From: Halococcus hamelinensis 100A6
Lineage (GTDB): Archaea; Halobacteriota; Halobacteria; Halobacteriales; Halococcaceae
Reading direction: 5' to 3'
Assembly (NCBI RefSeq): GCF_000336675.1
Contig: NZ_AOMB01000041.1
Coordinates: forward strand, 34,812 to 98,811
DNA: 64,000 nucleotides
The notes under the pieces were generated by a model. The model saw only the letters and a list, made by a program, of their open reading frames with translations, was not told the origin of the DNA and did no database searches. The position numbers and the translations under genes were made by a program. This document shows positions 1 through 64,000 of the stretch, piece by piece (position 1 is the stretch's first letter; the number at the start of each line of letters is the position of its first letter).

Positions 1-821
1 GAGACGACCCAGTTGTTCGAGCCGACCCCCAACGGGGACTCGAACTGGCCGAGCCACTCGACGAACTCCGGCTCGACGGCGTGGGATCCCGTCGAGCCCC
101 GATTCGCTTGGTTTCCCGCTCCACCGTTCCCGTTCCGGATGACCGGCGAGTCGAAGTCGTATCGGTTCGGATAGAGGTCGTTCGCCGCGCGCCTTCCGAG
201 TCGGTTCGCGACGAGCGCCTTCCGGAGGGTGCGGAAACTCCCCGTGAGGTTCCAGGCGATCTGCTTTTGCATCAGCATCGTGTCGACCGGCGTCCACGGG
301 TCGGGGTCGTACTCCAGCAGCCCGAACTCGATCGCCGACGGGTCGTTCGCCAGGACTCGGTTGACGCCCGTGGTGTAGGCTTCGACGAGCGCGCCGGCAC
401 GGGTCTCGCCGAGGAGCTGCCAGTTCGCCCGCGCCGCGCCCGCGAACTCCATTTTGACGTGAAACTCGTCGGAATCGAGCGTCGCGTCCCCGACCACCGC
501 CGAGAGTTCGCCGCGCATCTGCCGGCGCTGGAGGTCCAGTTGGAAACCCCGGTCGCGCGCCTGGGTGTACCCGACCGCGAAGTAGAGCGCCTCCTCGGTT
601 TCACCCGTGACGTTCGGCACGCCGTACTCGTCGTAGCGTACCGTGGCCGCCCCGTACGGGCTTTCGACCGTCCGATCCGTTTCTTCGGTCGCCTCCCACG
701 CCGATCCCGAGAGCGGGGCGAACCGTTCGAGGTAGCCCCGCACTGGGGAGAAGGCCGTCCCGACCGCTCCGCCGGCGAGGATCGCGCCGACGAGCGCCCG
801 GCGTGTGAGGTCACGACTCAT
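1..821 (-). CDS. Penicillin acylase family hydrolase (N-terminal part, runs off the window)
   Basis: The first 273 codons of an Ntn-hydrolase of the penicillin acylase (S45) family, which cleaves amide bonds such as those of acyl-homoserine lactones or beta-lactams. Seen: a twin-arginine-like start (MSRDLTRRALVGAILAGG) suggesting Tat export, then the alpha-chain segment with YGVPNVTGETEEALYFAVGY and YTQARDRGFQLD. At the edge lies the autoprocessing site GSNNWVV, whose Ser (codon 268) would become the N-terminal nucleophile of the beta chain. The start ATG lies just below a TATA-like GTTATATC (844-851, minus strand), consistent with a leaderless transcript. The rest of the beta chain lies outside the window, so substrate cannot be judged. 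Confidence 0.88.
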   Translation of the reverse strand, partial: MSRDLTRRALVGAILAGGAVGTAFSPVRGYLERFAPLSGSAWEATEETDRTVESPYGAATVRYDEYGVPNVTGETEEALYFAVGYTQARDRGFQLDLQRRQMRGELSAVVGDATLDSDEFHVKMEFAGAARANWQLLGETRAGALVEAYTTGVNRVLANDPSAIEFGLLEYDPDPWTPVDTMLMQKQIAWNLTGSFRTLRKALVANRLGRRAANDLYPNRYDFDSPVIRNGNGGAGNQANRGSTGSHAVEPEFVEWLGQFESPLGVGSNNWVV

Positions 822-927
822 GGATTACGTGAGTCGTCTACGGGATATAACGGCGTGGATGCGACTCCGCCGTACCGACCGTATCCGTCGAAAATAGGCG
901 GTCCGACCGACCACGAACGTCGTCCGT

Positions 928-1410
928 TCAGTGGTCGTCGGCGTCTTCGTAGACCCAGGTCGCGGTGCCCTGCTCCCAGTCGACGAGTTCGTCCTCGTCG
1001 AAGAACAGGTCGATCTCGCGCTCGTTCGCGCCCTCGTCCTCGTGGTCAGACCCGTGGATGAGGTTGTGGCCGAGGTCGTTGCCGAGGTCGCCGCGGATCG
1101 TGCCCGGCTGGGCCTCCTGGGCGTCCGTCGCGCCCATCATCCGCCGGACCTGCCGGGTGGCGTCCGCGCCCTCCCAGACCATCGCGAAGACGGGCCCGCT
1201 CGTGATGAACTCGACGAGGCCGTCGAAGAACGGCTTGTCCTCGTGCTCGCCGTAGTGTTCGTGGGCGAGCTCCTCGTCGATCTGCACGAACTTCCCGGCG
1301 ACCATCTTGAGGCCCTTGCCTTCGAGCCGCGAGACGATCTCGCCGACGACGCCGCGCTGGACGGCGTCGGGTTTGGCCATCACGAACGTCCGCTCGTCGT
1401 GGTGGCTCAC
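928..1410 (-). CDS. ndk: Nucleoside diphosphate kinase
   Basis: Transfers the gamma phosphate of ATP to nucleoside diphosphates through a phosphohistidine. The 160-residue protein starts with the family hallmark RTFVMAKPDAVQRG (7-20) and has the active-site segment NLIHGSD with catalytic His119. Haloarchaeal length is normal. It is the last gene of the rpl7ae-rps28e-rpl24e-ndk operon; its ATG overlaps the rpl24e stop by four bases (ATGA), implying translational coupling. Confidence 0.97.
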   Translation of the reverse strand: MSHHDERTFVMAKPDAVQRGVVGEIVSRLEGKGLKMVAGKFVQIDEELAHEHYGEHEDKPFFDGLVEFITSGPVFAMVWEGADATRQVRRMMGATDAQEAQPGTIRGDLGNDLGHNLIHGSDHEDEGANEREIDLFFDEDELVDWEQGTATWVYEDADDH

Positions 1411-2045
1411 TGGTCGTCCTCGTCGTCCGCTTCCTCGCGGTCCTCGTCGACGACCGTTTCGTCGGCCTCGTCCTGGGAGACGGTCTCGTCGCTGGTGCGT
1501 TCGACGTCCTCCTCGGTGAACTCGGCATCGTCGTCGACCTCACGCTCGGTCTCCTCGCCGACGTTCACCTCGGCGTCGCTCTCCTCGGGGACGTCCTGGT
1601 CCTCCTCGATGTCGGGGTCGCTGCCGCCGGCGCGTCGACCCTCGACCTCGTCGAGTTCGTCGGTTTCGGCCCCGGCGTCGACGACCTCGTCGGGGTCGTC
1701 GGTCGGCACGTCGTCCGACTCCGTGTCGACCGCCGCCGCCGCGACCGCCTCGGCGTCGGACTCGCCCTCGACGGTGTCGATCTCGTCCGCGACGGTCTCG
1801 TCGCCCTCGGTCGTCGGCTCCGCCGCGACCTGCTCGGCCGCCTCGGGGGTGCCCGCCTGGTTGGCCCCGATACGCTGTCCCTCGGCGGTCCACTCGAGGT
1901 CGCGCGAGGCCCGACCGAGTTCGGCGTTGTTCTCGCACTTCGACGAACAGAAGTGGACGACGCGACCGTCGACGTGGACGTACATCGTGCCGGTGCCGGG
2001 CTCGATGTCCGACCCGCAGTAATCGCACGAACGCGTCTCGACCAT
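1407..2045 (-). CDS. rpl24e: Ribosomal protein L24e with a long acidic C-terminal extension
   Basis: Residues 1-65 are a complete archaeal L24e of the large subunit, with a zinc site of Cys7, Cys10, Cys33 and Cys37 (RSCDYCG and HFCSSKC). The usual protein ends near here (about 60-70 residues), but the frame continues to 212 residues. The extra ~147 residues are rich in Asp and Glu, with Ala, Thr and Val, and have no recognisable domain. The frame is open through the extension and its stop overlaps the ndk start, so the extension is probably genuinely translated. It is expected to be disordered. Its ATG overlaps the rps28e stop by one base. Confidence 0.93.
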   Translation of the reverse strand: MVETRSCDYCGSDIEPGTGTMYVHVDGRVVHFCSSKCENNAELGRASRDLEWTAEGQRIGANQAGTPEAAEQVAAEPTTEGDETVADEIDTVEGESDAEAVAAAAVDTESDDVPTDDPDEVVDAGAETDELDEVEGRRAGGSDPDIEEDQDVPEESDAEVNVGEETEREVDDDAEFTEEDVERTSDETVSQDEADETVVDEDREEADDEDDQ

Positions 2046-2263
2046 CAGCGACCCCCGATGGCGTCGGCCTCGCGAGCGGTCTCCTTGAGCTGGATGATGT
2101 CGCCCTCGCGGACCGGGCCGATACAGTTGCGCGTGATGATCCGACCGCGATTCTCGCCCGCCTGGATCCGACAGTTGACCTGCATCGCCTCGCCGTGCAT
2201 CCCGGTCTTACCGACGACCTCGATGACCTCGGCGGGCGTGGAGTCAGTTCCTTCGGAGCTCAT
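2045..2263 (-). CDS. rps28e: Ribosomal protein S28e
   Basis: Small-subunit protein of 72 residues and normal archaeal length. The conserved core [19 protein letters not shown] is followed by [17 protein letters not shown]. The start chosen is the ATG in front of [15 protein letters not shown]; the frame is open further upstream but that part overlaps rpl7ae and is not conserved-looking. It starts four bases after the rpl7ae stop and overlaps rpl24e by one base, so the operon is tightly coupled. Confidence 0.96.
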
Positions 2264-2267
2264 GGTC

Positions 2268-2630
2268 CTATCGGAGGTCCTCGACCTTGCCGGTGATCTC
2301 CTCGACGTCGGACTCGGCATCGCCGGCGTCCACGATGGCCGCCGCGGCGCTGCCGACTTCGAGGCCGGCCGCGTGGCCGACGTCGTCCTGGGTCTCGACG
2401 AACACGAACGGGATCTCCTTCTCGTCGGCGAGCTCGGGGAGATGCATCACGATCTCCTCGGGGCTCACGTCCTCGGCGATGTAGACCAGCGAGGCGTTGC
2501 CGCGCTCGATGGCCTTGGTGGTCTCGTTCGTGCCCTTCTTCACGGTGCCGGTGTCCCGAGCGACCTCGAGCGCCTCGATGGCGTCGTCCTCGAGGTCCGC
2601 CGGAACGTCGTAGGTAACGTAAACTGACAT
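2268..2630 (-). CDS. rpl7ae: Ribosomal protein L7Ae
   Basis: 120-residue kink-turn-binding protein. In archaea it belongs to the large subunit and to box C/D and H/ACA sRNPs, and often RNase P. The RNA-binding signature [25 protein letters not shown] is intact, as is the C-terminal [16 protein letters not shown] part. It heads the operon and has a long, hairpin-containing leader (see 2631-2801), unlike the leaderless genes around it. Confidence 0.97.
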
Positions 2631-2801
2631 TGGTTGGTCCTTCCCGCGCGCGGGTTCGGGCTCCCCCGCCGTTGCAAGAACCGGCGATGGTCCTTGGCTG
2701 CTCGCCGAGAACCGCTCGACGGCGAGCGAATCCTTGAGAGGCTAGGAGCTTCACAACCCCGCGCAGGCTGTAGACTGCGGTAGCGGAGCACCGCATAAAA
2801 G
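2631..2801 (-). promoter_or_regulatory. Promoter and structured leader of the rpl7ae operon
   Basis: On the minus strand CTTTTATG (rc of 2794-2801) is a good haloarchaeal TATA box, placing the start near 2770 and leaving a leader of about 140 bases. The leader holds a perfect 8-bp stem, GCTCGCCG pairing with CGGCGAGC (2700-2707 with 2720-2727, 12-base loop), and a second stem of CGCCG/CGGCG type around 2666-2690. L7Ae is known to repress its own mRNA through a kink-turn in several archaea. I could not identify a clear kink-turn here, so autoregulation is an inference. Confidence 0.5.
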
Positions 2802-2942
2802 CGCTTTCAAACCGCCCACACCGTGTGAGCCGAGCGCACGACAGCGACCGGTGAACGGGTCGGATCGCGGATCGGGAGCGGTCCCACTGCCGACTCGTAG
2901 AGGGAGTAGATTCAACTCCCCCGTCCACATCGATTTCGTATC

Positions 2943-3902
2943 ATGTCCACACCCGACGTTCTCGTCGCCGGGGAGACGCTGATCGACTTCATCCCGGATC
3001 AGCCCGGACCGCTCTCGACCGTCGAATCCTTCTCGCGGCGAGCGGGTGGCGCGCCCGCGAACGTCGCGGTCGGCCTCGCACGGCTCGACCGCTCGCCGTG
3101 GTTTCTCACCAACGTCGCCGAGGACGCGTTCGGCGAGTTCCTCGTCGATGGCCTCCGGGGTCACGGGATCCCCCAACGGTTCGTCACCCGCGACCCGGAC
3201 CACCAGACGACGCTCGCGTTCGTCGCCCACGACGCGACCGCCGACCGTGAGTTCTCCTTCTATCGGACCGAGACCGCCGACCAGTACATCGACCCCGGCG
3301 TCGTGGACGACGACGCCCTCGATTCGACCTCCTGGGTCGCCCTCGGCGGGGTCGCGCTCGCGAACGAACCTGCACGGTCGCGCCTCTTCGAGTTCGTCGA
3401 GCGCGCGCGGGACCACGGCTGTGCCGTCGTCTTCGACCCCAACACCCGGCCCGAACTCTGGGCCGACGAAGCGACCTTCGAGACCGTGCTCGAACGGATG
3501 CTCTCGCTGACCGACGTCCTCAAGACCTCGGCCGACGACCTCCTCGGAACCCGGTTCGCCGACGGGGGATCGGTAGATACGGACTCGCTGTTCGAGGTCG
3601 GCCCGCACACCGTCTTCGCGACCCGTGGGTCCGCCGGCGCGCGCGCCGTTTCGAGCCACGACGCACCCTGGGGAGCCGTCGACGAGACCCACCCCGGCTA
3701 CGCGGTCGGCGCTGTCGACACCACGGGCGCGGGCGATGCCTTCCTCGCGGGCGTGCTCGCCGGTCTGGTCGACGACGAGCCGCTCGACGAGGTGCTCGGG
3801 TTCGCCAACGCGGTCGCGGCGCTCACGACCACCGACGCCGGCGCGAGCACCGCGCTCCCCGACCGCGCCGCCGTCGCCGAGTTCCGTGTCGAAAACGAGT
3901 AG
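2943..3902 (+). CDS. PfkB-family sugar kinase, fructokinase-like
   Basis: Ribokinase-fold kinase of 319 residues that would phosphorylate a sugar at the expense of ATP. Seen: the N-terminal GGAPANVAVGLARL signature, FDPNTRPELW in the middle and the anion-hole/catalytic motif DTTGAGDAF (259-267) with Asp265 as general base. Haloarchaeal relatives are annotated as fructokinases, but the substrate cannot be read from the sequence. It faces the KDG kinase gene end to end (15-base gap) and GfcR is nearby, placing it in a sugar-catabolism neighbourhood. Confidence 0.88.
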   Translation: MSTPDVLVAGETLIDFIPDQPGPLSTVESFSRRAGGAPANVAVGLARLDRSPWFLTNVAEDAFGEFLVDGLRGHGIPQRFVTRDPDHQTTLAFVAHDATADREFSFYRTETADQYIDPGVVDDDALDSTSWVALGGVALANEPARSRLFEFVERARDHGCAVVFDPNTRPELWADEATFETVLERMLSLTDVLKTSADDLLGTRFADGGSVDTDSLFEVGPHTVFATRGSAGARAVSSHDAPWGAVDETHPGYAVGAVDTTGAGDAFLAGVLAGLVDDEPLDEVLGFANAVAALTTTDAGASTALPDRAAVAEFRVENE

Positions 3903-3917
3903 CTGGTCGGGTCCACT

Positions 3918-4874
3918 TCACCGGCGGACCGCGTCGCGCTCGCCGACGAAGACGTCGAGTTCCTTTCTCGTCGGGAGGCCCTCGGTGTCGCCCGCGACGG
4001 TCGTCGCGAACGCGCCGACCGCGTTCGCCGTCTCGGTGGCTTCGACCGGACCTTGGCCTTCGATCCGACTCGCGAGGAAGCCGGCGGCGAAGCCGTCGCC
4101 CGCGCCGACGGGGTCGACAACGCGCTCGACGTCGTAACCCGACACCCGTTCGGTCGTCGAGCCATCGGCGACGACCGCGCCGGCCGCGCCGAGTTTGACG
4201 ACCGCGGTCCCCGCGCCGTGGTCGAGACACGCCGCCGCGATCGCCTCGGGGTCGTCCGTTCCGAACAGCGCGGCCCCCTCCTCGATACCCGGGAGGACGA
4301 TGTCCGACAGCGAGACGAGGTCGAGCATGGTCTCGCGCATCCGTTCGTCGGACTCCCAGAGCTTCCGGCGAACGTTCGGGTCGAACGAGACCGTCATCCC
4401 CGCCTCGGTGGCGCGTTCGGCCGCCAGGAGCGTGGCGTCACGACACGACTCGCTGAGGGCGGGCGTGATCCCGGTGAGGTGGAGGTACTCGGCGTTCGTC
4501 AGGTAGTCCACGGGGAGGTCGTCGGGGCTCATCAGCGACGCCGCGGAGCCGTGTCGGTAGTAGTGGACGGCGGGTTCGCCGAACTCACGGCGCTCCTTGA
4601 ACATGATGCCCGTCGGTGCCTCGTCGGTGAACTCCACCGTCGTAGTGTCGACGCCCTCGCCACGGACGAAGAACTCGAGGTACTCGCCGTGCGGGTCGGT
4701 ACCGAGTTTCGAGTACCAGCCGACGTCGTGGCCGAGCCGCGCGAGACCGATGGCGACGTTGGTCTCGGCACCGGCGAGGCTCTTTTCGAACTCGTGGGCG
4801 TGTTTCATCGGGCCCGTCGTCGACGGGTAGACGAGCACCATCGTCTCGCCGAGGGTGACCACGCGGGATGACAT
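3918..4874 (-). CDS. kdgK: 2-keto-3-deoxygluconate kinase (PfkB family)
   Basis: 318-residue PfkB kinase. N-terminal GETMVLVYPSTTGPM, LAGAETNVAIGLARLG and YYRHGSAASLMSPDDLP are typical of KDG kinases. The catalytic motif DPVGAGDGFAAGF (254 onward) has base Asp260. KDG kinase makes 2-keto-3-deoxy-6-phosphogluconate in the semiphosphorylative Entner-Doudoroff route used by haloarchaea. The nearby gene for GfcR, the known activator of that pathway in Haloferax, supports the call. Confidence 0.85.
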   Translation of the reverse strand: MSSRVVTLGETMVLVYPSTTGPMKHAHEFEKSLAGAETNVAIGLARLGHDVGWYSKLGTDPHGEYLEFFVRGEGVDTTTVEFTDEAPTGIMFKERREFGEPAVHYYRHGSAASLMSPDDLPVDYLTNAEYLHLTGITPALSESCRDATLLAAERATEAGMTVSFDPNVRRKLWESDERMRETMLDLVSLSDIVLPGIEEGAALFGTDDPEAIAAACLDHGAGTAVVKLGAAGAVVADGSTTERVSGYDVERVVDPVGAGDGFAAGFLASRIEGQGPVEATETANAVGAFATTVAGDTEGLPTRKELDVFVGERDAVRR

Positions 4875-4960
4875 GATGGTCGGTGTTTACCCAGGGTGGT
4901 GGTATGCGTTCCGGGTTCGGGCGACCGACCACTCCTCATCAGTCCGGGGGTCGGAATCCG

Positions 4961-5446
4961 CTATCGCCGTGTCAGTCCCCAGTTCCACTGCGGAAGCAGT
5001 CTCTCCAGTCCCGCCACGATGTGGGGAAACAGCCGGACGGCACCGAGCGCGAGGCCGACCGCGACGACGAGCGACCCGACCGTCGAGCCCGTGGCGACGT
5101 CGACCGCCGCGCCGCCGGCCGCCACCGCGACGACGGTGACGCTGTGATAGACGGGGCGGACGAGGAAGAGCACCGGCGTCGCCGCCGGCCAGTCGAACGA
5201 CGTGAGGCCGGTCCGAACCGTCCCGATCGCCAGCGTGAGGGTCGTGACGCCGACCAGCGCGGCGAACTTCACCGCGGCGTTCTGCGGTGCGGCCATCAGC
5301 GCTAGCAACCCCGGAATACCCAGCACGGCGACCTCCGCCAGCCCGAAGAAGACGTTCTCGACCCATCGCTCGACCCCGACCTTTCGGACGGCTCGCGGTC
5401 CCGCCTTGCGCCGCTCGGTGGTCGGGTCGGTTCCACGTTCGCTCAT
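4961..5446 (-). CDS. Uncharacterised membrane protein
   Basis: 161 residues. A charged N-terminus of about 30 residues (RKAGPRAVRKVGVERWVENVF) is followed by four probable membrane helices: FFGLAEVAVLGIPGLLALMAA, FAALVGVTTLTLAIG, TPVLFLVRPVYHSVTVVAV and VGSLVVAVGLALGAVRLF. No family is recognised and no catalytic residues are evident. It lies between kdgK and gfcR on the same strand (gaps 86 and 28 bases), so it may be co-transcribed with gfcR. Confidence 0.7.
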   Translation of the reverse strand: MSERGTDPTTERRKAGPRAVRKVGVERWVENVFFGLAEVAVLGIPGLLALMAAPQNAAVKFAALVGVTTLTLAIGTVRTGLTSFDWPAATPVLFLVRPVYHSVTVVAVAAGGAAVDVATGSTVGSLVVAVGLALGAVRLFPHIVAGLERLLPQWNWGLTRR

Positions 5447-5474
5447 GTGGTTTCGAGGGGCTCCACCCGCCGGA

Positions 5475-6125
5475 TCACTTCTCGTCGCGGCTCACTCGGA
5501 TGACCTGCATCAGCGACTCGACCGGGACGCCTTCGAGCTCCTCGACGCCGTTCTTGTCGACGAGGACGCCACAGCCGACCGGTGTGCCGCCCTCATCGGT
5601 GATGGCGTCGATGGTCTCGGTCATCGTCGTTCCACTCGTAATGGTGTCGTCGATGACGTAGCACTCCCGGCCCCGGATCTCGGCGAAGTTCCGCGAGAAG
5701 TTCCCGCTGAGGTCCTCGATGTCGCCCTCCTCCCACTGGTGCTTTCGGGGCGCGTAGGTCGCGAGGTCGGCCCCGAGTTCGAGCGCCACGGTGGTCGCGA
5801 GCGGCGTGCCGGCCTTCTCGATCCCGACCACGAGGTCGATCTCGGTGTCGTCGTGGCCGCCGAGGAGGTCCGCCATCGCGTGCCCCACGTCCGAGAGTCG
5901 GGTGCTGTCCCGACCGAGCGCGCTCCAGTCGACGTGGATGTCCGAGAGGTGGTCGGTCGACGCCGGGCTCTCGGTCGTCGTGGGCTGGGTGCTCCCGCCG
6001 CCGCGTTCGACAAGCCAGCTCGCGGTCTCGCGCGAGACGTTGAGTTCGTCGGCGATTTCGCCGTTCGAGAGCCCCTGACCAGCGAGCTCGTTCGCGCTCT
6101 CGATGAGGTCGTCGACGTTTTTCAT
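5475..6125 (-). CDS. gfcR: Transcriptional regulator GfcR (HTH plus phosphoribosyltransferase-like domain)
   Basis: 216 residues. Residues 1-42 form a helix-turn-helix (LAGQGLSNGEIADELNVSRE). From about 85 a type I PRTase fold follows, with VVGIEKAGTPLATTVALELG and a PRPP loop VIDDTITSGTTM (157-168). This architecture, once called PyrE-like, matches GfcR, which in Haloferax activates genes of the semiphosphorylative Entner-Doudoroff/glycolytic route. The ATG in front of KNVDDLIES was chosen: TATA-like CTATTAC (6144-6150, minus strand) lies about 25 bases upstream. The open frame upstream runs into repeat sequence and is not coding-like. Confidence 0.92.
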   Translation of the reverse strand: MKNVDDLIESANELAGQGLSNGEIADELNVSRETASWLVERGGGSTQPTTTESPASTDHLSDIHVDWSALGRDSTRLSDVGHAMADLLGGHDDTEIDLVVGIEKAGTPLATTVALELGADLATYAPRKHQWEEGDIEDLSGNFSRNFAEIRGRECYVIDDTITSGTTMTETIDAITDEGGTPVGCGVLVDKNGVEELEGVPVESLMQVIRVSRDEK

Positions 6126-6163
6126 GCGGGAGGGTTGGCCCGGGCTGTAATAGGTGTGTTGTC

Positions 6164-6660
6164 CCACTTTTTTCCTCCTCGGGTGCGCTGGCGCGCACCA
6201 CTCCTCGCAAAAACCTGTTCTGTCGAGTGAAGCGAGACAGAGCTCGGAAGAGCGCGGCTCTTCCAGTCGACTAAAAGGGCTGCTCGTGCCCTCGCTTCGC
6301 TCGGTCACTCGCAGTACGATTACTTCCAACTATTCCGCACAGCACAGCACCCGCCACCGCCGAAGCCCTCGGCCCTCACTCCGTTCCCGTGAGCGGAGCG
6401 AACGGTGGCACGGAGCTTCGCTCCGCTCAGTGACGAAACGGCGAAGCCGTTTCGAACCACGTGCTCCGGAGTTCGGCCCTCGCCCTTCATCCACCAGGAG
6501 AGCACAGCTCCCCTGAGCCTCGACTCACTGCCGTTCGCCGAGACACCAGGAACCGCCACCACAACCGCCGCGACCGCCACCGCGGGCCGCAACCGCACCG
6601 CCGCGGCCGCCGCCAACGGATACCGACCCCCCTTGATCCCATCGACACAGCCTACCATCG
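6164..6660 (-). repeat. Dispersed hairpin-rich intergenic element, copy A
   Basis: This 583-base gap between gfcR and the SDR gene holds no gene. It matches the regions at 21770-22296 and 50930-51246, in inverted orientation. Its outer end is CCCACTTTTTT (6163-6173). Perfect hairpins are GGAAGAGC-GCG-GCTCTTCC (6246-6264), TCTGTC...GACAGA (6219-6241), CGAAACGGC-GAA-GCCGTTTCG (6434-6454) and CGGAGC-TTC-GCTCCG (6411-6425). An 18-base stretch, CGCCCTTCATCCACCAGG (6481-6498), is identical to copy C. The far end is a GGCGGT-rich tract (6541-6620). Confidence 0.75.
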
Positions 6661-6708
6661 GGCGAGAGAATTTAGCGCCCCGACTCGGAACCCTCGGTCG
6701 AGAGCATC

Positions 6709-7563
6709 ATGGCAGACGACCTCACCGAACCCGCCGAGTTCGACCCGGACGACGTACTGACCCTCGACGACCCCTCCTTCGTACCCGAGAACGTCGCGCT
6801 CGTCACGGGCGGCGGCTCCGGGATCGGCCGGGCGACCGCGCTCGCGCTCGCGCACAACGGGCTCACGGCCGTCGCGACCGACGTCGACGACGAGGGTCTC
6901 GACGAGACCGCCGAGAAACACGACGAGCTGGACCTCGACGGCGCGATCCACACCGTCTCCGGGGACCTCACCGACGACGAAGACATCGAACACATCGTCG
7001 AGGTCGCGGCCGAGCAGGGTCAGATCCGCTTTCTCGCGAACATCGCGGGCCTGCAGACGGTGGCCCCGATCGAGGAGTTCTCGATGGACGACTACGACCT
7101 GATGCAGCAGGCGATGCTCCGCGCGCCGCTCTACCTCACGAAGCTCTGCCTGCCCCACATGCGTGCCGGCGACGGGGGCGGGGCGGTCGGAAACATGTGC
7201 TCGATCCACGGCCACTACGTCACCCGCGACAAGGTGGCCTACAACATGGCGAAGTTCGGGCTCCGCGGGCTGACCCAGTCGATCGCCGCCGAGGGCGACG
7301 GCGACGTTCGGGCCTTCTCCTTCTCGACGGCCTACGTCAAGACCCCGCTGGTGACGGACCAGATCGCCGACACCGCGGAGTCGCGCGGGATATCGGAACG
7401 CGAGGTCGTCGAGGACGTGATGCTCGGCGAGGCCAGAGTCAAGGAGATGATGGAGCCCGTCGAGGTGGCGAACGTCTTCGCGCTCGGCTTCTCGGGCCAC
7501 GCCAAACACCTCGACGGCGGCGACCTGCTCTTCGACGGCGGCTACACCCTGACCTACGACTGA
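6709..7563 (+). CDS. Short-chain dehydrogenase/reductase
   Basis: 284-residue classical SDR. NAD(P)-binding TGGGSGIG lies at 33-40, NIAG at 111-114, and the catalytic set is Ser165, Tyr178 and Lys182 (AYNMAKFG). The order and C-terminal DGGYTLTYD resemble 3-hydroxybutyrate dehydrogenase-type SDRs, but the substrate is not certain. An acidic 25-residue N-terminal extension precedes the fold, common in haloarchaea. TTTAGC near 6672 may be its TATA box. It ends flush against the convergent aspartoacylase-like gene. Confidence 0.88.
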   Translation: MADDLTEPAEFDPDDVLTLDDPSFVPENVALVTGGGSGIGRATALALAHNGLTAVATDVDDEGLDETAEKHDELDLDGAIHTVSGDLTDDEDIEHIVEVAAEQGQIRFLANIAGLQTVAPIEEFSMDDYDLMQQAMLRAPLYLTKLCLPHMRAGDGGGAVGNMCSIHGHYVTRDKVAYNMAKFGLRGLTQSIAAEGDGDVRAFSFSTAYVKTPLVTDQIADTAESRGISEREVVEDVMLGEARVKEMMEPVEVANVFALGFSGHAKHLDGGDLLFDGGYTLTYD

Positions 7564-8520
7564 TCAGTAGGTGTCGAGGTCGGTCCCCACGGAACAGACG
7601 TACTCGCCGGTGGCCACCTGCGGCAGTCGGCGGGTACGCCAGAAGACGCCCGCGGCGTCGGCGGTCGCCTCGGCCTTCACCGCGCCGAACGCGTCGGTGA
7701 TCCGGAACAGTCGGTCCCCGCGCTCGACCCGGTCGCCGAGGTCGACGAGGAACTCGACGAGGCCGCCCGCCGACGCGCCGTACTGCTCGAAGCCGGTGGC
7801 CCGGACCTGTTCCCCGCCGCTGGCCGTCCCCTCCACGAATCCGTACTCCCGAAGGACGTTCTTCACGCCCTCGACCCCGACCTCGACGCTCTTCTCGTCG
7901 AAGCCCACCGACCCGCCGAGCTCGGGGTCGATGGTCGGGACGCCCTCGTCGGGCCCCGCGCGGGCGAGCTGGCCGTCGGGTCCCTTCTGGTCGAGGACGT
8001 AGCCGCAGTCGAACGTCTTCGCGAGGTCGAGACACGCGTCGTGGAGCCGGTGGCGCGGGCCGCAGCGCACTCTGGTCTCGCGGATCATCCGACTGGTCGA
8101 GCCCTGGTGGAGGTCGAGCACGAGGTCGGCACTCGTCGCGATGTCGAACGTCGTCGCCGCGATTCGTTCGGAGGAGGTGCCCCGGTTGTCGCCCGGGTAG
8201 GCCCGGTTGAGTTTGGTGTCGTCGATCGGGTTCCGGTGTTCGGCCACCCGGAAGCCGTGGACGTTGACGATCCCGACGACCAGTATCGTCCCGGCGATCG
8301 CCTCCGGGTCGAGCTGGGGGACGAGCCGTCGGATGACCCCGACGCCGTTGAGTTCGTCGCCGTCGCTCGCGGCCTGGAGATAGAGGGTCTTGCCGTCGTC
8401 CGCACCGTTGATAACACAGACGGGGAGACCGACGTCCGCACCGTCGCGACTCTCGCCGACCGACAGCCGACCGGTGTCGACCTCGCCGGGAGCGGCGCTC
8501 GCGGTTCCGAGGCTCGTCAT
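7564..8520 (-). CDS. Succinylglutamate desuccinylase/aspartoacylase family protein
   Basis: 318-residue member of the zinc carboxypeptidase-like AstE/AspA family, which removes acyl groups from amino acids or related amides. Seen: the region QAASDGDELNG, where most family members have HGDE, then NRAYPGD and LDLHQGST. The C-terminal ~90 residues (GGLVEFLVDLGDRVERGDRLFRI) form the beta-rich lipoyl-like domain usual in this family. The first metal His appears replaced in the SDGDE motif, so the metal site may differ. The substrate is unknown. No gap separates it from the convergent SDR gene. Confidence 0.82.
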   Translation of the reverse strand: MTSLGTASAAPGEVDTGRLSVGESRDGADVGLPVCVINGADDGKTLYLQAASDGDELNGVGVIRRLVPQLDPEAIAGTILVVGIVNVHGFRVAEHRNPIDDTKLNRAYPGDNRGTSSERIAATTFDIATSADLVLDLHQGSTSRMIRETRVRCGPRHRLHDACLDLAKTFDCGYVLDQKGPDGQLARAGPDEGVPTIDPELGGSVGFDEKSVEVGVEGVKNVLREYGFVEGTASGGEQVRATGFEQYGASAGGLVEFLVDLGDRVERGDRLFRITDAFGAVKAEATADAAGVFWRTRRLPQVATGEYVCSVGTDLDTY

Positions 8521-8609
8521 TATCCGAACACGACATTTCGACCGCCTTTAGCCGTTCGATATCGACGGCGAACCGACGCGATTTTGCCGCCGCCAGCGGT
8601 AGCCCAGCC

Positions 8610-8882
8610 GTGGCAGACACACCCGACCGCCCCCCGACCACGGAGTTCCTCGCGGCGCTCTCGGTCGCGCGCAACGCCACGGTCGGACTCGCCGTCGGGG
8701 TCGCGCTCGCGGTGCTCGCCTACGTCTACCGGGTGTTCGCGCTCGCCGGGCCGACCGCCGACACTCGCGGCTCGCCCGTGCTGTTCGCCCTCCTGGCCGT
8801 GACCCTCGCCCTCGCCGCCGCGGCAGTCGTCGCCGTCGGGCTGACGCTGGTGTCGGCCTACCGCCTCGCTCACGAGCAGTAA
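8610..8882 (+). CDS. Small membrane protein, haloarchaeal type
   Basis: 90 residues starting at GTG. Two or three hydrophobic helices are visible: VARNATVGLAVGVALAVLAY, then VLFALLAVTLALAAAAVVAVG running into TLVSAYRLAHEQ. No catalytic motif and no recognised function. It is divergent from the aspartoacylase-like gene with an 89-base gap. Confidence 0.68.
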   Translation: MADTPDRPPTTEFLAALSVARNATVGLAVGVALAVLAYVYRVFALAGPTADTRGSPVLFALLAVTLALAAAAVVAVGLTLVSAYRLAHEQ

Positions 8883-8909
8883 ACTCCCCGTCCGCCGTTC
8901 CCGCCCCTC

Positions 8910-10133
8910 CTACTGTGCGTCCGATGTCTCCCCGCAGGCCTCGCGAAGCCGGTCGGCCCCGGTTCGTGGTCCCTTCGCCAGCAGGACGTTCTCCGCCCGG
9001 AGCTCGGTGTTCGGCCCCGGCGAGACGACCCAGTCGTCGCGCTCGTCGGCCGCCGACGCCTCGTTCACCCGGCGGACCCCTATCACTCGCATTCCGGTCT
9101 CGGTCTTCACCATCGCGTCGCCGAGCGTCGTGCCGTCGAGGTCGCTGCCCGCCGCGATCCGCTCGCGGACGAGCACCTCGTCGGACTCGCTGACGGCCTC
9201 GGCGATCACCGGATGCGAGGCGATCCCGCGGAGGACACCTTCGCTGATCTCGAGGGCGGCGTCGGAGATCACCTCCGTGCTTCGCGCGAGGTGGACCAGC
9301 CCCCGCAGGGAGACCGGGTCCTCGACCCGGCCCGCCGCCCGGAGGGTCCAGGCCTCGAAGCGCGACTGGAGCGCGTCGACCTCGGCTTCGAGGTTCAGTA
9401 CTTCCTCGGCGAGGGCCTCGCTGTCGAACAGCACCGCGCCGTAGGCCAGGTCCACCGCGAGTTCGCTCATGTTCTTCATCAGCACCACCGAGTCCATCGC
9501 GCGTTCGAGGTCCGGGGTGTCGGGTTCCGGCGGGTCGGGCGGAACGTACGCCTCGCCGGTGGTGCTCTGATAGACCCCCGCGATGCCCTCTTCGAGACCG
9601 CGGAAGAGCACGACGTCGGCGGGTTCGAGGTGCGTTTCGCGCTCCGGGTTCAGGATCCACTCGCCGGCCCGCCGGATCGCGATGGCTCTGACCCCCGTCT
9701 CGGTTTCGAGGTTCAGCCCGCCGAGGGTCTCCCCGGCGAACCGGGAATCGGGGTCAACGCGGGCGCGCACGAGGGTCTCGACCGCCTCGGGGAGCGCCGC
9801 CCGGATCGCGTCGGGGAGCCGAATGTCCTCGAGGACGACCTTCGCGATGTCGCCGGTCGCGTCCGAGACCTTCTCGGTCGCGCCGACGATCCCCAACACC
9901 GGGGCGAGCGCCTCGGCGTCGTCGGGGGTGCGCGAGGCCATCAGCAGGCTCATGTGGGTCCTGAGCTGGAGGACGTCCATCTCGGATTCGAGCTGGAGGA
10001 CCTCCTCGGCGACCTCGTCGCTGTCGAGGAGCACCGCCGAGTACGACAGGTCGATCATGAGCTCGGCGATGTCCTTCATCTCCGCGAGGAGTCGCTTGAC
10101 GCTGCGCGGCTCGTAGTCGACCTCGCGTGCCAT
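8910..10133 (-). CDS. Duplicated PhoU/TrkA-C domain protein
   Basis: 407 residues built as two tandem repeats. Each has a PhoU-like helical part (MKDIAELMIDLSYSAVLLDS; MKNMSELAVDLAYGAVLFDS) and an RCK C-terminal (TrkA-C) ligand-binding part (LETETGVRAIAIRRAGEW; VKTETGMRVIGVRRVNEA). No membrane segments. Proteins of this type (COG3273) are thought to regulate potassium or other ion transport by sensing a ligand. The start is the ATG before AREVDYEPRSV; TATA-like GCTTTTGC sits about 28 bases upstream, so the mRNA is probably leaderless. Divergent from citrate synthase. Confidence 0.85.
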   Translation of the reverse strand: MAREVDYEPRSVKRLLAEMKDIAELMIDLSYSAVLLDSDEVAEEVLQLESEMDVLQLRTHMSLLMASRTPDDAEALAPVLGIVGATEKVSDATGDIAKVVLEDIRLPDAIRAALPEAVETLVRARVDPDSRFAGETLGGLNLETETGVRAIAIRRAGEWILNPERETHLEPADVVLFRGLEEGIAGVYQSTTGEAYVPPDPPEPDTPDLERAMDSVVLMKNMSELAVDLAYGAVLFDSEALAEEVLNLEAEVDALQSRFEAWTLRAAGRVEDPVSLRGLVHLARSTEVISDAALEISEGVLRGIASHPVIAEAVSESDEVLVRERIAAGSDLDGTTLGDAMVKTETGMRVIGVRRVNEASAADERDDWVVSPGPNTELRAENVLLAKGPRTGADRLREACGETSDAQ

Positions 10134-10184
10134 GCTCGACGTTCGTCCGGGCGGGCAAAAGCGTTGCTCGCGCACGTGCGTGGG

Positions 10185-10204
10185 GAAACGGTAATACTTT
10201 TCCC
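10185..10204 (+). promoter_or_regulatory. Citrate synthase promoter
   Basis: GAAACGGTAATACTTTT: purine-rich BRE-like GAAACG followed by TATA-like TAATACTTT. It is centred about 30 bases before the ATG at 10226, which predicts a leaderless transcript. Confidence 0.6.
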
Positions 10205-10225
10205 GGCAGGTCGGGTACAAGCGCT

Positions 10226-11374
10226 ATGGCAGACGACCTCCAGAAGGGGCTCGATGAGGTTCTCGTGGCCGAATCCTCGTTGAGTCACATCGACGGTGAC
10301 GCCGGACAGCTGGTCTATCACGGCTACGATATCAAGGACCTCGCGCGCGAGGCGAGCTTCGAGGAGGTCCTCTACTTGCTCTGGAACGACGAGCTCCCCG
10401 AGCGCGACGACCTGGAGGCGTTCGTCGAGGACCTCTCGGCGGAGTACACGATCGAGGAGGGCGTGGTCACGACGCTCGAAGACCTCGTGGCGGCGGACGA
10501 GCGCCCGATGGCGGCGGTTCGGACCGCGGTGTCGATGCTCTCGGCCTCGGACGACGAGGACGCCGAACCCGGCGACATCGACGCCGTCCGCCACCAGGGG
10601 CTCCGCATCGCCGCGAAGTTCCCGACGATCCTCGCGGCCTACGACCGCCTCCGCAACGGCGAGGAGCCCGTGGAGCCGAACGAGGAGCTCTCGTACGCCG
10701 CGAACTTCCTCTACATGCTCCACGGCGAGGAGCCCGACGACGTCGCCGCCGAGACCTTCGACATGGCGTTGATCCTCCACGCCGACCACGGCCTCAACGC
10801 CTCGACGTTCACCTCGATGGTGGTCGCGAGCACGCTCGCCGACACCTACAGCTCCGTCACCGGCGGCATCAGCGCGCTCTCGGGCTCGCTCCACGGCGGC
10901 GCGAACCAGGACGTCATGGAGGTCCTGCTCGAACTCGACGAGAGCGGTCAGGACCCGACCGAGTGGATCGCCGAACAGATCGACGACGGCCGCCGCATCC
11001 CCGGCTGGGGCCACCGCGTCTACAACGTCAAGGACCCGCGCGCCGAGATCCTCACCGAGAAATCCGAGGACCTCGGCAACGCCTCCGGCGAGAAGAAGTG
11101 GTACGACTACGCCGCCGCCATCGAGAAGTACCTCACCGAGGAGGAGGACTTCCCGAGCAAGGGCCTCGCGCCAAACGTCGACTTTTATTCAGGAACTGTC
11201 TACTACCAGCTCGGCATCCCGCTCGACATGTACACCCCGATCTTCGCGATGAGCCGGACGGCGGGCTGGGTCGGCCACATCCTCGAATACCAGTCCGACA
11301 ACCGCCTCATCCGCCCGCGCGCCCGATACGTCGGCCCCACGGACGAGGAGTTCGTCCCGATCGACGAGCGATAA
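10226..11374 (+). CDS. gltA: Citrate synthase
   Basis: 382 residues. Condenses oxaloacetate and acetyl-CoA to citrate, the entry step of the TCA cycle. The archaeal short form is seen, with catalytic His223 (SGSLHGGAN), His263 (PGWGHRVY) and Asp319 (APNVDFYSG), and the family block HADHGLNASTFT at 185-196. The ATG before ADDLQKGLD fits both the promoter and the family N-terminus; the frame is open further upstream but is not conserved. Isocitrate dehydrogenase of the same cycle lies at 22299. Confidence 0.97.
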   Translation: MADDLQKGLDEVLVAESSLSHIDGDAGQLVYHGYDIKDLAREASFEEVLYLLWNDELPERDDLEAFVEDLSAEYTIEEGVVTTLEDLVAADERPMAAVRTAVSMLSASDDEDAEPGDIDAVRHQGLRIAAKFPTILAAYDRLRNGEEPVEPNEELSYAANFLYMLHGEEPDDVAAETFDMALILHADHGLNASTFTSMVVASTLADTYSSVTGGISALSGSLHGGANQDVMEVLLELDESGQDPTEWIAEQIDDGRRIPGWGHRVYNVKDPRAEILTEKSEDLGNASGEKKWYDYAAAIEKYLTEEEDFPSKGLAPNVDFYSGTVYYQLGIPLDMYTPIFAMSRTAGWVGHILEYQSDNRLIRPRARYVGPTDEEFVPIDER

Positions 11375-11461
11375 CCGGTTTCCGAGCGCCGGTGCGCGAG
11401 CGAGCGCCATGCTTTTATCACCGCCGGCCATCGCTTCGCGCATGACCCGGGGCGAGCAGCG

Positions 11462-11656
11462 ATGAAGGAGTCGTTGATGGAGATCATCCGGTGTCCGATG
11501 GACAAGCAGGAACTCGAACTCGAGCCCATCCAGGAGTCCGATGACGAGGTGCTCGAAGGCCGTCTCGTCTGCACCGAGTGCGGCGAGGAGTACCCGATCG
11601 AGGAGGGGATCCCGAACCTCCTGCCGCCGGACATGCGCGACGACCCACCGGCGTGA
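11462..11656 (+). CDS. Trm112-family methyltransferase activator
   Basis: 64 residues with the Trm112 signature: a short N-terminus with IIRCPMDKQELEL, then VCTECGEEYPIEEGIPNLLPPDM. Trm112 binds and activates several S-adenosylmethionine-dependent methyltransferases acting on tRNA, rRNA and release factor. Only three of the four usual zinc cysteines are present (CPMD in place of CPxC), a variation seen in haloarchaeal members. It is followed after two bases by a membrane protein gene. Confidence 0.85.
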   Translation: MKESLMEIIRCPMDKQELELEPIQESDDEVLEGRLVCTECGEEYPIEEGIPNLLPPDMRDDPPA

Positions 11657-11658
11657 GC

Positions 11659-12306
11659 ATGGCGGGCGAATCGAGCGACTCCACGACGCTCACCGTGTAC
11701 CTCAACCGCACGGGGCTCCACTCGATAGACGTCCCCGAGAGCTTCGCGAGCGCCGACTCGTTCGTGATCGAACTCGAGAACCACGGCGAGGGGACCCACG
11801 TCCACCTCCGGCTCGACGAGGCGCTCTCGGGGGTCGCCTCGGTGCCGTCGAGCAACCACTACGTCCGTCCCGGCGCGACGACGCGCATCCCGGTGAGCGT
11901 CACCGACCCCGGCCCGGCCGGTGGCACGCTCACCATCGCGACCGCCTACGGGAGCCAGACCGAGACGGTCCCGCTCACCATCGAACCCAACGCGGGCAAG
12001 CGCCGCGTCAAGATCGACGAATCCCTCATCGAGCGCTCCGGGGGCGGGAGCCTCACGGGATCGGGGAGCGTCGAACCGACCCGCTCGACCTCTTCGAGCG
12101 CCCCACGACGCACGGGGTCGACGGGCTCCTCGGCGTCGGCCGGCTCGACCGGGGGCTTCAGCACGCCCGCCCTCCTCGGGGCCGCGGCTGTAGTCGTGAT
12201 CGTCGGCATCGTCCTCCTCTTCCTCTCGGACGTCGTGGCGGTCTACATCGGCGCGCTCGCAGTGCTCGTCGGCGTCATCGCGGCCGCCTACCTCGTCCTC
12301 TACTGA
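11659..12306 (+). CDS. Membrane-anchored protein with beta-rich N-terminal domain
   Basis: 215 residues. Residues 5-120 are beta-rich and Ig-like (TLTVYLNRTGLHSIDVPESF; HYVRPGATTRIPVSVTDP; GTLTIATAYGSQTETVPLTI). A Ser/Thr/Gly-rich linker follows (about 135-175), then two C-terminal membrane helices (TPALLGAAAVVVIVGIVLLF; VAVYIGALAVLVGVIAAAYL). The family is haloarchaeal and of unknown function. The start two bases after the Trm112 stop was chosen, so the pair is probably one operon. Confidence 0.75.
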   Translation: MAGESSDSTTLTVYLNRTGLHSIDVPESFASADSFVIELENHGEGTHVHLRLDEALSGVASVPSSNHYVRPGATTRIPVSVTDPGPAGGTLTIATAYGSQTETVPLTIEPNAGKRRVKIDESLIERSGGGSLTGSGSVEPTRSTSSSAPRRTGSTGSSASAGSTGGFSTPALLGAAAVVVIVGIVLLFLSDVVAVYIGALAVLVGVIAAAYLVLY

Positions 12307-13371
12307 TCAGGAGTCCTTCTCACGGATCCCCTCGAACCCGCCGTCGTCGTCGAGCCGCTTCGCCCGGAGATACCGCGCCCGATAGCGGTTCGCGCCGTCG
12401 CCGACGTCGGCCTCGCGGACCTCGTCGACCCGGCCGTCGGCTACCGCCTCGATCAGGGTCTCGATCTGGCCTCGCTCGCTCGGCGTGAGTTCGATCTCGT
12501 AGGTTCGCGGCTCCTCGCTTTCGAGGATCGCCCACTGGCGCGCCGCGGCGACCACCAGCGAGCAGGGCTCGCGACACGGGAACACACCGTCGCCGCGCGG
12601 CACGTCGAGCTCCGTACTTCCGTCCTCGTCCCACTCGCGGCGCTTGAGACACTGCGAGTCCACACAGCAGGCCGCCGCGAGGTTCTCGACCCCATCGACG
12701 TCGAGGTCGTCGACGACGCCGTAGATCCCGGTCTGGCGCTCGGCGGTCTCGCGGAAGTGGGTGACGTCGAGGTCGCCCTCGCGCTCGCGGTGCCAGTTCG
12801 CCACCGTCGCGGGGTAGAAGAACTCGACCGTTCTGACGAGGTCGCGACCGTCGAGCGCGGGGAAGACCCACCCGGTGGCGAGCGTCGGTGCGGTCTTGAG
12901 CGGTCGGTACTCCCCGTCGTCGTCGAGGGTGGCTAGCTCGCGGGCGTCGAGCGGGTCGTCGTGGTGTTCGAGGTCGTCGACTTCGACGTCGACGTCGGCG
13001 GTGTGACGGAGCTCGTAGACGCGTTCGCCGTCCTCGCCGAGCCCGGCGGTGACCAGGAGCTGGCCCCACTCGCGCGAGAGGCCGGCGACGAGGCTCTCGT
13101 AGCGTTCGCGCACCCCCACCTCGTCGGCGCGTTCGACCCACCGGAGATACGCCTTCGTCGCGCCGTCCAGCCCGTTCCAGTACTCCCAGTTCGAGACGAA
13201 CCACGGGTTCTCGGTCGCGAGCGCGTCGAACTCGGTCTCGGAGAGGTCCGCGTGGCTCACGCCCGGCGTCTCGAAGGTGTAGCCCGACCCGTCGTGGGTC
13301 ACCGAGAGGCCGTCGCACGCGACACCGTCGGTGGCGGCCTCGCGAAGCGCGTCGAGTTGGGAGTCGTTCAT
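12307..13371 (-). CDS. DR2241-family iron-sulfur protein, partner of CbiX
   Basis: 354 residues. The C-terminal part has CCVDSQC and FPCREPC (Cys235, 236, 241, 266, 270), fitting a 4Fe-4S site. In Deinococcus DR2241 this domain is fused to a CbiX chelatase. Here it is a separate gene directly downstream of cbiX with no spacer, which supports a shared role in cobalt insertion or corrinoid synthesis. The N-terminal ~200 residues are acidic and without a recognised catalytic motif. The role of the cluster is not established. Confidence 0.8.
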   Translation of the reverse strand: MNDSQLDALREAATDGVACDGLSVTHDGSGYTFETPGVSHADLSETEFDALATENPWFVSNWEYWNGLDGATKAYLRWVERADEVGVRERYESLVAGLSREWGQLLVTAGLGEDGERVYELRHTADVDVEVDDLEHHDDPLDARELATLDDDGEYRPLKTAPTLATGWVFPALDGRDLVRTVEFFYPATVANWHREREGDLDVTHFRETAERQTGIYGVVDDLDVDGVENLAAACCVDSQCLKRREWDEDGSTELDVPRGDGVFPCREPCSLVVAAARQWAILESEEPRTYEIELTPSERGQIETLIEAVADGRVDEVREADVGDGANRYRARYLRAKRLDDDGGFEGIREKDS

Positions 13372-14244
13372 CTAGTCCCCCGCCGCCGGGGTCGCGGTCC
13401 GTCGGCGGACGATGTCGAGCGCCTCGGTGACGTCCGCCCCCGCGTCGGCGGCGCGTTCGAGGATCACGTCCGCCATCAGGGGTTCGGTCCCGACCGCGCC
13501 CGCGTACCAGATCCGGTGGCCCTCGACCTCCGCCGGGATATCGTAGCCCTCGCGGTAGTCGTCGGTGAGTCCCATGTCCTCGGGGATGTCCTCCTGGGTG
13601 TGGTAGCCGTCGGCGACGAACAGCGGGACGACGACGACGTCCTCGCTCTCGAAGTAGTCGGCGACGTCGTCGACCTCGGGTTCCTCGTCCATGAAGAGCG
13701 CCTTCACTTCGGCGAACCGTTCCATCTCGCGTACCCGGTCGGCGTGGTACTTCACCGCCTTCGCGGAGTTCTCGTTTCTGTCGGTGCCGTGGCCCACGAC
13801 CGCGAGGCCGACGTCCTCGCCGACGTCGGGATCGCCGGTGACGGACTCGGCGCGCTGGACGATCACGTCGGTCATCGAGGGGTGGGTCCCGGCGGGCCCA
13901 CAGTAGTGAATCGTTTTCTCGACGTCCGCGGCGGTGAGGGTGGCGGTGTCGGCGTCGGTCCCCGACGAATCCCAGAGCGAGACGTCCCAGCCGTCGAGCC
14001 GGAGTTCGCGCGGGATGACCTGCTCGGTGAAGTAGCCCTCCGAGATGAACAGCGGAACGACGTAGACCTCGTCGCTGTCGAGGGTCCGGAGGACCTCCCG
14101 GAAGGAGGGTTCCTCCTTCCAGAACGCCTCGCGGACCTCGGCGAACGCACCGGACTCGCGGACGGTGTCGGCGTGGGCGAAGGCCGGACCGTGCGAGCCG
14201 GGATTCAGGTGCGAACCGTGGGCGACGATGACGAGCGCCGGCAT
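13372..14244 (-). CDS. cbiX: Sirohydrochlorin cobaltochelatase CbiX, two-lobe form
   Basis: 290 residues. Inserts cobalt (or nickel/iron) into sirohydrochlorin in the anaerobic cobalamin route. Two CbiX lobes are visible: VIVAHGSHLNPGSHGPAF with His9, and AVVGHGTDRNENSAKAV with His152. Each is followed by a VVPLF(I/V)xxGY(F/H)T segment that carries the second metal residue (His215 in the second lobe; Phe in the first). Long CbiX forms of this kind are class II chelatases. Next gene: DR2241-type protein. Confidence 0.92.
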   Translation of the reverse strand: MPALVIVAHGSHLNPGSHGPAFAHADTVRESGAFAEVREAFWKEEPSFREVLRTLDSDEVYVVPLFISEGYFTEQVIPRELRLDGWDVSLWDSSGTDADTATLTAADVEKTIHYCGPAGTHPSMTDVIVQRAESVTGDPDVGEDVGLAVVGHGTDRNENSAKAVKYHADRVREMERFAEVKALFMDEEPEVDDVADYFESEDVVVVPLFVADGYHTQEDIPEDMGLTDDYREGYDIPAEVEGHRIWYAGAVGTEPLMADVILERAADAGADVTEALDIVRRRTATPAAGD

Positions 14245-14313
14245 ACCCGTCCTACGGACGACGGCGATTTAGTGGCTTCGTCTCCCGAACCCCCGGTCCG
14301 GCCGGTCGACCGG

Positions 14314-15354
14314 CTACGGCGTGATGACCGCTCGGCCCTCGATCTCGCCGTGTTCGAGCTTGGCCGCGACGTCGTTGATCTCGTCGAGCCCGTAGCGCGT
14401 GGTCCGGAGGTCGACGTCGCCGCGCTCGACCAGCGCGACGAGTTCCTGGAGTTCGGTGTAGTTGCCGACGAGACTCCCCCGGTAGCTGAAGTCGCCGTTG
14501 ACGAGCGCCTGGGAGGGTTCGTGGACGTGGCCACCGTAGCCGATGACCGTGTGCGCGCCGCCCGCGGCGACGATGTCGGGACCGAGTGCCGTGGTCTCGT
14601 CCGCCCCGACGAAGTCGAGCACCGAGTGTGCCCCTACGCCGTCGGTGATCGCCTCGATCTCGCTCGCGACGTCTTCGTTCCCCGGGTCGATGGTGTGGTG
14701 CGCACCGAGGTCGTCGGCCAGCGAGAGCGCCTCGTCCTTCATGTCGACCGCGGTGATGGTGACGGGGCTCATCGCGTCGAGACACTGGAGCCCGATGTGA
14801 CCGAGCCCGCCGACCCCGATCACGACGGCGTGGTCGCCGGGGTTGAGTTCGCGCGAGGCGCGTTTGACCGCGTGGTAGGCCGTGATACCCGCATCGGCGT
14901 GGGGCGCGATGTCGACGGTACTCACGCCCTCGGGCAGCGGGATCACCGCCCGCTCGTTCGTGCGGAGGGAGTCGGCGAACCCGCCGTCCGTCGAGAGGCC
15001 GGGGAACGCGAGGTCCTCGCAGTGCATGTCGTCGCCGAGTCGGCAGGGCCGACACGTCCCGCAGGTCATCACGGTGTGACAGATCACCGGGTCGCCCTCC
15101 TCGACCATCGTGACGTCCTCGCCGACCTCGACCACCCGGCCCGCGTTCTCGTGGCCGAGGGTCATCGGGAGGTCCTGGGGCATGTACTCCGCCCACTGCC
15201 CCTCGATCACGTGGTTGTCGGTCTGACACCATCCCGCGCCTTCCACCTCCACCACCACGCCGTCGGGGGTATCGGCCTGCGGTTCGTCGACCTCGTCGAT
15301 CGAGAGCGCGTTCTCCATCTCCTCGGTGTACTCGTGGAGTCTGGCTGCTTGCAT
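14314..15354 (-). CDS. Zinc-dependent alcohol dehydrogenase (MDR), propane-operon type
   Basis: 346-residue medium-chain dehydrogenase. Catalytic zinc: Cys43, His68 and Glu69 (LGHENAG). Structural zinc: Cys98, 101, 104 and 112 (TCGTCRPCRLGDDMHC). Nucleotide-binding VIGVGGLGHIG. GQWAEYMP, FPGLSTDGGFADSL and ADAGITAYHAVKRA closely resemble, from memory, the alcohol dehydrogenase encoded with propane 2-monooxygenase in actinobacteria, thought to oxidise 2-propanol or related alcohols. The start ATG precedes QAARLHEYTEEME. It diverges from the amidohydrolase gene with 117 bases between. Confidence 0.9.
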   Translation of the reverse strand: MQAARLHEYTEEMENALSIDEVDEPQADTPDGVVVEVEGAGWCQTDNHVIEGQWAEYMPQDLPMTLGHENAGRVVEVGEDVTMVEEGDPVICHTVMTCGTCRPCRLGDDMHCEDLAFPGLSTDGGFADSLRTNERAVIPLPEGVSTVDIAPHADAGITAYHAVKRASRELNPGDHAVVIGVGGLGHIGLQCLDAMSPVTITAVDMKDEALSLADDLGAHHTIDPGNEDVASEIEAITDGVGAHSVLDFVGADETTALGPDIVAAGGAHTVIGYGGHVHEPSQALVNGDFSYRGSLVGNYTELQELVALVERGDVDLRTTRYGLDEINDVAAKLEHGEIEGRAVITP

Positions 15355-15471
15355 GTGACCACACCGCCGTAGGACTGTCACGGTCAAAAATGTTCGTACC
15401 GAGATCGGGGCTCCCAGCCGCTTTCCGCAGCCAAAAGACGTATGATAGTCAAACACAATCGATGATGTGCA

Positions 15472-16524
15472 ATGTACCGGCACGAGGGATCGGATGTCTT
15501 CGTCATCGACGCGCACGTCCACCACTGGGACGCGAGCACGGAGAACATCATCCACGAGGGCGGCGAACAGTTCATCCGGTGCTTCCACGACTATCACACC
15601 GCGTTCACGCCGGAGGAGCGCCAGTGGAGTATCGACGAGTACCGGAAGTACAGCGCCGAACGGATGGTCGAGGACCTCTTCCGGGACGGCCACGACGACA
15701 TGGCGGTCTTCCAGCCCACCTACCTCGGCGAGTTCTACGAGAACGGGTTCAACACCATCGAGGACAACGCCGACCTGGCCGAAGAGTACGAGGACCGATT
15801 CGTGCTCAACGGCCGGTTCGACCCCCGAGAGGGCGAGGCGGGGCTTCAGGAACTCGAACGCCAAAAGGACGAACACGACATCACGGGGGTCAAACTCTAC
15901 ACCGCCGAGTGGAAGGGTGACTCGAAGGGCTGGCGGCTCGACTCGGAGGACTCCTTCGAATACTTGGAGAAGTGTGCCGAGCTCGGGATCACGAACATCC
16001 ACGCCCACAAGGGGCCGACGATCCGGCCGCTGAATCGCGACGCCTTCGACGTGCGGGACGTCGACGACGCCGCGACCTCGTTCCCCGAACTCGACTTCAT
16101 CGTCGAGCACGTCGGCTTCCCGCGGTTCGACGACTTCGCCCACATCGCGACCCAGGAGACCAACGTCTACGGGGGACTGGCGGTGGTCGCGCCGATGGCG
16201 CTGGCCCGTCCACGAAAGTTCGGCGAGATCATGGGTGAACTCCTCTACTGGGTCGGCGAGGACAACATCCTCTTCGGCAGCGACTACGCGCTCTGGGAAC
16301 CCGAGTGGGTCGTCGAGGCCGTGATGGAGGCCGAACTCACCGAGGAACAACGCGACGAGTACGGCCTCGAGTTCGACCTCGAAACCAAGAGGAAGGTCAT
16401 GGGCGAGAACGCCGCCGAACTCTACGACATCGACATCGAGGAACAGAAGGAGAAGCTGGCCGACGACGCCATCAGCGCCGAGTTCGACCTCGGCGACCAG
16501 TACGGGGGTGCCACCGCGGACTGA
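15472..16524 (+). CDS. Amidohydrolase-family protein of the propane-monooxygenase accessory type
   Basis: 350-residue TIM-barrel amidohydrolase (amidohydrolase-2 group). Metal residues visible: DAHVHHWD (His15, His17), TNIHAHKGPTIRPLNRDAFD, VEHVGFPR and FGSDYALWEPEW. The whole pattern, including GVKLYTAEWKGDSKGWRLD and MGELLYWVGEDNI, resembles the amidohydrolase gene within actinobacterial prm operons, whose function is not settled. The next gene overlaps its stop (TGATG), so the two are translationally coupled. Confidence 0.87.
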   Translation: MYRHEGSDVFVIDAHVHHWDASTENIIHEGGEQFIRCFHDYHTAFTPEERQWSIDEYRKYSAERMVEDLFRDGHDDMAVFQPTYLGEFYENGFNTIEDNADLAEEYEDRFVLNGRFDPREGEAGLQELERQKDEHDITGVKLYTAEWKGDSKGWRLDSEDSFEYLEKCAELGITNIHAHKGPTIRPLNRDAFDVRDVDDAATSFPELDFIVEHVGFPRFDDFAHIATQETNVYGGLAVVAPMALARPRKFGEIMGELLYWVGEDNILFGSDYALWEPEWVVEAVMEAELTEEQRDEYGLEFDLETKRKVMGENAAELYDIDIEEQKEKLADDAISAEFDLGDQYGGATAD

Positions 16525-17273
16525 TGGCCGCCACTGCTCAGCCGACGACCGACGACGTTCGCGCGCGGCTCTCGGCGGTCGACGACCCCGAACTCGACGA
16601 GTCTATCGTCGACCTCGAGTACGTCCACGACCTCACGATCGACGGGTCGGAGGTACTGGTGACGCTCGTGTTGCCGACGGCGTGGTGCTCGCCGGCGTTC
16701 GCGTGGATGATGGCGACCGGCGCGCGCGACGAACTCGAAGCCCTGCCCGAGGTGACGACCGCGACGGTCACCCTCGACGACCACATGCACGCGAGGGAGA
16801 TCAACCGCGGCGTCAACGAACGGCTCGACTTCGAGACGGTCTTCGAGGACGCCGAGGACGACATCGAGGCGGTCCGTCGAACCCTCGCCGAGAAGGCGCG
16901 CGTGAGCCGCCAGTACCGTGCCGTCGACGCGCTGCTCGATGCGGGGCTCGACGCGGCACAGGTCGTCGCCCTCACCCGCGAGGACATCGACGTCGAGCAC
17001 GGGACGGACGACGCGCTGGTCTATCTCGCCGACGACGCGTTCGCCGTGTGCGTCCCGGCCGACCCGCTCGCCGACCACCTCGAAAAAGCGGTCGAGGTCG
17101 GGCTCGTCCGGGAGCCGACCGACCGGATCTTCGCCACCGTCGAGGAGGAGCCGATCGAGGCCGACGACCTCGCCCACGAACAGCGCCGCGCACGGCTGAC
17201 GGGCGCGACCATCTCCGGACAGGGAACCATCTGTGAGGGGCTCGATCGGGCGCGAAAACTGAAGGGCGACTAG
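16524..17273 (+). CDS. MIP18/DUF59-family iron-sulfur assembly protein, propane-operon type
   Basis: 249 residues. N-terminal DUF59 domain: RARLSAVDDPELDESIVDLEYV, TLVLPTAWCSPAFAWMMATG and LDDHMHAREINRGVNE. The single Cys in TAWCSP corresponds to the metal-handling Cys of the family. The C-terminal half (RQYRAVDALLDAGLDAAQVV onward) is specific to this subfamily. It overlaps the amidohydrolase stop by one base. In bacterial prm operons the same pair occurs and the DUF59 protein is presumed to help metal or Fe-S handling. Its end overlaps the convergent zinc-ribbon gene. Confidence 0.85.
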   Translation: MAATAQPTTDDVRARLSAVDDPELDESIVDLEYVHDLTIDGSEVLVTLVLPTAWCSPAFAWMMATGARDELEALPEVTTATVTLDDHMHAREINRGVNERLDFETVFEDAEDDIEAVRRTLAEKARVSRQYRAVDALLDAGLDAAQVVALTREDIDVEHGTDDALVYLADDAFAVCVPADPLADHLEKAVEVGLVREPTDRIFATVEEEPIEADDLAHEQRRARLTGATISGQGTICEGLDRARKLKGD

Positions 17274-17467
17274 CCGGAGCCTTCGATCCCGTAGGACCCG
17301 CCGAGACCGTACCGACCACTCTCGACCCACTCGCCTTTCTCCCAGCCGCAGGCCGGACAGACGTCCTCGTGCCAGTCGAACTCCTCGCTACACCGCTGGC
17401 ACATGACCTGACGGGGTGGGCTGTCCTCCGCGAGCTGCCGGTCGTCGCTCTCGTCGTTCGATGCCAT
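17270..17467 (-). CDS. Small zinc-ribbon protein
   Basis: 65 residues with one CxxC...CxxC ribbon (MCQRCSEEFDWHEDVCPACGW) and a Gly-rich end (GRYGLGGSYGIEGSG). No domain beyond the ribbon; likely nucleic-acid or protein binding. Its 3' end overlaps the convergent DUF59 gene by four bases. Confidence 0.7.
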   Translation of the reverse strand: MASNDESDDRQLAEDSPPRQVMCQRCSEEFDWHEDVCPACGWEKGEWVESGRYGLGGSYGIEGSG

Positions 17468-17516
17468 CCCCCTTCCCTACACCACGAACCATCATATACG
17501 TTCGGGAGGGTCGGCC

Positions 17517-17924
17517 TCAGACGATCCCGTTGTCGCGCAGGAGGTCGGCGAGAACGTGGACGTAGAGCACGACTCCGGTCAGGAACGCGATCGGCCGACT
17601 CACCCGCGACCAGAGCCAGGTCAGCACGCCGCCGACCACGACGTGGCTCAGGATCCGGAGGCTCGCCATCCCGCCCGTCCCCTCGAAGAGGTTCTCTTGG
17701 TCGGTGAAGACGCGCATCGGGTTCCGGAGCACGTCCACGGTGTGTCGCCAGTCGCCGACGCGGAGCCGTGCGAGCACGAAGTGGTCGAGGTCGATCAGCA
17801 CGCCGAGCCCGACGCCGTAGGCCGCGAGCAGCCCCAGACGACGCGAGGGGTAGCGATCGCGGAGTTTCGCGAGGACGACGCCGACCACCGGGACCGATAG
17901 CAGGAAGTGCTCGCCGGAGTTCAT
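17517..17924 (-). CDS. Membrane protein with GEHFLLS and DLDHF motifs
   Basis: 135 residues, about four membrane segments. N-terminal NSGEHFLLSVPVVGVVLAKL and GVLIDLDHFVLARL resemble inner-membrane metal-dependent hydrolase-like proteins (YdjM/DUF457 type), where His and Asp residues lie at the helix ends. The match is loose and the function unknown. It is upstream of and separate from cysS on the same strand order (cysS 3' end 40 bases away). Confidence 0.6.
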   Translation of the reverse strand: MNSGEHFLLSVPVVGVVLAKLRDRYPSRRLGLLAAYGVGLGVLIDLDHFVLARLRVGDWRHTVDVLRNPMRVFTDQENLFEGTGGMASLRILSHVVVGGVLTWLWSRVSRPIAFLTGVVLYVHVLADLLRDNGIV

Positions 17925-17963
17925 GACTCCAGTAGAACGGTCGTCGCGGTGTGTTTTTCGTTC

Positions 17964-19475
17964 CTACTCCGTCGCCTCGATCGAGAACGTCGGGCCGTCG
18001 TCGGTGTCCTCGATCTCGACGCCGAGGGCTTCGAGTTGGTTCCTGAGATCGTCGGCGCGGTCGTAGTTGCCGGCGGCGCGTTCGGCCTCGCGGGTTTCGA
18101 GCACGAGTTCGACGAGTTCGTCCGCAAGCCGCACGTCCCCCTCGTCCTCCGCCTCGCCGAAGCTCAGCCCGAGCACCCCGCCGCCGAGCTCCTCGAACGT
18201 CTCGACCACCGCCAGGAGCCCCTGATAGTCGTAGGGCTCGCCGGCGGCCCCGCGGTCGTCGAGGTGGCGGTTGACGACCGTCGAGAGTTCGAGTAGTGAG
18301 GCGAGCGCGCCCCGGGTGTTGAAGTCGTCGTTCATCGCGGCCTCGAACGCCTCACGGGTATCGTTCGTCGAGTCACGGAGGACACTGTCGGGCGATTTCG
18401 AGGACGTGTGCGAACCGTCGAGCACCGTCTCGGCGCGCTCGTGGGTGCGTTCGAGGCGCGCCGCCCGCTCGACGGCCTCCTCGATGGCGTCCTCGCTGTA
18501 GGTCTGGGTGGTGTTGTAGCTTCCCGAAAGCAAGAACGTGCGGACCGCGTTGCGGCCGTACGTCGCGAGCGCCTCCTCAACAGTAATAAAATTCCCGAGG
18601 CTGGTGCTCATCTTCTCCTCGCCCATCGCGAAGAGGTCGGCGTGGAGCCAGTAGCGGGCGAATTCCTTCCCTGTAGCGGCCTCGCTCTGGGCGATCTCGT
18701 TTTCGTGATGTGGGAAGACCAGGTCCCGCCCGCCGACGTGGACGTCGATGGTGTCGTCGAGGTGGGTCATGCTCATCGCCGAGCACTCGATGTGCCAGCC
18801 CGGTCGGCCCGGCCCCCACGGCGAGTCCCAGACCTCACCGCTCGGCGGGTGGTCCCCGACCGGGCGCTCGTCGGGGCGATGGTCGGCGAGCGCGTTCGGC
18901 GAGACCCCGTCGGCCTTCCAGAGCGCGAAGTCGGCGGCGTGACGTTTCTCGGAGCGCTCGTCGGCCTCGCCCTGGGCCTCGATGTCGTCGAGGCGCTGGT
19001 TCGAGAGTTTGCCGTACTCCTCGAACGTCGTGACGTCGAAGTACACCGACCCGTTCGACTCGTAGGCGTAGTCCTTCTCGACCAGCGTCTCGACGAGGTC
19101 GATTATCTCGGGGACGTGTTCTGAGACCCGTGGGTAGACCTCGGCGCGTTTGAGCCCCAGCGCGCGCATGTCGGCGAGGGTTCGCCGGATGAAGCCGTCC
19201 GCGACCGCGTTCTCGGAGTCACCGAGGTCGTTTTCCCCGACGCGGGCGACGATCTTCTCGTTCACATCAGTAAAGTTCTCGACGTGGCGGACGTCGTAGC
19301 CGAGGAACTCGAGCCAGCGGTGCATCACGTCGACGTGGGCCCAGGTGCGCGCGTGGCCGAGGTGAGCGCGGTCCGAGACCGTGAGCCCGCAGTAGTAGAG
19401 GAGAACGGAGTCGGGGTCGCGTGGCTCGAACGGCTCGCGCTCGCCGGTCAGGGTGTTCTCGACGCGCAGCGTCAT
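17964..19475 (-). CDS. cysS: Cysteinyl-tRNA synthetase
   Basis: 503-residue class I synthetase that charges tRNA-Cys. The HIGH motif is HLGHART (38-44) and the KMSKS motif is EEKMSTSLGNF near 290. The zinc site is formed by LYYCGLTVSD, GWHIECSAMSM and FPHHENEIAQSE. The C-terminal DALR-like domain is complete (NYDRADDLRNQLEALGVEIED). A haloarchaeal acidic insertion lies around 190-215. Length is normal. Confidence 0.97.
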   Translation of the reverse strand: MTLRVENTLTGEREPFEPRDPDSVLLYYCGLTVSDRAHLGHARTWAHVDVMHRWLEFLGYDVRHVENFTDVNEKIVARVGENDLGDSENAVADGFIRRTLADMRALGLKRAEVYPRVSEHVPEIIDLVETLVEKDYAYESNGSVYFDVTTFEEYGKLSNQRLDDIEAQGEADERSEKRHAADFALWKADGVSPNALADHRPDERPVGDHPPSGEVWDSPWGPGRPGWHIECSAMSMTHLDDTIDVHVGGRDLVFPHHENEIAQSEAATGKEFARYWLHADLFAMGEEKMSTSLGNFITVEEALATYGRNAVRTFLLSGSYNTTQTYSEDAIEEAVERAARLERTHERAETVLDGSHTSSKSPDSVLRDSTNDTREAFEAAMNDDFNTRGALASLLELSTVVNRHLDDRGAAGEPYDYQGLLAVVETFEELGGGVLGLSFGEAEDEGDVRLADELVELVLETREAERAAGNYDRADDLRNQLEALGVEIEDTDDGPTFSIEATE

Positions 19476-19499
19476 GGGGTTCCTACGCGTTCGAGCGTT

Positions 19500-20003
19500 T
19501 CAATCCGTCGGAGTCCCCACAACCGGGACCGCCGACAGCGCGTTCTCGACCGTACGCACGGCGTCGGGGGCGTCACGCCGCTCCACGACCACGACGAGCG
19601 CGTCGCCGGCGACCCCCGCGGCCTCGGCCTCGATGGCCTCGACGGCGAACCGAGAGAGGACGTGTCCGAGCGCGGCGGGATCGACCGCGCCCGTGGCGAG
19701 CACCCCCGTGAGCGAACCCCCGTCCGCGAACGTGCTGTCGCCGACCGCGAGCACGGTATCCTCCGGATCGGCATCGGTCGCGGGGCCGATCCCGCTTCGC
19801 ATCGTGACCCGTGCCTCGCGGGAGGCGGTCTCGGGGTCGGGGAGGGCCTCGGCGTAGCGCCGGAGCGCGGCCGCGACGGGTTCCGCGTCCCCGATATCGA
19901 GGAATCGCGCGGCGGCGGTGTAGTTGATGACCCCGGCCCGGAGCGCCTCGTGGACGAACGGCTGTTCGTGGACGGCGCGTCTGGTCTCGGCGGCGACGGA
20001 CAT
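19500..20003 (-). CDS. Uncharacterised haloarchaeal protein with HTH-like N-terminus
   Basis: 167 residues. The N-terminal part, VHEALRAGVINYTAAARFLDIGDAEPVAAALRRYAE, looks like a helix-turn-helix. The C-terminal part, around VVVVERRDAPDAVRTVENAL, has the beta-alpha-beta look of an ACT-like domain. The family occurs in many haloarchaea without known function. The ATG before SVAAETRRAV was chosen since the upstream frame has no conserved feature. It lies 24 bases upstream of cysS in the same direction and may share its transcript. Confidence 0.65.
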   Translation of the reverse strand: MSVAAETRRAVHEQPFVHEALRAGVINYTAAARFLDIGDAEPVAAALRRYAEALPDPETASREARVTMRSGIGPATDADPEDTVLAVGDSTFADGGSLTGVLATGAVDPAALGHVLSRFAVEAIEAEAAGVAGDALVVVVERRDAPDAVRTVENALSAVPVVGTPTD

Positions 20004-20142
20004 GGTTCGAGGTCGACGAGGACCACGAAAAGACCGACGACTCCATCGGGGATCCGACGACGTCGTGCCGAGCACACCACCGTCATGCAGCCAGTGGCCG
20101 TCGCACACGATTTATCCGACCGGCGGTCGTACGGTCGGGGGT

Positions 20143-20712
20143 ATGACGGACACCGATGTCGCGATCGTCGGCGGTGGCCCGGCCGGACTCAGCGCGGCGC
20201 TGTTCACCGCGAAGAACGGGCTGGAGACCCAGTTGTTCGACACCGACCAGACGTGGATGCACAAGGCCCACCTGTTCAACTACCTCGGGATCGAGAGCGA
20301 GGACGGTTCGGCGTTCATGGAGGACTCGCGCGCCCAGGTCGACGAGTTCGGCGTCGAGCGCCACCAGGGGGCAGAGGTCACCGCCGTCGCGGAGAACGAC
20401 GACGGCTTCACCGTCTCGACCGAGGACGAGGAGTACGAGGCGAGCTACGTGGTTCTGGCGACGGGCGCGAAGCGCGACCTCGCCGAGGAGTTGGGCTGTG
20501 CGTTCACCGACGAGGACGTGGTCGACATCGACGTGACGACCGAGACGAGCGTCGAGGACGCCTACGCGACGGGCGCGATGGTCCGCGCCGAGGAGTGGCA
20601 GGCGGTCATCGCCGCGGGCGACGGTGCCGCGGCGGCGCTCAACATCCTCACGAAGGAGAAAGGCGAGCACTACCACGACTTCGACGTGCCCGACGACGCT
20701 CAGAACTCGTAG
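20143..20712 (+). CDS. Short FAD-dependent oxidoreductase, thioredoxin-reductase-like
   Basis: 189 residues. N-terminal FAD-binding VAIVGGGPAGLSAALFTAKNG, then YVVLATGAKRD and the C-terminal YATGAMVRAEEWQAVIAAGDGAAAALNIL that closes the FAD domain in this fold. It lacks the NAD(P) domain and the CxxC of thioredoxin reductase, so it is roughly half size. It probably is a single-domain flavoprotein that needs a partner. TATA-like TTTATCC at 20111-20117 lies 30 bases upstream of the ATG. Confidence 0.8.
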   Translation: MTDTDVAIVGGGPAGLSAALFTAKNGLETQLFDTDQTWMHKAHLFNYLGIESEDGSAFMEDSRAQVDEFGVERHQGAEVTAVAENDDGFTVSTEDEEYEASYVVLATGAKRDLAEELGCAFTDEDVVDIDVTTETSVEDAYATGAMVRAEEWQAVIAAGDGAAAALNILTKEKGEHYHDFDVPDDAQNS

Positions 20713-20809
20713 TCGAGTTTCGTGCCAACCGGACGTGCGTCGCACGTCTGGTGACGCCGAATAACCGGGAAACACAACCCGTAAACACGCACTCGTCGTC
20801 GAAGCGCGT

Positions 20810-21727
20810 GTGAGCACCCGTTCGGTCGTCGGTATCGAGCGCGGGACGCTACCGTTCGTCGCGCTCGGGGTCGCCGTGGTCGCGGTGAGCACCAGCGCCA
20901 TCCTGGTTCGGTACAGCGCCGCGCCGAGCCTCGTGAAGGCGTTCTACCGGGTGCTCTTCACGACCCTCTTGCTGCTGCCGTTCGCCCTCGTTCGCCACCG
21001 CGACGCGTTCGCCCGGCTCACCCGTCGGGATTGGCTGGCTGCGGGGGCTGGCGGCGTCGCGCTCGCGCTCCACTTCGCGTCGTGGTTCGCGAGCCTCGAA
21101 CTCACGAGCGTCGCGGCCTCGGTGACGATCGTCCAGTGTCAGGTGCTCTTCGTGGCGGCCGGCGCGGCGGTGTTCCTCGACGAGTTCGTCACCCGGCGTA
21201 CCGTCGCGGGGATGCTCCTCGCGCTCGTCGGGATCGTGGTGCTCTCGGTCGGCGATGCGTCGGGGGGCGTGGTCGCGGGCAGTGCCCCGCTCGTCGGTGA
21301 CGCGCTCGCGGTAGCGGGGGCGGCCTTCTCGGCGGGCTACGTCCTCGTGGGGCGGGTGCTCCGCCAGCGCATCCCGCTGATCCCCTACGTCGTCGTGGTC
21401 TACTCGGCCTGTACCGTGGTGCTCCTCGCGCTCGTTCTCGCCGACGGCGCACCTCTGACGGACTACCCGCCGCGCGAGTGGCTGCTCTTCCTCGGGATGG
21501 CCGTCGGCCCCGGCGTCTTCGGGCACACGGTCCTCAACTGGGCGCTCGGTCACCTCGAATCCAGCGTCGTCAGCGCCTCGCTGCTCGGCGAACCCGTGGG
21601 GAGCGCGCTGCTCGCGCTCGTGTTGCTCGGCGAGGTCCCGACCCCCGCGACCGTGGTCGGCGGCATGGTGATCCTGGCTGGAATCACCGTCGTGGCGCGC
21701 GCACGCGGTCGGCGCGAACGACAGTGA
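20810..21727 (+). CDS. EamA/DMT-family transporter
   Basis: 305 residues with about ten hydrophobic helices in two EamA repeats (first around FVALGVAVVAVSTSAILVRYS, second around LVGDALAVAGAAFSAGYVLV). YRVLFTTLLLLP, SLELTSVAASVTIVQ and LGEPVGSALLALVLLGEVP are family signatures. Drug/metabolite superfamily exporter of small metabolites; substrate unknown. A GTG start was used. Downstream lies repeat copy B. Confidence 0.85.
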   Translation: MSTRSVVGIERGTLPFVALGVAVVAVSTSAILVRYSAAPSLVKAFYRVLFTTLLLLPFALVRHRDAFARLTRRDWLAAGAGGVALALHFASWFASLELTSVAASVTIVQCQVLFVAAGAAVFLDEFVTRRTVAGMLLALVGIVVLSVGDASGGVVAGSAPLVGDALAVAGAAFSAGYVLVGRVLRQRIPLIPYVVVVYSACTVVLLALVLADGAPLTDYPPREWLLFLGMAVGPGVFGHTVLNWALGHLESSVVSASLLGEPVGSALLALVLLGEVPTPATVVGGMVILAGITVVARARGRRERQ

Positions 21728-21769
21728 GTGCCGACCGCGAATCGGCGTGCGAGGTCTGCGCGAGCGACG

Positions 21770-22296
21770 CGAGCGCGGGCTTGACAGAGCAAAGCTCTGC
21801 CAGTGGATGAACGAAACGAGCGGAGCGAGTGAAGCGAATCGGTTGGGGAGGCTCGTGGCTGTTGCGGGGCGGTGCTGTGCGGAGCGGTTGCGGTGGGTGG
21901 TAAGTGGTTGTACCGCGAACGAGCGGCGCGAGGTTCGACTGAAAGGAGAACCTCGATGCGAACGGGGAACGAGGCGTGGCCGACCACCGGGAGGTGGTTC
22001 GAAAATCGGAGATTTTCGTCACTGAGCGGAGCGAAGCTCCGCGAGGTCCAAAAGAGTCGGAGACTCTTTTGACGATCACGAGAGAGCTTTGCTCTCTCGA
22101 ACGACCACGACGCGAACGGCGACCGCAGGAAGCCGTGAGCGGAGTGACCCGTGAGCGAAGCGAGCGAGCGGCCCTTCTTAGTCCGCTGGAAGAGCTCCGC
22201 TCTTCCAAGCTCTGTCTCGCTTCGCTCGACAGAACAGGTTTTTGCTCGTCGGGTGCGCTCACCGCGTTCGCGCACCACTCCTCACAAAAAAGTGGC
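21770..22296 (+). repeat. Dispersed hairpin-rich intergenic element, copy B
   Basis: The 571-base gap between the EamA gene and icd holds no credible gene. It carries a string of perfect hairpins: 21785-21799 (CAGAGC/GCTCTG), 22000-22018 (CGAAAATC/GATTTTCG), 22027-22041 (CGGAGC/GCTCCG), 22049-22071 (10-bp arms), 22079-22099 (9-bp arms), 22188-22206 (GGAAGAGC/GCTCTTCC) and 22211-22233 (TCTGTC/GACAGA). ACAGGTTTTTGC follows the last. The TTTTCGTCACTGAGCGG flank recurs in copy A as GTTTCGTCACTGAGCGG. The end CCACTTTTTT (minus strand, 22286-22295) is also shared. Confidence 0.78.
22235..22291. terminator. Bidirectional T-rich terminator region
   Basis: On the plus strand GGTTTTTG (22237-22244) follows the TCTGTC/GACAGA hairpin. 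On the minus strand TTTTTT (22286-22291) lies just after the icd stop. These T-runs between convergent genes fit archaeal T-rich termination signals. Confidence 0.45.
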
Positions 22297-22298
22297 TT

Positions 22299-23540
<1,242 letters not shown>

Positions 23541-23633
23541 ACCGAGAATTCTATCGGACGCGCTAAAAGGGCTGTCTTTCTCGCCAGCGGGTCGGTTCGG
23601 GAGGGTTATTCGTCCCCCGGACGAGCCACTGCC

Positions 23634-24485
23634 GTGCAGCTCATCGTTCACGGCGGTGCCGGCGAGACGCCCGACGAACCCGACCGACGGCAAGCGGTCC
23701 TCGACGACGCCGTCGCGGTCGGTGCCGAGGAAGCCAGCCCCGTACAGGCGGTCGTCGCCGCCGTCGGCGTGCTCGAATCCAGCCCGCGGTTCAACGCCGG
23801 CGTCGGCGGGGCGGTCCAGTCCGATGGAATGGTCAGAACCGACGCGGGCCTGATGACCCACGACAGGCGGGTCGGGGCGGTCTGCTCGATGCCGGGCGTC
23901 GAGCACGCCGCCAGGGTCGCTCGCGTCGTGATGGACGAGACCCCACACGTCTTCGTCTCGGGCAAGCACGCCGTCGCGCTCGCCGAGGAGTTCGGGGTCG
24001 GGATCGACGTGGACCTCACGACCGACCGAACCCGCGAACGGTGGGTCGACGCCGACCCGCCAGCCGACCCGCGCGACCACCTCGACTGGGTCCGCGAGCA
24101 GTACGGCGGGTCGGATACCGTCGGTGCGGTCGCAGTGGACGACGAGGGACGGGTCGCGGCCGCGACCTCGACGGGCGGGCGGTGGGCGGCGCTCGCGGGT
24201 CGCGTCGGGGACGTCCCGCAGGTCGGCAGCGGCTTCTTCGCCACACCTGCCGGCGGCGCGAGCGCGACCGGGGCGGGCGAGGACATCGTCCGCGTGACGC
24301 TCACACGGGAGGCCGTCCGACAGCTCGAATCCGGTGTGAGTCCGCAGACCGCCGCCGACCGCGCGCTCGCCGAGTTCGACGAGGTCACGGGCTCGACGGC
24401 GGGGCTGATCGTGCTCGACAGCGAGGGGCGGGCGGGCAGCGCGTACAACTCGGCCGCGATGCAGACGAGCTCCACTGAGTCCTGA
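23634..24485 (+). CDS. Isoaspartyl peptidase/L-asparaginase (Ntn hydrolase)
   Basis: 283 residues. Type 2 asparaginase family: self-cleaves before a Thr, then hydrolyses asparagine or isoaspartyl dipeptides. Start IVHGGAGETPDEPDRRQ is the family N-terminus; NAGVGGAVQSDGMVRTDAG follows; the nucleophile is Thr162 in GGSDTVGAVAVDDEG; GEDIVRVTL closes the beta subunit. GTG start. The acidic region before Thr162 is a normal linker. TATA-like TTATTC lies near 23607. Confidence 0.9.
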   Translation: MQLIVHGGAGETPDEPDRRQAVLDDAVAVGAEEASPVQAVVAAVGVLESSPRFNAGVGGAVQSDGMVRTDAGLMTHDRRVGAVCSMPGVEHAARVARVVMDETPHVFVSGKHAVALAEEFGVGIDVDLTTDRTRERWVDADPPADPRDHLDWVREQYGGSDTVGAVAVDDEGRVAAATSTGGRWAALAGRVGDVPQVGSGFFATPAGGASATGAGEDIVRVTLTREAVRQLESGVSPQTAADRALAEFDEVTGSTAGLIVLDSEGRAGSAYNSAAMQTSSTES

Positions 24486-24524
24486 GAACGCCAGACATAT
24501 GCCCCGAACCGGCGTAGTCGGGGT

Positions 24525-25424
24525 ATGAGCGACGAATCGGTGGACCTCGACGCCGAGCAGTACGAGAAACACCGCGAAGCGGGTGAAATCCTCGCCCAGG
24601 TCCGCGAGGAGGCCGCCGAGCGGGTCGAGGTGGGTGAGTCCCACCTCGACGTCGCCGAGTGGACCGAGGAGCGCATCCGCGAGCTCGGCGGCGAACCCGC
24701 CTTCCCGGTGAACATCTCGATCGACGAGGAGGCCGCCCACGCCTCGCCGAGCGCCGACGACGAGACCACCTTCGGCGAGGAGATGGTCAACCTCGATATC
24801 GGGGTCCACATCGACGGCTGGCTCGCCGACACCGCCGTCACAGTAGACCTCTCCGGCAATCCCGACCTCGCCGAAGTGCCCGAGCGGGCGCTCGACGCCG
24901 CGCTCGAACTCGTCGAAGCCGGCGTCGAGACGGGCACGATCGGCGCGCAGATCGAGGACGTCATCGAGGACGCGGGCTTCAAACCGGTCGTCAACCTGAC
25001 GGGGCACGGCCTCGCGCGCTGGGAACAGCACACCCCGCCGAACATCCCGAACCGGGCGGTGAGCCAGAGCGTGACCCTCGACGTCGGCGACGTGGTCGCG
25101 GTCGAGCCCTTCGCAACCGACGGCAGCGGGAAGGTCGGCGAGGGCAACAAGGTCGAGATATACGGTCTCGACCGGGAGGGGTCGGTCAGGAACAACGACG
25201 CACGCGCGGCGCTCGACCAGATCACCGAGGAGTTCCGGACCCTGCCGTTCGCCGCCCGGTGGCTCGACGTCGACCGCCCCGAGATGGCGCTCCGGCGGCT
25301 CGAACGCCAGAACCTCGTCCACAGCTATCCGGTGCTCAAGGAGGACGAGGGCAACCTCGTGAGTCAGAAGGAACACACCGTCATCGTCACCGAGGACGGC
25401 TGTGAGATAACCACCCAGCGCTGA
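24525..25424 (+). CDS. map: Methionine aminopeptidase, type II
   Basis: 299 residues. Removes the initiator Met. Metal ligands of the pita-bread fold are visible in LDIGVHIDGWLADTAVTVD (two Asp), LTGHGLARW (His) and VAVEPFATDG (Glu), with the last Glu near the C-terminal KEHTVIVTEDG. The short insertion before the last third marks the archaeal/eukaryotic type II. Forty bases separate it from the asparaginase gene, possibly one transcript. Confidence 0.96.
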   Translation: MSDESVDLDAEQYEKHREAGEILAQVREEAAERVEVGESHLDVAEWTEERIRELGGEPAFPVNISIDEEAAHASPSADDETTFGEEMVNLDIGVHIDGWLADTAVTVDLSGNPDLAEVPERALDAALELVEAGVETGTIGAQIEDVIEDAGFKPVVNLTGHGLARWEQHTPPNIPNRAVSQSVTLDVGDVVAVEPFATDGSGKVGEGNKVEIYGLDREGSVRNNDARAALDQITEEFRTLPFAARWLDVDRPEMALRRLERQNLVHSYPVLKEDEGNLVSQKEHTVIVTEDGCEITTQR

Positions 25425-25550
25425 GGTGAGACACGACGGTCGACGAACGGAACCGAGACGAGTTCTGCTGCAACTCCACTGTTCGGCCCCCTCAACAGCG
25501 TCGCTGGTATCGAACCGAAGCGTCCCCACGACGGTTGGTGACCGAGGGAG

Positions 25551-25952
25551 TTAGTCGGCAGTGAGTTGGGGAAATGCCACTTCCCAACGGTGGTCGTCGG
25601 GGTCGGCGAAGTAACCGGAGTAACCACCCCAGAAGGTCTCCTGGGCCGGTTTCACGACACGTCCACCGGAAGACGCTGCCTCGTCGAGAACCGCATCGAC
25701 CTCCTTCTTCGTCGATACGTTGTGGGCGATGGTGATGCCGGAGAAGCCGCTGTCGTCCGCAGCAACCTCCGCGTCTTCGGCGAGCAGGTCCCGTGGATAG
25801 AGCGAGAGCCACGCTCCGTCGAGGGAGAAGAACGCGACATCGCTGTCGTCCTCCCGGTCCCGCATCGGTAACCCGAGACCGTCCCGGTAGAATCGGATGG
25901 ATGCAGCGAGGTCCGATACACCGAGTGTGACGAGGGTGATCCGTGGGTCCAC
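25551..25952 (-). CDS. VOC-superfamily (glyoxalase-like) protein
   Basis: 133 residues with two beta-alpha-beta-beta-beta modules: ITLVTLGVSDLAASIRFYRDGLGLP and GFSGITIAHNVSTKKEVDAVLDEA. It ends with GYSGYFADPDDHRWEVAFP, which is the metal-binding end of the fold. Members include glyoxalases, dioxygenases and resistance proteins; no substrate can be assigned. Confidence 0.85.
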   Translation of the reverse strand: MDPRITLVTLGVSDLAASIRFYRDGLGLPMRDREDDSDVAFFSLDGAWLSLYPRDLLAEDAEVAADDSGFSGITIAHNVSTKKEVDAVLDEAASSGGRVVKPAQETFWGGYSGYFADPDDHRWEVAFPQLTAD

Positions 25953-26077
25953 AGGAAGGGAAGGGGCTCAGTGACGATAAGTCATCTCGGCGGACTTGCC
26001 GATCGAAGCGAGCGACCACGTCGTGAACGAGGGTCAAAGTTCTCACGGGGTCGACAGCACCGACCGCGCCCTCCCGT

Positions 26078-27442
26078 CTACTCGATCGGGTTCGTGCGTA
26101 CCACGGTCAGGTCCCTGTCGGGACCGATGCCGACGGCGTAGACGGGCGTATCGAGTTCGTCGCCGAGGTAGTCGAGATACGTCCGCGCGTTCTCGGGGAG
26201 CGCGTCGTAGCCGCTCGCGGCGACCGCCTCCCAGTCGGCGTCCGCCCAGCCCTCGAAGTCCTCGAGAACCGCCTCGCACTCGCTCCAGCGCTCGGTGGTC
26301 GCGGGCATCGTGTGCCGTTCCTCGCCGTCGAGGTCGTAGGCGTGGCCGACCTTCACTTCGTCGAGGCCCGCGAGGGTGTCGACGTGGTTGACCGCGAGGC
26401 CGGTGAAGCCGCTGGCGCGGGTCGCGTGGCGGAGCATCGGCATGTCGAGCCAGCCGACGCGGCGCGGCCGGCCCGTGACGGTGCCGTACTCGCCGCCCTC
26501 GTCGCGGATGTAGCTCGCGAGTTCTTCGACCTCGTCCGGCGCGTCGCCCTCGTAGCCGGGCGTGTCGCCCTCGACGCCAGCGAGTTCGGTCGGCATCGGG
26601 CCGCTCCCGACGCGCGTGAGGTAGGCCTTGACGACCCCGACGACCTCGCCGTCGCCGACGACGGACGGGCCGAGCCCCGTTCCCGTCGCGGCACCGCCCG
26701 CGGTGGGGTTCGAGGAGGTCACGTAGGGGTAGTTGCCGTGGTCGATGTCGATCAGCGTGCCCTGGGCCCCCTCGAACATCACCCGCCGGTCGTCGGCGAG
26801 GCGGTCGGCGAGGAACTCGCCGGCGTGGACGAGCATCCCCTCGGTTTCGAGGCGCTCGGCGTAGCCGTGGTACTCCTCGTAGAGGGCGTCGACGTCGAAC
26901 TCGTCGCCGACCTCGGCCCCGAAGACGTCCTCGGCGAGCGCGCGTTTCTGCGGGACGACGTACTCCAGTTTGTCCCGGAGGACGTCCGGGTCGACGAGGT
27001 CCCCGACGCGAAGCCCGCGCCGTCCCGCTTTGTCCTCGTAGGTCGGCCCGATGCCGCGACCGGTGGTGCCGACGACCTCGCCGCCCTCGTCCTTCGCCGT
27101 CTCCTCGATGCCGTCGAGAACGCGATGGTAGGGGAAGATCACGTGCGCGCGGCGGGCGACCCGAACGTCCGGGTCGAGGCCGCGCTCGCGGAGCGCGTCT
27201 ATCTCCTCGAACAGCGTGGCGGGGTTGACGACGCAGCCGTTGCCGAGCACGCCGGTCTTGCCGCGGACGACGCCGCTCGGCACGAGCGAGAGTTTGTAGG
27301 TCTCGCCCTCGTGGACGACGGTGTGGCCGGCGTTGTCGCCGCCCTGGTACCGACAGACGACGTCGACGTGCTCGCTCCAGCGGTCGACCATCCCGCCTTT
27401 GCCCTCGTCGCCGAGCTGTGCGCCGACGATGGTGACTGTCAT
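26078..27442 (-). CDS. purA: Adenylosuccinate synthetase
   Basis: 454 residues. GTP-dependent joining of IMP and aspartate in AMP synthesis. The P-loop GDEGKG is at 11-16 (IVGAQLGDEGKGGMVDRW); GGDNAGHTV, GRGIGPTYEDKAGRRGLRVGDL, FEGAQGTLIDIDHGNYPYVTSSN and PGYEGD also match the family. The ATG before TVTIVGAQLG is the conserved start, although the frame is open upstream. A TATA-like CATATAC and a dyad lie at 27565-27585. Confidence 0.96.
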   Translation of the reverse strand: MTVTIVGAQLGDEGKGGMVDRWSEHVDVVCRYQGGDNAGHTVVHEGETYKLSLVPSGVVRGKTGVLGNGCVVNPATLFEEIDALRERGLDPDVRVARRAHVIFPYHRVLDGIEETAKDEGGEVVGTTGRGIGPTYEDKAGRRGLRVGDLVDPDVLRDKLEYVVPQKRALAEDVFGAEVGDEFDVDALYEEYHGYAERLETEGMLVHAGEFLADRLADDRRVMFEGAQGTLIDIDHGNYPYVTSSNPTAGGAATGTGLGPSVVGDGEVVGVVKAYLTRVGSGPMPTELAGVEGDTPGYEGDAPDEVEELASYIRDEGGEYGTVTGRPRRVGWLDMPMLRHATRASGFTGLAVNHVDTLAGLDEVKVGHAYDLDGEERHTMPATTERWSECEAVLEDFEGWADADWEAVAASGYDALPENARTYLDYLGDELDTPVYAVGIGPDRDLTVVRTNPIE

Positions 27443-27563
27443 GTCCGAGAGTTCGCCGTTCGGGATAAACCGATTACGGTGTGTCGACGACCGTGCTCGT
27501 GGAAATCCGACCGTCGGGCGGCCCGTGTGCGGCCGCCGTGACGCGTTCGAGGCGGAGGCCAGA

Positions 27564-27585
27564 AAGTATATGGTATCTGCTACCA
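27564..27585 (-). promoter_or_regulatory. purA promoter with adjoining dyad
   Basis: Minus-strand CCATATACTTT is a probable TATA region for purA, leaving a leader of about 100 bases. Directly against it is the perfect dyad TGGTA-TCTGC-TACCA (27571-27585), placed where an operator would block or aid TBP/TFB. No factor is known. Confidence 0.4.
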
Positions 27586-27636
27586 AATCCGGACGAACGG
27601 AACGAGAGGTGGTACTGCCGGCGGGCGTGGCAGAAC

Positions 27637-27644
27637 CTTTAAAA
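27637..27644 (+). promoter_or_regulatory. TATA box of the winged-helix gene at 27671
   Basis: CTTTAAAA, about 27-34 bases before the ATG at 27671, predicting a transcript with almost no leader. Confidence 0.6.
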
Positions 27645-27670
27645 CCCTCTCTCACGAGTTAACAAGTGCC

Positions 27671-27970
27671 ATGATAGACAGACTCGAAAAAGAGGTCGAC
27701 ATGCTCGAACGCCACCTCCAGGTCCTGCGGATGGTGATCGAGAGCGAACCGATCGGCATCGTGAAGATGTCCAACGAGACCGGCTACCCGCATCACAAGG
27801 TGCGGTACTCGCTTCGCGTCCTCGAGGAGGAATCCCTGATAGAGCCCTCGAGCCAGGGCGCGATCACCACCGACCACACCGAGGAGTTCGTCGACGACCT
27901 CGACGGCAAGGTCGACGGGATCGTCGAGAAACTCGACGGCATGAAGATCGGCGCGGCGGCCGAGGCCTGA
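27671..27970 (+). CDS. Winged-helix transcriptional regulator, small haloarchaeal type
   Basis: 99 residues. A coiled start (LEKEVDMLERHLQVLRMVIESE) is followed by a winged helix: PIGIVKMSNETGYPHHKVRYSLRVLEEESLIEPSSQGAITTD. It ends in a second short coiled region. The fold suggests DNA binding as a dimer; the target is unknown. Its stop is one base from the convergent GNAT gene. Confidence 0.75.
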   Translation: MIDRLEKEVDMLERHLQVLRMVIESEPIGIVKMSNETGYPHHKVRYSLRVLEEESLIEPSSQGAITTDHTEEFVDDLDGKVDGIVEKLDGMKIGAAAEA

Positions 27971-27971
27971 C

Positions 27972-28547
27972 CTACTCCTTCTCGTTCGCTCGCCACTCCC
28001 GGCGAAGCAATCCATACATGAGCGTATCGCGGTACTCGCCGTCGACGAACCGAGCCTCGCGGCCGCGACCCTCCTGCGTGAAGCCGAGCGATTCGAGCAC
28101 GCCACGCGAGGCGGCGTTGTAGTCGAAGGCGTGGGCCGCGATGCTGTGGATGTCGTAGGTTCGAAAGAGGCTCTCGACCGCGAGCGCGACCGCTTCGGTC
28201 CCGTAGCCCTCACCGTGATGCTCCGGTGTGAGCCAGTAGGCCAGCATCGGGCGATCCCAGTCGACGTGGGTGGCGTTGACCACGCCGATGGGTGTGGTCT
28301 CGTCCTCCGCGGGATGGCCCGGCCCCGCTTCCTCGTCATCGAGACAGACGAGGAAGTTGGCGTGGTCGTCGCTCTCGATGAACTCCTCGAAGCCCTCCTC
28401 GACTTGGTGTTCGTTCTCGTGACCGACCACACCGAGCGGGTAGCGGATCGCGGGGTTGGCGTGGCCACGCTGGACGAACGCGCTGTCGTCGCGCTCGATC
28501 GTCCGGAGCGTGACCCGCTCGCCGGCCTCGACGCGTGCGCCTGGCAT
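27972..28547 (-). CDS. GNAT-family N-acetyltransferase
   Basis: 191 residues of the RimJ/RimL kind: RVTLRTIERDDSAFVQRGHANP, the acetyl-CoA loop region LTPEHHGEGYGTEAVALAVES, and YNAASRGVLESLGFTQEGRGREA. Likely acetylates a protein N-terminus or a small amine. An upstream in-frame ATG (28571) is possible; the ATG before PGARVEAGERVTLR fits the family start better. Confidence 0.85.
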   Translation of the reverse strand: MPGARVEAGERVTLRTIERDDSAFVQRGHANPAIRYPLGVVGHENEHQVEEGFEEFIESDDHANFLVCLDDEEAGPGHPAEDETTPIGVVNATHVDWDRPMLAYWLTPEHHGEGYGTEAVALAVESLFRTYDIHSIAAHAFDYNAASRGVLESLGFTQEGRGREARFVDGEYRDTLMYGLLRREWRANEKE

Positions 28548-28591
28548 GCACGAAGGTTCGAAACCCGACACATACGCGTTCCGAAACGTGG

Positions 28592-29305
28592 CTACGGCGA
28601 GTCGTCGAGCAGTGTGGTCGGGTCACAGACCGCCTCCTCGGGCGCTGGGTCGATCGAGACGGCGACATCGGCGACGGTGTCGGAGTCGGGGAACACGACG
28701 GTCGCATCGGTCAGGAGCGGCGCGACGAGACCGGCGGCGACGGTGCCCGCGAGCGCGAGCGGCGCGCGGACCGCGACCGTCCTTCCGGCATCCATTCCGA
28801 CGCGTTCGACGGCCCGTTCGGCCCCATCGAGCAGGTCGGCGTGGCTGAACGACGCGTCGGCGGTGAGCACGGGGTCGTCGGTAGCCACCGCGGACGGTGC
28901 GAGCGTCGGGTTCTGGCTCCAGACGTCGCGTTCGAAGTAGCGCGCGCCGGGGTCGTCGGGTTCGGCCCCGTAGGCGACCGGCGTGCTCCCGGGCGGGAGG
29001 TCGAATCGGTCGAGATCGTCGGTCGGCGCGACGACCGCTCGGAGGTCGTTCTCGTCCGACGGGTCGAAGCGAACCACCGCACCGAGCGACGCCGTAGCGA
29101 GGAACGCGAGTACGGCTTCGGGGGTGCGGCCGACGAGGCCGACGGTGTGGCCGGCCCGAACCCCGCACTGATGGAGGAGGTTGCTCACCTTCCAGGCGTT
29201 CGTGAGGAGACGATGGGTGTCGTACTCGCGGCCCGTTCGGTCGTCCCGGAGCGCGAGGCGGTCGTTCCGGCGCTCGCGTGCGAGGAGTCCGCGGAGGGTG
29301 TCCAT
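28592..29305 (-). CDS. Short AMP-binding (acyl-CoA synthetase-like) protein, probably degenerate
   Basis: 237 residues resembling only the N-terminal subdomain of acyl/acetyl-CoA synthetases (NAWKVSNLLHQCGVRAGHTVGLVG, PEAVLAFLATASLGAVVRFDP). The ATP signature (SGTTGxPK) and the C-terminal lid are not present, and the normal length is over 500. It therefore cannot work as a standard adenylating enzyme. It may be a regulatory or decayed paralogue. The ATG before DTLRGLLARERR was chosen. Confidence 0.65.
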   Translation of the reverse strand: MDTLRGLLARERRNDRLALRDDRTGREYDTHRLLTNAWKVSNLLHQCGVRAGHTVGLVGRTPEAVLAFLATASLGAVVRFDPSDENDLRAVVAPTDDLDRFDLPPGSTPVAYGAEPDDPGARYFERDVWSQNPTLAPSAVATDDPVLTADASFSHADLLDGAERAVERVGMDAGRTVAVRAPLALAGTVAAGLVAPLLTDATVVFPDSDTVADVAVSIDPAPEEAVCDPTTLLDDSP

Positions 29306-29685
29306 GACCGACGGTTCGAGCGGCCCGCTCAAAGTCCCGCCGACCCGGGACGGTCGGTGGGTGCGGTTGGCGCGCGGCCTGCGCGCCGTCCGGCGGGTGG
29401 CGCGCAACGCCCGTGCGAGGGAGTCGGCTGGGGAGGTCCGTGGCGCGGGGCGGAGGCGGTGCGGCGAGCAGTCGGTCCTCGTTCGGTCCGTCATTCGGCT
29501 CTCGATCGGTCCGTTGTCCGGCTCTCGGTCGGTGTTTCCGTAACACGGCGATCCGACCCCGAATCCCCGGCGGAACTGCAAAGCGGTCCCTCACTACACA
29601 CGGGACGCGATCGACCGCCGGTCGGGAACCAGGAAACCACGAAATCACGGGGCCACGAAGCGGTTCACTCGTCCCGAAAGTCGGG
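29306..29685. other. Intergenic region with a short tandem repeat
   Basis: Gap of 380 bases between the AMP-binding-like gene and a site-2 protease gene, both minus strand. No convincing gene. It carries a two-copy 23-base repeat at 29483-29505 and 29506-29528 (TCGGTCCG, variable 4 bases, CGGCTCTCG). The remainder is likely the promoter of the AMP-binding-like gene and the 3' region of the protease gene. Confidence 0.5.
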
Positions 29686-30804
29686 TCAGGGGATGAACTC
29701 GAACGGGACGGGCGTGAAACAGAGCACGCCGAGCGCGAAGGTGACGAACCCGAGGAGGAGCCGTTTGCCGTCGAGCGCCTCGTCGTATATCGGGGTCGTG
29801 GGACCCGCGTAGGCGAAGCCCATCGTGAACACCCCCCAGAACATCCAGAGGAAGACCGCGTTGAACGCGGCGTCCTGGACGTAGTAGAGGTAGGCCGCGA
29901 GGCCGAACAGCGCGGCGGGCACAAGCGCGCCGATGGTGGCCTGGCGCTTACCCAGCATCGCGCGCACGAGGTGGCCGCCGTCGAGCTGTCCCACCGGGAT
30001 CAGGTTGAGGAAGGTCACGAACATCCCGACCCAGCCCGCGAACACGACGGGGTTCACCGTCTCCCGCCCCGGATAGTCGAGCGGCTGGCCGACGAGGTCG
30101 GCGAGGCCGCGGATCAACACCGGATAGTGGAACTCGATCGGGAAGCCGGGGTCGGCGACCGGCGGGAGGAACAGGCCCACGACGGTGACGAGACAGGCCA
30201 CCACGAGCCCCGCGAGCGGGCCCGCGACCCCGATGTCGAACAGGGTTTTCCGGTCGGGCATCCGACCGCGCATTCGGATCACCGCCCCCATCGTCCCGAT
30301 GACGTTGGGCAGCGGGATGAAGTACGGGAGGCTAGCGTCGACGCCGTGATATCGGCTCAGGGCGTAGTGGCCGAGTTCGTGGACCCCGAGCACGCCGAGG
30401 ACGGCGACCGCGAACGGCCAACCGGCCAGGATGTCGAGCGGGCCGTCGACCGCGACGCCGTACCACTGGCTCCCGGCGTAGAGCGTCGAGACGACCGTGA
30501 GCCCCGCGAACAGCAGATTGGTCCACGGAACGCCGTCGAGCCCCGTCGAGTGCGGGGTGGCGACGAGGACGTGGCGCTGCCGGGAGAGTTCGACCCCGGT
30601 GAACGGGTCGCGCTCGGTGTACGTGTCGGTCGTGAGCCGTACCTCGTAACCCCGGTCGCGGAACACCGGCCAGAGTCGGCGTTCGAGGCGGTCGCCGGGA
30701 ACCAGCGCCCGACCGTAGTACCGGAGCTGGTCGCCGTCGACCCGGCGCTGGCTGACGCGAAACAGCCCGGCGAACGCTTCGGCCGGCGGACCGCGTTCGT
30801 CCAT
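29686..30804 (-). CDS. Site-2 protease-type membrane metalloprotease (M50)
   Basis: 372 residues. An acidic soluble N-terminal part of about 90 residues precedes six or seven membrane helices. The zinc motif is HELGH (142-146) and the third ligand lies in NLIPVGQLDGGHLVRA. Intramembrane proteases of this kind cleave membrane-bound regulators. The extra sequence YFIPLPNVIGTMGAVIRMRG is the usual re-entrant loop. No candidate substrate is adjacent. Confidence 0.88.
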   Translation of the reverse strand: MDERGPPAEAFAGLFRVSQRRVDGDQLRYYGRALVPGDRLERRLWPVFRDRGYEVRLTTDTYTERDPFTGVELSRQRHVLVATPHSTGLDGVPWTNLLFAGLTVVSTLYAGSQWYGVAVDGPLDILAGWPFAVAVLGVLGVHELGHYALSRYHGVDASLPYFIPLPNVIGTMGAVIRMRGRMPDRKTLFDIGVAGPLAGLVVACLVTVVGLFLPPVADPGFPIEFHYPVLIRGLADLVGQPLDYPGRETVNPVVFAGWVGMFVTFLNLIPVGQLDGGHLVRAMLGKRQATIGALVPAALFGLAAYLYYVQDAAFNAVFLWMFWGVFTMGFAYAGPTTPIYDEALDGKRLLLGFVTFALGVLCFTPVPFEFIP

Positions 30805-31012
30805 TGTCGAAGCTATGTGAGGGTTCGGTATAAACGTACAGACCCGCTCCGGTAGCCGACGTCAGCGGGAACCGATGCGGGTGTAAACAGGTTGGGACAG
30901 CCGTGGGAACTCCACCGAACGATGGGACGCGGTGGGGAGGGCGGTTGGACCGCGGGATTGCGACCGGCGGGATGACGGGCCGGTCGCGGCGGGACGGATG
31001 GACGCCGGCGAT

Positions 31013-31258
31013 TCAGGCCGGCGCGACGCGCCACGTCGTCGCGCTGGTGTACGACCACTTCTCGATCTCGAGGGTGGTCGCCGAATCCGTGAGCTTACAC
31101 ATCAACGCGCCGATCTCCTTCGGCGAGAGGCCGACCTCGTCCGCGATGAACTTGCTCTTGAAGTAGAGCTCGCCGTCGGCCGCGTTGCGTTCGAGGTACG
31201 CTTCGAGTCGCTGTTCTTTCGTGGTCGAGTCGACCCCGGAGGGCTGTGTCGTGCTCAT
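31013..31258 (-). CDS. Small winged-helix protein (DUF7123-like)
   Basis: 81 residues: EQRLEAYLERNAADGELYFKSKFIADEVGLSPKEIGALMCKL, then a wing SATTLEIEKWSYTSATTWRV. This is a conserved haloarchaeal small HTH family without known function. The ATG before STTQPSGVDS is chosen because TATA GTATAATAC (31291-31299, minus strand) lies about 33 bases upstream. Confidence 0.75.
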   Translation of the reverse strand: MSTTQPSGVDSTTKEQRLEAYLERNAADGELYFKSKFIADEVGLSPKEIGALMCKLTDSATTLEIEKWSYTSATTWRVAPA

Positions 31259-31290
31259 TGTGGCGTCCACTTGCATCCAGGCCGTACCAT

Positions 31291-31443
31291 GTATTATACC
31301 CGACAGATGCTTCGGGTTGCTTCGGGTCCCTTCAGCCACAAAATCGAACGTGGAGTGATTTCACGACGCTTCGAGAAACCGTTAGACGTTTTATCAAGCC
31401 TACAGAGCTATTTGATCGGCTATCCATCCGTGATAAAATCACG
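31291..31443 (-). promoter_or_regulatory. AT-rich regulatory region with two dyads
   Basis: Clearly more AT-rich than its surroundings. It holds the TATA box GTATAATAC (31291-31299, minus strand) for the small winged-helix gene and, upstream of it, two perfect dyads: GTGA-TT-TCAC (31355-31364) and CGTGAT-AAA-ATCACG (31429-31443). They share the half-site GTGA and are about 76 bases apart. They could be sites for a homodimeric regulator. Confidence 0.45.
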
Positions 31444-31530
31444 CGGGTAGCGAGCGCTCGTCGAGCGGGAGATCGGGCGTTTTCCGGCAAAATTTTCTCG
31501 TTCCGGCTCGGGTCGAGGGTCCGCCGCGGT

Positions 31531-32352
31531 TCACGCGCGTTCGTGGACCCAGAACTCCCCGTCGGTCGTGCGCTCCTTTTTGAAGATCGGAACCTCGGCT
31601 TTCAGCCGGTCGATGCCGTCCTCGACCGTTCGAAAGGCCTCGCGCCGGTGGCCGGCGAGCACCACCACGAAGACGATGTCCTCGCCTGCCTCGATCAGTC
31701 CCGTTCGATGGTGCATCAGCACCCGGTGGACGCCGTCGCGGGACTCCAGCTCCTCGGCGATCGCCGCCATCTTTCGGTCGGCCACGCCTTCGTAGGTCTC
31801 GAATTCGAGGGCTTCGGTCGGTGCGTCATCCGCCGAGTCCTTCGCCCGGACCCGACCCGTGAACGTCGCGATCGCGCCCGCTCGGTCGGCATCGGGGTCG
31901 GTTTTCACCGCCTCGACCAGCGAGTCGAGCGTGACGTACGGTTCGAGTTCGTCGACCGTCGTCGAGACCGCGTCGAGGTCGATCCCGTCGGCCTCGGGAG
32001 CCGTCGCGATGGTCGGCCCGGCGTGGTCGCGGTCCCCGAGAACCACCGCGGGGAGGTCCCGACCCGAGAACCCCTCGATGACCGCGTAGTCGTGGTCGGG
32101 AACGAGGTCGTCGAGGAGCGCTGAGAGGGGACGGTGGTCGCCGGTGGCGAACCAGCCGTCGTCGCTCACGCCGTAGGTCGCGCTCGCCCCTGCCGCGCGG
32201 TGGCGCGCCGTGTCCTTCCCCTGGGTATCGATATCGGGGGCGTGGTCGAGGTGTTTCACCGTGGCGACGCGCCCGTCGAGGCGGGGGAGGAGCCGTTCGA
32301 CCAGCGTCGTCTTGCCCGCGTCCGAGGGCCCGACGACGGCGAAGACCTTCAT
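31531..32352 (-). CDS. moaE: MobB-MoaE fusion, molybdopterin synthase large subunit
   Basis: 273 residues. Residues 1-130 are a MobB-type P-loop protein (VVGPSDAGKTTLVERLL, P-loop 8-16; KHLDHAPDIDTQGKDTARHRAAGA). From about 140 to the end is MoaE (AIATFTGRVRAK, EFETYEGVADRKMAAIAEE, HHRTGLIEAGEDIVFVVVLAGHRREAF, FKKERTTDGEFWVHER). MoaE transfers sulfur from thiocarboxylated MoaD (SAMP1 in Haloferax) to cyclic pyranopterin. This fusion is seen in other haloarchaea. Two MoeA genes lie at 38208-41368. Confidence 0.9.
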   Translation of the reverse strand: MKVFAVVGPSDAGKTTLVERLLPRLDGRVATVKHLDHAPDIDTQGKDTARHRAAGASATYGVSDDGWFATGDHRPLSALLDDLVPDHDYAVIEGFSGRDLPAVVLGDRDHAGPTIATAPEADGIDLDAVSTTVDELEPYVTLDSLVEAVKTDPDADRAGAIATFTGRVRAKDSADDAPTEALEFETYEGVADRKMAAIAEELESRDGVHRVLMHHRTGLIEAGEDIVFVVVLAGHRREAFRTVEDGIDRLKAEVPIFKKERTTDGEFWVHERA

Positions 32353-32433
32353 GCCGACGGGAGGGTCGGCCGTCGCTTGTACCCTTCGGCGGGGTTGACA
32401 ATCCTTATGGGCGCGTCCGGGCAACCGGAGCCA

Positions 32434-33150
32434 ATGAAAATCGTTCTCTCCCTCGGCGGCAGCGTGCTCGCGCCCCGGGACCCGGAGCGCGTCGGTGCAC
32501 ACGCCGAAGTCATCGAGGACCTCGTGAACGAAGGTCACTCCGTGGGGGTCGTCGTCGGCGGCGGCACCATCGCCCGCGAGTACATCCACACCGCACGCGC
32601 GCTCGGCGCGAACGAGATCGAACTCGACCAGTTGGGTATCGACACCACTCGGGTCAACGCCCGGCTCCTGATCGCGGCGCTCTCGGAACGCGCGGTGACC
32701 AGCCCCGCGACCGACTACGAGACCGCAGGCGAGGCGCTCCGGCGCGACGAGGTCGCCGTCATGGGCGGGATCGCACCGGGTCAGACCACCGACGCCGTGA
32801 GCGCCGCGCTCGCCGAGTACGCCAACGCCGACCTGCTGGTCTACGCGACGAGCGTCCCCGGCGTCTACAGCGCCGACCCCGCGGCGGACGACGACGCCCA
32901 CCGCTTCGAGGAGCTCTCGGCGACCGAACTCGTCGACGTGATCGCGGACATCGAGATGACCGCCGGCGCGTCGGCCCCCGTCGACCTCCTCGCGGCGAAG
33001 ATAATCGAGCGCTCGGGCGTCCGAACGGTGGTCCTCGACGGCACCGACCCCGCACGCGTCGCGCGCGTCGTCACCTCGGGCGACCACGACGGCACCGACA
33101 TCGTGCCCGAGGGCAGCGACGAACCCACCTACTGGGCGATGAATGACTGA
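32434..33150 (+). CDS. pyrH: UMP kinase (archaeal PyrH)
   Basis: 238-residue amino-acid-kinase-fold enzyme making UDP from UMP. Seen: KIVLSLGGSVLAP at the start, VGVVVGGGTIAREYI, DQLGIDTTRVNARLLIAAL, GGIAPGQTTDAVSA and ATSVPGVYSADP. Archaeal PyrH length. TATA-like TTATGG precedes the ATG. It overlaps lysS by eight bases, so the two form one operon. Confidence 0.94.
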   Translation: MKIVLSLGGSVLAPRDPERVGAHAEVIEDLVNEGHSVGVVVGGGTIAREYIHTARALGANEIELDQLGIDTTRVNARLLIAALSERAVTSPATDYETAGEALRRDEVAVMGGIAPGQTTDAVSAALAEYANADLLVYATSVPGVYSADPAADDDAHRFEELSATELVDVIADIEMTAGASAPVDLLAAKIIERSGVRTVVLDGTDPARVARVVTSGDHDGTDIVPEGSDEPTYWAMND

Positions 33151-34768
33151 CGACGACCCCTACATCCTGGGCGGGCCACAGCCCCACGACTTCTGGGCCG
33201 AATCGGTCGCGGAGCGGGTACTCGAACGCGAACCCGAGGACCCCATCGTGATCAAGGGCGGGATCTCGCCGTCTGGCGTGCCCCACCTCGGCAACATGAA
33301 CGAGGTCCTCCGTGGGTACTTCGTCGCCGAGGCACTTCGTGGGCGGGGACGAACAGTCAAGCAGGTCTTCACCGCCGACGACCGCGACCCGCTGCGAAAG
33401 CTGCCCCGCAAACTCGCCGACCTCGATGGGAACATCGTGGGCCTCGGCGACGTCGACGCCGGCGCGCTCGGGCGCAATCTCGGGAAACCCTACACCGCGA
33501 TCCCCGACCCGTTCGGCTGCTGTGACTCCTACGGGGAACACTTCTCGAACCTGATCGAACGCAGCGCCGACGCGCTCGGGATCGACGTCGAGATGGTCTC
33601 GAACACCGAACGCTACGAATCCGGCGCGTTCGAGGAGGTGACACGAACCCTGCTCGAAGGTCGTGAGGAAGCGAGGAACGTGCTCGCGAACTACCAGGAC
33701 AAGGTCGACGACGACTACGTCCCCTTCCGCCCGATCTGTGCCGAGTGCGGGCACGTCACCGAGACGAACGCCGTCACGAGCGTCGACCTCGATGCCGGCA
33801 CCGTGGAGTACGTCTGTGGCGACATCGAGGCCGGCGGGCAGGTCATCGAGGGCTGTGGGCACGAGGGCACCGCCACCTTCCGGGAGGGCAAACTCCCGTG
33901 GCGCTTCGAGTGGCCCGCCCAGTGGCAGGTGCTGGGGGTGGACTTCGAGCCGTTCGGCAAGGACCACGCCGAGGGCTCGTGGCCGAGCGGGGTCGACATC
34001 TCCCGGAACGTGCTGGGGGACGAACCACCGCTCGGGATGGCCTACGAGTGGTTCACGCTCGATGGCGAGCCCTTCTCCTCCTCCGCGGGGCACGTCATCA
34101 TGGTCCAGGACGTCCTCGAGTTCCTCGAACCCGAGGTACTCAGGTACTTCTTCACGAAGGACCCGAGCCGGGCGCGGGACTTCTCGGTCGAGCGCGCGGA
34201 CCAGCTCGTAGACGAGTTCGACGCGTTCGAGCGGACGTATTTCGAGGATGATGACGAACGAACCGCCGCCGCGTACCCGCCGGTCGCCGCGACCGTCGAC
34301 GAACACCCGATCCGGCTCCCGTACACGTTCGCCGCCGTGCTCGGGATGACCGACGACGGCGACCTCCGCGAGGCGATGGCGCGCCGCGAGAACCACATCC
34401 CGGACGAGGCCACGGAGGGAGACGTCGCGGCGGCGCTCTCGCGCGTCGAGTACGCCCGTACCTGGGCCGAACGGACCGACAACGCCTACAACTACCGCCT
34501 CGCGACCGACCTCCCGCCGGTCGAATTCGACGAGAACACCGAGGCGGCGCTCGACGACCTCGCGGGGGTCGTGGAGGCGGGTCGCGACGGCGAGGCGATC
34601 CAGAGCGAGATCTTCGAGACCGCCCGGAGCCACGATATGGACCCCGGCGACCTGTTCACGGCGGGCTATCGGCTCTTCTTCGACACCGAGCAGGGACCGA
34701 AACTCGGGCCGTTCCTCGCCGAACTCGACCGAGCGTTCGTGGTTCGGCGGCTCCGGCGCGAAGGCTGA
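33143..34768 (+). CDS. lysS: Class I lysyl-tRNA synthetase
   Basis: 541 residues. The archaeal class I enzyme, unrelated to class II LysRS. HIGH motif SGVPHLGN (43-50), KMSKS-type motif EPFSSSAGHVI, and a zinc ribbon CAECGHVTE...YVCGDIEAGGQVIEGCGHEG in the connecting domain. The C-terminal helical anticodon domain is complete. Coupled to pyrH upstream (8-base overlap). Confidence 0.95.
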   Translation: MTDDDPYILGGPQPHDFWAESVAERVLEREPEDPIVIKGGISPSGVPHLGNMNEVLRGYFVAEALRGRGRTVKQVFTADDRDPLRKLPRKLADLDGNIVGLGDVDAGALGRNLGKPYTAIPDPFGCCDSYGEHFSNLIERSADALGIDVEMVSNTERYESGAFEEVTRTLLEGREEARNVLANYQDKVDDDYVPFRPICAECGHVTETNAVTSVDLDAGTVEYVCGDIEAGGQVIEGCGHEGTATFREGKLPWRFEWPAQWQVLGVDFEPFGKDHAEGSWPSGVDISRNVLGDEPPLGMAYEWFTLDGEPFSSSAGHVIMVQDVLEFLEPEVLRYFFTKDPSRARDFSVERADQLVDEFDAFERTYFEDDDERTAAAYPPVAATVDEHPIRLPYTFAAVLGMTDDGDLREAMARRENHIPDEATEGDVAAALSRVEYARTWAERTDNAYNYRLATDLPPVEFDENTEAALDDLAGVVEAGRDGEAIQSEIFETARSHDMDPGDLFTAGYRLFFDTEQGPKLGPFLAELDRAFVVRRLRREG

Positions 34769-34819
34769 GTGGCGGCCGGGAACCAAACCCTCATGCCCGA
34801 CGATTCCTGAGAGTGGCCA

Positions 34820-36589
34820 ATGGTTAGCGCGCTGGTCTGGGTGCTCGCTGGAGTTCTTCTCTACACCGTCGTCGCGACGGCGGCCTCGACGCGGGGGCTC
34901 TTGCCCGATGCGGTGCGGGTCTCGGGACCGATCACGACGATCCACACCCAGCGCGGCAAGGCGTTCTTGAACTGGCTCGCGGGGCCAAAGCGGTTCTGGC
35001 GGGCGTGGGCCAACGTCGGCGTCGGGATCACGCTGGTGATCATGGTCGGGGCGTTCGCGACCGTGATCTTCAGCGCGGTCCGGATCTTCGAACAGCCCTC
35101 GTCGACCCTGATCACCCAGCCCCAGGACGCGCTCGCGATCCCCGGCGTGAACTCGTTCCTGCCGCTCTCGGTCGCGCCCGAGATAATCTTCGGGCTCCTC
35201 GTCGGGCTGGTGGTCCACGAGGGCGGTCACGGCCTGCTCTGCCGGGTCGAGGACATCGAGATCACCTCGATGGGGCTGGCGCTGTTCACGTTGATCCCCC
35301 TCGGCGCGTTCGTCGAACCCGACGAGGAACAGCAGTTGAAGGCCGAGCGCGGCCCCCAGACCCGGATGTTCGCCGCGGGCGTCACCAACAACTTCGTGCT
35401 CACCGTGGTCGCGTTCGCACTCCTGTTCGGCCCGGTGGTTGGGTCGATCGCGGTCGCGCCCGGCGTCGCGGTCGGCGGCGCGCTCCCCGGAACGCCAGCG
35501 GCGAACGCCGGGATCGAGAGCGGCGACGTCATCACGGGCGCGGCGGGGCAGAACGTCTCGAACGAGAGCGACCTCGCGGCCGCCCTCGACGACGCGAACC
35601 GTTCCGTCGAGGTCACGCTGGACGACGGGAACACGACCACGGTCCAGCGGTCGGTGGTTGTCACCGCCGCGACGCGAGGTGGCCCGACGGGGCTCGGGAC
35701 GAACGAGTCCAACTCGACGACGATCGCGGCGGTCAACGGGACGCCCGTCGCGACCGAGCAAGGGTTCGAGAGCGCGCTCCGAAACCACACGGTGGCGACC
35801 CTCCGGACCACGAACGGCTCCACGACGACCGCACCGATGGGGGCCTACGCGACGCGGATGACCCCGAACGGACCGCTGGCGAACGCGACCGACCAAGGCG
35901 GGGAGCCGGTCGTCGTCACTCGGTTCGCCGGCGAGCGGGTGACGAACACCACGACGCTCAGCGACATGCTCGCCGACACCCAGCCCGGCGACACCGCTCG
36001 GGTCGAGGCGTTCGTCGAGGGTGAGCGCACGACGGCGAACGTCACCCTGGGTGAGAACCCACAGACCGGGGTCGGGCTGCTCGGTGTGGACCTCCAGCAG
36101 GGGACGAGCGGGCTGGTCGTGGACGACTTCGGGATCGATAGCTACCCCGCCGGCGCGTATCTCGACATGCTCGGCGGTGGATCCGGCGGATCGTCCCCGC
36201 TGGTAGGGGTCTACACCGCGCTCATACTGCCGCTCGCCGGCATCGCGCTCCCGCAGCTCGGCTACAACTTCCCGGGGTTCGTCGGGACGAACATCGACTT
36301 CTACACCGTCACGGGACCGCTCTCGTTCCTCGGCGACGGGGTGTTCGCGCTGGCGAACCTCCTGTTCTGGACCGCCTGGATCAACCTCAACCTCGGTTTC
36401 TTCAACTGCATCCCGGCCTTCCCGCTCGACGGCGGCCACATCCTTCGGACCAGCACCGAGGCCGTGGTCTCACGCCTCCCGGTGGGCGGCCGCCGGGCCC
36501 TGACGGGAGCGGTGACCACCGCGGTGAGCGTCACGATGCTCGCGGCGCTCGTGGTGATGATCTTCGGCCCGTCGCTGCTCTCGGGGTAG
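34820..36589 (+). CDS. Site-2 protease with PDZ region (M50)
   Basis: 589 residues. N-terminal membrane helix, zinc motif HEGGH (133-137), and the third ligand in NCIPAFPLDGGHIL near the C-terminus. Between them about 250 residues lie outside the membrane, including a PDZ-type segment (GALPGTPAANAGIESGDVITG) and a second PDZ-like half (AVNGTPVATEQGFESAL). Known S2P enzymes cut membrane-bound regulatory proteins. It follows lysS by 51 bases. Confidence 0.9.
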   Translation: MVSALVWVLAGVLLYTVVATAASTRGLLPDAVRVSGPITTIHTQRGKAFLNWLAGPKRFWRAWANVGVGITLVIMVGAFATVIFSAVRIFEQPSSTLITQPQDALAIPGVNSFLPLSVAPEIIFGLLVGLVVHEGGHGLLCRVEDIEITSMGLALFTLIPLGAFVEPDEEQQLKAERGPQTRMFAAGVTNNFVLTVVAFALLFGPVVGSIAVAPGVAVGGALPGTPAANAGIESGDVITGAAGQNVSNESDLAAALDDANRSVEVTLDDGNTTTVQRSVVVTAATRGGPTGLGTNESNSTTIAAVNGTPVATEQGFESALRNHTVATLRTTNGSTTTAPMGAYATRMTPNGPLANATDQGGEPVVVTRFAGERVTNTTTLSDMLADTQPGDTARVEAFVEGERTTANVTLGENPQTGVGLLGVDLQQGTSGLVVDDFGIDSYPAGAYLDMLGGGSGGSSPLVGVYTALILPLAGIALPQLGYNFPGFVGTNIDFYTVTGPLSFLGDGVFALANLLFWTAWINLNLGFFNCIPAFPLDGGHILRTSTEAVVSRLPVGGRRALTGAVTTAVSVTMLAALVVMIFGPSLLSG

Positions 36590-36635
36590 CCGGCCGACTC
36601 ACAAGACCCTTGTCCGCCACGGCCCTCCGTCCGGC

Positions 36636-38165
36636 ATGGACCGACGGAGACCGCCACGAACCGAGGAGGGCTGGTACGTGCTCCACGATTTTCGGACCGT
36701 CGACTGGGACGCGTGGCGCGACGCACCCGAGCGCGAACGCGAGGCCGCCATCGAGGAGGGGGCCGAGTACCTCGCGAGCCACGAGGCCGTCGCGGACGCC
36801 GACGCGGGCGGGTCGGCGACGTTCAGCGTACTCGGTAGCGGGGCCGACCTCCTCGTGCTCCACCTCCGGCCGTCGATGGCCGACCTCGACACCGCCGAGC
36901 GCCGGTTCGAGACCACCGCGCTCGCCGACTTCACCGAGCAGACCGACTCCTACGTCTCGGTGACGGAGGTCTCGGGCTACATGTCCGAGGAGTACTTCGA
37001 GGGCGAGGAAATAGAGGACTCGGGGATGGCGCGCTACATCGAGTCGCGATTGAAGCCCGAGATCCCCGACGCCGAGTACGTCTCCTTCTACCCGATGGAC
37101 AAGCGCCGCGAGCCCGAGTACAACTGGTACGACCTCCCGTTCGACGAGCGCGCCGACCTCATGAGCGGCCACGGCGACATCGGCCGGGAGTACGCGGGCA
37201 AGGTCACCCAGATCATCACGGGCTCCGTGGGTTTCGACGACCACGAGTGGGGCGTGACCCTCTTCGCCGACGACCCCACCCAGATCAAGAAGCTCCTCTA
37301 CGAGATGCGCTTCGACCCGTCGAGTTCGCGCTACGCCGACTTCGGCCGGTTCCGATTCGGCCGGCGCTTCCCGCCCGCGGACCTCGACGCGTTCCTCGCC
37401 GGCGAACCGGTGCCGGCCGAGGGCGATGCGAGCGGGACCGACGCCGGCCACCCACACGGCGACGCCGGCGACGGTCACCATCACGGCGGGTCGAGCGAGA
37501 CCGACGATGAGGAGGGAGAGGACATGCGGAGTGCGCTCGCCGAGGAGGGTATCTACGCCGGCCAGCCCCACGGCGAGGACGTCCACGCGGTGGTGGTCTA
37601 CTCCGAGGCCGACCCGGACGAACTCGCGGAGGACGTGGACGGCCTCCGGGGTAACTTCGAGCACTACGATACCCACGTGAAGACCGCGGTCTACGAGCCC
37701 CACGAGGCGCGTGACGCCTCCGATACGAGCGGTGAGATCGCGAGCCGAGGCGGCAACGCGGCGGTCGCGAGCATCTGGGAGACCGAGAGCGCCGCCGAGA
37801 CCGCGAGCGGCTTCCTCTCGGACCTCCCGGGGGTCGTCGCCCGGGCCGAGGCCGAGGAGGGCGAGGCGGTCGACGCGGGGAGCGGGTTCGGCACGATGGG
37901 GATGTTCTACACCACCAAGCCGGCCCACCGCGGGGCGTTCGTCGACCGATTCGAGACCGTCGGCGACCTCCTCGCGGAGATGGAGGGCCACCGCGAGACC
38001 GACCTCCTCGTGAGCCGCGACGACGAGAACGACATGTTCATCTCCAGCCAGTGGCGCTCGCGCGAGGACGCGATGGAGTTCTTCCGGAGCGAGGCGTTCC
38101 GCGAGACCGTCTCGTTCGGTCGTGAGGTCCTCGACGACCGCCCGCGACACGTCTTCCTGACGTAG
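36636..38165 (+). CDS. pitA: PitA: chlorite dismutase-like (HemQ) fused to a monooxygenase-like domain
   Basis: 509 residues. Residues 8-255 are a chlorite dismutase/HemQ heme-protein domain (SVTEVSGYMSEEY, YNWYDLPFDERADLMSGHGDIGREYAGKV) with His179 as probable heme ligand and GFDDHEWGVTLFADD. A His-rich linker (GHPHGDAGDGHHHGG, 271-285) follows. Residues about 300-509 form an antibiotic-biosynthesis-monooxygenase-like dimeric alpha-beta barrel. This is the haloarchaeal PitA architecture. The HemQ part suggests coproheme decarboxylation in heme synthesis; the His linker might bind metal. Confidence 0.9.
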   Translation: MDRRRPPRTEEGWYVLHDFRTVDWDAWRDAPEREREAAIEEGAEYLASHEAVADADAGGSATFSVLGSGADLLVLHLRPSMADLDTAERRFETTALADFTEQTDSYVSVTEVSGYMSEEYFEGEEIEDSGMARYIESRLKPEIPDAEYVSFYPMDKRREPEYNWYDLPFDERADLMSGHGDIGREYAGKVTQIITGSVGFDDHEWGVTLFADDPTQIKKLLYEMRFDPSSSRYADFGRFRFGRRFPPADLDAFLAGEPVPAEGDASGTDAGHPHGDAGDGHHHGGSSETDDEEGEDMRSALAEEGIYAGQPHGEDVHAVVVYSEADPDELAEDVDGLRGNFEHYDTHVKTAVYEPHEARDASDTSGEIASRGGNAAVASIWETESAAETASGFLSDLPGVVARAEAEEGEAVDAGSGFGTMGMFYTTKPAHRGAFVDRFETVGDLLAEMEGHRETDLLVSRDDENDMFISSQWRSREDAMEFFRSEAFRETVSFGREVLDDRPRHVFLT

Positions 38166-38207
38166 CCGAACGGTTCCGCGAGCGCCCCGCGGATTCGGAA
38201 CGACCGT

Positions 38208-40166
38208 TCAGCGGTCGTCGGCCGTGCCGAACCCGGGACGGTCGTCGACGAGATCCCCGACGTCGTCGAGTTCGGCTCGGAGGCGTTCGACGCCGGGTTT
38301 TTCGGTCCGTGAGTGGTTCGCGAGCACCCGAATTCGCTCCTCGCCGACCGGCACGAACCCGCAGCCGAGTTTCCCGGCGGTCGCCCGCAGACCGAGCCCG
38401 GCGTCGGCGTCGCCCGCGACCACGCGACGCGCCGGGCTCTCGTGGGACTCGACGGCGAAGTCGAACCCCTCGATGGCGTCGACGAGGTCGTGGCGGTCGA
38501 CCCCGCGCTCGTCGGCGAGGTCGGCGAGCGCGTTCCCGAGGCTCGTTCGGAGCCCCGAGGTCGTCGAGCGGTTCACGAACCGATGGTCGCGGTCGACGAG
38601 GTCCGCGAGCCCGCCGATCCCCGCCGGGTTCCCCGCGGGCACGACCAGTCCCCACTCGCGAGTCCAGCCGCCGAGTTCGGTTCCGGTTTCGACCTCTTCG
38701 GCCGCCGAAACGACCGCGAAGTCGGGCACGTCGTCGCGGAGCCGCCGCCGACCGACCCGGCTCCCGTGGCCGAGGTAGCGCGGGCGGTCGAGGCGGTCGA
38801 GCAGCCGCGAGAACAGCGGGTCGTCCTCGCCGACGCCGAAGACGGTCGGCGGGCGCACGTCGGGCGAGAAGAGTTCTACGGAAACCCGCTCGTCGCGGTC
38901 GAGGTAGGTGACGTCGGCGGGCATCTCGACGATCCCGTCGGCCTCGACGAGGCTGGTGGTCGCGCCGCTGCCCTTGTCCACCGGATAGACGAGCGTCTCG
39001 CCGTCCCCGTCGGTTACGAGGCCGACGGGAACCAGCCGGTGGCGGCCCTCGTCGTGGCGTTCCCGGACCGCCATCCGGCCCTCGACGGTCGCGCTCGGCG
39101 GGTCGGCACGCCCCGCGGCGCGGCGGATGGCGGGCGCGACGAACGTCCGGAAGATCGAGAGCGCCGAGACGGGATAGCCCGGCAGACCGATGTAGGCCGA
39201 GCCATCGGACGCAGGCTGTGTGTCCGAGCCATCCGAGTCCGCCGTGGACCCGGCCCCGGAGCCGGGACCGCCGAGCCGTCCGACCAGCATCGGCTTGCCG
39301 GGCTTTATCGAGACCCCGTGGAGGAGGAGGTCGCCCTGCTCTTCGATCACGCGATAGACCACGTCGACGGCGCTCGCGGAGGTCGACCCCGAGGACAAGA
39401 CGAGGTCGCACTCGTCGGCGGCCTCCCGGAGGGCGCGCTCCATCTCGGTCATGTCGTCGCCGGCGTGGGGGTAGACGACCGGCTCGCCGCCGGCCTCCCG
39501 CACCCCCGCCGCGACGGCGTAGCTGTTCACGTCGTAGATCTGGCCGCGACCGCTGTCGACGGTCTCGCCTGGTCTGACGAGTTCGTCGCCGGTCGAGACG
39601 ATGCCCACCCGCGGCTTCGCGCGGACCGGGACCTGGTCCACCCCGAGCGCCGACAGCAATCCGATCTCGCGCGAGGTGAGCCGGGTACCGGGCCCGAGCG
39701 CCCGCTCGCCCGCCGCGATGTCCGCGCCCGCCGCCATCACGTTCTCGCCCGGCGTCACCGCCGTTCGGACGAGGAGCGTATCGCCGTCCCTATCAGTCCG
39801 CTCGACCGCCACCATCGCGTCGGCGTCGGACGGCATCACGGCTCCGGTGGCGATCTCGACCGCCTCGCCCGCGTCGAGGTCGACGGCCGGGCGCTGGCCC
39901 GCTTCGACCGTGCCGACCACCGTGACGGTCGCCGGGTCGGCCTCGCTCGCGCCGAACGTCTCGCGGGCGTGGAGCGCGTAGCCGTCGAGCGCCGAGCGGT
40001 CGAAGCCGGGGACGTCGAGGCCCGCATCGACGCGTTCGGCGAGCACCCGGCCGTCGGCTTCGTCGAGGTCGACCGTCTCGGTTCCGGGGTCGAGGTCGAG
40101 GGATTCGATGGCGGCGTGGGCCTCCTCGACCGTGGCGAGGTCGCGGAACTCCTTGCGCTCACTCAC
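38208..40166 (-). CDS. moeA: MoeA fused to a periplasmic-binding-protein-like domain
   Basis: 652 residues. Residues 1-410 are MoeA, which inserts molybdenum into adenylylated molybdopterin: DVPGFDRSALDGYALHARET, GENVMAAGADIAAGE, PRVGIVSTGDELVRPGE, SSGSTSASAVDV and GLPGYPVSALSIF. From about 430 a PBP-like domain follows (GVGEDDPLFSRLL, DFAVVSAAEEVETG, RFVNRSTTSGLRTSL), which may bind molybdate or a related ligand. A GTG start overlaps the upstream moeA stop (GTGA). A Ser/Gly/Asp-rich insertion lies near 305-325. Confidence 0.9.
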   Translation of the reverse strand: MSERKEFRDLATVEEAHAAIESLDLDPGTETVDLDEADGRVLAERVDAGLDVPGFDRSALDGYALHARETFGASEADPATVTVVGTVEAGQRPAVDLDAGEAVEIATGAVMPSDADAMVAVERTDRDGDTLLVRTAVTPGENVMAAGADIAAGERALGPGTRLTSREIGLLSALGVDQVPVRAKPRVGIVSTGDELVRPGETVDSGRGQIYDVNSYAVAAGVREAGGEPVVYPHAGDDMTEMERALREAADECDLVLSSGSTSASAVDVVYRVIEEQGDLLLHGVSIKPGKPMLVGRLGGPGSGAGSTADSDGSDTQPASDGSAYIGLPGYPVSALSIFRTFVAPAIRRAAGRADPPSATVEGRMAVRERHDEGRHRLVPVGLVTDGDGETLVYPVDKGSGATTSLVEADGIVEMPADVTYLDRDERVSVELFSPDVRPPTVFGVGEDDPLFSRLLDRLDRPRYLGHGSRVGRRRLRDDVPDFAVVSAAEEVETGTELGGWTREWGLVVPAGNPAGIGGLADLVDRDHRFVNRSTTSGLRTSLGNALADLADERGVDRHDLVDAIEGFDFAVESHESPARRVVAGDADAGLGLRATAGKLGCGFVPVGEERIRVLANHSRTEKPGVERLRAELDDVGDLVDDRPGFGTADDR

Positions 40167-41368
40167 GGCAACCGCCCCCAGTGTTCGACCGCCACGGATT
40201 CGTCGGCCGGGATCCCCTCGCGTTCCTCGGGGACGACGACCCAGCCGTCGGCGAACGCGACGCTCGATAGCGCGCCCGCGCCGCTGGCCCGGGTCGGCAC
40301 CGCCGTCCGCTCCCCTTCGGTCTCGTCGAGACGGACCCGCACGAACGTTCGCGTGCCGACGTCGCTTCGGACCTTCCGGTCGAGCCGCGCGGTCGTCGTC
40401 GGGAGTGGGTCCGGCGGCAGCCGCCCGGCACGTTTCAGCGCCGGGCGGAGGAGTTGAACGGCACCGACGATACAGGAGACCGGATAGCCCGGCAACAGCA
40501 GTACCGGCGTGTCGTTGACGACACCGAACCCGACCGGGTGGCCGGGTTTGAGCCCGACCCCGTGGACGAGCAGTTCGCCCGCGTCCTCGACGACGGCCGG
40601 GAGCAGGTCGCGCTCGCCGACCGACGACCCGCCCGCGGTGACGACGAGGTCGGCCGTGGTATCGCGCTCGATCGCCGCCCGGAGCGCGGCGTGGTCGTCG
40701 GTCACCACGTCGCGATAGGTCGCGCGCCCGCCCCAACGCTCGACGTACCGCGAGACCGTGAGCCCGTTCGTCTCGACCACCTCGCCCGGGCCCGGGTCGG
40801 CCTGTACGAGCTCCTCGCCCGTCGGGATCACGCCGACGGTTGGCCGTTCGTAGACCGTGACCTCCCGGAGCCCGACGGACTTCAACAGACCGAGGTCGGC
40901 GGGACGGAGGCGGTGGCCGGCGTCGTAGAGGTGTTGGCCCGCCGCGACGTCCTCGCCGGCCGGCGCGACGTTCTCGCCCTCGGCGACGGCCGCGGTGACT
41001 TCGATCTCGTCGCCGACCTGCTCGGTGTGTTCGACCATCACCACCGCGTCCGCCCCGTCGGGCAACGGGCTTCCGGTGTGAACCCGCACCGCGGCGTCGG
41101 GGCTCGGTTCGTCGGCGATCCGAAGCGGAGCGGGCGAGCGCTCGCTCGCCCCGAAGGTCTCGGTCGCGCGGACCGCGAAGCCGTCCATCGCGGCGCGGGT
41201 GTAGTGGGGGACGTCGCGCGCCGCGTCGATCGGGTCGGCGAGCACGCGGCCGTCGGCGGCGTCGAGGCGGGTGGTCGTGGTCCGCTCGACCAGCGCGACG
41301 CGTTCGAGGAGACGGTCGTGGGCCGCGTCGAGGCGGGTCAGGCGTTTGAACCCGGCCGGTTGGCTCAT
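40163..41368 (-). CDS. moeA: Molybdopterin molybdenumtransferase MoeA
   Basis: 401 residues; first of two tandem moeA paralogues. Seen: VPHYTRAAMDGFAVRATETFGA, GADAVVMVEHTE, ENVAPAGEDVAAGQHLYDAG, PTVGVIPTGEELVQ, TAGGSSVGERDLL, KPGHPVGFG and LLPGYPVSCIVG. It overlaps the second, fused moeA by four bases. Two MoeA copies are common in archaea and may serve molybdenum and tungsten cofactors separately. The ATG before SQPAGFKRLTRL is chosen as the upstream open frame is not conserved. Confidence 0.93.
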   Translation of the reverse strand: MSQPAGFKRLTRLDAAHDRLLERVALVERTTTTRLDAADGRVLADPIDAARDVPHYTRAAMDGFAVRATETFGASERSPAPLRIADEPSPDAAVRVHTGSPLPDGADAVVMVEHTEQVGDEIEVTAAVAEGENVAPAGEDVAAGQHLYDAGHRLRPADLGLLKSVGLREVTVYERPTVGVIPTGEELVQADPGPGEVVETNGLTVSRYVERWGGRATYRDVVTDDHAALRAAIERDTTADLVVTAGGSSVGERDLLPAVVEDAGELLVHGVGLKPGHPVGFGVVNDTPVLLLPGYPVSCIVGAVQLLRPALKRAGRLPPDPLPTTTARLDRKVRSDVGTRTFVRVRLDETEGERTAVPTRASGAGALSSVAFADGWVVVPEEREGIPADESVAVEHWGRLP

Positions 41369-41405
41369 GGCACCCCTCGGTGACGGGGCGCAAAAACGTC
41401 TGGCG

Positions 41406-41753
41406 TTAGTGGAGGCCCGCGACCAGGATGGTGTCCCGGCGGACGACGAACTCCGGAACCGGCGACCGGTGGAAGTCGACGGTGAGGCTGGCACAGCCAC
41501 CGTGGTCGGCCCGGAGGTCGACGCGAAGCGTCTCGTCGCCGGTGCCCGTGATGACGGTGCGCTGGCTGTCGCCGGCGACGGTGTGGCGGCCCTCGGCGAG
41601 CACGGTGTCGCCGCCGGCGATCCGGACGTCGAGGTCGTGGGTCGTATCGTCCTCGTTGCGGAGGAGCACGGCCGGGGAATCCGGGGTGTCGGGAGAAGAC
41701 GGGTCGGTGGTCGCGGTACGGTTCTCGTGGGAGGTCTGCGTCATCGTCTTCAT
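41406..41753 (-). CDS. Uncharacterised haloarchaeal protein
   Basis: 115 residues. An acidic/Ser-Thr-rich N-terminus of about 30 residues is followed by a beta-rich stretch (AVLLRNEDDTTHDLDVRIAG; SQRTVITGTGDETLRVDLRA; GCASLTVDFHRSPVPEFVVR). Not recognised. The start could also be the ATG three codons in (41744). It reads from the Hsp20 gene side and is divergent from it. Confidence 0.6.
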   Translation of the reverse strand: MKTMTQTSHENRTATTDPSSPDTPDSPAVLLRNEDDTTHDLDVRIAGGDTVLAEGRHTVAGDSQRTVITGTGDETLRVDLRADHGGCASLTVDFHRSPVPEFVVRRDTILVAGLH

Positions 41754-41908
41754 GATGTGGCGTAGCGCACATGAAGCAAGTCGATCGTTGCCGATCGTTT
41801 CGAGGGTTTCGAACCGTTTCAAACCGTTTCGGACGGCGATTCGGGGAATCTTCGGGTTCGAGCCGCCGCTATCGCGGGCTTTTTCGCCCCGGCGATAGTA
41901 GGCGTGCT

Positions 41909-42265
41909 ATGTCGCTGTCAGACGCGCTGGCGAACCTCCCCGAACCCGTGTTCGCCGACGGCTACGAGTCCGAGACGGCGTACCTCCTCGTGGTCGACCT
42001 GCCGGGCGTGACCGACGAGACGCTCGACGTACGGGTCGAGCGGGGTCGCCTCCACGTCGAGGCGCGACGAGCGAAGACCCCGCCGACGGCCTTTCGGTAC
42101 CGCCGCGAGGACCGCCCGCTGTTCGTGGAGTTCAGCCTCCCGCTCGTCCCCCGCATCGACGAGACCGGGATCGAGGGGAGCCTCGACCACGGCACGCTCA
42201 CCCTCACCCTCCCGAAGCGCGAGGCCACGGCGACCTCGATCCCGATAACCACCGACGGCCAGTGA
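41909..42265 (+). CDS. hsp20: Hsp20/alpha-crystallin family small heat-shock protein
   Basis: 118 residues. The alpha-crystallin domain is visible: ETAYLLVVDLPGVTDETLDVRVERGRLHVEARR, then FSLPLVPRIDETGIEGSLDHGTLTLTLPKRE. A short N-terminus and no C-terminal IXI tail: the end ITTDG is short. ATP-independent holdase, probably cytoplasmic. Ten bases before the UbiB-type kinase gene, likely co-transcribed. Confidence 0.87.
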   Translation: MSLSDALANLPEPVFADGYESETAYLLVVDLPGVTDETLDVRVERGRLHVEARRAKTPPTAFRYRREDRPLFVEFSLPLVPRIDETGIEGSLDHGTLTLTLPKREATATSIPITTDGQ

Positions 42266-42275
42266 CGGGGCGAAC

Positions 42276-44060
42276 GTGAACGTCCGGGCGTACGGGCGGT
42301 TCTTCGTCGTCCTCCGGCAGTTCCTTCCCCTCATACTGGCGTACCTCCGCGACCGCCGGCGGTTCCTGGTCTTCGGCGGTCAGCGGCGGGTCACGGGCGA
42401 GATGCGAACCGAGCGCGCGCGGATACTGCTGGATTCGCTGCTCACCCTCGGGCCGACGTTCATCAAGCTCGGTCAGATCCTCTCGACCCGGCCCGACGTC
42501 CTCCCCGGCGAGTACGTCGCCGAGCTCACCAAACTCCAGGACGAGGTGCCGCCCGCCGAGTGGGCCGAGGCCCGGCGGGTGATCGAGGCGGAGTTCGGGT
42601 CGACCGAGGCGGCGTTCGACTCGTTCGACACGGACGCCATCTCGGGGGCGAGCCTCGGGCAGGTCTACCGCGCCGAGTTCGAGGGCGAGGCCGTCGCGGT
42701 GAAGGTCCGCCGGCCCGGGATCGTCGACCTCGTGGAGGCCGACCTCAAGGTGGTGAAGTGGAGCCTCCCCCTCGTGATCCGGTTCATCGGCGAGGCGCGG
42801 TCGTTCTCGCTCGAAACCCTCGCCGAGGAGTTCGACAAGACGATCCACCAGGAGCTCGACTACGCCCGCGAGGCACGGATGCTCGAGGAGATCAAGGGCA
42901 ACTTCGCCGACAACGACGAGGTCCGGATCCCCGAGGTCGTCGGGGAACGCTCGACCTCGCGGGTGCTCACGATGGAGTACGTCTCGGGGACGAAGGTCAC
43001 GGCGGTCGACGAACTCGACGCGATGGGGGTCGACCGGACGGCGCTCGCCGAGCGCCTCGAACGGGTCTACCTCCAGATGATCGTCGACGACGGGGTCTTC
43101 CACGCCGATCCCCATCCCGGGAACCTCGCGGTGAAGCCCGACGGAACCCTCGTGTTCTACGACTTCGGCATGAGCGGCCGGGTCGACCCCTACATCCAGG
43201 GCAAGATCATCGAGTTCTACATGGGGATCGCGAACCAGGACATCGACGCGATCCTGGATGCACTGGTCGAGATGGGCACCCTCAGCCCGGAGGCGGACCG
43301 CGAGACGATGGGGAACGTGATGGAGCTCGCGATCCAGGACGTCCGCGGCGAGGAGGTCGAACAGTACCGCGTCCAGGAGGTGGTGAGCCAGGTCGAGGAC
43401 ACCATCTACGAGTTCCCCCTCAGGCTCCCGGCCAACCTCGCGCTCGTGCTCCGGGTGGCGACCGTCGTCGAGGGGGTCTGTGTCACGCTGTCGCCGAACT
43501 TCGATTTCATCTCGGTCGCCACCGACTACCTCGTCGAACAGGGCTACCGCGAGGAGGGCATCCGACAGTTCCTCGAAGGCCGGAGCGAGGAGGTCCAAGA
43601 CCTCGCGCGCGCGGCGGTCCGAACGCCGCCGAAGATGGAGCGCCTGCTCGACCGCCTCGACCGCGAGGACATCGTGCTCCACACCGACATCGAGGACACC
43701 GACAACCTGCTCGACACCCTCGCGAACCGACTGATCTTCGGGGTGCTCCTCGCGGTTGGGGTGCTCTCGACGACCCTCCTCTACGCGACCACGGACCTCC
43801 TCGCGACGGGCGTGGCGGCGGCGTTCTCGTTGGTGGTGGCGTTCTACCTCGTCCGGTCGTTCCGCGAGTCGACGCCGGTGGCGGACACCGCACCGGAGTT
43901 CACGCGCCAGGGGCTGAGCCAGCCACCCGGCAGAGGAGGGAACGAACGGAACGGGCAGAGCGGCATCGAGGCGATGGCGCGGACCGGGAGCGACACCGAG
44001 AACGACCCCGACGCCGAGTCGATCGCCATCGAGCGCGAGTCCGACGACTCGGAGCGATGA
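42276..44060 (+). CDS. ABC1/AarF/UbiB-family protein kinase-like protein
   Basis: 594 residues; GTG start. Atypical kinase fold with family hallmarks KLGQILSTRPDVLP, ASLGQVYRAEF, VAVKVRRPG (ATP Lys), HADPHPGNLAVKPDGTLVFYDFGM (catalytic and Mg residues) and YDFGMSGRVDPY. Two membrane helices lie near the C-terminus (LIFGVLLAVGVLSTTLLYATTD; GVAAAFSLVVAFYLVRSF), followed by an acidic tail. Homologues support isoprenoid quinone or lipid metabolism; the archaeal role is inferred. Confidence 0.9.
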   Translation: MNVRAYGRFFVVLRQFLPLILAYLRDRRRFLVFGGQRRVTGEMRTERARILLDSLLTLGPTFIKLGQILSTRPDVLPGEYVAELTKLQDEVPPAEWAEARRVIEAEFGSTEAAFDSFDTDAISGASLGQVYRAEFEGEAVAVKVRRPGIVDLVEADLKVVKWSLPLVIRFIGEARSFSLETLAEEFDKTIHQELDYAREARMLEEIKGNFADNDEVRIPEVVGERSTSRVLTMEYVSGTKVTAVDELDAMGVDRTALAERLERVYLQMIVDDGVFHADPHPGNLAVKPDGTLVFYDFGMSGRVDPYIQGKIIEFYMGIANQDIDAILDALVEMGTLSPEADRETMGNVMELAIQDVRGEEVEQYRVQEVVSQVEDTIYEFPLRLPANLALVLRVATVVEGVCVTLSPNFDFISVATDYLVEQGYREEGIRQFLEGRSEEVQDLARAAVRTPPKMERLLDRLDREDIVLHTDIEDTDNLLDTLANRLIFGVLLAVGVLSTTLLYATTDLLATGVAAAFSLVVAFYLVRSFRESTPVADTAPEFTRQGLSQPPGRGGNERNGQSGIEAMARTGSDTENDPDAESIAIERESDDSER

Positions 44061-44074
44061 CGACGAGAGAGGAG

Positions 44075-44147
44075 TGCGTCAGCCGCGATTTGAACGCGGG
44101 TCATCAGCATGGGAAGCTGAGGTGATACCAGGCTACACCACTGACGC
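44075..44147 (-). tRNA. tRNA-Gly (anticodon CCC)
   Basis: The reverse complement folds as a 73-base tRNA without intron. Acceptor GCGTCAG pairs with CTGACGC (discriminator A); anticodon arm TCAGC-TTCCCAT-GCTGA gives anticodon CCC; T arm CCGCG-TTCAAAT-CGCGG is perfect; the D arm is TGGTGTAGCCTGGTATCACC. CCA is not encoded. TATA-like GTTATG (44174-44179, minus strand) sits about 27 bases upstream. Confidence 0.96.
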
Positions 44148-44259
44148 GCACACGTCGATCGCACCACGAGCCCCATAACGATGACGGTCCACACCACGAC
44201 ACCGGTCGGCCGTCCACGAGGTTTTCGGGGACGACGCGCTTCTCGATGGGATCAGAACG

Positions 44260-44380
44260 TTTTTATTCGTACCGACCACCCATCCGATAGACTGGCATTG
44301 GGACCAGTCTGGGAACTCCAACGAAGGGTGATGCCACGCAACGGGTTCTCCTCTTTTGATACAACCCTTCGAGCGGTGCC
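44260..44380 (+). ncRNA. Candidate small RNA or leader with its own promoter
   Basis: In the gap between the tRNA and the Nmad3-like gene, GAACGTTTTTATTCG (44255-44269) is a good TATA region on the plus strand, predicting a start near 44290. The transcript would contain the stem GACTGG/CCAGTC (44290-44295 with 44304-44309). Further on, GGGTT...AACCC (44343-44347 with 44363-44367) encloses a CTCTTTT T-rich stretch. No open frame of note. Existence is inferred from sequence only. Confidence 0.3.
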
Positions 44381-44399
44381 GCCGTCGGTTCGCTCCTGA

Positions 44400-45122
44400 C
44401 TACACCGAGTCGAGTCGCTCGCGACCGCGCGCCTCGTGAAGCCGCCACAGCGTCTCGGTCGCCGTCCCGTCGAACCGCAGCGGCCGCCGCCACCACGGTC
44501 CCTTCCCCGAATCGCTCGATAGGTCGGTCACGAGTTCGTTGGCGTCGACGCCCGCCGTCGGTGCGGAGAGGGGTATCGCGCGGTCGTAGAGCCCCGAGCC
44601 GTCCGGATCGCCCGCGAGCAACACCCGCGCGTCGAACGTCTCGCGCTTGCAGTGGGCGTTGGTGGCGAATCGCTCGCGCTCGGACGCCGGGAGGGCGCGG
44701 TACTCCTCCCCCGAGATGGGGTCGGCGGCGAGCTCGAACCCACCGATCAGATAGGCACCCCAATCGGGAGGCTGTCGGGCGGTCGGCTCGCCGACCATCG
44801 AGAGCGTGGCGTAGAACGAGACGAGGTCGCCCGCGTCGAGGTCGAGGAGGGGACGTGCCTTGACGCCGAAGGGGTCGCCGTAGGTGTAGCGCTCGCCGAA
44901 GGGGTACTCCGCGAACTCGGGGTCGAGGTGGACGGGCGAATCGAGCGCGTCGTTCGGGATGGCGGTTTCGAGGTCGAGGTCTCGGTAGGTCGGAACGGGT
45001 TCGGCGACCGGTTCGGGTTCGGGGATCGGGACGAACTCGAAGCGGCCGTCGGGGTGGACCGGCCCCCGAACGCCCGGCGCGTTGGTGTTGGCTCCGACGT
45101 TGATCGCGACGGCACGCGGCAT
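44400..45122 (-). CDS. Nmad3-like protein (putative nucleotide-modification-associated domain)
   Basis: 240 residues. The N-terminus NVGANTNAPGVRGPVHPDGRFEFVPIPE, then VPTYRDLDLE, and HLDPEFAEYPFGERYTYGDP with AGDLVSFYATL and GAYLIGGFEL fits the pattern of the Nmad3 family, linked by comparative genomics to modified nucleotides. No biochemistry is known. No partner modification genes are adjacent. The start ATG precedes PRAVAINVG. Confidence 0.65.
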   Translation of the reverse strand: MPRAVAINVGANTNAPGVRGPVHPDGRFEFVPIPEPEPVAEPVPTYRDLDLETAIPNDALDSPVHLDPEFAEYPFGERYTYGDPFGVKARPLLDLDAGDLVSFYATLSMVGEPTARQPPDWGAYLIGGFELAADPISGEEYRALPASERERFATNAHCKRETFDARVLLAGDPDGSGLYDRAIPLSAPTAGVDANELVTDLSSDSGKGPWWRRPLRFDGTATETLWRLHEARGRERLDSV

Positions 45123-45229
45123 GGAGGAGGGTGACCCGGTACCGACTCAGTTCTGTCGGTAGCCGGTCCGTATAGCGAAACCCGCCCCGGGTCGAAATCG
45201 AACGAACGATCCGCAGGCAATGGGGGACG

Positions 45230-45267
45230 GTATATATACATACGGAGAGTTCATGGAGATGGCTTTT
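45230..45267. promoter_or_regulatory. Promoter region between the Nmad3-like and HTH genes
   Basis: GTATATATAC (45230-45239) is a perfect 10-base palindrome that can act as a TATA box in either direction. TTTTATTCC near 45260 is better placed for the plus-strand gene starting at 45300. The Nmad3-like gene starts about 108 bases away on the other side. Confidence 0.4.
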
Positions 45268-45299
45268 ATTCCCCGGTTGTCGAATGAGACTATCACGCT

Positions 45300-45677
45300 A
45301 TGACCCAACGTTTCCCCTCACCCAGCGGCGGCCCGGCGGAGACGGTCACCTCGACGCCAGCCACGCCGTCCGGGTCGGCCGATGCCCGGCAGCGCCACGC
45401 GCTCGCGTATCTCTCGCGCTTCGAGTATCCCGTCGAACTCCGGACGCTCGCGGCGTACGTCGCGGCCGACGAGGGGAACGTTCCGGTCGAAGCCGTCGAC
45501 GACCGGGCACGCGAGGAGACCGCGATCGCGCTCCACCACATCGACCTCCCGCACCTCATCGACGTCGGCGTGGTGGCGTACGACCCCGAGAGCCGGATGG
45601 TCGTCGCGACCGAAACCGCGCCCATAGGGCGGTACGTCGACGTCACCGACGGATTTCGCTCGTTCGATCCCGCCTGA
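45300..45677 (+). CDS. HTH-domain protein (DUF7344-like)
   Basis: 125 residues. A flexible N-terminus of ~28 residues, then a winged-helix unit: ARQRHALAYLSRFEYPVELRTLAAYVAADEG, TAIALHHIDLPHLIDVGVVAYDPESRMVVAT. This arrangement occurs in a large haloarchaeal family of small regulators. DNA target unknown. It abuts the convergent acyltransferase gene with no spacer. Confidence 0.75.
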   Translation: MTQRFPSPSGGPAETVTSTPATPSGSADARQRHALAYLSRFEYPVELRTLAAYVAADEGNVPVEAVDDRAREETAIALHHIDLPHLIDVGVVAYDPESRMVVATETAPIGRYVDVTDGFRSFDPA

Positions 45678-46577
45678 TCACGTCGGCGGGCTGCGGTCGC
45701 GGCCGAACTCGTCGAACTCGTCGAGGTCCTCGGGGAGGTCGGTCGCCAGCCGTCGCTCGTCGCGGCGGTCCTCGTTCGCGTTCTCGATCGGGTCGGCGAC
45801 CGACTCCCAGCCCGGTTTCACCCGCACCGACTTCGCGGGCGTGCCGACCGCGACGTGGTGGTCGGGGACGTCACGCTGGAGCAGGGACCGTGCGCCGACC
45901 ATCGCGTTCTCGCCGACCCGGACCCCCGCCCTGACCATCGAGTCGTAGCCGAGGCGCGCGTCGTCCGCGATGAGCGTGTGGAAGTTCGTGATTTCGGTCT
46001 GGTCGACGATGTCGTGGTCGTGGCTGTAGACGTGTGAGTCGTCGGCGATGCTCACCCGCGAGCCGACCGTGAGCCGCCCGCGGTCGTCGAGATGGACGTC
46101 GTCGTGGACGACGGTGTTGTCGCCCATCTCGATGTTGTGGCCGTAGGTCATCGTGATCCCTTTGAACAGTCGGAGGTTCTCGCCGGCCTCGGCGAAGAGG
46201 TGGTTCGCGAGCATCGCCCGGAAACGGAGCGCGAACTCGACGTTATCGGCCATCGGCGTGGCGTCGAACTGCCGCCAGAGCCACTGGAGGTGTTTCGAGC
46301 GCTCGAACGTCTCCTCGTCCTTCTCGGCGTAGTACTCGCTTTCGAGCGTTGCGTTACAGGGGTCGTAGCCCTGGAGGCGGACGCGTTCGGCGGCCGACAC
46401 CGCGCCGTCCTCCCGAAACCGTCGGTAGGCGTCGTCGTCGCCGTAGAGGCCCGCGAGGGTTTCGGCGACCACGTCGCAGGTGTCCTCGGGGCCGGACAGT
46501 CGGTCGTCGACCTCGGTCAGAAACGTTTCGAGTCCCGCGTCCGCTGCCGGCGGCAGCGTGACGTGGCGCTTTGTCAT
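45678..46577 (-). CDS. Hexapeptide-repeat acyltransferase
   Basis: 299 residues. N-terminal helical domain resembling maltose/galactoside acetyltransferases (LQGYDPCNATLESEYYAEKDE), then left-handed beta-helix repeats (ITMTYGHNIEMGDNTVVHDDVHL, VGSRVSIADDSHVYSHDHD, ARLGYDSMVRAGVRVGENAMVGA, VAVGTPAKSVRVKPG). The His in YGHNIEMG or SHDHD may be catalytic. Probably acetylates a sugar or similar alcohol. Acidic C-terminal tail. Confidence 0.85.
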   Translation of the reverse strand: MTKRHVTLPPAADAGLETFLTEVDDRLSGPEDTCDVVAETLAGLYGDDDAYRRFREDGAVSAAERVRLQGYDPCNATLESEYYAEKDEETFERSKHLQWLWRQFDATPMADNVEFALRFRAMLANHLFAEAGENLRLFKGITMTYGHNIEMGDNTVVHDDVHLDDRGRLTVGSRVSIADDSHVYSHDHDIVDQTEITNFHTLIADDARLGYDSMVRAGVRVGENAMVGARSLLQRDVPDHHVAVGTPAKSVRVKPGWESVADPIENANEDRRDERRLATDLPEDLDEFDEFGRDRSPPT

Positions 46578-46646
46578 CGCGCGCGCTATGGCTTTGTCAC
46601 ATTTGACTCCGCGGGTTCGGGCGAACGGGCGGGAAGGAAAGCACCC

Positions 46647-47594
46647 TCAGGCGGGTTCCTCGGCGCGTTCCTGGATCAGGTCGCGGAGGTCGTCGGGGTC
46701 ACGGATGGCGTCGATCTCCTCGCGTTCGATCAGCGCGGTGCCCTCGACGGCGTCGCGCTTCGAGCGGTCGACGACGTAGACCGACCGGGTTCGCGTGACG
46801 GTCCCGAGCGAACTCATGATCCGGGCGCGCTTCTCGGCGGTCGGGGTGAACGCCGAGTTCCCCGTGAGGACGTTCTCGGCGGTGCCGTCGTCCTCGCTCA
46901 CGGTGGTGAACGGCGCGCGGGTCGTGGGGTGGACGTTGAACCCCACCCTCGTCAGCACGGCGACCAGCGAGTCCTCGGCCGAGTGCGATTCGGCCTCGTC
47001 GTCGTCCGCGAGCGCCTCCGGGCTCTCGAAGACGTCGACGGGGTTCGCGAGCGGCGCGTCGAGGAGGTCCTCCATCCGCGCGGCGACCTCGACGGAGGCG
47101 TTCATGCCGTCCTCGTACTTCGAGACCGTTCGCCGCGAGACCCCGAGTTCGGTGGCGAGCCGACCGAGGCTCCAGTCGCGGTCCTCGCGCTCGTCGGCGA
47201 GCACCTTCCCGTCGATGTTGACGTAGAGCCCGCCCGGCGCGGCGTAGATCATCGGCGGGACGTCCTCGACGAAGAGGTCGAGCGCGGTGTCGGGACTCAG
47301 CACCGGGACCCCGTGGCGGAGGTACATCACGCCGGGTTTGAGGTCCTCGTCGCGGGTTCTGAGGCCGATCACCATCGGGGTGGCGTCGAGGAAGCCACCG
47401 AGGCGTCGCATCTCTATCCCTGTGCGCCCGTCGAACGCGTCGATGTTCCCGAGGATCTTCACGAGCAGGAGGCTGTCGTCGCGGCGGGCGGCGACGTCGA
47501 AGCTCTTCGGCCGCACCGCACACCGCTCGCTCACGAGAAAGCCCGCGTCCTCGAGCATGGCGGTCACGTTGCCGACCAGCGCGGACCGTGACAT
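46647..47594 (-). CDS. HTH-type transcriptional regulator (COG1395-like)
   Basis: 315 residues. N-terminal [21 protein letters not shown] with [18 protein letters not shown] is a restriction-endonuclease-like fold typical of this archaeal family. A Cro/C1-type HTH follows at about 140-175 ([33 protein letters not shown]). A C-terminal ligand- or dimerisation domain ends the protein. It is one of the widespread archaeal regulators without a known target. A dyad CCATATATGG lies upstream. Confidence 0.83.
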
Positions 47595-47616
47595 ACCCGT
47601 ATCTAAGTGCACGTAC

Positions 47617-47626
47617 CCATATATGG
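47617..47626. promoter_or_regulatory. Palindromic TATA region upstream of the COG1395-like regulator
   Basis: CCATATATGG is a perfect 10-base palindrome 23 bases before the regulator ATG (47594, minus strand). Its position overlaps the expected TATA box, so a bound regulator would block transcription. Binding by the gene's own product is a guess. Confidence 0.4.
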
Positions 47627-47738
47627 ATTGTGGCGACGGGGACCCGTCCCGTCCGTCGATCTCGGTTTCGAACGACGATAGAGCTAAATACGATGGTCGA
47701 TCCGGAACGGGGTTGTCGGACGGGGGCGAAACGATCCC

Positions 47739-48998
47739 GTGACGCTCATCGGGTTCGACGACACCGACTCGCGCGAGGCGGGGATGTGTACCACCTATCT
47801 CGCCGCGCGGGTCGCCGAACGGATACGGGCGGCCGGCGGGACCGTCGAGCGCCTGGTCCTCGTTCGGCTGAACCCCGCGATCGAGCACAAGACCCGTGGC
47901 AACGCCGCGCTCTGCGTCCACACCGACCTCGACAGCGCGGAAGCCGTCGCCATCGCCCGCGACGCGGTCGAGGCGCTCGCCGTGACCGACGACCCGCGGA
48001 CGAACCCCGGGCTGGTGGTCGCAAATGGGGAGATTCCCGACTCCGTCGTCGAGTTCTCGCGGCGCGCGCTCCGGGAACGGCTCGACGTCGACGAGGCCGA
48101 GGCGCTCGTCGAAGCCGCCGGCTATCGACACGCCGGTTGGAAGAACGCACGTGGCGTGGTAGGGGCGCTCGCGGCGGTCGGGGCCTGGGCGGCGTTCGAC
48201 GACTGGACCTACGAGCACATCGCCTACCGTGAAGCCCACCGGCGTGGCACGCCTCGCGAGTTCGACCACGAATCGGTGTTCGAAGCGGCGGATCGCGGTT
48301 ACCCGGCGGTCTGGGACACCGTCGACCGCGGGGAGGGGACGGCGGTCTGCGTACCGCACGCGCCCGGCCCGATCCTCTACGGGATTCGAGGCGACGACCC
48401 GGAAACGGTACGGACGGTCGCGGCGGGGATCGAGAGCGAACCGGTGGAACGAACCGCGCTGTTCGTGACGAACCAGGGCACCGACGCCCATCTCGCGGAT
48501 GGATCGATGGGTGAAGCGTGGGACGGACGAGCCTACCGTCTCGACGGGACCGTCGAATCCGCGCCCGAGACGCGACGGGGTGGACACGTCTTCGTCGAAC
48601 TCCGCGACGGCGAGACCTCGCTCCCGTGCGCCGCGTTCGAGCCGACGAAGCGGTTCCGCGACCGGGTGCGCGCGCTCCGGGTCGGCGACCGGCTCACCGT
48701 CTGCGGCGAAGTGTCGGACGGCACCCTCAAACTCGAGAAGTTCGCGGTTCGCGACCTCGTGGAGACGGAACTCGTGGTGCCCGAATGTCCCGAGTGTGGG
48801 CGCTCGATGGAGAGCGCCGGCCGGGACCAGGGCTATCGGTGTCGTCGGTGCGGGACCGACGCACCCGGAAAGGTCGACCGGAAGCTCGATCGAGGGCTCG
48901 AACCCGGCTGGTACGAGGTGCCGCCGTGTGCCCGCCGTCACGTCGCCAAACCCCTCGTTCGGGGCGGATTCGACGCGCCGACCCATCCCGAGCGGTGA
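47739..48998 (+). CDS. tiaS: tRNA(Ile2) 2-agmatinylcytidine synthetase
   Basis: 419 residues. TiaS adds agmatine to C34 of tRNA-Ile(CAU) so it reads AUA, an archaeal speciality. Seen: N-terminal [40 protein letters not shown], the adenylation-domain-like YGIRGDDPE region, an OB-fold ([23 protein letters not shown]) and a zinc ribbon CPECGRSM...YRCRRCG near the C-terminus. GTG start. Divergent from the regulator. Confidence 0.95.
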
Positions 48999-49057
48999 GC
49001 GAGAGACCGACCACGACCCCCGCGAGCCGTTAAGGTCGTTCACCGCGAGTGGCGGGT

Positions 49058-49831
49058 ATGGCCGTTCGACGGGGGTTCGTGACACAGGTCGGGATGGGGT
49101 ACGAGGAGGCGTTCGCGCGCGCCGACGAGTACGGGCTCGACTTCGTGGAGCTCATGATGGACGGCGCGCACGAACGGACTCGCCTCGACCCGGAAGCGGT
49201 GCGCGAGTCGGCCACCGACCACGACCTCGACCTGCTGGTGCATCTCCCGTTCGCGCTCGATATCGCCTCGCCGTTCGAGCACGTCCGCGAGGGCGCGCTT
49301 CGGGAGCTCCTCGCGGCGATCGAGACCGCCGTCGACTGTGGGGCCGAGAAGGGCGTGGTCCACGCGAGCACGTCGGCGTGGTCGGCCGCGTGGGACCCCC
49401 AGGAACTCCGTCCCAACCTCTTCGAGACGGTCCGCGAACTCGACGAGTTCGCCCGGAGCCACGACTTCGCGGTCTGTGTCGAGAACGTCCCCGGCGACTT
49501 CCTGCCCGCCGGGTCGTTCCCCGACCTCTTCGAGGCGACCGAGGCCCGGATGACGCTGGACACCGGCCACGCCAGGATGAACGGGCTCGGTTCGGGAGAG
49601 ATGGCCGACCTCCTCACGACCCACGGCGACCGGGTCTCACACATCCACCTCAACGACACCCGCAAGCCCGCCGACGAACACCTCCCGTTCGGCTCGGGCA
49701 CCATCGACTTCGAACGGGTTCTCGAACCGCTCTCGGAGGGCTGGGCCGGCACGCTCTCGCTCGAAGCCTTCACCACGGAGTGGAGCTACATCGAGACCAG
49801 CGTCGACCACCTCGACGCGCTGCTTGCCTGA
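49058..49831 (+). CDS. Sugar phosphate isomerase/epimerase-like TIM-barrel protein
   Basis: 257 residues. AP endonuclease 2-type barrel: [86 protein letters not shown] and LSLEAF. Metal ligands: His, Glu, Asp/His, His, Glu in the usual places. Function could be a sugar isomerase or a phosphodiesterase-like enzyme. The ATG at 49058 is preferred over a GTG three codons upstream. It abuts thrC. Confidence 0.83.
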
Positions 49832-50899
49832 TCAGTTCTTCAGCCCGGTGCCGGTGAGCGGGACGACGACGTCGTCCTCGTCGTCGAGAACACCTCGGTC
49901 GCGGTACTCGGTGAGCGCGGCGGTCGCCACCGCGCACGTCGGTTCGACGTTGAAGCCCGCGCGACCGAGGCGGTCGTGTTCGCGGTCGGTCGCCACGGCG
50001 TCGATGGCGATCGCGTCGCCGTCGGTCGTTTCGATCGCCTCGTGGATCTCGTCGGCTCTCACTGGCTCGCGGATGTGGATGCCGTCGGCGAGGTCGTTCT
50101 CGTCGTTCGTTTCGGAACTCGCGATCGGGTCGTAGCCGGTCGCCTGTGCGCCGAGCAGTCGTGGGACTTTTCGTGTCCAGCCCGCCTCACGGAGCGCGCG
50201 GAAACCGCGATAGGCCCCGAGGAAGAGGGTGCCGTGACCGAGCGGGAGCACGACCGCGTCGGGGACCTCCCAGTCGCGTTGGGCCGCGACCTCGAAGGCG
50301 AAGGTCGCCGTGCCGACGAAGAACGCGGGGTTCCAGGCGTGGCTCGCGTACCAGCCCTCGTCTTTTCCTACTGCGTCGATGGCGGCGGCGGTCACGTCCT
50401 CGCGCGAGCCCTCGACCCGGCGGAGGGTCGCACCGGCGCGCTCGATCGCCCGGAGTTTCGCGGGTTTCGCGTCCGCCGGGGTGAATATCTCGGCGTCGAG
50501 ACCCGCGCGGGCGGCGTAGGTCGCGATGGCCGTACCGGCGTTACCGGACGAATCCTCGACCACGCGCTCGGCCCCGACTTCGAGGGCGCGCGAGACCGTG
50601 GTGGCCGCGCCGCGGTCCTTGAAGCTCCCCGTTGGCGAGACGTATTCGAGCTTGAACGCGCAGTGCCAGTCGGGCGCGTCGACCAGCGGGGTCCAGCCCT
50701 CGCCGAGGGTCGCGCGTTTCTCGACCGGGAGGAACTCGTCGAAGGTCCAGAGCCCGTCACGAGCGTCCAAGTCAGTGAACGCGGGCGCGGGGCGGTCGGG
50801 GAGCGGGCGGTCGGCGAAGTCGAGCGGGTGGCCGCAGGTGCACCGCCAGCGGTCGGCGTAAGTGGTGCCGCAGGCGGGACACCGGAGGGTCGCGGGCAT
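49832..50899 (-). CDS. thrC: Threonine synthase
   Basis: 355-residue PLP enzyme converting O-phosphohomoserine to threonine. N-terminal zinc ribbon LRCPACGTTYADRWRCTCG (Cys7, 10, 20, 22) is typical of archaeal ThrC. The PLP Lys is Lys94 in SPTGSFKDRGA; SSGNAGTAIATYAARAG and LPLGHGTLFLGAY follow; the C-terminal TGTGLK motif closes the site. Other beta-family PLP enzymes cannot be fully excluded. Ends flush with the convergent isomerase-like gene. Confidence 0.88.
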   Translation of the reverse strand: MPATLRCPACGTTYADRWRCTCGHPLDFADRPLPDRPAPAFTDLDARDGLWTFDEFLPVEKRATLGEGWTPLVDAPDWHCAFKLEYVSPTGSFKDRGAATTVSRALEVGAERVVEDSSGNAGTAIATYAARAGLDAEIFTPADAKPAKLRAIERAGATLRRVEGSREDVTAAAIDAVGKDEGWYASHAWNPAFFVGTATFAFEVAAQRDWEVPDAVVLPLGHGTLFLGAYRGFRALREAGWTRKVPRLLGAQATGYDPIASSETNDENDLADGIHIREPVRADEIHEAIETTDGDAIAIDAVATDREHDRLGRAGFNVEPTCAVATAALTEYRDRGVLDDEDDVVVPLTGTGLKN

Positions 50900-50929
50900 G
50901 GCGACGTGACGGGATCGGGTGACCAGTAG

Positions 50930-51246
50930 CTGGCGGTTCGGAGCGATTGCGGCGGCAGTGGCGGGGCGGTCGCGGTGCGGCCGCCGCCGGGCAGTGGCCG
51001 TGTGGTTGCGGTCCCTGGTGGATGAAGGGCGGAGCGCGTGAGCGAAGCGAATAGCGAACGAAGTGAGCGCGCGCGGAGGGCTTCGGCGGTGCTGTGCGGT
51101 GGCGGTTGCGGGAGTGAGTAGTGATCGTACCGCGAGCGAGTGGAACGAGCGAGCGGGCCGACGACTGACTGAAAGGAAGGAGGAGGCTTTTGATCCACAT
51201 TTTGCCAGGGAGCGAACGAAGTGAGCGACCGCAGCAAAAGGTGGGT
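50930..51246 (+). repeat. Dispersed hairpin-rich intergenic element, copy C
   Basis: The 349 bases between thrC and the aminotransferase gene have no gene. They share with copies A and B a GGCGGT/GTTGCGG-rich tract (50940-51013), CCTGGTGGATGAAGGGCG (51014-51031, identical to copy A), GAGCGAAGCGAA-type repeats, GGCTTCGGCGGTGCTGTGCGG (split here as GGCTTCGGCGG and TGCTGTGCGG), and a GATCGTACCGCGAGCGAG segment. The end, CCACCTTTTGC on the minus strand, resembles CCACTTTTTT of A and B. It is shorter and lacks the strongest hairpins of A and B. Confidence 0.65.
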
Positions 51247-51248
51247 GT

Positions 51249-52178
51249 CTAAAGGTGGGTGAACCACTCGTCGTGGTCGTCGGTGCGGCGCTCGACCAGG
51301 TCGAAGAAGGCCGACTGCAGCTCCTCGGTGACGGGGCCGCGCTCGCCGGTGCCGATGGCCGTGTCGTCGACCGAGCGGATCGGGGTGATCTCGGCGGCGG
51401 TCCCGGTAAAGAAGAGTTCGTCGGCGGTGTAGAGCTCGCCGCGGGAGATCGAGGCCGAGTCGTCGACGTCGTAGCCGCGTTCGCGCGCGAGCGTGACGAC
51501 CGATTGGCGGGTGATCCCATCCAGAATGCTCTCGGCGAAGCCCGGCGTGTGGATGGTGCCGTCGCGAACCAAAAAGAGGTTCTCGCCGGGGCCCTCGGCG
51601 ACGTTGCCCTCCTTGTTGAGCACGATGGCCTCGACGTAGCCGTTTCGCCGGGCCTCCTCGCCCGCGAGCATCGAGTTGACGTAGAGACCCGTGGTCTTGG
51701 CGTTGGTCGGGATCTGGCTCGACGCGTGCTTTCGCCACGAGGAGACCATCACGTCGACGCCGTTTTCGAGCGCCTCGTCGCCGAGGTAGGTGCCCCACGG
51801 CCAGCACGCGATGGCGGTCTGCGTCGGGCAGTCCTGCGGGCTCACGCCTAAACTATTGTAGCCGTAGAAGGCGATCGGCCGAATGTAGCACGATTCGAGG
51901 TCCTGGCGCTCGATGAGTTCGAGCGTGGCCTCGGTGAGCTCCTCGCGCGAGTGGTCGATCTCCATGTCGTACGGCTTCGCGGAGTTGTAGAACCGGTCGA
52001 GGTGTTCGTCCCACCGGAAGATCGCCGGGCCCTCCTCGGTGTCGTAGCAGCGGACGCCCTCGAAGACCCCGGAGCCGTAGTGGAGGCCGTGTGTGAGGAC
52101 GTGGACCTGCGCCTCGTCCCAGTCGACGAACTCCCCGTCCATCCAGACCGTGTCGACGTCCATCTCGTCGAATCCCAT
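51249..52178 (-). CDS. ilvE: Branched-chain amino acid aminotransferase
   Basis: 309-residue class IV PLP aminotransferase for Val, Leu and Ile. Seen: HGLHYGSGVFEGVRCYDTEEGPAIFRWDEH, YIRPIAFYGYNSLGVS, the PLP Lys161 in TNAKTTGLYVNSMLAGEEA, EGPGENLFLVRDG and ELFFTGTAAEITPI. Normal length. The ATG precedes GFDEMDVDTVW; the mRNA may be leaderless. Confidence 0.93.
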   Translation of the reverse strand: MGFDEMDVDTVWMDGEFVDWDEAQVHVLTHGLHYGSGVFEGVRCYDTEEGPAIFRWDEHLDRFYNSAKPYDMEIDHSREELTEATLELIERQDLESCYIRPIAFYGYNSLGVSPQDCPTQTAIACWPWGTYLGDEALENGVDVMVSSWRKHASSQIPTNAKTTGLYVNSMLAGEEARRNGYVEAIVLNKEGNVAEGPGENLFLVRDGTIHTPGFAESILDGITRQSVVTLARERGYDVDDSASISRGELYTADELFFTGTAAEITPIRSVDDTAIGTGERGPVTEELQSAFFDLVERRTDDHDEWFTHL

Positions 52179-52243
52179 ACCCGTAGTTGGGGAGGGGGTG
52201 GTTATGAGTGTTGACGATGTGCCGTGTGACCGGGAGCCGAGCG

Positions 52244-52921
52244 TTACGAGCCGTCGAATCGGTCCACGAGACGCGACCCCTCGACGTAGACGAGGTCGTT
52301 GTGGTCGGCGTAGGCGCGGGCGTCGGCGGGCGAGAGCGCCCCGCCCGAGTCGTCGAGCATCTCACAGACCACGACCGCCGGCGGGCGTTCGGCGGCCGCG
52401 GCGAGCGCGAGGCCGAGTTCGGTGTGGCCGCGGCGGTCCGTCAACAAGCCGGGTGCGCCCCGCAGGAGGTGGACGTGGCCGGGCGCACGGAACTCGGCCG
52501 CGAAGTCGAACTCGTCGGGCGCACTCGCGGCCCGCGAGAGCGCCGTGATGGTCGTCGAACGGTCGTCGTCGGTGATCCCGGTGTAGGTGTCCCGATGGTT
52601 CACCGTGAGCGAGAACGACGACCGGTCGCCGTAGCTCAGGGTCTCGCCGCTGGCGACCGGATGGTCGATGACCTCGCGGGCGAACGGGAGGTCGAACGCG
52701 CGAGCGACGGCGTCGGAGACCGCGACGCAGACCAGCCCGCCGGCGTCGTTGCGGAGGCGGGCGACGGCCGCGGGTGTCACGGCACCCGCGGGGTAGATCA
52801 GGTCGGTCTCGCCCTCGCGGTCGGCGGCGTCGTGGATCAACACCGGCTCGCCGGCCTCGAACGCCTCGATGGCGCGCTCGACGGGGTCGGCGTGGTCGGT
52901 CGAGGGCTCGGTTCGCGACAT
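52244..52921 (-). CDS. ribB: 3,4-dihydroxy-2-butanone 4-phosphate synthase
   Basis: 225 residues. Makes the four-carbon unit of riboflavin from ribulose 5-phosphate. Seen: AIEAFEAGEPVLIHDAADREGETDLIYPA, TVNHRDTYTGITDDDRSTTI, FRAPGHVHLLRGAPGLLTDRRGHTE and VVCEMLDDSGG. The Glu and Asp metal ligands of the family are present. It overlaps ribK by one base (TGATG). An alternative GTG one codon earlier is possible. Confidence 0.94.
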   Translation of the reverse strand: MSRTEPSTDHADPVERAIEAFEAGEPVLIHDAADREGETDLIYPAGAVTPAAVARLRNDAGGLVCVAVSDAVARAFDLPFAREVIDHPVASGETLSYGDRSSFSLTVNHRDTYTGITDDDRSTTITALSRAASAPDEFDFAAEFRAPGHVHLLRGAPGLLTDRRGHTELGLALAAAAERPPAVVVCEMLDDSGGALSPADARAYADHNDLVYVEGSRLVDRFDGS

Positions 52922-53625
52922 CACGACTCGGCCTCGATCCGGACCGTGACCCGGTCACCGTCGTCGAGGTCGAGCGCCTCGCGGAGCTTCGCCGGCGCGA
53001 TGAGTTCGAGCTGGTCCTCGTCGTGGTGGGTGCGCTCGGGCGCGATGACGTGGGCGGGGTCGTACTCCCGGCCGTCGGCTTCGACGGTGGCGGGATAACA
53101 GAAGGCGGGACCGTACGTCCGGTCGTCGTCCTCCCAGCCCTCGATCTCGACCGGATCGACCGAGTCGAGGCCGGTGCGCTCGCGGGTGCTGTCCGACACC
53201 AGCGAGACGTTGAGGGTTCCGAGGAACGGTTCGTAGCCGAGCCGTGGTTCGAACTGCTCCATGTAGCCGGGGAGCGAGATGTAGTGGCGGCCCTCGCCCA
53301 TTCCGCTGGTGACCTCGCCGTCGAGTTCGATGGTGGTTTCGCGTTCGAAGATCCGGCGGTAGGCGGCGTACTCCTCGTGGAGCGCGCGCTCGCCGGCGTC
53401 CGTGACCGAAACCCACTGCCCGTCCGAGACGGTCTCGCGGTCGAGGAGGCCGAGGTCGTCGAGGCGCTGGAGCCGGCGCGAGGCGGTCTGGTTCGAGGCG
53501 TCGAGATCGGCCGCGAGGTTCGCACACGAGACCTTGATCTCGCCGTCGAGCCCGCCACGGAGCGCGAGCTGTTTGAGGGTGGCGAGCTCGTCGTTTCCGA
53601 CCGCCGCCTCGGTTGCCGTCGACAT
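52921..53625 (-). CDS. ribK: CTP-dependent riboflavin kinase with N-terminal HTH
   Basis: 234 residues. Residues 10-75 form a winged helix ([36 protein letters not shown]). Residues about 95-234 are archaeal riboflavin kinase: [38 protein letters not shown] and [31 protein letters not shown]. It makes FMN using CTP. The HTH may also let it act as a regulator of riboflavin genes (RbkR-type), which fits the coupling to ribB. Divergent from argS. Confidence 0.94.
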
Positions 53626-53774
53626 GGGTCGAAAGAGGTGGTCGCCTCGGATAAGCGTGCCGAACGCGTGATCCGTTCCATCGGCGTGACGGTTCGGGAC
53701 GGGATCCGGTACCGCGGCGGCCGAACGGCTCCGAACCCAACACGCATTTAGCGACGGCCGGAAAACCCGATTTC

Positions 53775-55523
53775 ATGTTCCTCTCGCTCCGAACGGAGGT
53801 CACGGAGGCGCTCTCGGGCGCGCTCGCTGCGCTCGACGTGCCCTCGGCCGACCTCGGTATCGAGGAGCCGCCGGAGAACGTCGACGCGGTGTTGGCGTCG
53901 AGCGCGGCCTTTCGGCTCGCCCCCGACCTCGAAGCGCCACCGCCGGCGATCGCGGGTCGACTCGCCGAGGCCATCGATCCGGCGGGATACGAGTACCTCG
54001 AATCGGTCTCAGTGGCGGGGCCGTACGTCAACTTCCATCCCAGCGACGCCTACTACGAGGACACCCTTCGGGCGGCGGGCGACGACGAGTACGGACGGCT
54101 CGAATCGACCGACGAGCGCGTCGTGGTCGAACACACCAGCGCGAACCCCACCGGACCAGTTCACGTCGGGCGGGCACGCAACCCGATCATCGGCGACGCG
54201 CTGGCGAACGTACTGGATTTCGCCGGCGACGACGTCGACCGCCACTACTACGTCAACGACGCGGGCCGACAGATGGCGGTGTTCACGTGGGCCTACGAGA
54301 CCTTCGACGAGGACGAGCTCCCGGAGCCCGAACGCGACGAGGCCGACTACGACCTCGTACGCTACTACCGGAAGGGCAACGAGCTCCTGGAGGAGGGCGA
54401 CGAGGCCGAGGTGGAGGCCGCCGAAGCCGAGATTCAGTCGATCCTGCAGGGTCTAGAGGAGGACGACGAGGCGACCTACGAACGCGTCGAGCGGGTCGTC
54501 GACACCGTCCTCTCCGGGATGCGCGGGACGCTCTCGCGGCTCCCCGCGGAGTTCGACGAGTTCGTGAAGGAGACGCGGTTCATGCGCGACGGGAGCACGA
54601 GCGAGGTCGCCGAGCGTCTCCGCGAGATGGACGAATCCGTTCTGGAGGAGGGGGCCTGGCAGCTCGACCTCTCGGAATTCGGCTTCGAGAAGAAGCTCGT
54701 CTTCCTCCGGTCGGACGGCACCTCGCTCTACACAACCCGCGACCTGGCCCACCACGAGTGGAAGCTCGCGAACTACGACCGCGCCGTGACCGTCGTCGGC
54801 GAGGACCACAAACTCCAGGCCGACCAGCTCGACCACGCGCTCGACATGCTCGGCAACGACACGGATCGTATAGCACACCTGCTCTACTCCTACGTCAACC
54901 TCCCCGAGGGGAAGATGAGCACCCGCGCGGGCACCGGCATCGACCTCGACGACCTGCTCGACGAGGCCGTCGGGCGGGCCCGCGAGGAGGTCGAGAGCCG
55001 CCTCGACGACCGGATCCGCGACGACGACCTCTCGGGGGACGACGTCGAGCGGATCGCCCGCCAGGTCGGGATCGGCGCGGTGCGCTACGACATCGTCTCG
55101 AAACAGCCGACGAAGGCCATCACGTTCGAGTGGGATCGGGCCCTGAACTTCGAGGCCCAGAGCGCGCCCTACGTCCAGTACGTCCACGCGCGAACGTGTG
55201 GGATCTTGAGCGAGGCCGACGCGGATCCGACGACGGACCTCGACGCGAGCGCGCTCTCGACCCCCGAGGAGCGGGCGCTGCTCCGCGTCGTCGCGCGATT
55301 CCCGGCGGTGGTCGAGCGCGCCGCCGACGAACTCGCCCCCCACGTCGTCGCGACCTACACCCGCGAGTTCGCCGAGACGTTCAACGCCTTCTACCGCGAG
55401 TGTCCGGTGCTCTCGGCCGACGACGAGGTCCGCGAGGCCCGGCTGGCGCTCGTCGCTGCGTCGCGGAACACGGTCGCGAACGCCCTCTCGCTGCTCGGGG
55501 TCGCCGCGCCGGAATCGATGTAG
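53775..55523 (+). CDS. argS: Arginyl-tRNA synthetase
   Basis: 582 residues, class I. N-terminal additional domain ([17 protein letters not shown]), HIGH motif HVGRAR (130-135) after [13 protein letters not shown]-type KMSKS motif [11 protein letters not shown], and a DALR anticodon domain at the end ([17 protein letters not shown]). TTTAGC near 53748 may be the TATA box. Confidence 0.96.
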
Positions 55524-55525
55524 GA

Positions 55526-56371
55526 CTACCCGTTCCGATCCCGGTCGAACGCCCCCGAGAGCCGACCCATCACCCGCGAAACACCGGATTCGGTCGTCTC
55601 TGACGTCGTCACGATCGAGCTGTCGGCGAACGCCTCCTCCCCGCTCGGTTCGTCGCGGTCGGCGAGCGCCGACGCGAGGCGACGATAGGCCTCGGCCGCG
55701 TAGCCCTCGGGGGCCGTCCGAACCAGCGGCTCGTTTCCCACGTCGGACGACTCGGGAACCACCGCGAGCGTCTCGGTGCCCAGCCGTCGAGCCACCCCGG
55801 AGACGTCGGTCTCGTCGGTCGCATGGGTGAGCACCGAGCCGACGACCGTCCCGCCCGCCCGCTCGGCGAAGCCCGCGGTCTTTCGCGCGTCCGCGATCGC
55901 CACCGGGTCCGGGGTGGTCACGAGCACCACGCCGTCCGCCACGCCGAACGGCACCGCGTTCTCGTGGGTCAGGCCCGCACCGGTGTCACAGACCACGAAG
56001 TCGGCGGCCGCGGCGAGCGACTCGACGACCCGCCGGAGCTCGCCGGGGTCGGCGGCGGCGAACGAATCGAGCGAGCGCGAGCCCGGCACCACCACGAACG
56101 ACGGCCCCTCCGCCGGTGGCGTGCGCCGCGGCCCGTCCCCGTCGATCCAGACCAGCGCGTCGCCGAGGGCCGCCTCGCCCGCGAGCACGTCGTGGACCGT
56201 CGGGCCGTCCTCGGTACCCACGAGGCCGCCGAGGTTCGCCATCGCGAGGTCGGCGTCGAGGACGACGGTATCGTAGCCGGCGTCGTGGAGCGCCGCGCCG
56301 AGGTTGACCGCCGACGTGGTCTTGCCGACGCCACCCTTCCCGCTCGCCAGCGCGTAGACGCGTCCCGCCAT
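55526..56371 (-). CDS. MinD/ParA-family ATPase
   Basis: 281 residues. Deviant Walker A GKGGVGKT (11-18) after VYALAS; DADLAMANLGGLVG; VVCDTGAGLTHENAV; VLVTTPDPVAIADARKT. The C-terminal 30 residues are acidic/Ser-rich and lack a clear amphipathic membrane-targeting helix. Haloarchaea have several MinD paralogues that place motility and chemosensory machines; which one this is cannot be told. Flush with argS convergently (2-base gap). Confidence 0.88.
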   Translation of the reverse strand: MAGRVYALASGKGGVGKTTSAVNLGAALHDAGYDTVVLDADLAMANLGGLVGTEDGPTVHDVLAGEAALGDALVWIDGDGPRRTPPAEGPSFVVVPGSRSLDSFAAADPGELRRVVESLAAAADFVVCDTGAGLTHENAVPFGVADGVVLVTTPDPVAIADARKTAGFAERAGGTVVGSVLTHATDETDVSGVARRLGTETLAVVPESSDVGNEPLVRTAPEGYAAEAYRRLASALADRDEPSGEEAFADSSIVTTSETTESGVSRVMGRLSGAFDRDRNG

Positions 56372-56474
56372 GCGCCGAGCTATCGGTCACGAGGGATATA
56401 AACCTGGCCGCGGGGCGAACCACGCGTTCGGGCGGTCAAAGGGTACTTACCACCGAAGGCGGTAGGATCCCCCA

Positions 56475-57722
56475 ATGAGCACCCAGCAAACAGAACAATC
56501 CGACCGGAAAAAGTACGAGTTCCGGCGGCTGATCGAGGACCTCAAGGAGTACGAGGGATCAGGAACGCAGCTCGTCAGTCTCTATATCACGCCCGACGAG
56601 AAGATCTCCGACAACGTCGCCCACGTCAACGAGGAGTACTCGGAAGCCTCGAACATCAAATCCAAGCAGACCAGAACCAACGTCCAGGACGCCCTGAAGT
56701 CGATCCGCGACCGGCTCCGCTACTACGACACCTTCCCGCCCGAGAACGGGATGGTACTGTTCAGCGGGGCCATCGACACCGGCGGCGGCCGAACCGAGAT
56801 GGTGACCCGCGTTCTCGAGAACCCGCCCCAGCCGATCCAGTCCTCGCTGTATCGGTGTTCCTCCGAGTTCGTCACCGAACCCCTCGAAGCGATGCTCGCC
56901 GACCAGGGCCTCTTCGGACTCGTCGTGCTCGACCGGCGCGAGGCCAACGTCGGCTGGCTCCGTGGCAAGCGGATCGAACCCGTGAGTTCGGCGTCGTCGC
57001 TCGTCCCCGGCAAGCAGCGAAAGGGTGGTCAGTCCGCCCAGCGGTTCGCCCGCCTTCGACTGGAGGCGATCGACAACTTCTATCAGAAGGTCGCGGGGAT
57101 GGCGAACGACCTCATGGTGCCGGAGCGCCACGATATCGACGGCATACTCGTGGGCGGGCCCTCGCCGACGAAGGACGAGTTCCTCGACGGCGACTACCTC
57201 CACCACGAGCTCCAGGACAAGGTCCTCGGGAAGTACGACGTCTCCTACACCGACGAATCGGGACTCTCGGACCTCGTTGACGCCGCGAGCGAGACCCTCG
57301 CGGGCCAGGAGGTCATCGAGGACAAAAACCAGATGGAGGAGTTCTTCGGCGAACTCCACGGCGGGAACCTCGCGACCTACGGCTTCGGCGCGACCCGCGA
57401 GAACCTCATCCTCGGGTCGGTCGACCGCCTCCTGATCTCCGAGGACCTCCGCCAGGACGTCGTGGCCTACGAGTGTCCGAACGGCCACGAGGAGTTCGAA
57501 CTCGTCGCCCCGCGAGCCGAGACGCCGACCCACACCTGTGAGGAGTGCGGTACGGAGATCGAGGAGGGCAAACGCGAGGACGCCATCGACCACCTCATCG
57601 ACATCGCGGACAAGCGCGGCACCGAGACCAAGTTCATCTCCTCGGACTTCGAGAAGGGCGAACAGCTCCTCGACGCGTTCGGCGGGATAGCGGGCATCCT
57701 GCGGTACTCGACGGGCGTCTAA
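56475..57722 (+). CDS. prf1: Peptide chain release factor aRF1
   Basis: 415 residues. Stop-codon reading motif NIKS (60-63) in EASNIKSKQTRTNV, the peptidyl-hydrolysis GGQ (184-186) in KGGQSAQRFARLR, and the C-terminal ABCE1-binding domain with CPNGHEEFE and CEECGTEIEEGK zinc-type cysteines. Full length for archaeal release factor 1. Upstream of the TackOD1-type gene, 73-base gap. Confidence 0.97.
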   Translation: MSTQQTEQSDRKKYEFRRLIEDLKEYEGSGTQLVSLYITPDEKISDNVAHVNEEYSEASNIKSKQTRTNVQDALKSIRDRLRYYDTFPPENGMVLFSGAIDTGGGRTEMVTRVLENPPQPIQSSLYRCSSEFVTEPLEAMLADQGLFGLVVLDRREANVGWLRGKRIEPVSSASSLVPGKQRKGGQSAQRFARLRLEAIDNFYQKVAGMANDLMVPERHDIDGILVGGPSPTKDEFLDGDYLHHELQDKVLGKYDVSYTDESGLSDLVDAASETLAGQEVIEDKNQMEEFFGELHGGNLATYGFGATRENLILGSVDRLLISEDLRQDVVAYECPNGHEEFELVAPRAETPTHTCEECGTEIEEGKREDAIDHLIDIADKRGTETKFISSDFEKGEQLLDAFGGIAGILRYSTGV

Positions 57723-57753
57723 CCGACGGTCGCCCGAGGGCGAAGGTGCTGGA

Positions 57754-57764
57754 GCAAACTATTT
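57754..57764 (+). promoter_or_regulatory. TATA box of the gene at 57796
   Basis: CTATTTATTCC, about 35 bases before the ATG, gives this gene its own promoter after prf1. A GGAGG lies at 57777-57781, a few bases before the start, and would serve as a ribosome binding site. Confidence 0.5.
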
Positions 57765-57795
57765 ATTCCACCGCGCGGAGGAAAATACAGCGACC

Positions 57796-58776
57796 ATGGT
57801 TTCGCCCGGAACACTCACAGCCCTCACGGCGCTCGCGGACGGGTCGACGGCGGAGTACGAGCCGTCGATCGATACCGATACCGGCGATGTCGGCTACCCG
57901 GCGGCCGAACGCCACCTCAACGACGACGACCCCGGGGCCTACGAGGTGCTCGAATCGTTGGCCCAGCGCGACATTCTGGAGAAGACCTTCGTCGAGAAGG
58001 TCTACGTCTGCCCGAGCTGCGACGCCGAGGGGATGCAGTACACCACGGCCTGTGGCGGCTGTGGCTCGGCCTACACCGTCGAGACCGACCTGTTCGAACA
58101 CCTCGCGTGCGGGCACATCGCCCCGCGCGACGAGTTCGAGGTCGGTGCCGAGGAGTACGTCTGTCCCGGCTGCGAGGTGGAACTCGAAACCCTCGACGAG
58201 GTCGAGCGCGGGACGAGACACGTCTGTCAGGACTGCGGGTCGTACTTCGAGACCCCCGAACACGCCCTCCGGTGTCGCGAGTGTAGCGAGGTCTTCGCGC
58301 CCGAGGACACCATCGAACGGGTGCTCTGTCGGTACAGCCTCACCGACGGCGGCCGCCAGTGGGTCGACGCCCAGCTCGCCGCGCGCGAGTCGGTCGTCGA
58401 GATGCTCGAAGAGCGCGGGTTCGAGGCCGAGGCCGACACGACCGTCCACACCGACGCCGGCGACCACCCCGTCCACGTCTACGCCGAGGACATCCTGCTC
58501 GACAGTCGGATCGTGGCGTCGATCCACGAACGCCCCGTGGAGGCGGACGCGCTCCACCTCCGCGACGTCGCGGCGGCGGTCGACGCCCGCCCCTTCCTGA
58601 TTACCACGCTGGGGTCGGTCGGGGCCGGCGTCGAACCGGTGGCCGAATCGGCCGACATGCGGATCCTGAGCGCCGAGACCGACGGCGGGCTCCGGAACGA
58701 TTACCAGGTGACCGAGAACCCACGGCCCTCCCAGTCGCTGATGCAACGGATCGCCTCGGCGGTCAGACAGCCGTAG
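57796..58776 (+). CDS. Multi-zinc-ribbon protein, TackOD1-like
   Basis: 326 residues. Several CxxC pairs: VYVCPSCDAEG, TACGGCGSAYT, HLACGHI, YVCPGCEVELE, HVCQDCGSYF and LRCRECSEVF. The pattern resembles the TackOD1 (thaumarchaeal output domain 1) family, which occurs as the output end of signalling proteins. A C-terminal alpha/beta part (HVYAEDILLDSRIVASIHE; ARPFLITTLGSVGAG) might be a receiver-like fold. The adjacency to prf1 hints at a link with translation or signalling, unproven. Confidence 0.7.
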   Translation: MVSPGTLTALTALADGSTAEYEPSIDTDTGDVGYPAAERHLNDDDPGAYEVLESLAQRDILEKTFVEKVYVCPSCDAEGMQYTTACGGCGSAYTVETDLFEHLACGHIAPRDEFEVGAEEYVCPGCEVELETLDEVERGTRHVCQDCGSYFETPEHALRCRECSEVFAPEDTIERVLCRYSLTDGGRQWVDAQLAARESVVEMLEERGFEAEADTTVHTDAGDHPVHVYAEDILLDSRIVASIHERPVEADALHLRDVAAAVDARPFLITTLGSVGAGVEPVAESADMRILSAETDGGLRNDYQVTENPRPSQSLMQRIASAVRQP

Positions 58777-58778
58777 CC

Positions 58779-59168
58779 TCACGCCCGGAACTGCGACACC
58801 TGCCGCCGCCGCCCGTCGAGGTCCACCCGCGCGTCGACCCCCGGGTCGGCCGCGAGCCGATCGAGCACCAACAGCGGGTCGGCCCCGGCGCGCTCGACCC
58901 GTTCGAGCAGCGTCTCGATCGCCGACCGGTGGAGCGCGAGCGAATCGAGCGATCCGAGCACGAGCGCCATCGGTATCGCGGCCGCACCCGTCGGAAAGGC
59001 GTCACCCACCCGCGCGAAGTCGGGCTCCGGGTCGGCGTCCGCGGTCGGGTGGAGCCCGAGGCAGGTCGGACAGAGCGCGAGCACCTCGTCGTCACCGGGC
59101 GCGAGCTCCCGATACTCCTCCGGGACGGCGAACGCGACGGTCTCCTCGCCACAGTCGGGGCAGTCCAT
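58779..59168 (-). CDS. DUF6276-like small protein with N-terminal CxxC
   Basis: 129 residues. MDCPDCGEETVAFAVPEEYRE with CPTCLGLHP forms a zinc ribbon; the rest is helical (AAAIPMALVLGSLDSLALHR; IETLLERVERAG). Haloarchaeal family without known function. The ATG at 59168 is chosen, as the zinc site starts there. Confidence 0.7.
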   Translation of the reverse strand: MDCPDCGEETVAFAVPEEYRELAPGDDEVLALCPTCLGLHPTADADPEPDFARVGDAFPTGAAAIPMALVLGSLDSLALHRSAIETLLERVERAGADPLLVLDRLAADPGVDARVDLDGRRRQVSQFRA

Positions 59169-59262
59169 GGGCTCGGAACGGTGGGGGCGGTGAAAAGCAT
59201 CGAGCACTCGCGTCGGCGGCCGATGAACGCGTTTTTGCCCCCCGATCCCGTACCCCGCCGGA

Positions 59263-59775
59263 ATGGATCGTCGAGCACCGTCGACGCCGGCCGCCTGGCT
59301 CGGGCTCGCGGGCGGCTGTTTCGTGCTCACCGTCGTGGTCTACTTCCGATACGGCTTCGTCGCCGGATTCTTGCCCCTCCTCGGCGGCGTCTACGCGTCG
59401 CGGCGGTGGCTCCTCGGTCGGACCGTGGCGGCCTCGCGCGCGCACGGTGGCAACGAGACGGGGCTGCTGGCGCGGTACGACGTCGACACCGACCGCGAGT
59501 ACACCGCCGACGAGCAGGCCACGATGTTGCGCGAGATCCGCGCCGACTATCGCGGCAAACACCGCCTCTGGGCCGGGCTAGCTGCGGGCTGTCTCGCGGT
59601 CGCGGCCGCCGCGGCGGTCGTCTCGGTCGTGCTCGCCGGCTGTACCGCCGTCGTCGCCGGCTACTGTGGGCTCCGCTGGTATCGGGTTCGACGGGCGCTC
59701 GGGGTGCTCGATGGGCGGCTCGAAACGCTCGAAGCCACGTCCTCGACCCCCGAGGGCTCAGAACCCGACCTGTGA
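59263..59775 (+). CDS. Uncharacterised membrane protein
   Basis: 170 residues. Two N-terminal helices (AWLGLAGGCFVLTVVVYF; FVAGFLPLLGGVYAS), a soluble middle part with DVDTDREYTADEQATMLREIRADYRGK, then two helices (LWAGLAAGCLAVAAAAAVVSVV; GYCGLRWY). Not recognised. Its end overlaps the opposite-strand microprotein gene by 18 bases. Confidence 0.65.
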   Translation: MDRRAPSTPAAWLGLAGGCFVLTVVVYFRYGFVAGFLPLLGGVYASRRWLLGRTVAASRAHGGNETGLLARYDVDTDREYTADEQATMLREIRADYRGKHRLWAGLAAGCLAVAAAAAVVSVVLAGCTAVVAGYCGLRWYRVRRALGVLDGRLETLEATSSTPEGSEPDL

Positions 59776-59859
59776 GCCGATCACGTAGACCCACATCACC
59801 GCCAGCACCGCGAGCGCGACCAGGATCCGGTACTCGTCCGGTTCGGCGATCAGTTCCAT
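59758..59859 (-). CDS. Single-span membrane microprotein (33 residues)
   Basis: Short but coding-like: MELIAEPDEYRILVALAV followed by LAVMWVYVIGSQVGF. One membrane helix (about residues 11-28) with an acidic amphipathic start. It lies just downstream of the Nramp-like gene on the same strand (78-base gap) and may be a transport-associated small protein. Length makes the call uncertain. Confidence 0.55.
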   Translation of the reverse strand: MELIAEPDEYRILVALAVLAVMWVYVIGSQVGF

Positions 59860-59937
59860 ACGGGGATCGATACCGTCGGCCCGCTTAGGCCTTCGCACCG
59901 TTCGTCGGTGTCGACCCGAAGGAAGGGACGGGTTCGG

Positions 59938-61449
59938 TCAGGGTGCGAGCCCGAAGAACTGGGCGATCGAGACGACACCGGCGATCGTGAGGAACGACCC
60001 GGCGACGACGAGCCCGAGGTCGAGCTTCCAGCCGCCCTGCAACTCGGGAGGGAGCGCGGTCTTCTCGGCCCACAGCATCGCCCAGCACCACAGCCCACAC
60101 CCGAACACCCCGCCGAGCAGCGATGCCGGGGTGACGATGCTGATGGCGTCGAGGTCCGACCAGAGCAACACGAGCGCGACCCCGCCGGCGTAGACGACGG
60201 TTATCGTCCGGGCCAGCCCCAGGCGGTCGCGTTCGAGCCGGCGGATCCGGGCGGAGAAGGGTTTGAACGATTCGAGCCACGTCCAGGTGTAGCCCTCCCA
60301 GACGGCGTAGAGCGACCCGAAGATGGCGAAGAACACCCCGACCTGCCAGAGGATCGTGAGGCTCGGGTCGATGTCGGCGAACCACTGGGCTTGATACTGG
60401 AACAGCTGGAAGTCGGCGGGCACCAGCTGTGCGGTGTTGAGACTCTCAGCGCCCAGGATCATCGCCGCCGCGGTGAAGAAGGTGATCGCGACGAACGCGA
60501 TCACCACGTCGATCTGTGGGGCCTTCAGCCACGCCCGGCCGCGTTTTCGGTTCTCCTCGCTCGTGTCGATCGGGACGGTCTCGCCGCTTTCGAGCCCCCG
60601 AACGAACCGCTCGACCTCGGCGTGGTCGGACCGGCCGAGCATCCCCCAGCCTCGTCGCTTGGCGTAGCCGACGTAGCCGACGTAGTCGTAGACCCCGCCG
60701 CCGACCGCACCCATGTACGTCACGACCTCGACCCAGACGGGCCGCTCGGTGATCGTCGGGTAGTTCTCGACCACGAACGAGGGATAGCCGCCCGGGAGCG
60801 AGGGGATCAGTCCGCCGAGGATCGCTATCGGCGAGGGGAGCGAACTCACGGTCAACACGAGGATCGCCGCCGAGAGGAACGCCACGATCAGGACCTGTAC
60901 ACGCTCGACGAGGTCGTAGCCGCCGAGGATCGCGAGCGCCGCCGTCACCAGTATCAGGACGGTGCCGACGACCGCGAAGTTGGTCTCGTTCTGCCCGACG
61001 CCGAGCGTCCAGGTCACGATCTGCCCGAGGAACTCGCCGTAGCCCGCGATCCAGGCCGGGAAGGCCGCGATCGATATCACCCCGATCAGCAGCGGAAACC
61101 AGCCCCGCGGGCCCGGCAGCTTCGCCCATCGGGAGGTGACGTGTTCGCCCGTCAGGGTGTAGTACCGGATCCCGGAGTAGGCCACGACCCCCTTGACGAG
61201 CCCCGCCCAGACCAGCGTCCAGAGGATCGCGTAGCCGAAGACCGCCCCGCCGCGCGGCGCGAACAGCACCTCGCCGGAGCCGAGCGTCGCGGACGCCACG
61301 ACCGCGCCCGGCCCGAAGTACGCGAGGAGTTTGAGCCAGTTCCCCCGCCGGCCCGCCGTGAGCTCCGTCGGCGGTTCGGGATAGTCGTAGGACCGCTCCT
61401 CCGGCCCCTCCTCGCCATCGGTCGCCGTCCGCCCTGGATCAGTCGTCAT
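59938..61449 (-). CDS. Nramp-like divalent metal transporter
   Basis: 503 residues, about 11-12 helices. Nramp-like start LLAYFGPGAVVASATLGSGEVLFAP: where true Nramp has DPGN, GSGE is present, as in a divergent subgroup. The second half carries the long loop YGYAKRRGWGMLGRSDHAEVERFVRG and further helices. The metal ligand exchange suggests a different substrate from Mn/Fe. The region upstream (61537-61563) has the dyad GATACT...AGTATC that might be an operator. Confidence 0.82.
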   Translation of the reverse strand: MTTDPGRTATDGEEGPEERSYDYPEPPTELTAGRRGNWLKLLAYFGPGAVVASATLGSGEVLFAPRGGAVFGYAILWTLVWAGLVKGVVAYSGIRYYTLTGEHVTSRWAKLPGPRGWFPLLIGVISIAAFPAWIAGYGEFLGQIVTWTLGVGQNETNFAVVGTVLILVTAALAILGGYDLVERVQVLIVAFLSAAILVLTVSSLPSPIAILGGLIPSLPGGYPSFVVENYPTITERPVWVEVVTYMGAVGGGVYDYVGYVGYAKRRGWGMLGRSDHAEVERFVRGLESGETVPIDTSEENRKRGRAWLKAPQIDVVIAFVAITFFTAAAMILGAESLNTAQLVPADFQLFQYQAQWFADIDPSLTILWQVGVFFAIFGSLYAVWEGYTWTWLESFKPFSARIRRLERDRLGLARTITVVYAGGVALVLLWSDLDAISIVTPASLLGGVFGCGLWCWAMLWAEKTALPPELQGGWKLDLGLVVAGSFLTIAGVVSIAQFFGLAP

Positions 61450-61644
61450 CGATCGTCCACACGGACACCGGTCGGTGGGACCGTATAACGTCTTCGTGAT
61501 TCGTCCGGATCGTCACCGATCTCCGGGCCGGAGATCGATACTATCGTTATTTGTGAAAGTATCTTGTGCAAACAACACTTCGGTCCGTGCAGGAGGGGCG
61601 AACGGTGGCACGCGCCCTGTGCTCCGACGGCGACCGTCAGTAGT
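61450..61644. other. AT-richer intergenic region with a dyad
   Basis: 195 bases between the Nramp-like gene start and pth2 end. AT-rich around 61537-61580 and holding GATACT-(15 bases)-AGTATC (61537-61563), upstream of the Nramp-like gene. No gene seen. Probably its promoter and control site. Confidence 0.4.
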
Positions 61645-61983
61645 TCAGTAGAGCGAGAGATCGCCGGTCACGCGGTCGACGACGCGGTCGTCGCCCGGGC
61701 CGACCGCCAGCGCCGTCACGGTTCCAGGATCCAACTGGGTGTGTCCCGCATCGCGGATGACGGCGTGGGGTAGTCCCTCGCGCTCGGCCCGGTCGGCGAG
61801 CTCGAACAGCGTACGCTCGGCGTCGCCTTTCAGTACCACCTTCTTTTGTCCTTCTCCCTTCCACTTCGTCCGGGTCCGTCGGTCGGCGTCCTCGTAGGCC
61901 GACAGCGAGGCGTGAGCGACCTGGGCGGCGAGCTTTCCCTTCCCCATCCCGATGTCGGTGCGCGCGACGATGGCCTGTTTCAT
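61645..61983 (-). CDS. pth2: Peptidyl-tRNA hydrolase, Pth2 type
   Basis: 112 residues. Recycles peptidyl-tRNA. The archaeal/eukaryotic Pth2 fold is clear: [73 protein letters not shown]. Length and motifs complete. Confidence 0.95.
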
Positions 61984-62064
61984 GTCCGGATCCGGGCGGC
62001 AGCGAATAAAGGACTGCCTACTCGGGCGGTGGTGAGCGGAGGAACCGTTCGGGTGGGAGTCGGC

Positions 62065-62475
62065 CTACTCCTCGCTGCGCTGGTTAAGTTCGTTGACGAG
62101 GGTCTCGGCCAGCTCTTGGAGGTCCTCGTCGGACATCGCATCGAGGTCGCCGAGCGCGCCCGACTCGTCTTCGTCCTCGTCCGAGCCGCCCGCGACCGAA
62201 TCGAGGGCGCTCGTCACCCGCTCCGCGACGCTCTCGCCGGCCGACTCGTCCTCGTCCGGTTCCGCCTCGCTCGACTCGTCGGTTTCTTCCTCCTCTTCGT
62301 CAGCCTCCTCTTCTTCATCCTCGTCCGATTCGTCCGATTCTTCCTCCTCGTCCTCGTCGGTTTCGTCCCCGTTGCTCCCGAGGAACGACCGTTCGATCCG
62401 GTCGCCGATCGAGCTTCCGACCCGCTCGCCGACGATCCCGCCGATGAGCCGGAAGAGCGTCGTGGCTACGCCCAT
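62065..62475 (-). CDS. Acidic protein following the gas-vesicle genes
   Basis: 136 residues. N-terminus TTLFRLIGGIVGERVGSSIGDRIERSFLG is amphipathic; then about 50 residues of nearly pure Glu/Asp/Ser; then a helical C-terminus LDAMSDEDLQELAETLVNELN. Not recognised. Its position after gvpM in the same direction, 198 bases on, suggests a possible relation to gas vesicles, but it has its own TATA-like GTTATACG (62608-62615). Confidence 0.6.
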   Translation of the reverse strand: MGVATTLFRLIGGIVGERVGSSIGDRIERSFLGSNGDETDEDEEEESDESDEDEEEEADEEEEETDESSEAEPDEDESAGESVAERVTSALDSVAGGSDEDEDESGALGDLDAMSDEDLQELAETLVNELNQRSEE

Positions 62476-62552
62476 TAGCTCGCCTCCGGGGTCGAGAACG
62501 AGGGCTGGTTCCGCTTCGGGACGCCGTCCGGTCGCTGTTGGTGTCTGGTCAT
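62475..62552 (-). CDS. Possible 25-residue leader peptide
   Basis: A tiny frame, ATG at 62552 to TAA at 62475, whose stop overlaps the ATG of the acidic protein gene (TAATG). It lies about 55 bases after the TATA-like sequence, so it would be the first frame on that mRNA. Peptide begins MTRHQQRPDGVP and is basic. Could equally be chance. Confidence 0.25.
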   Translation of the reverse strand: MTRHQQRPDGVPKRNQPSFSTPEAS

Positions 62553-62605
62553 GGTTGAGTTTCGTCGGCGAACCTGTCGCTCGATAGGTCGATATGGCCG
62601 GGTCG

Positions 62606-62615
62606 ATCGTATAAC
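62606..62615 (-). promoter_or_regulatory. TATA-like element upstream of the acidic protein gene
   Basis: GTTATACGAT on the minus strand, predicting a start near 62585. It gives the acidic protein gene, and the tiny frame before it, a promoter apart from gvpM. Confidence 0.4.
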
Positions 62616-62672
62616 TGCGCTGCTTGCACGGGCGTGGATGCCCCTCTCGGGGGTCGAAGTTGGTGTCACGAC

Positions 62673-62960
62673 TCAGCCGTCCTCCAGTTGGCCCGGGTCG
62701 TCGGTCGGTCCCTCGGAGAAGCGGGCGTCGGTGAGTTCGTCGCCGGCGAGCGCGCGCTGGCGCTGCTGGCGGTCCCACTCCTCGAAGATGCCGTACTCGG
62801 TCATCGTCGCCATCCCGGCGAGCGCCGCCCGGAGCTTGAGCCCGACGAGGGGGATGTCGGCGACGCTGATGATGGCGTCGGCCTCGATGACCGCCCCGTC
62901 GCGGAGGATGACGTCGAGGAGGTCGACGATGACGTCGTCGTCAGCCCGCTTCGGCTCCAT
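62673..62960 (-). CDS. gvpM: Gas vesicle protein GvpM (GvpA/J/M family)
   Basis: 95 residues. GvpA-like core: DVIVDLLDVILRDGAVIEADAIISVADIPLVGLKLRAALAGMATMTEYGIFEEWD. Together with gvpK-gvpL before it, order K-L-M matches the end of the haloarchaeal gvpD-M operon. GvpM is a minor vesicle protein needed for assembly. The start ATG before EPKRADDD overlaps the gvpL end by 20 bases. Confidence 0.92.
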   Translation of the reverse strand: MEPKRADDDVIVDLLDVILRDGAVIEADAIISVADIPLVGLKLRAALAGMATMTEYGIFEEWDRQQRQRALAGDELTDARFSEGPTDDPGQLEDG

Positions 62961-63771
62961 CCTCACCCCCGATGGCCGGCGCGAACGAGTACGGCGGCCA
63001 CGGCCCGGTGAACCTGACCTCGACCCCGGACTCGGCCGCGACCTCGTCGAGCAGGTCGCCGAGGTCGTCCTCGCGGTCGGCCGGCGCGAGCACCGTGAAC
63101 CGGGCCTGGGTCTCCATGCCGTCGTCGCCGGCGTCCTCGTCGTCAAGCGTTGTCCGGTCACCGAGTTCGGTGACGTTGCGGACGACCGATTCGAGCCGCT
63201 CGCGGAGCGCCCCCGCCCGCTCGTTCCGGCGTTCGCGTTTGAGCTCGCGGAGCCGCTGGTCGTACTGTTTTTCGAGCATGAACGCGGTGCCCGAGCCCGC
63301 GTCGGCGATCTCGGTGTCGAGCTCCCCGAGCCGGTCGTCGCTGGTTTCGAGGTCCTCGACCAACGCCTGCTCGTCGCGCCGGAGTTCGATCCGGTACTCC
63401 CAGTGGCCCGCGACCGCGTCGAGGTAGTCCCCGACGGTCTCGCGCTCCTCGCGGACCCACTCGCGCACGCTCTCGTCGGCCCCGGTCACGACGGTGTCGA
63501 ACTGGAAGGGCAGCGGGGTGTCGAACGCCTCGCCCGCCTCGTCGACCACGCGCTGGTGTTGGAGCACCCACGTCCGCACCACGTCCATGTCGGCGGTGTC
63601 GTAGAGGGACTCGCAGTCGTGAACCACGACCCCGATGTCGTCGACCGCGACCAGCCGCACGGGCTCGTCGTCGACGCCGGTCGCCGAAAACTCGGCCTCG
63701 CCGCCCAGCCGCACGGCACAGTAGAGGTATCGTCCCTCGTCGAACTCGTCGGTCTCGTCGGTCTCAGACAC
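62941..63771 (-). CDS. gvpL: Gas vesicle protein GvpL (GvpF/L family)
   Basis: 276 residues. GvpF/L signature: RYLYCAVRLG at the start, VRLVAVDDIGVVVHDC, VLQHQRVVDEAGEAFDTPLPFQFDTVV, and the C-terminal FTGPWPPYSFAP. The middle helical part carries a haloarchaeal insertion. It functions in early vesicle assembly, contacting many other Gvp proteins. Overlaps gvpK by 8 bases and gvpM by 20. Confidence 0.94.
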   Translation of the reverse strand: MSETDETDEFDEGRYLYCAVRLGGEAEFSATGVDDEPVRLVAVDDIGVVVHDCESLYDTADMDVVRTWVLQHQRVVDEAGEAFDTPLPFQFDTVVTGADESVREWVREERETVGDYLDAVAGHWEYRIELRRDEQALVEDLETSDDRLGELDTEIADAGSGTAFMLEKQYDQRLRELKRERRNERAGALRERLESVVRNVTELGDRTTLDDEDAGDDGMETQARFTVLAPADREDDLGDLLDEVAAESGVEVRFTGPWPPYSFAPAIGGEDGAEAG

Positions 63772-64000
63772 CGTCGATCACGCCCCGTTCGTCGCGGGGT
63801 TCGTCGGCACGCTCGACGAGGTCCCTGACCAGCCCGTCGAGTTCGCCACGGAGGTCGTCGACCGGCTCCTCGATCCCCTCGTCCTGCTTGATGTTCTCGA
63901 TCTCGGTTTCGAGCGCCGCCAGCTGCGAGCCCAGCCGCTCGATCTCCTCGTCGGTGAGTTCGCCCGACTCCATCCGGCGGATCGCCTCGCGTTCCATCGC
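63764..64000 (-). CDS. gvpK: Gas vesicle protein GvpK (C-terminal part; start outside window)
   Basis: The visible 78 codons, MEREAIRRMESGELTDEEIERLGSQL first at 63997, match the C-terminal half of GvpK (EIERLG block, EGIEEPVDDLRGELDGLV). The family is normally over 100 residues and this ATG is probably internal; the frame stays open to the window edge. Overlaps gvpL by eight bases. GvpK helps vesicle formation. Confidence 0.82.
   Translation of the reverse strand, partial: AMEREAIRRMESGELTDEEIERLGSQLAALETEIENIKQDEGIEEPVDDLRGELDGLVRDLVERADEPRDERGVIDGV

Follow-up and report, generated by a model that had tools for sequence, protein, structure and literature searches.

The window analysed here, a stretch of 64,000 nucleotides from the genome of Halococcus hamelinensis 100A6, contains three long gene-free regions, which raise the question of what they are and what they may do between the genes. 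The original prediction described them as hairpin-rich elements with covarying stems, possibly acting in termination, in genome structure, or as mobile DNA moved by an external transposase. The three gaps, called A, B, and C in the following, are indeed members of one dispersed non-coding intergenic repeat family, which is read here, with a probability of about 0.6 for the explanation as a whole, as a genus-wide, non-autonomous, intergenic mosaic of hairpin modules. All gene positions used are calls from a simple gene finder.

The assumption that the three gaps share order and sequence holds with regard to their relatedness, but not to their uniformity. In comparisons within the window, A (minus strand) matches B over 104 nt at 86% and 70 nt at 79%, B matches C over 66 nt at 80%, and A matches C over 73 nt at 75%, plus 18 identical nt. 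The 3' half is common to A and B, the central GCGGTGCTGTGCGG..GTACCGCGA part to B and C, and the GC tract with the CCTGGTGGATGAAGGGCG module to A and C. B does not contain CTGGTGGATGAAGGGCG, its 5' half represents a second type of element (CCAGTGGATGAACG...GGTTGGGGAGG), and it contains an extra nested hairpin cassette at about 21972-22143. C ends with CCACCTTTTGC instead of CCACTTTTTT. The limits of the gaps were also corrected to the entire intergenic regions (Table 1). The predicted exchange of bases on both arms of a homologous stem proved to be exact, with CGAAACGGC/GCCGTTTCG in A (6434-6442/6446-6454) and CGAAAATC/GATTTTCG in B (22000-22007/22011-22018), directly followed in both copies by GTCACTGAGCGG on the element strand, and the terminal hairpin of A (GGTGCGC/GCGCACC) is in opposite orientation in B without inversion of its flanks. 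Protein-coding content was rejected for all three copies, as the long ORFs crossing the gaps gave no Pfam match.

Table 1. Positions of copies A, B, and C, their flanking genes, and their hairpin modules in the window.
Feature	Position	Strand	Remark
Copy A	6126..6708	-	entire intergenic region; element reads on minus strand
A flank: phosphoribosyltransferase-domain gene start	5475-6125	-	
A flank: short-chain dehydrogenase gene start	6709-7563	+	
3' end of A	6164..6214	-	CCACTTTTTT T-run on plus strand + terminal hairpin (GGTGCGC/GCGCACC)
H2-type hairpin of A	6286..6317	-	GTACTGC GAGTGACCGAAGCGAGCGA GGGCA
Perfect stem of A	6434..6454	-	CGAAACGGC/GCCGTTTCG, 3-nt loop (GAA on plus strand); homologous to B 22000-22018
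Copy B	21728..22298	+	entire intergenic region between convergent genes
B flank: EamA transporter gene	ends 21727	+	
B flank: isocitrate dehydrogenase (icd) gene	stop 22299-22301	-	
Hairpin of B	21785..21799	+	CAGAGC-AAA-GCTCTG
Conserved segment of B	21910..21930	+	GTACCGCGAACGAG..; usual H2 place
Hairpin of B	21930..21954	+	GAGGTTC-GA-CT-GAA-AG-GA-GAACCTC; tandem GA/GA + GAA triloop
Nested hairpin-array cassette of B	21972..22143	+	
Perfect stem of B	22000..22018	+	CGAAAATC-GGA-GATTTTCG
Hairpin of B	22026..22042	+	GCGGAGC-GAA-GCTCCGC
Hairpin of B	22049..22071	+	CAAAAGAGTC-GGA-GACTCTTTTG
Hairpin of B	22079..22099	+	CGAGAGAGC-TTT-GCTCTCTCG
Hairpin of B	22187..22207	+	TGGAAGAGC-TCC-GCTCTTCCA
3' end of B	22251..22296	+	terminal hairpin, inverted vs A, + AAAAAAGTGG
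Copy C	50900..51248	+	entire intergenic region; best representative of main type
C flank: PLP-dependent enzyme gene start	49832-50899	-	
C flank: aminotransferase gene stop	51249-52178	-	
Conserved module of C	51014..51031	+	CCTGGTGGATGAAGGGCG
H2 of C	51130..51156	+	CCGC-GA-GC-GA-GT-GGA-AC-GA-GC-GA-GCGG
Linker hairpin of C	51156..51188	+	GGCC-GA-C-GA-CT-GA-CT-GAA-AG-GA-AG-GA-G-GA-GGCT
H3 + 3' end of C	51195..51245	+	CCACATTTTGC..GCAAAAGGTGG; inner GGGAGC-GA-AC-GAA-GT-GA-GCGACC

The further copies expected from the original prediction are abundant, both in the genome of the strain itself and in ten genomes of the genus. Searches of the own genome (3.42 Mb in 46 contigs) yielded 74 matches with B, 70 with A, and 54 with C. 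Because an iterated profile run over 1.125 Mb of these 3.42 Mb gave 71 hits at E < 1e-4 and 74 at 1e-3, the number of copies in H. hamelinensis is extrapolated to roughly 200 genome-wide. All 10 genomes of the genus contain strong matches, with 119-199 first-look element candidates each, whereas matches in other genera are weak or partial. Plasmids of Natrialbaceae harbor the 3' module (H2, linker hairpin, and H3) with differing stem bases, and these partial matches suggest that the 3' module is older than the genus. Carriage of the elements by plasmids was rejected, since the plasmid matches are limited to this module, and an origin from phages was rejected because phages gave no match.

The recent history of the elements was viewed against the closest relative, G006 (median gene identity of 93.6%). 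The main element is present in both genomes at 15/15 collinear loci, with no empty site seen. The identical fraction of orthologous elements amounts to 0.565, compared to 0.853 in other intergenic DNA, and a paralogue matches better than the orthologue at about half of the collinear element loci. Differences in presence or absence were seen only for the internal cassette, which in B sits in the apical loop of the hairpin ACGGG-GA-AC[loop]GT-GA-CCCGT; this host hairpin exists empty elsewhere. Cassette copies at other places in the own genome are 91-96% identical (e.g., C10:43651-43844 and C10:55585-55750), while the cassette is absent at two orthologous sites of G006. The loop of the hairpin at 22000-22018 reads GGA in B and TCC in nearly all other cassette copies and is therefore inverted in B. 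In several cassette copies, an N gap is flanked on both sides by the identical repeat, which renders the internal structure of those copies uncertain; the window itself is free of N. As judged from these comparisons, what distinguishes copies at one locus is the replacement of modules, the nested insertion of hairpins, and inversion. Extrapolating from this one species pair, we infer that ectopic recombination or conversion among the copies would be the main route of spread and remodelling, together with insertion of hairpin units into the apices of existing hairpins.

Some further observations concern the same pair of genomes. The copy number of the cassette is expanded in the own genome. A second-type element between the same two genes is inverted in place, as seen from C41:170762-171039 in the own genome and C4:187275-187660 in G006. 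The 1.125 Mb of the own genome contain 30 N runs, eight of them near elements, and the single-N draft gaps inside cassette copies, with the same repeat on each side, represent unresolved repeats.

A connection to genome structure is found between A and B, where the intervening 15 kb are inverted in G006 relative to the own genome, with the breakpoints inside the elements. At one junction of G006 the 5' part of B up to H2 (about 21932) is joined to the 3' end of A, and at the other the 5' part of A is joined to the flank of B. As read from these junctions, the inversion is a reciprocal exchange near H2. Misassembly was rejected as its source, as A and B share at most 28 identical nt, the junctions in G006 at most 22, and neither genome contains an N there. 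Among 462 adjacent ortholog pairs of the two genomes, synteny is broken in 3/18 with an element and in 2/444 without (p = 4.8e-4), a p-value that is optimistic because two of the three element breaks are the ends of one inversion, which makes the events fewer than the breaks. Judged by gene order, the copies thus occupy rearrangement breakpoints, and the proposed role in genome structure is retained in this one concrete form, covering three of the five synteny breaks in total. The elements offer a concrete source for fast change of gene order in the genus. Separation of the flanks in eight more distant species looks dramatic, but a control stretch devoid of elements is likewise broken up in those species, and the separation was dropped as evidence for this reason.

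The features of turnover could also be expected if the elements were mobile DNA of the MITE, PATE, or SMR type, served by a transposase encoded elsewhere, which is possible, if rather unlikely. Such mobility would be in accordance with the many dispersed copies, the cassette occurring in G000 and missing at two orthologous sites of G006, the element inverted in place at C41:170762, the tandem 3'-end remnants beside some copies, and the nesting of the cassette inside hairpins, as known for SMR-A inside palindromes of Haloquadratum (PMC3119063), but it has to face the main element being shared by both species at every collinear locus. Moreover, the Y1/HUH transposase PF01797, of which the own genome contains one copy, was not found in the genomes G003 (97% complete) and G008 (99%), which contain 181 and 161 element candidates, respectively, leaving an HUH transposase unsupported as driver; TnpB was not detected by two crude motif scans of 2.3 Mb. 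Nor could terminal inverted repeats or target duplications be clearly recognised: the family consensus shows no evident terminal inverted repeat, and repeated flank motifs blur target-site duplications. A GTAG/CGTC tag beside a palindrome was not noticed on viewing the 312-column family alignment. With the Y1/HUH enzyme missing from two element-rich genomes and no empty main-element site, the mobility by an external transposase put forward in the original prediction gained no positive support, and the mosaic of hairpin modules remodelled by recombination between copies is retained as the preferred reading.

Termination, also among the functions proposed, is well supported for the 3' end of the elements by its position at stop codons and its T-runs. 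The 3' end is complete in 35 elements, 27 of which face the stop codon of a convergent gene; in 19/27 of these copies the model end is at most 2 nt from that stop codon, and all 22 copies lying within 40 nt of it contain a run of at least four T. Conversely, the motif CCAC(C/T)TTTT occurs within 40 nt past the stop in 30 genes of 1.1 Mb, 29 of which are linked to an element. Read from the convergent icd gene, the 3' end of B has the order stop-AAG-CCACTTTTTT and is probably the terminator of icd; the 3' end of C follows the aminotransferase stop directly on the minus strand (TAG-ACACCCACCTTTTGC), and one copy lies directly after a tRNA-Met gene. As inferred from its position, the 3' end (CCACCTTTT, or CCACTTTTTT on the complementary strand) very probably serves as terminator of the convergent gene. 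Such a terminator end would hold the element in place, and the elements link gene terminators to a repeat family.

Some side observations concern gene ends. Tandem decayed copies of CCCACCT lie between stop and element end at C5:215150, C5:157767, C10:3428, C7:76189, and C9:45129 and look like repeated element replacement at one spot. The aminotransferase gene end (CACCCACCTTTAG, 51246-51262 in the window) duplicates the element end (CACCCACCTTTTG), and G006 contains a single copy of this aminotransferase/element end together with a later stop (C4:98637). At C4:191408-192006 of G006 (L285), a tRNA-Met gene is separated by about 135 nt from a partial copy of its own 3' end (GGTTCAAATCTACC), and this stretch, which immediately precedes an element end, resembles an integrase footprint.

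The hairpins themselves were extracted from family hits without requiring pairing, since searching all DNA with a loose H2 regex returned only noise. The H2 alignment contains 29 distinct sequences, after exclusion of three regex false positives not starting with GA from the raw 32, and the H3 alignment 17. In H2, 96.6% of the cells are paired compared to 75.6% after shuffling (0/500 shuffles as high), and 26 cells are changed on both sides compared to 9.1; in H3, the values are 100% compared to 76.3% (beyond all 500 shuffles) and 25 compared to 9.1. The shuffle control is inflated by sequence relatedness, which the slid control retains, and the slid H2 alignments reach a paired fraction of at most 49%. 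Independent variation of the arms, the observation named beforehand as contradicting the structures, was not seen, with 97-100% standard pairs in H2 and H3. At the level of these alignments, it is the structure of the hairpins that is conserved and not their sequence.

Most stems share a common architecture of short Watson-Crick segments split by facing GA/GA and capped by a 3-nt GNA loop with a C-G closing pair. The GNA loop and the facing GA dinucleotides (the latter in 28-29/32 H2 sequences) do not vary, and the GA dinucleotides are predicted from established nucleic acid chemistry to form tandem sheared G.A pairs. In all intergenic DNA of the two species, 279 frames of the form NN-GA-NN-NNN-NN-GA-NN have all four pairs intact (about 24 expected), compared to 35, 4, and 31 with AG/AG, CA/CA, or GG/GG in place of GA/GA. 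Intergenic triloop hairpins with arms of at least 7 number 101, against about 15 after shuffling, and 90 of them are closed by C-G; perfect hairpins show a second loop-length peak at 11 nt, which fits a GA-NNNNNNN-GA apex. The apex pattern GCGAACGNAGTGAGC with a paired A-T was matched 1901 times in 134/146 Halobacteriales genomes, 466 of the matches falling into this genus, while the variants broken by one base were found 108 (A.C) and 119 (G.T) times. The paired apex is therefore kept about 16-fold over either broken variant, and a backwards-read control of the pattern was near zero.

Because this apex matches an ultra-stable DNA mini-hairpin and the tolerance of G.T does not exceed that of A.C, it is reasonably probable that the hairpins are selected or recognised as DNA, either as cruciforms or as single-strand hairpins. 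The assignment is not put higher because the folding energies of the 3' half of C are better than those of shuffles as RNA, not as DNA (Vienna; z = -2.85 as plus-strand RNA and -0.32 as DNA, where the model may under-credit GA loops); the B cassette folds well as DNA (z = -4.5). If the elements were instead structured RNAs, such as 3' UTR stabilisers, RNase-processed ends, or small RNAs, the fold of the transcript would be the conserved entity, as might be suspected from the value for C, from z-values of -5.3 and -5.8 for the two strands of B, and from the adjacency of the elements to gene ends. Tandem GA pairs are stable in RNA as well. Yet B folds equally well on both strands, G.T and A.C variants do not differ over the 146 genomes (p = 0.51) or in transcript sense (5 vs 6), and it is triloops that are enriched, whereas RNA hairpins typically carry tetraloops. 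The GA strand is not the preferred sense strand of same-direction gene pairs either, being sense in 20 and antisense in 64 cases in G000 and sense in 26 and antisense in 31 in G006, counts in which copies inside one element are not independent. Rfam models gave no match to A, B, or C, by which a known structured RNA family was rejected, and conservation as RNA is regarded as improbable. A purely mutational origin of the covariation, by which template switching during replication would copy one arm onto the other and perfect quasi-palindromes without selection, is more improbable still, since, although many stems are perfect and the inverted loop of B among near-identical copies fits hairpin-based replication errors, it would give GA..TC, yet GA..GA frames with four intact pairs outnumber these by 279 to 138, GA..GA is conserved in 28-29/32 H2, the loop is confined to GNA/ANC, and the closing pair to pyrimidine-purine.

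With selection on folded DNA thus preferred for the elements, a much wider claim may be considered, namely that haloarchaea at large maintain DNA-level hairpins with tandem sheared G.A steps and GNA caps, which are recognised in folded form by a cellular machine. This appears doubtful at present, and it rests on the variant counts in 146 genomes because the GA excess is weak in eight loose haloarchaeal loci. If true, the machine might be a structure-specific nuclease, a recombinase, or a replication factor, and folded-DNA hairpins would be used or tolerated as growth points for nested insertions, recombination sites, and gene boundaries. Covariation of hairpins, usually taken as proof of a functional RNA, is met here in repeats that give no sign of RNA in the wobble test, and the loop is a textbook DNA mini-hairpin present in 134 of the 146 haloarchaeal genomes sampled, so that selection on folded DNA becomes testable across an entire archaeal order.

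Several known systems show parallels to the family. The loop and closing pair of the apex are the same as in d(GCGAAGC) and the GNA loops of Hirao and Yoshizawa, as cited in PMC4686876, where a melting temperature of 78 C is reported for the ultra-stable mini-hairpin; it is known as a synthetic oligonucleotide, whereas it recurs here as a genomic motif with covarying pairs. T-stretches are an experimentally tested intergenic terminator of Haloferax volcanii (PMC7237163), and their position soon past the stop codon corresponds to that in the elements, where the T-run is, in contrast, the fixed end of a repeat family.

Among the repeats, the family can best be regarded as a mosaic of the REP/BIME-like kind that has a hairpin architecture of its own, has been recruited in part as terminator, and acts as a rearrangement site. 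REP/BIME and the REPINs with their RAYT in bacteria (PMC3733652, PMC3116915) are likewise intergenic, palindromic, mosaic, linked to gene ends, and of high copy number; the haloarchaeal elements differ by their length of about 310 nt, several hairpins with tandem GA/GNA architecture, and the absence of a Y1 transposase from two element-rich genomes. The PATEs and SMR-A of Haloquadratum walsbyi (PMC3119063) are also haloarchaeal, non-coding, and palindromic, with small repeats nested in palindromes, but the IS605 ends to which PATEs are related and the inverted terminal repeats of SMR-A were not seen here. SMR-A of about 110 bp insert into palindromes without duplication, whereas the B cassette of about 170 nt sits in hairpin apices, and no rearrangement has been reported for H. 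walsbyi despite its many PATE and SMR-A elements, while the elements described here sit at breakpoints. Finally, mitochondrial double-hairpin elements, GC clusters, and RHE (PMC2800124) resemble the family as intergenic hairpin repeats with complementary substitutions and tandem arrays, and GC clusters are known recombination sites. Genome and composition differ between the two groups, and the placement at terminators and the GA/GNA architecture are specific to the haloarchaeal elements.
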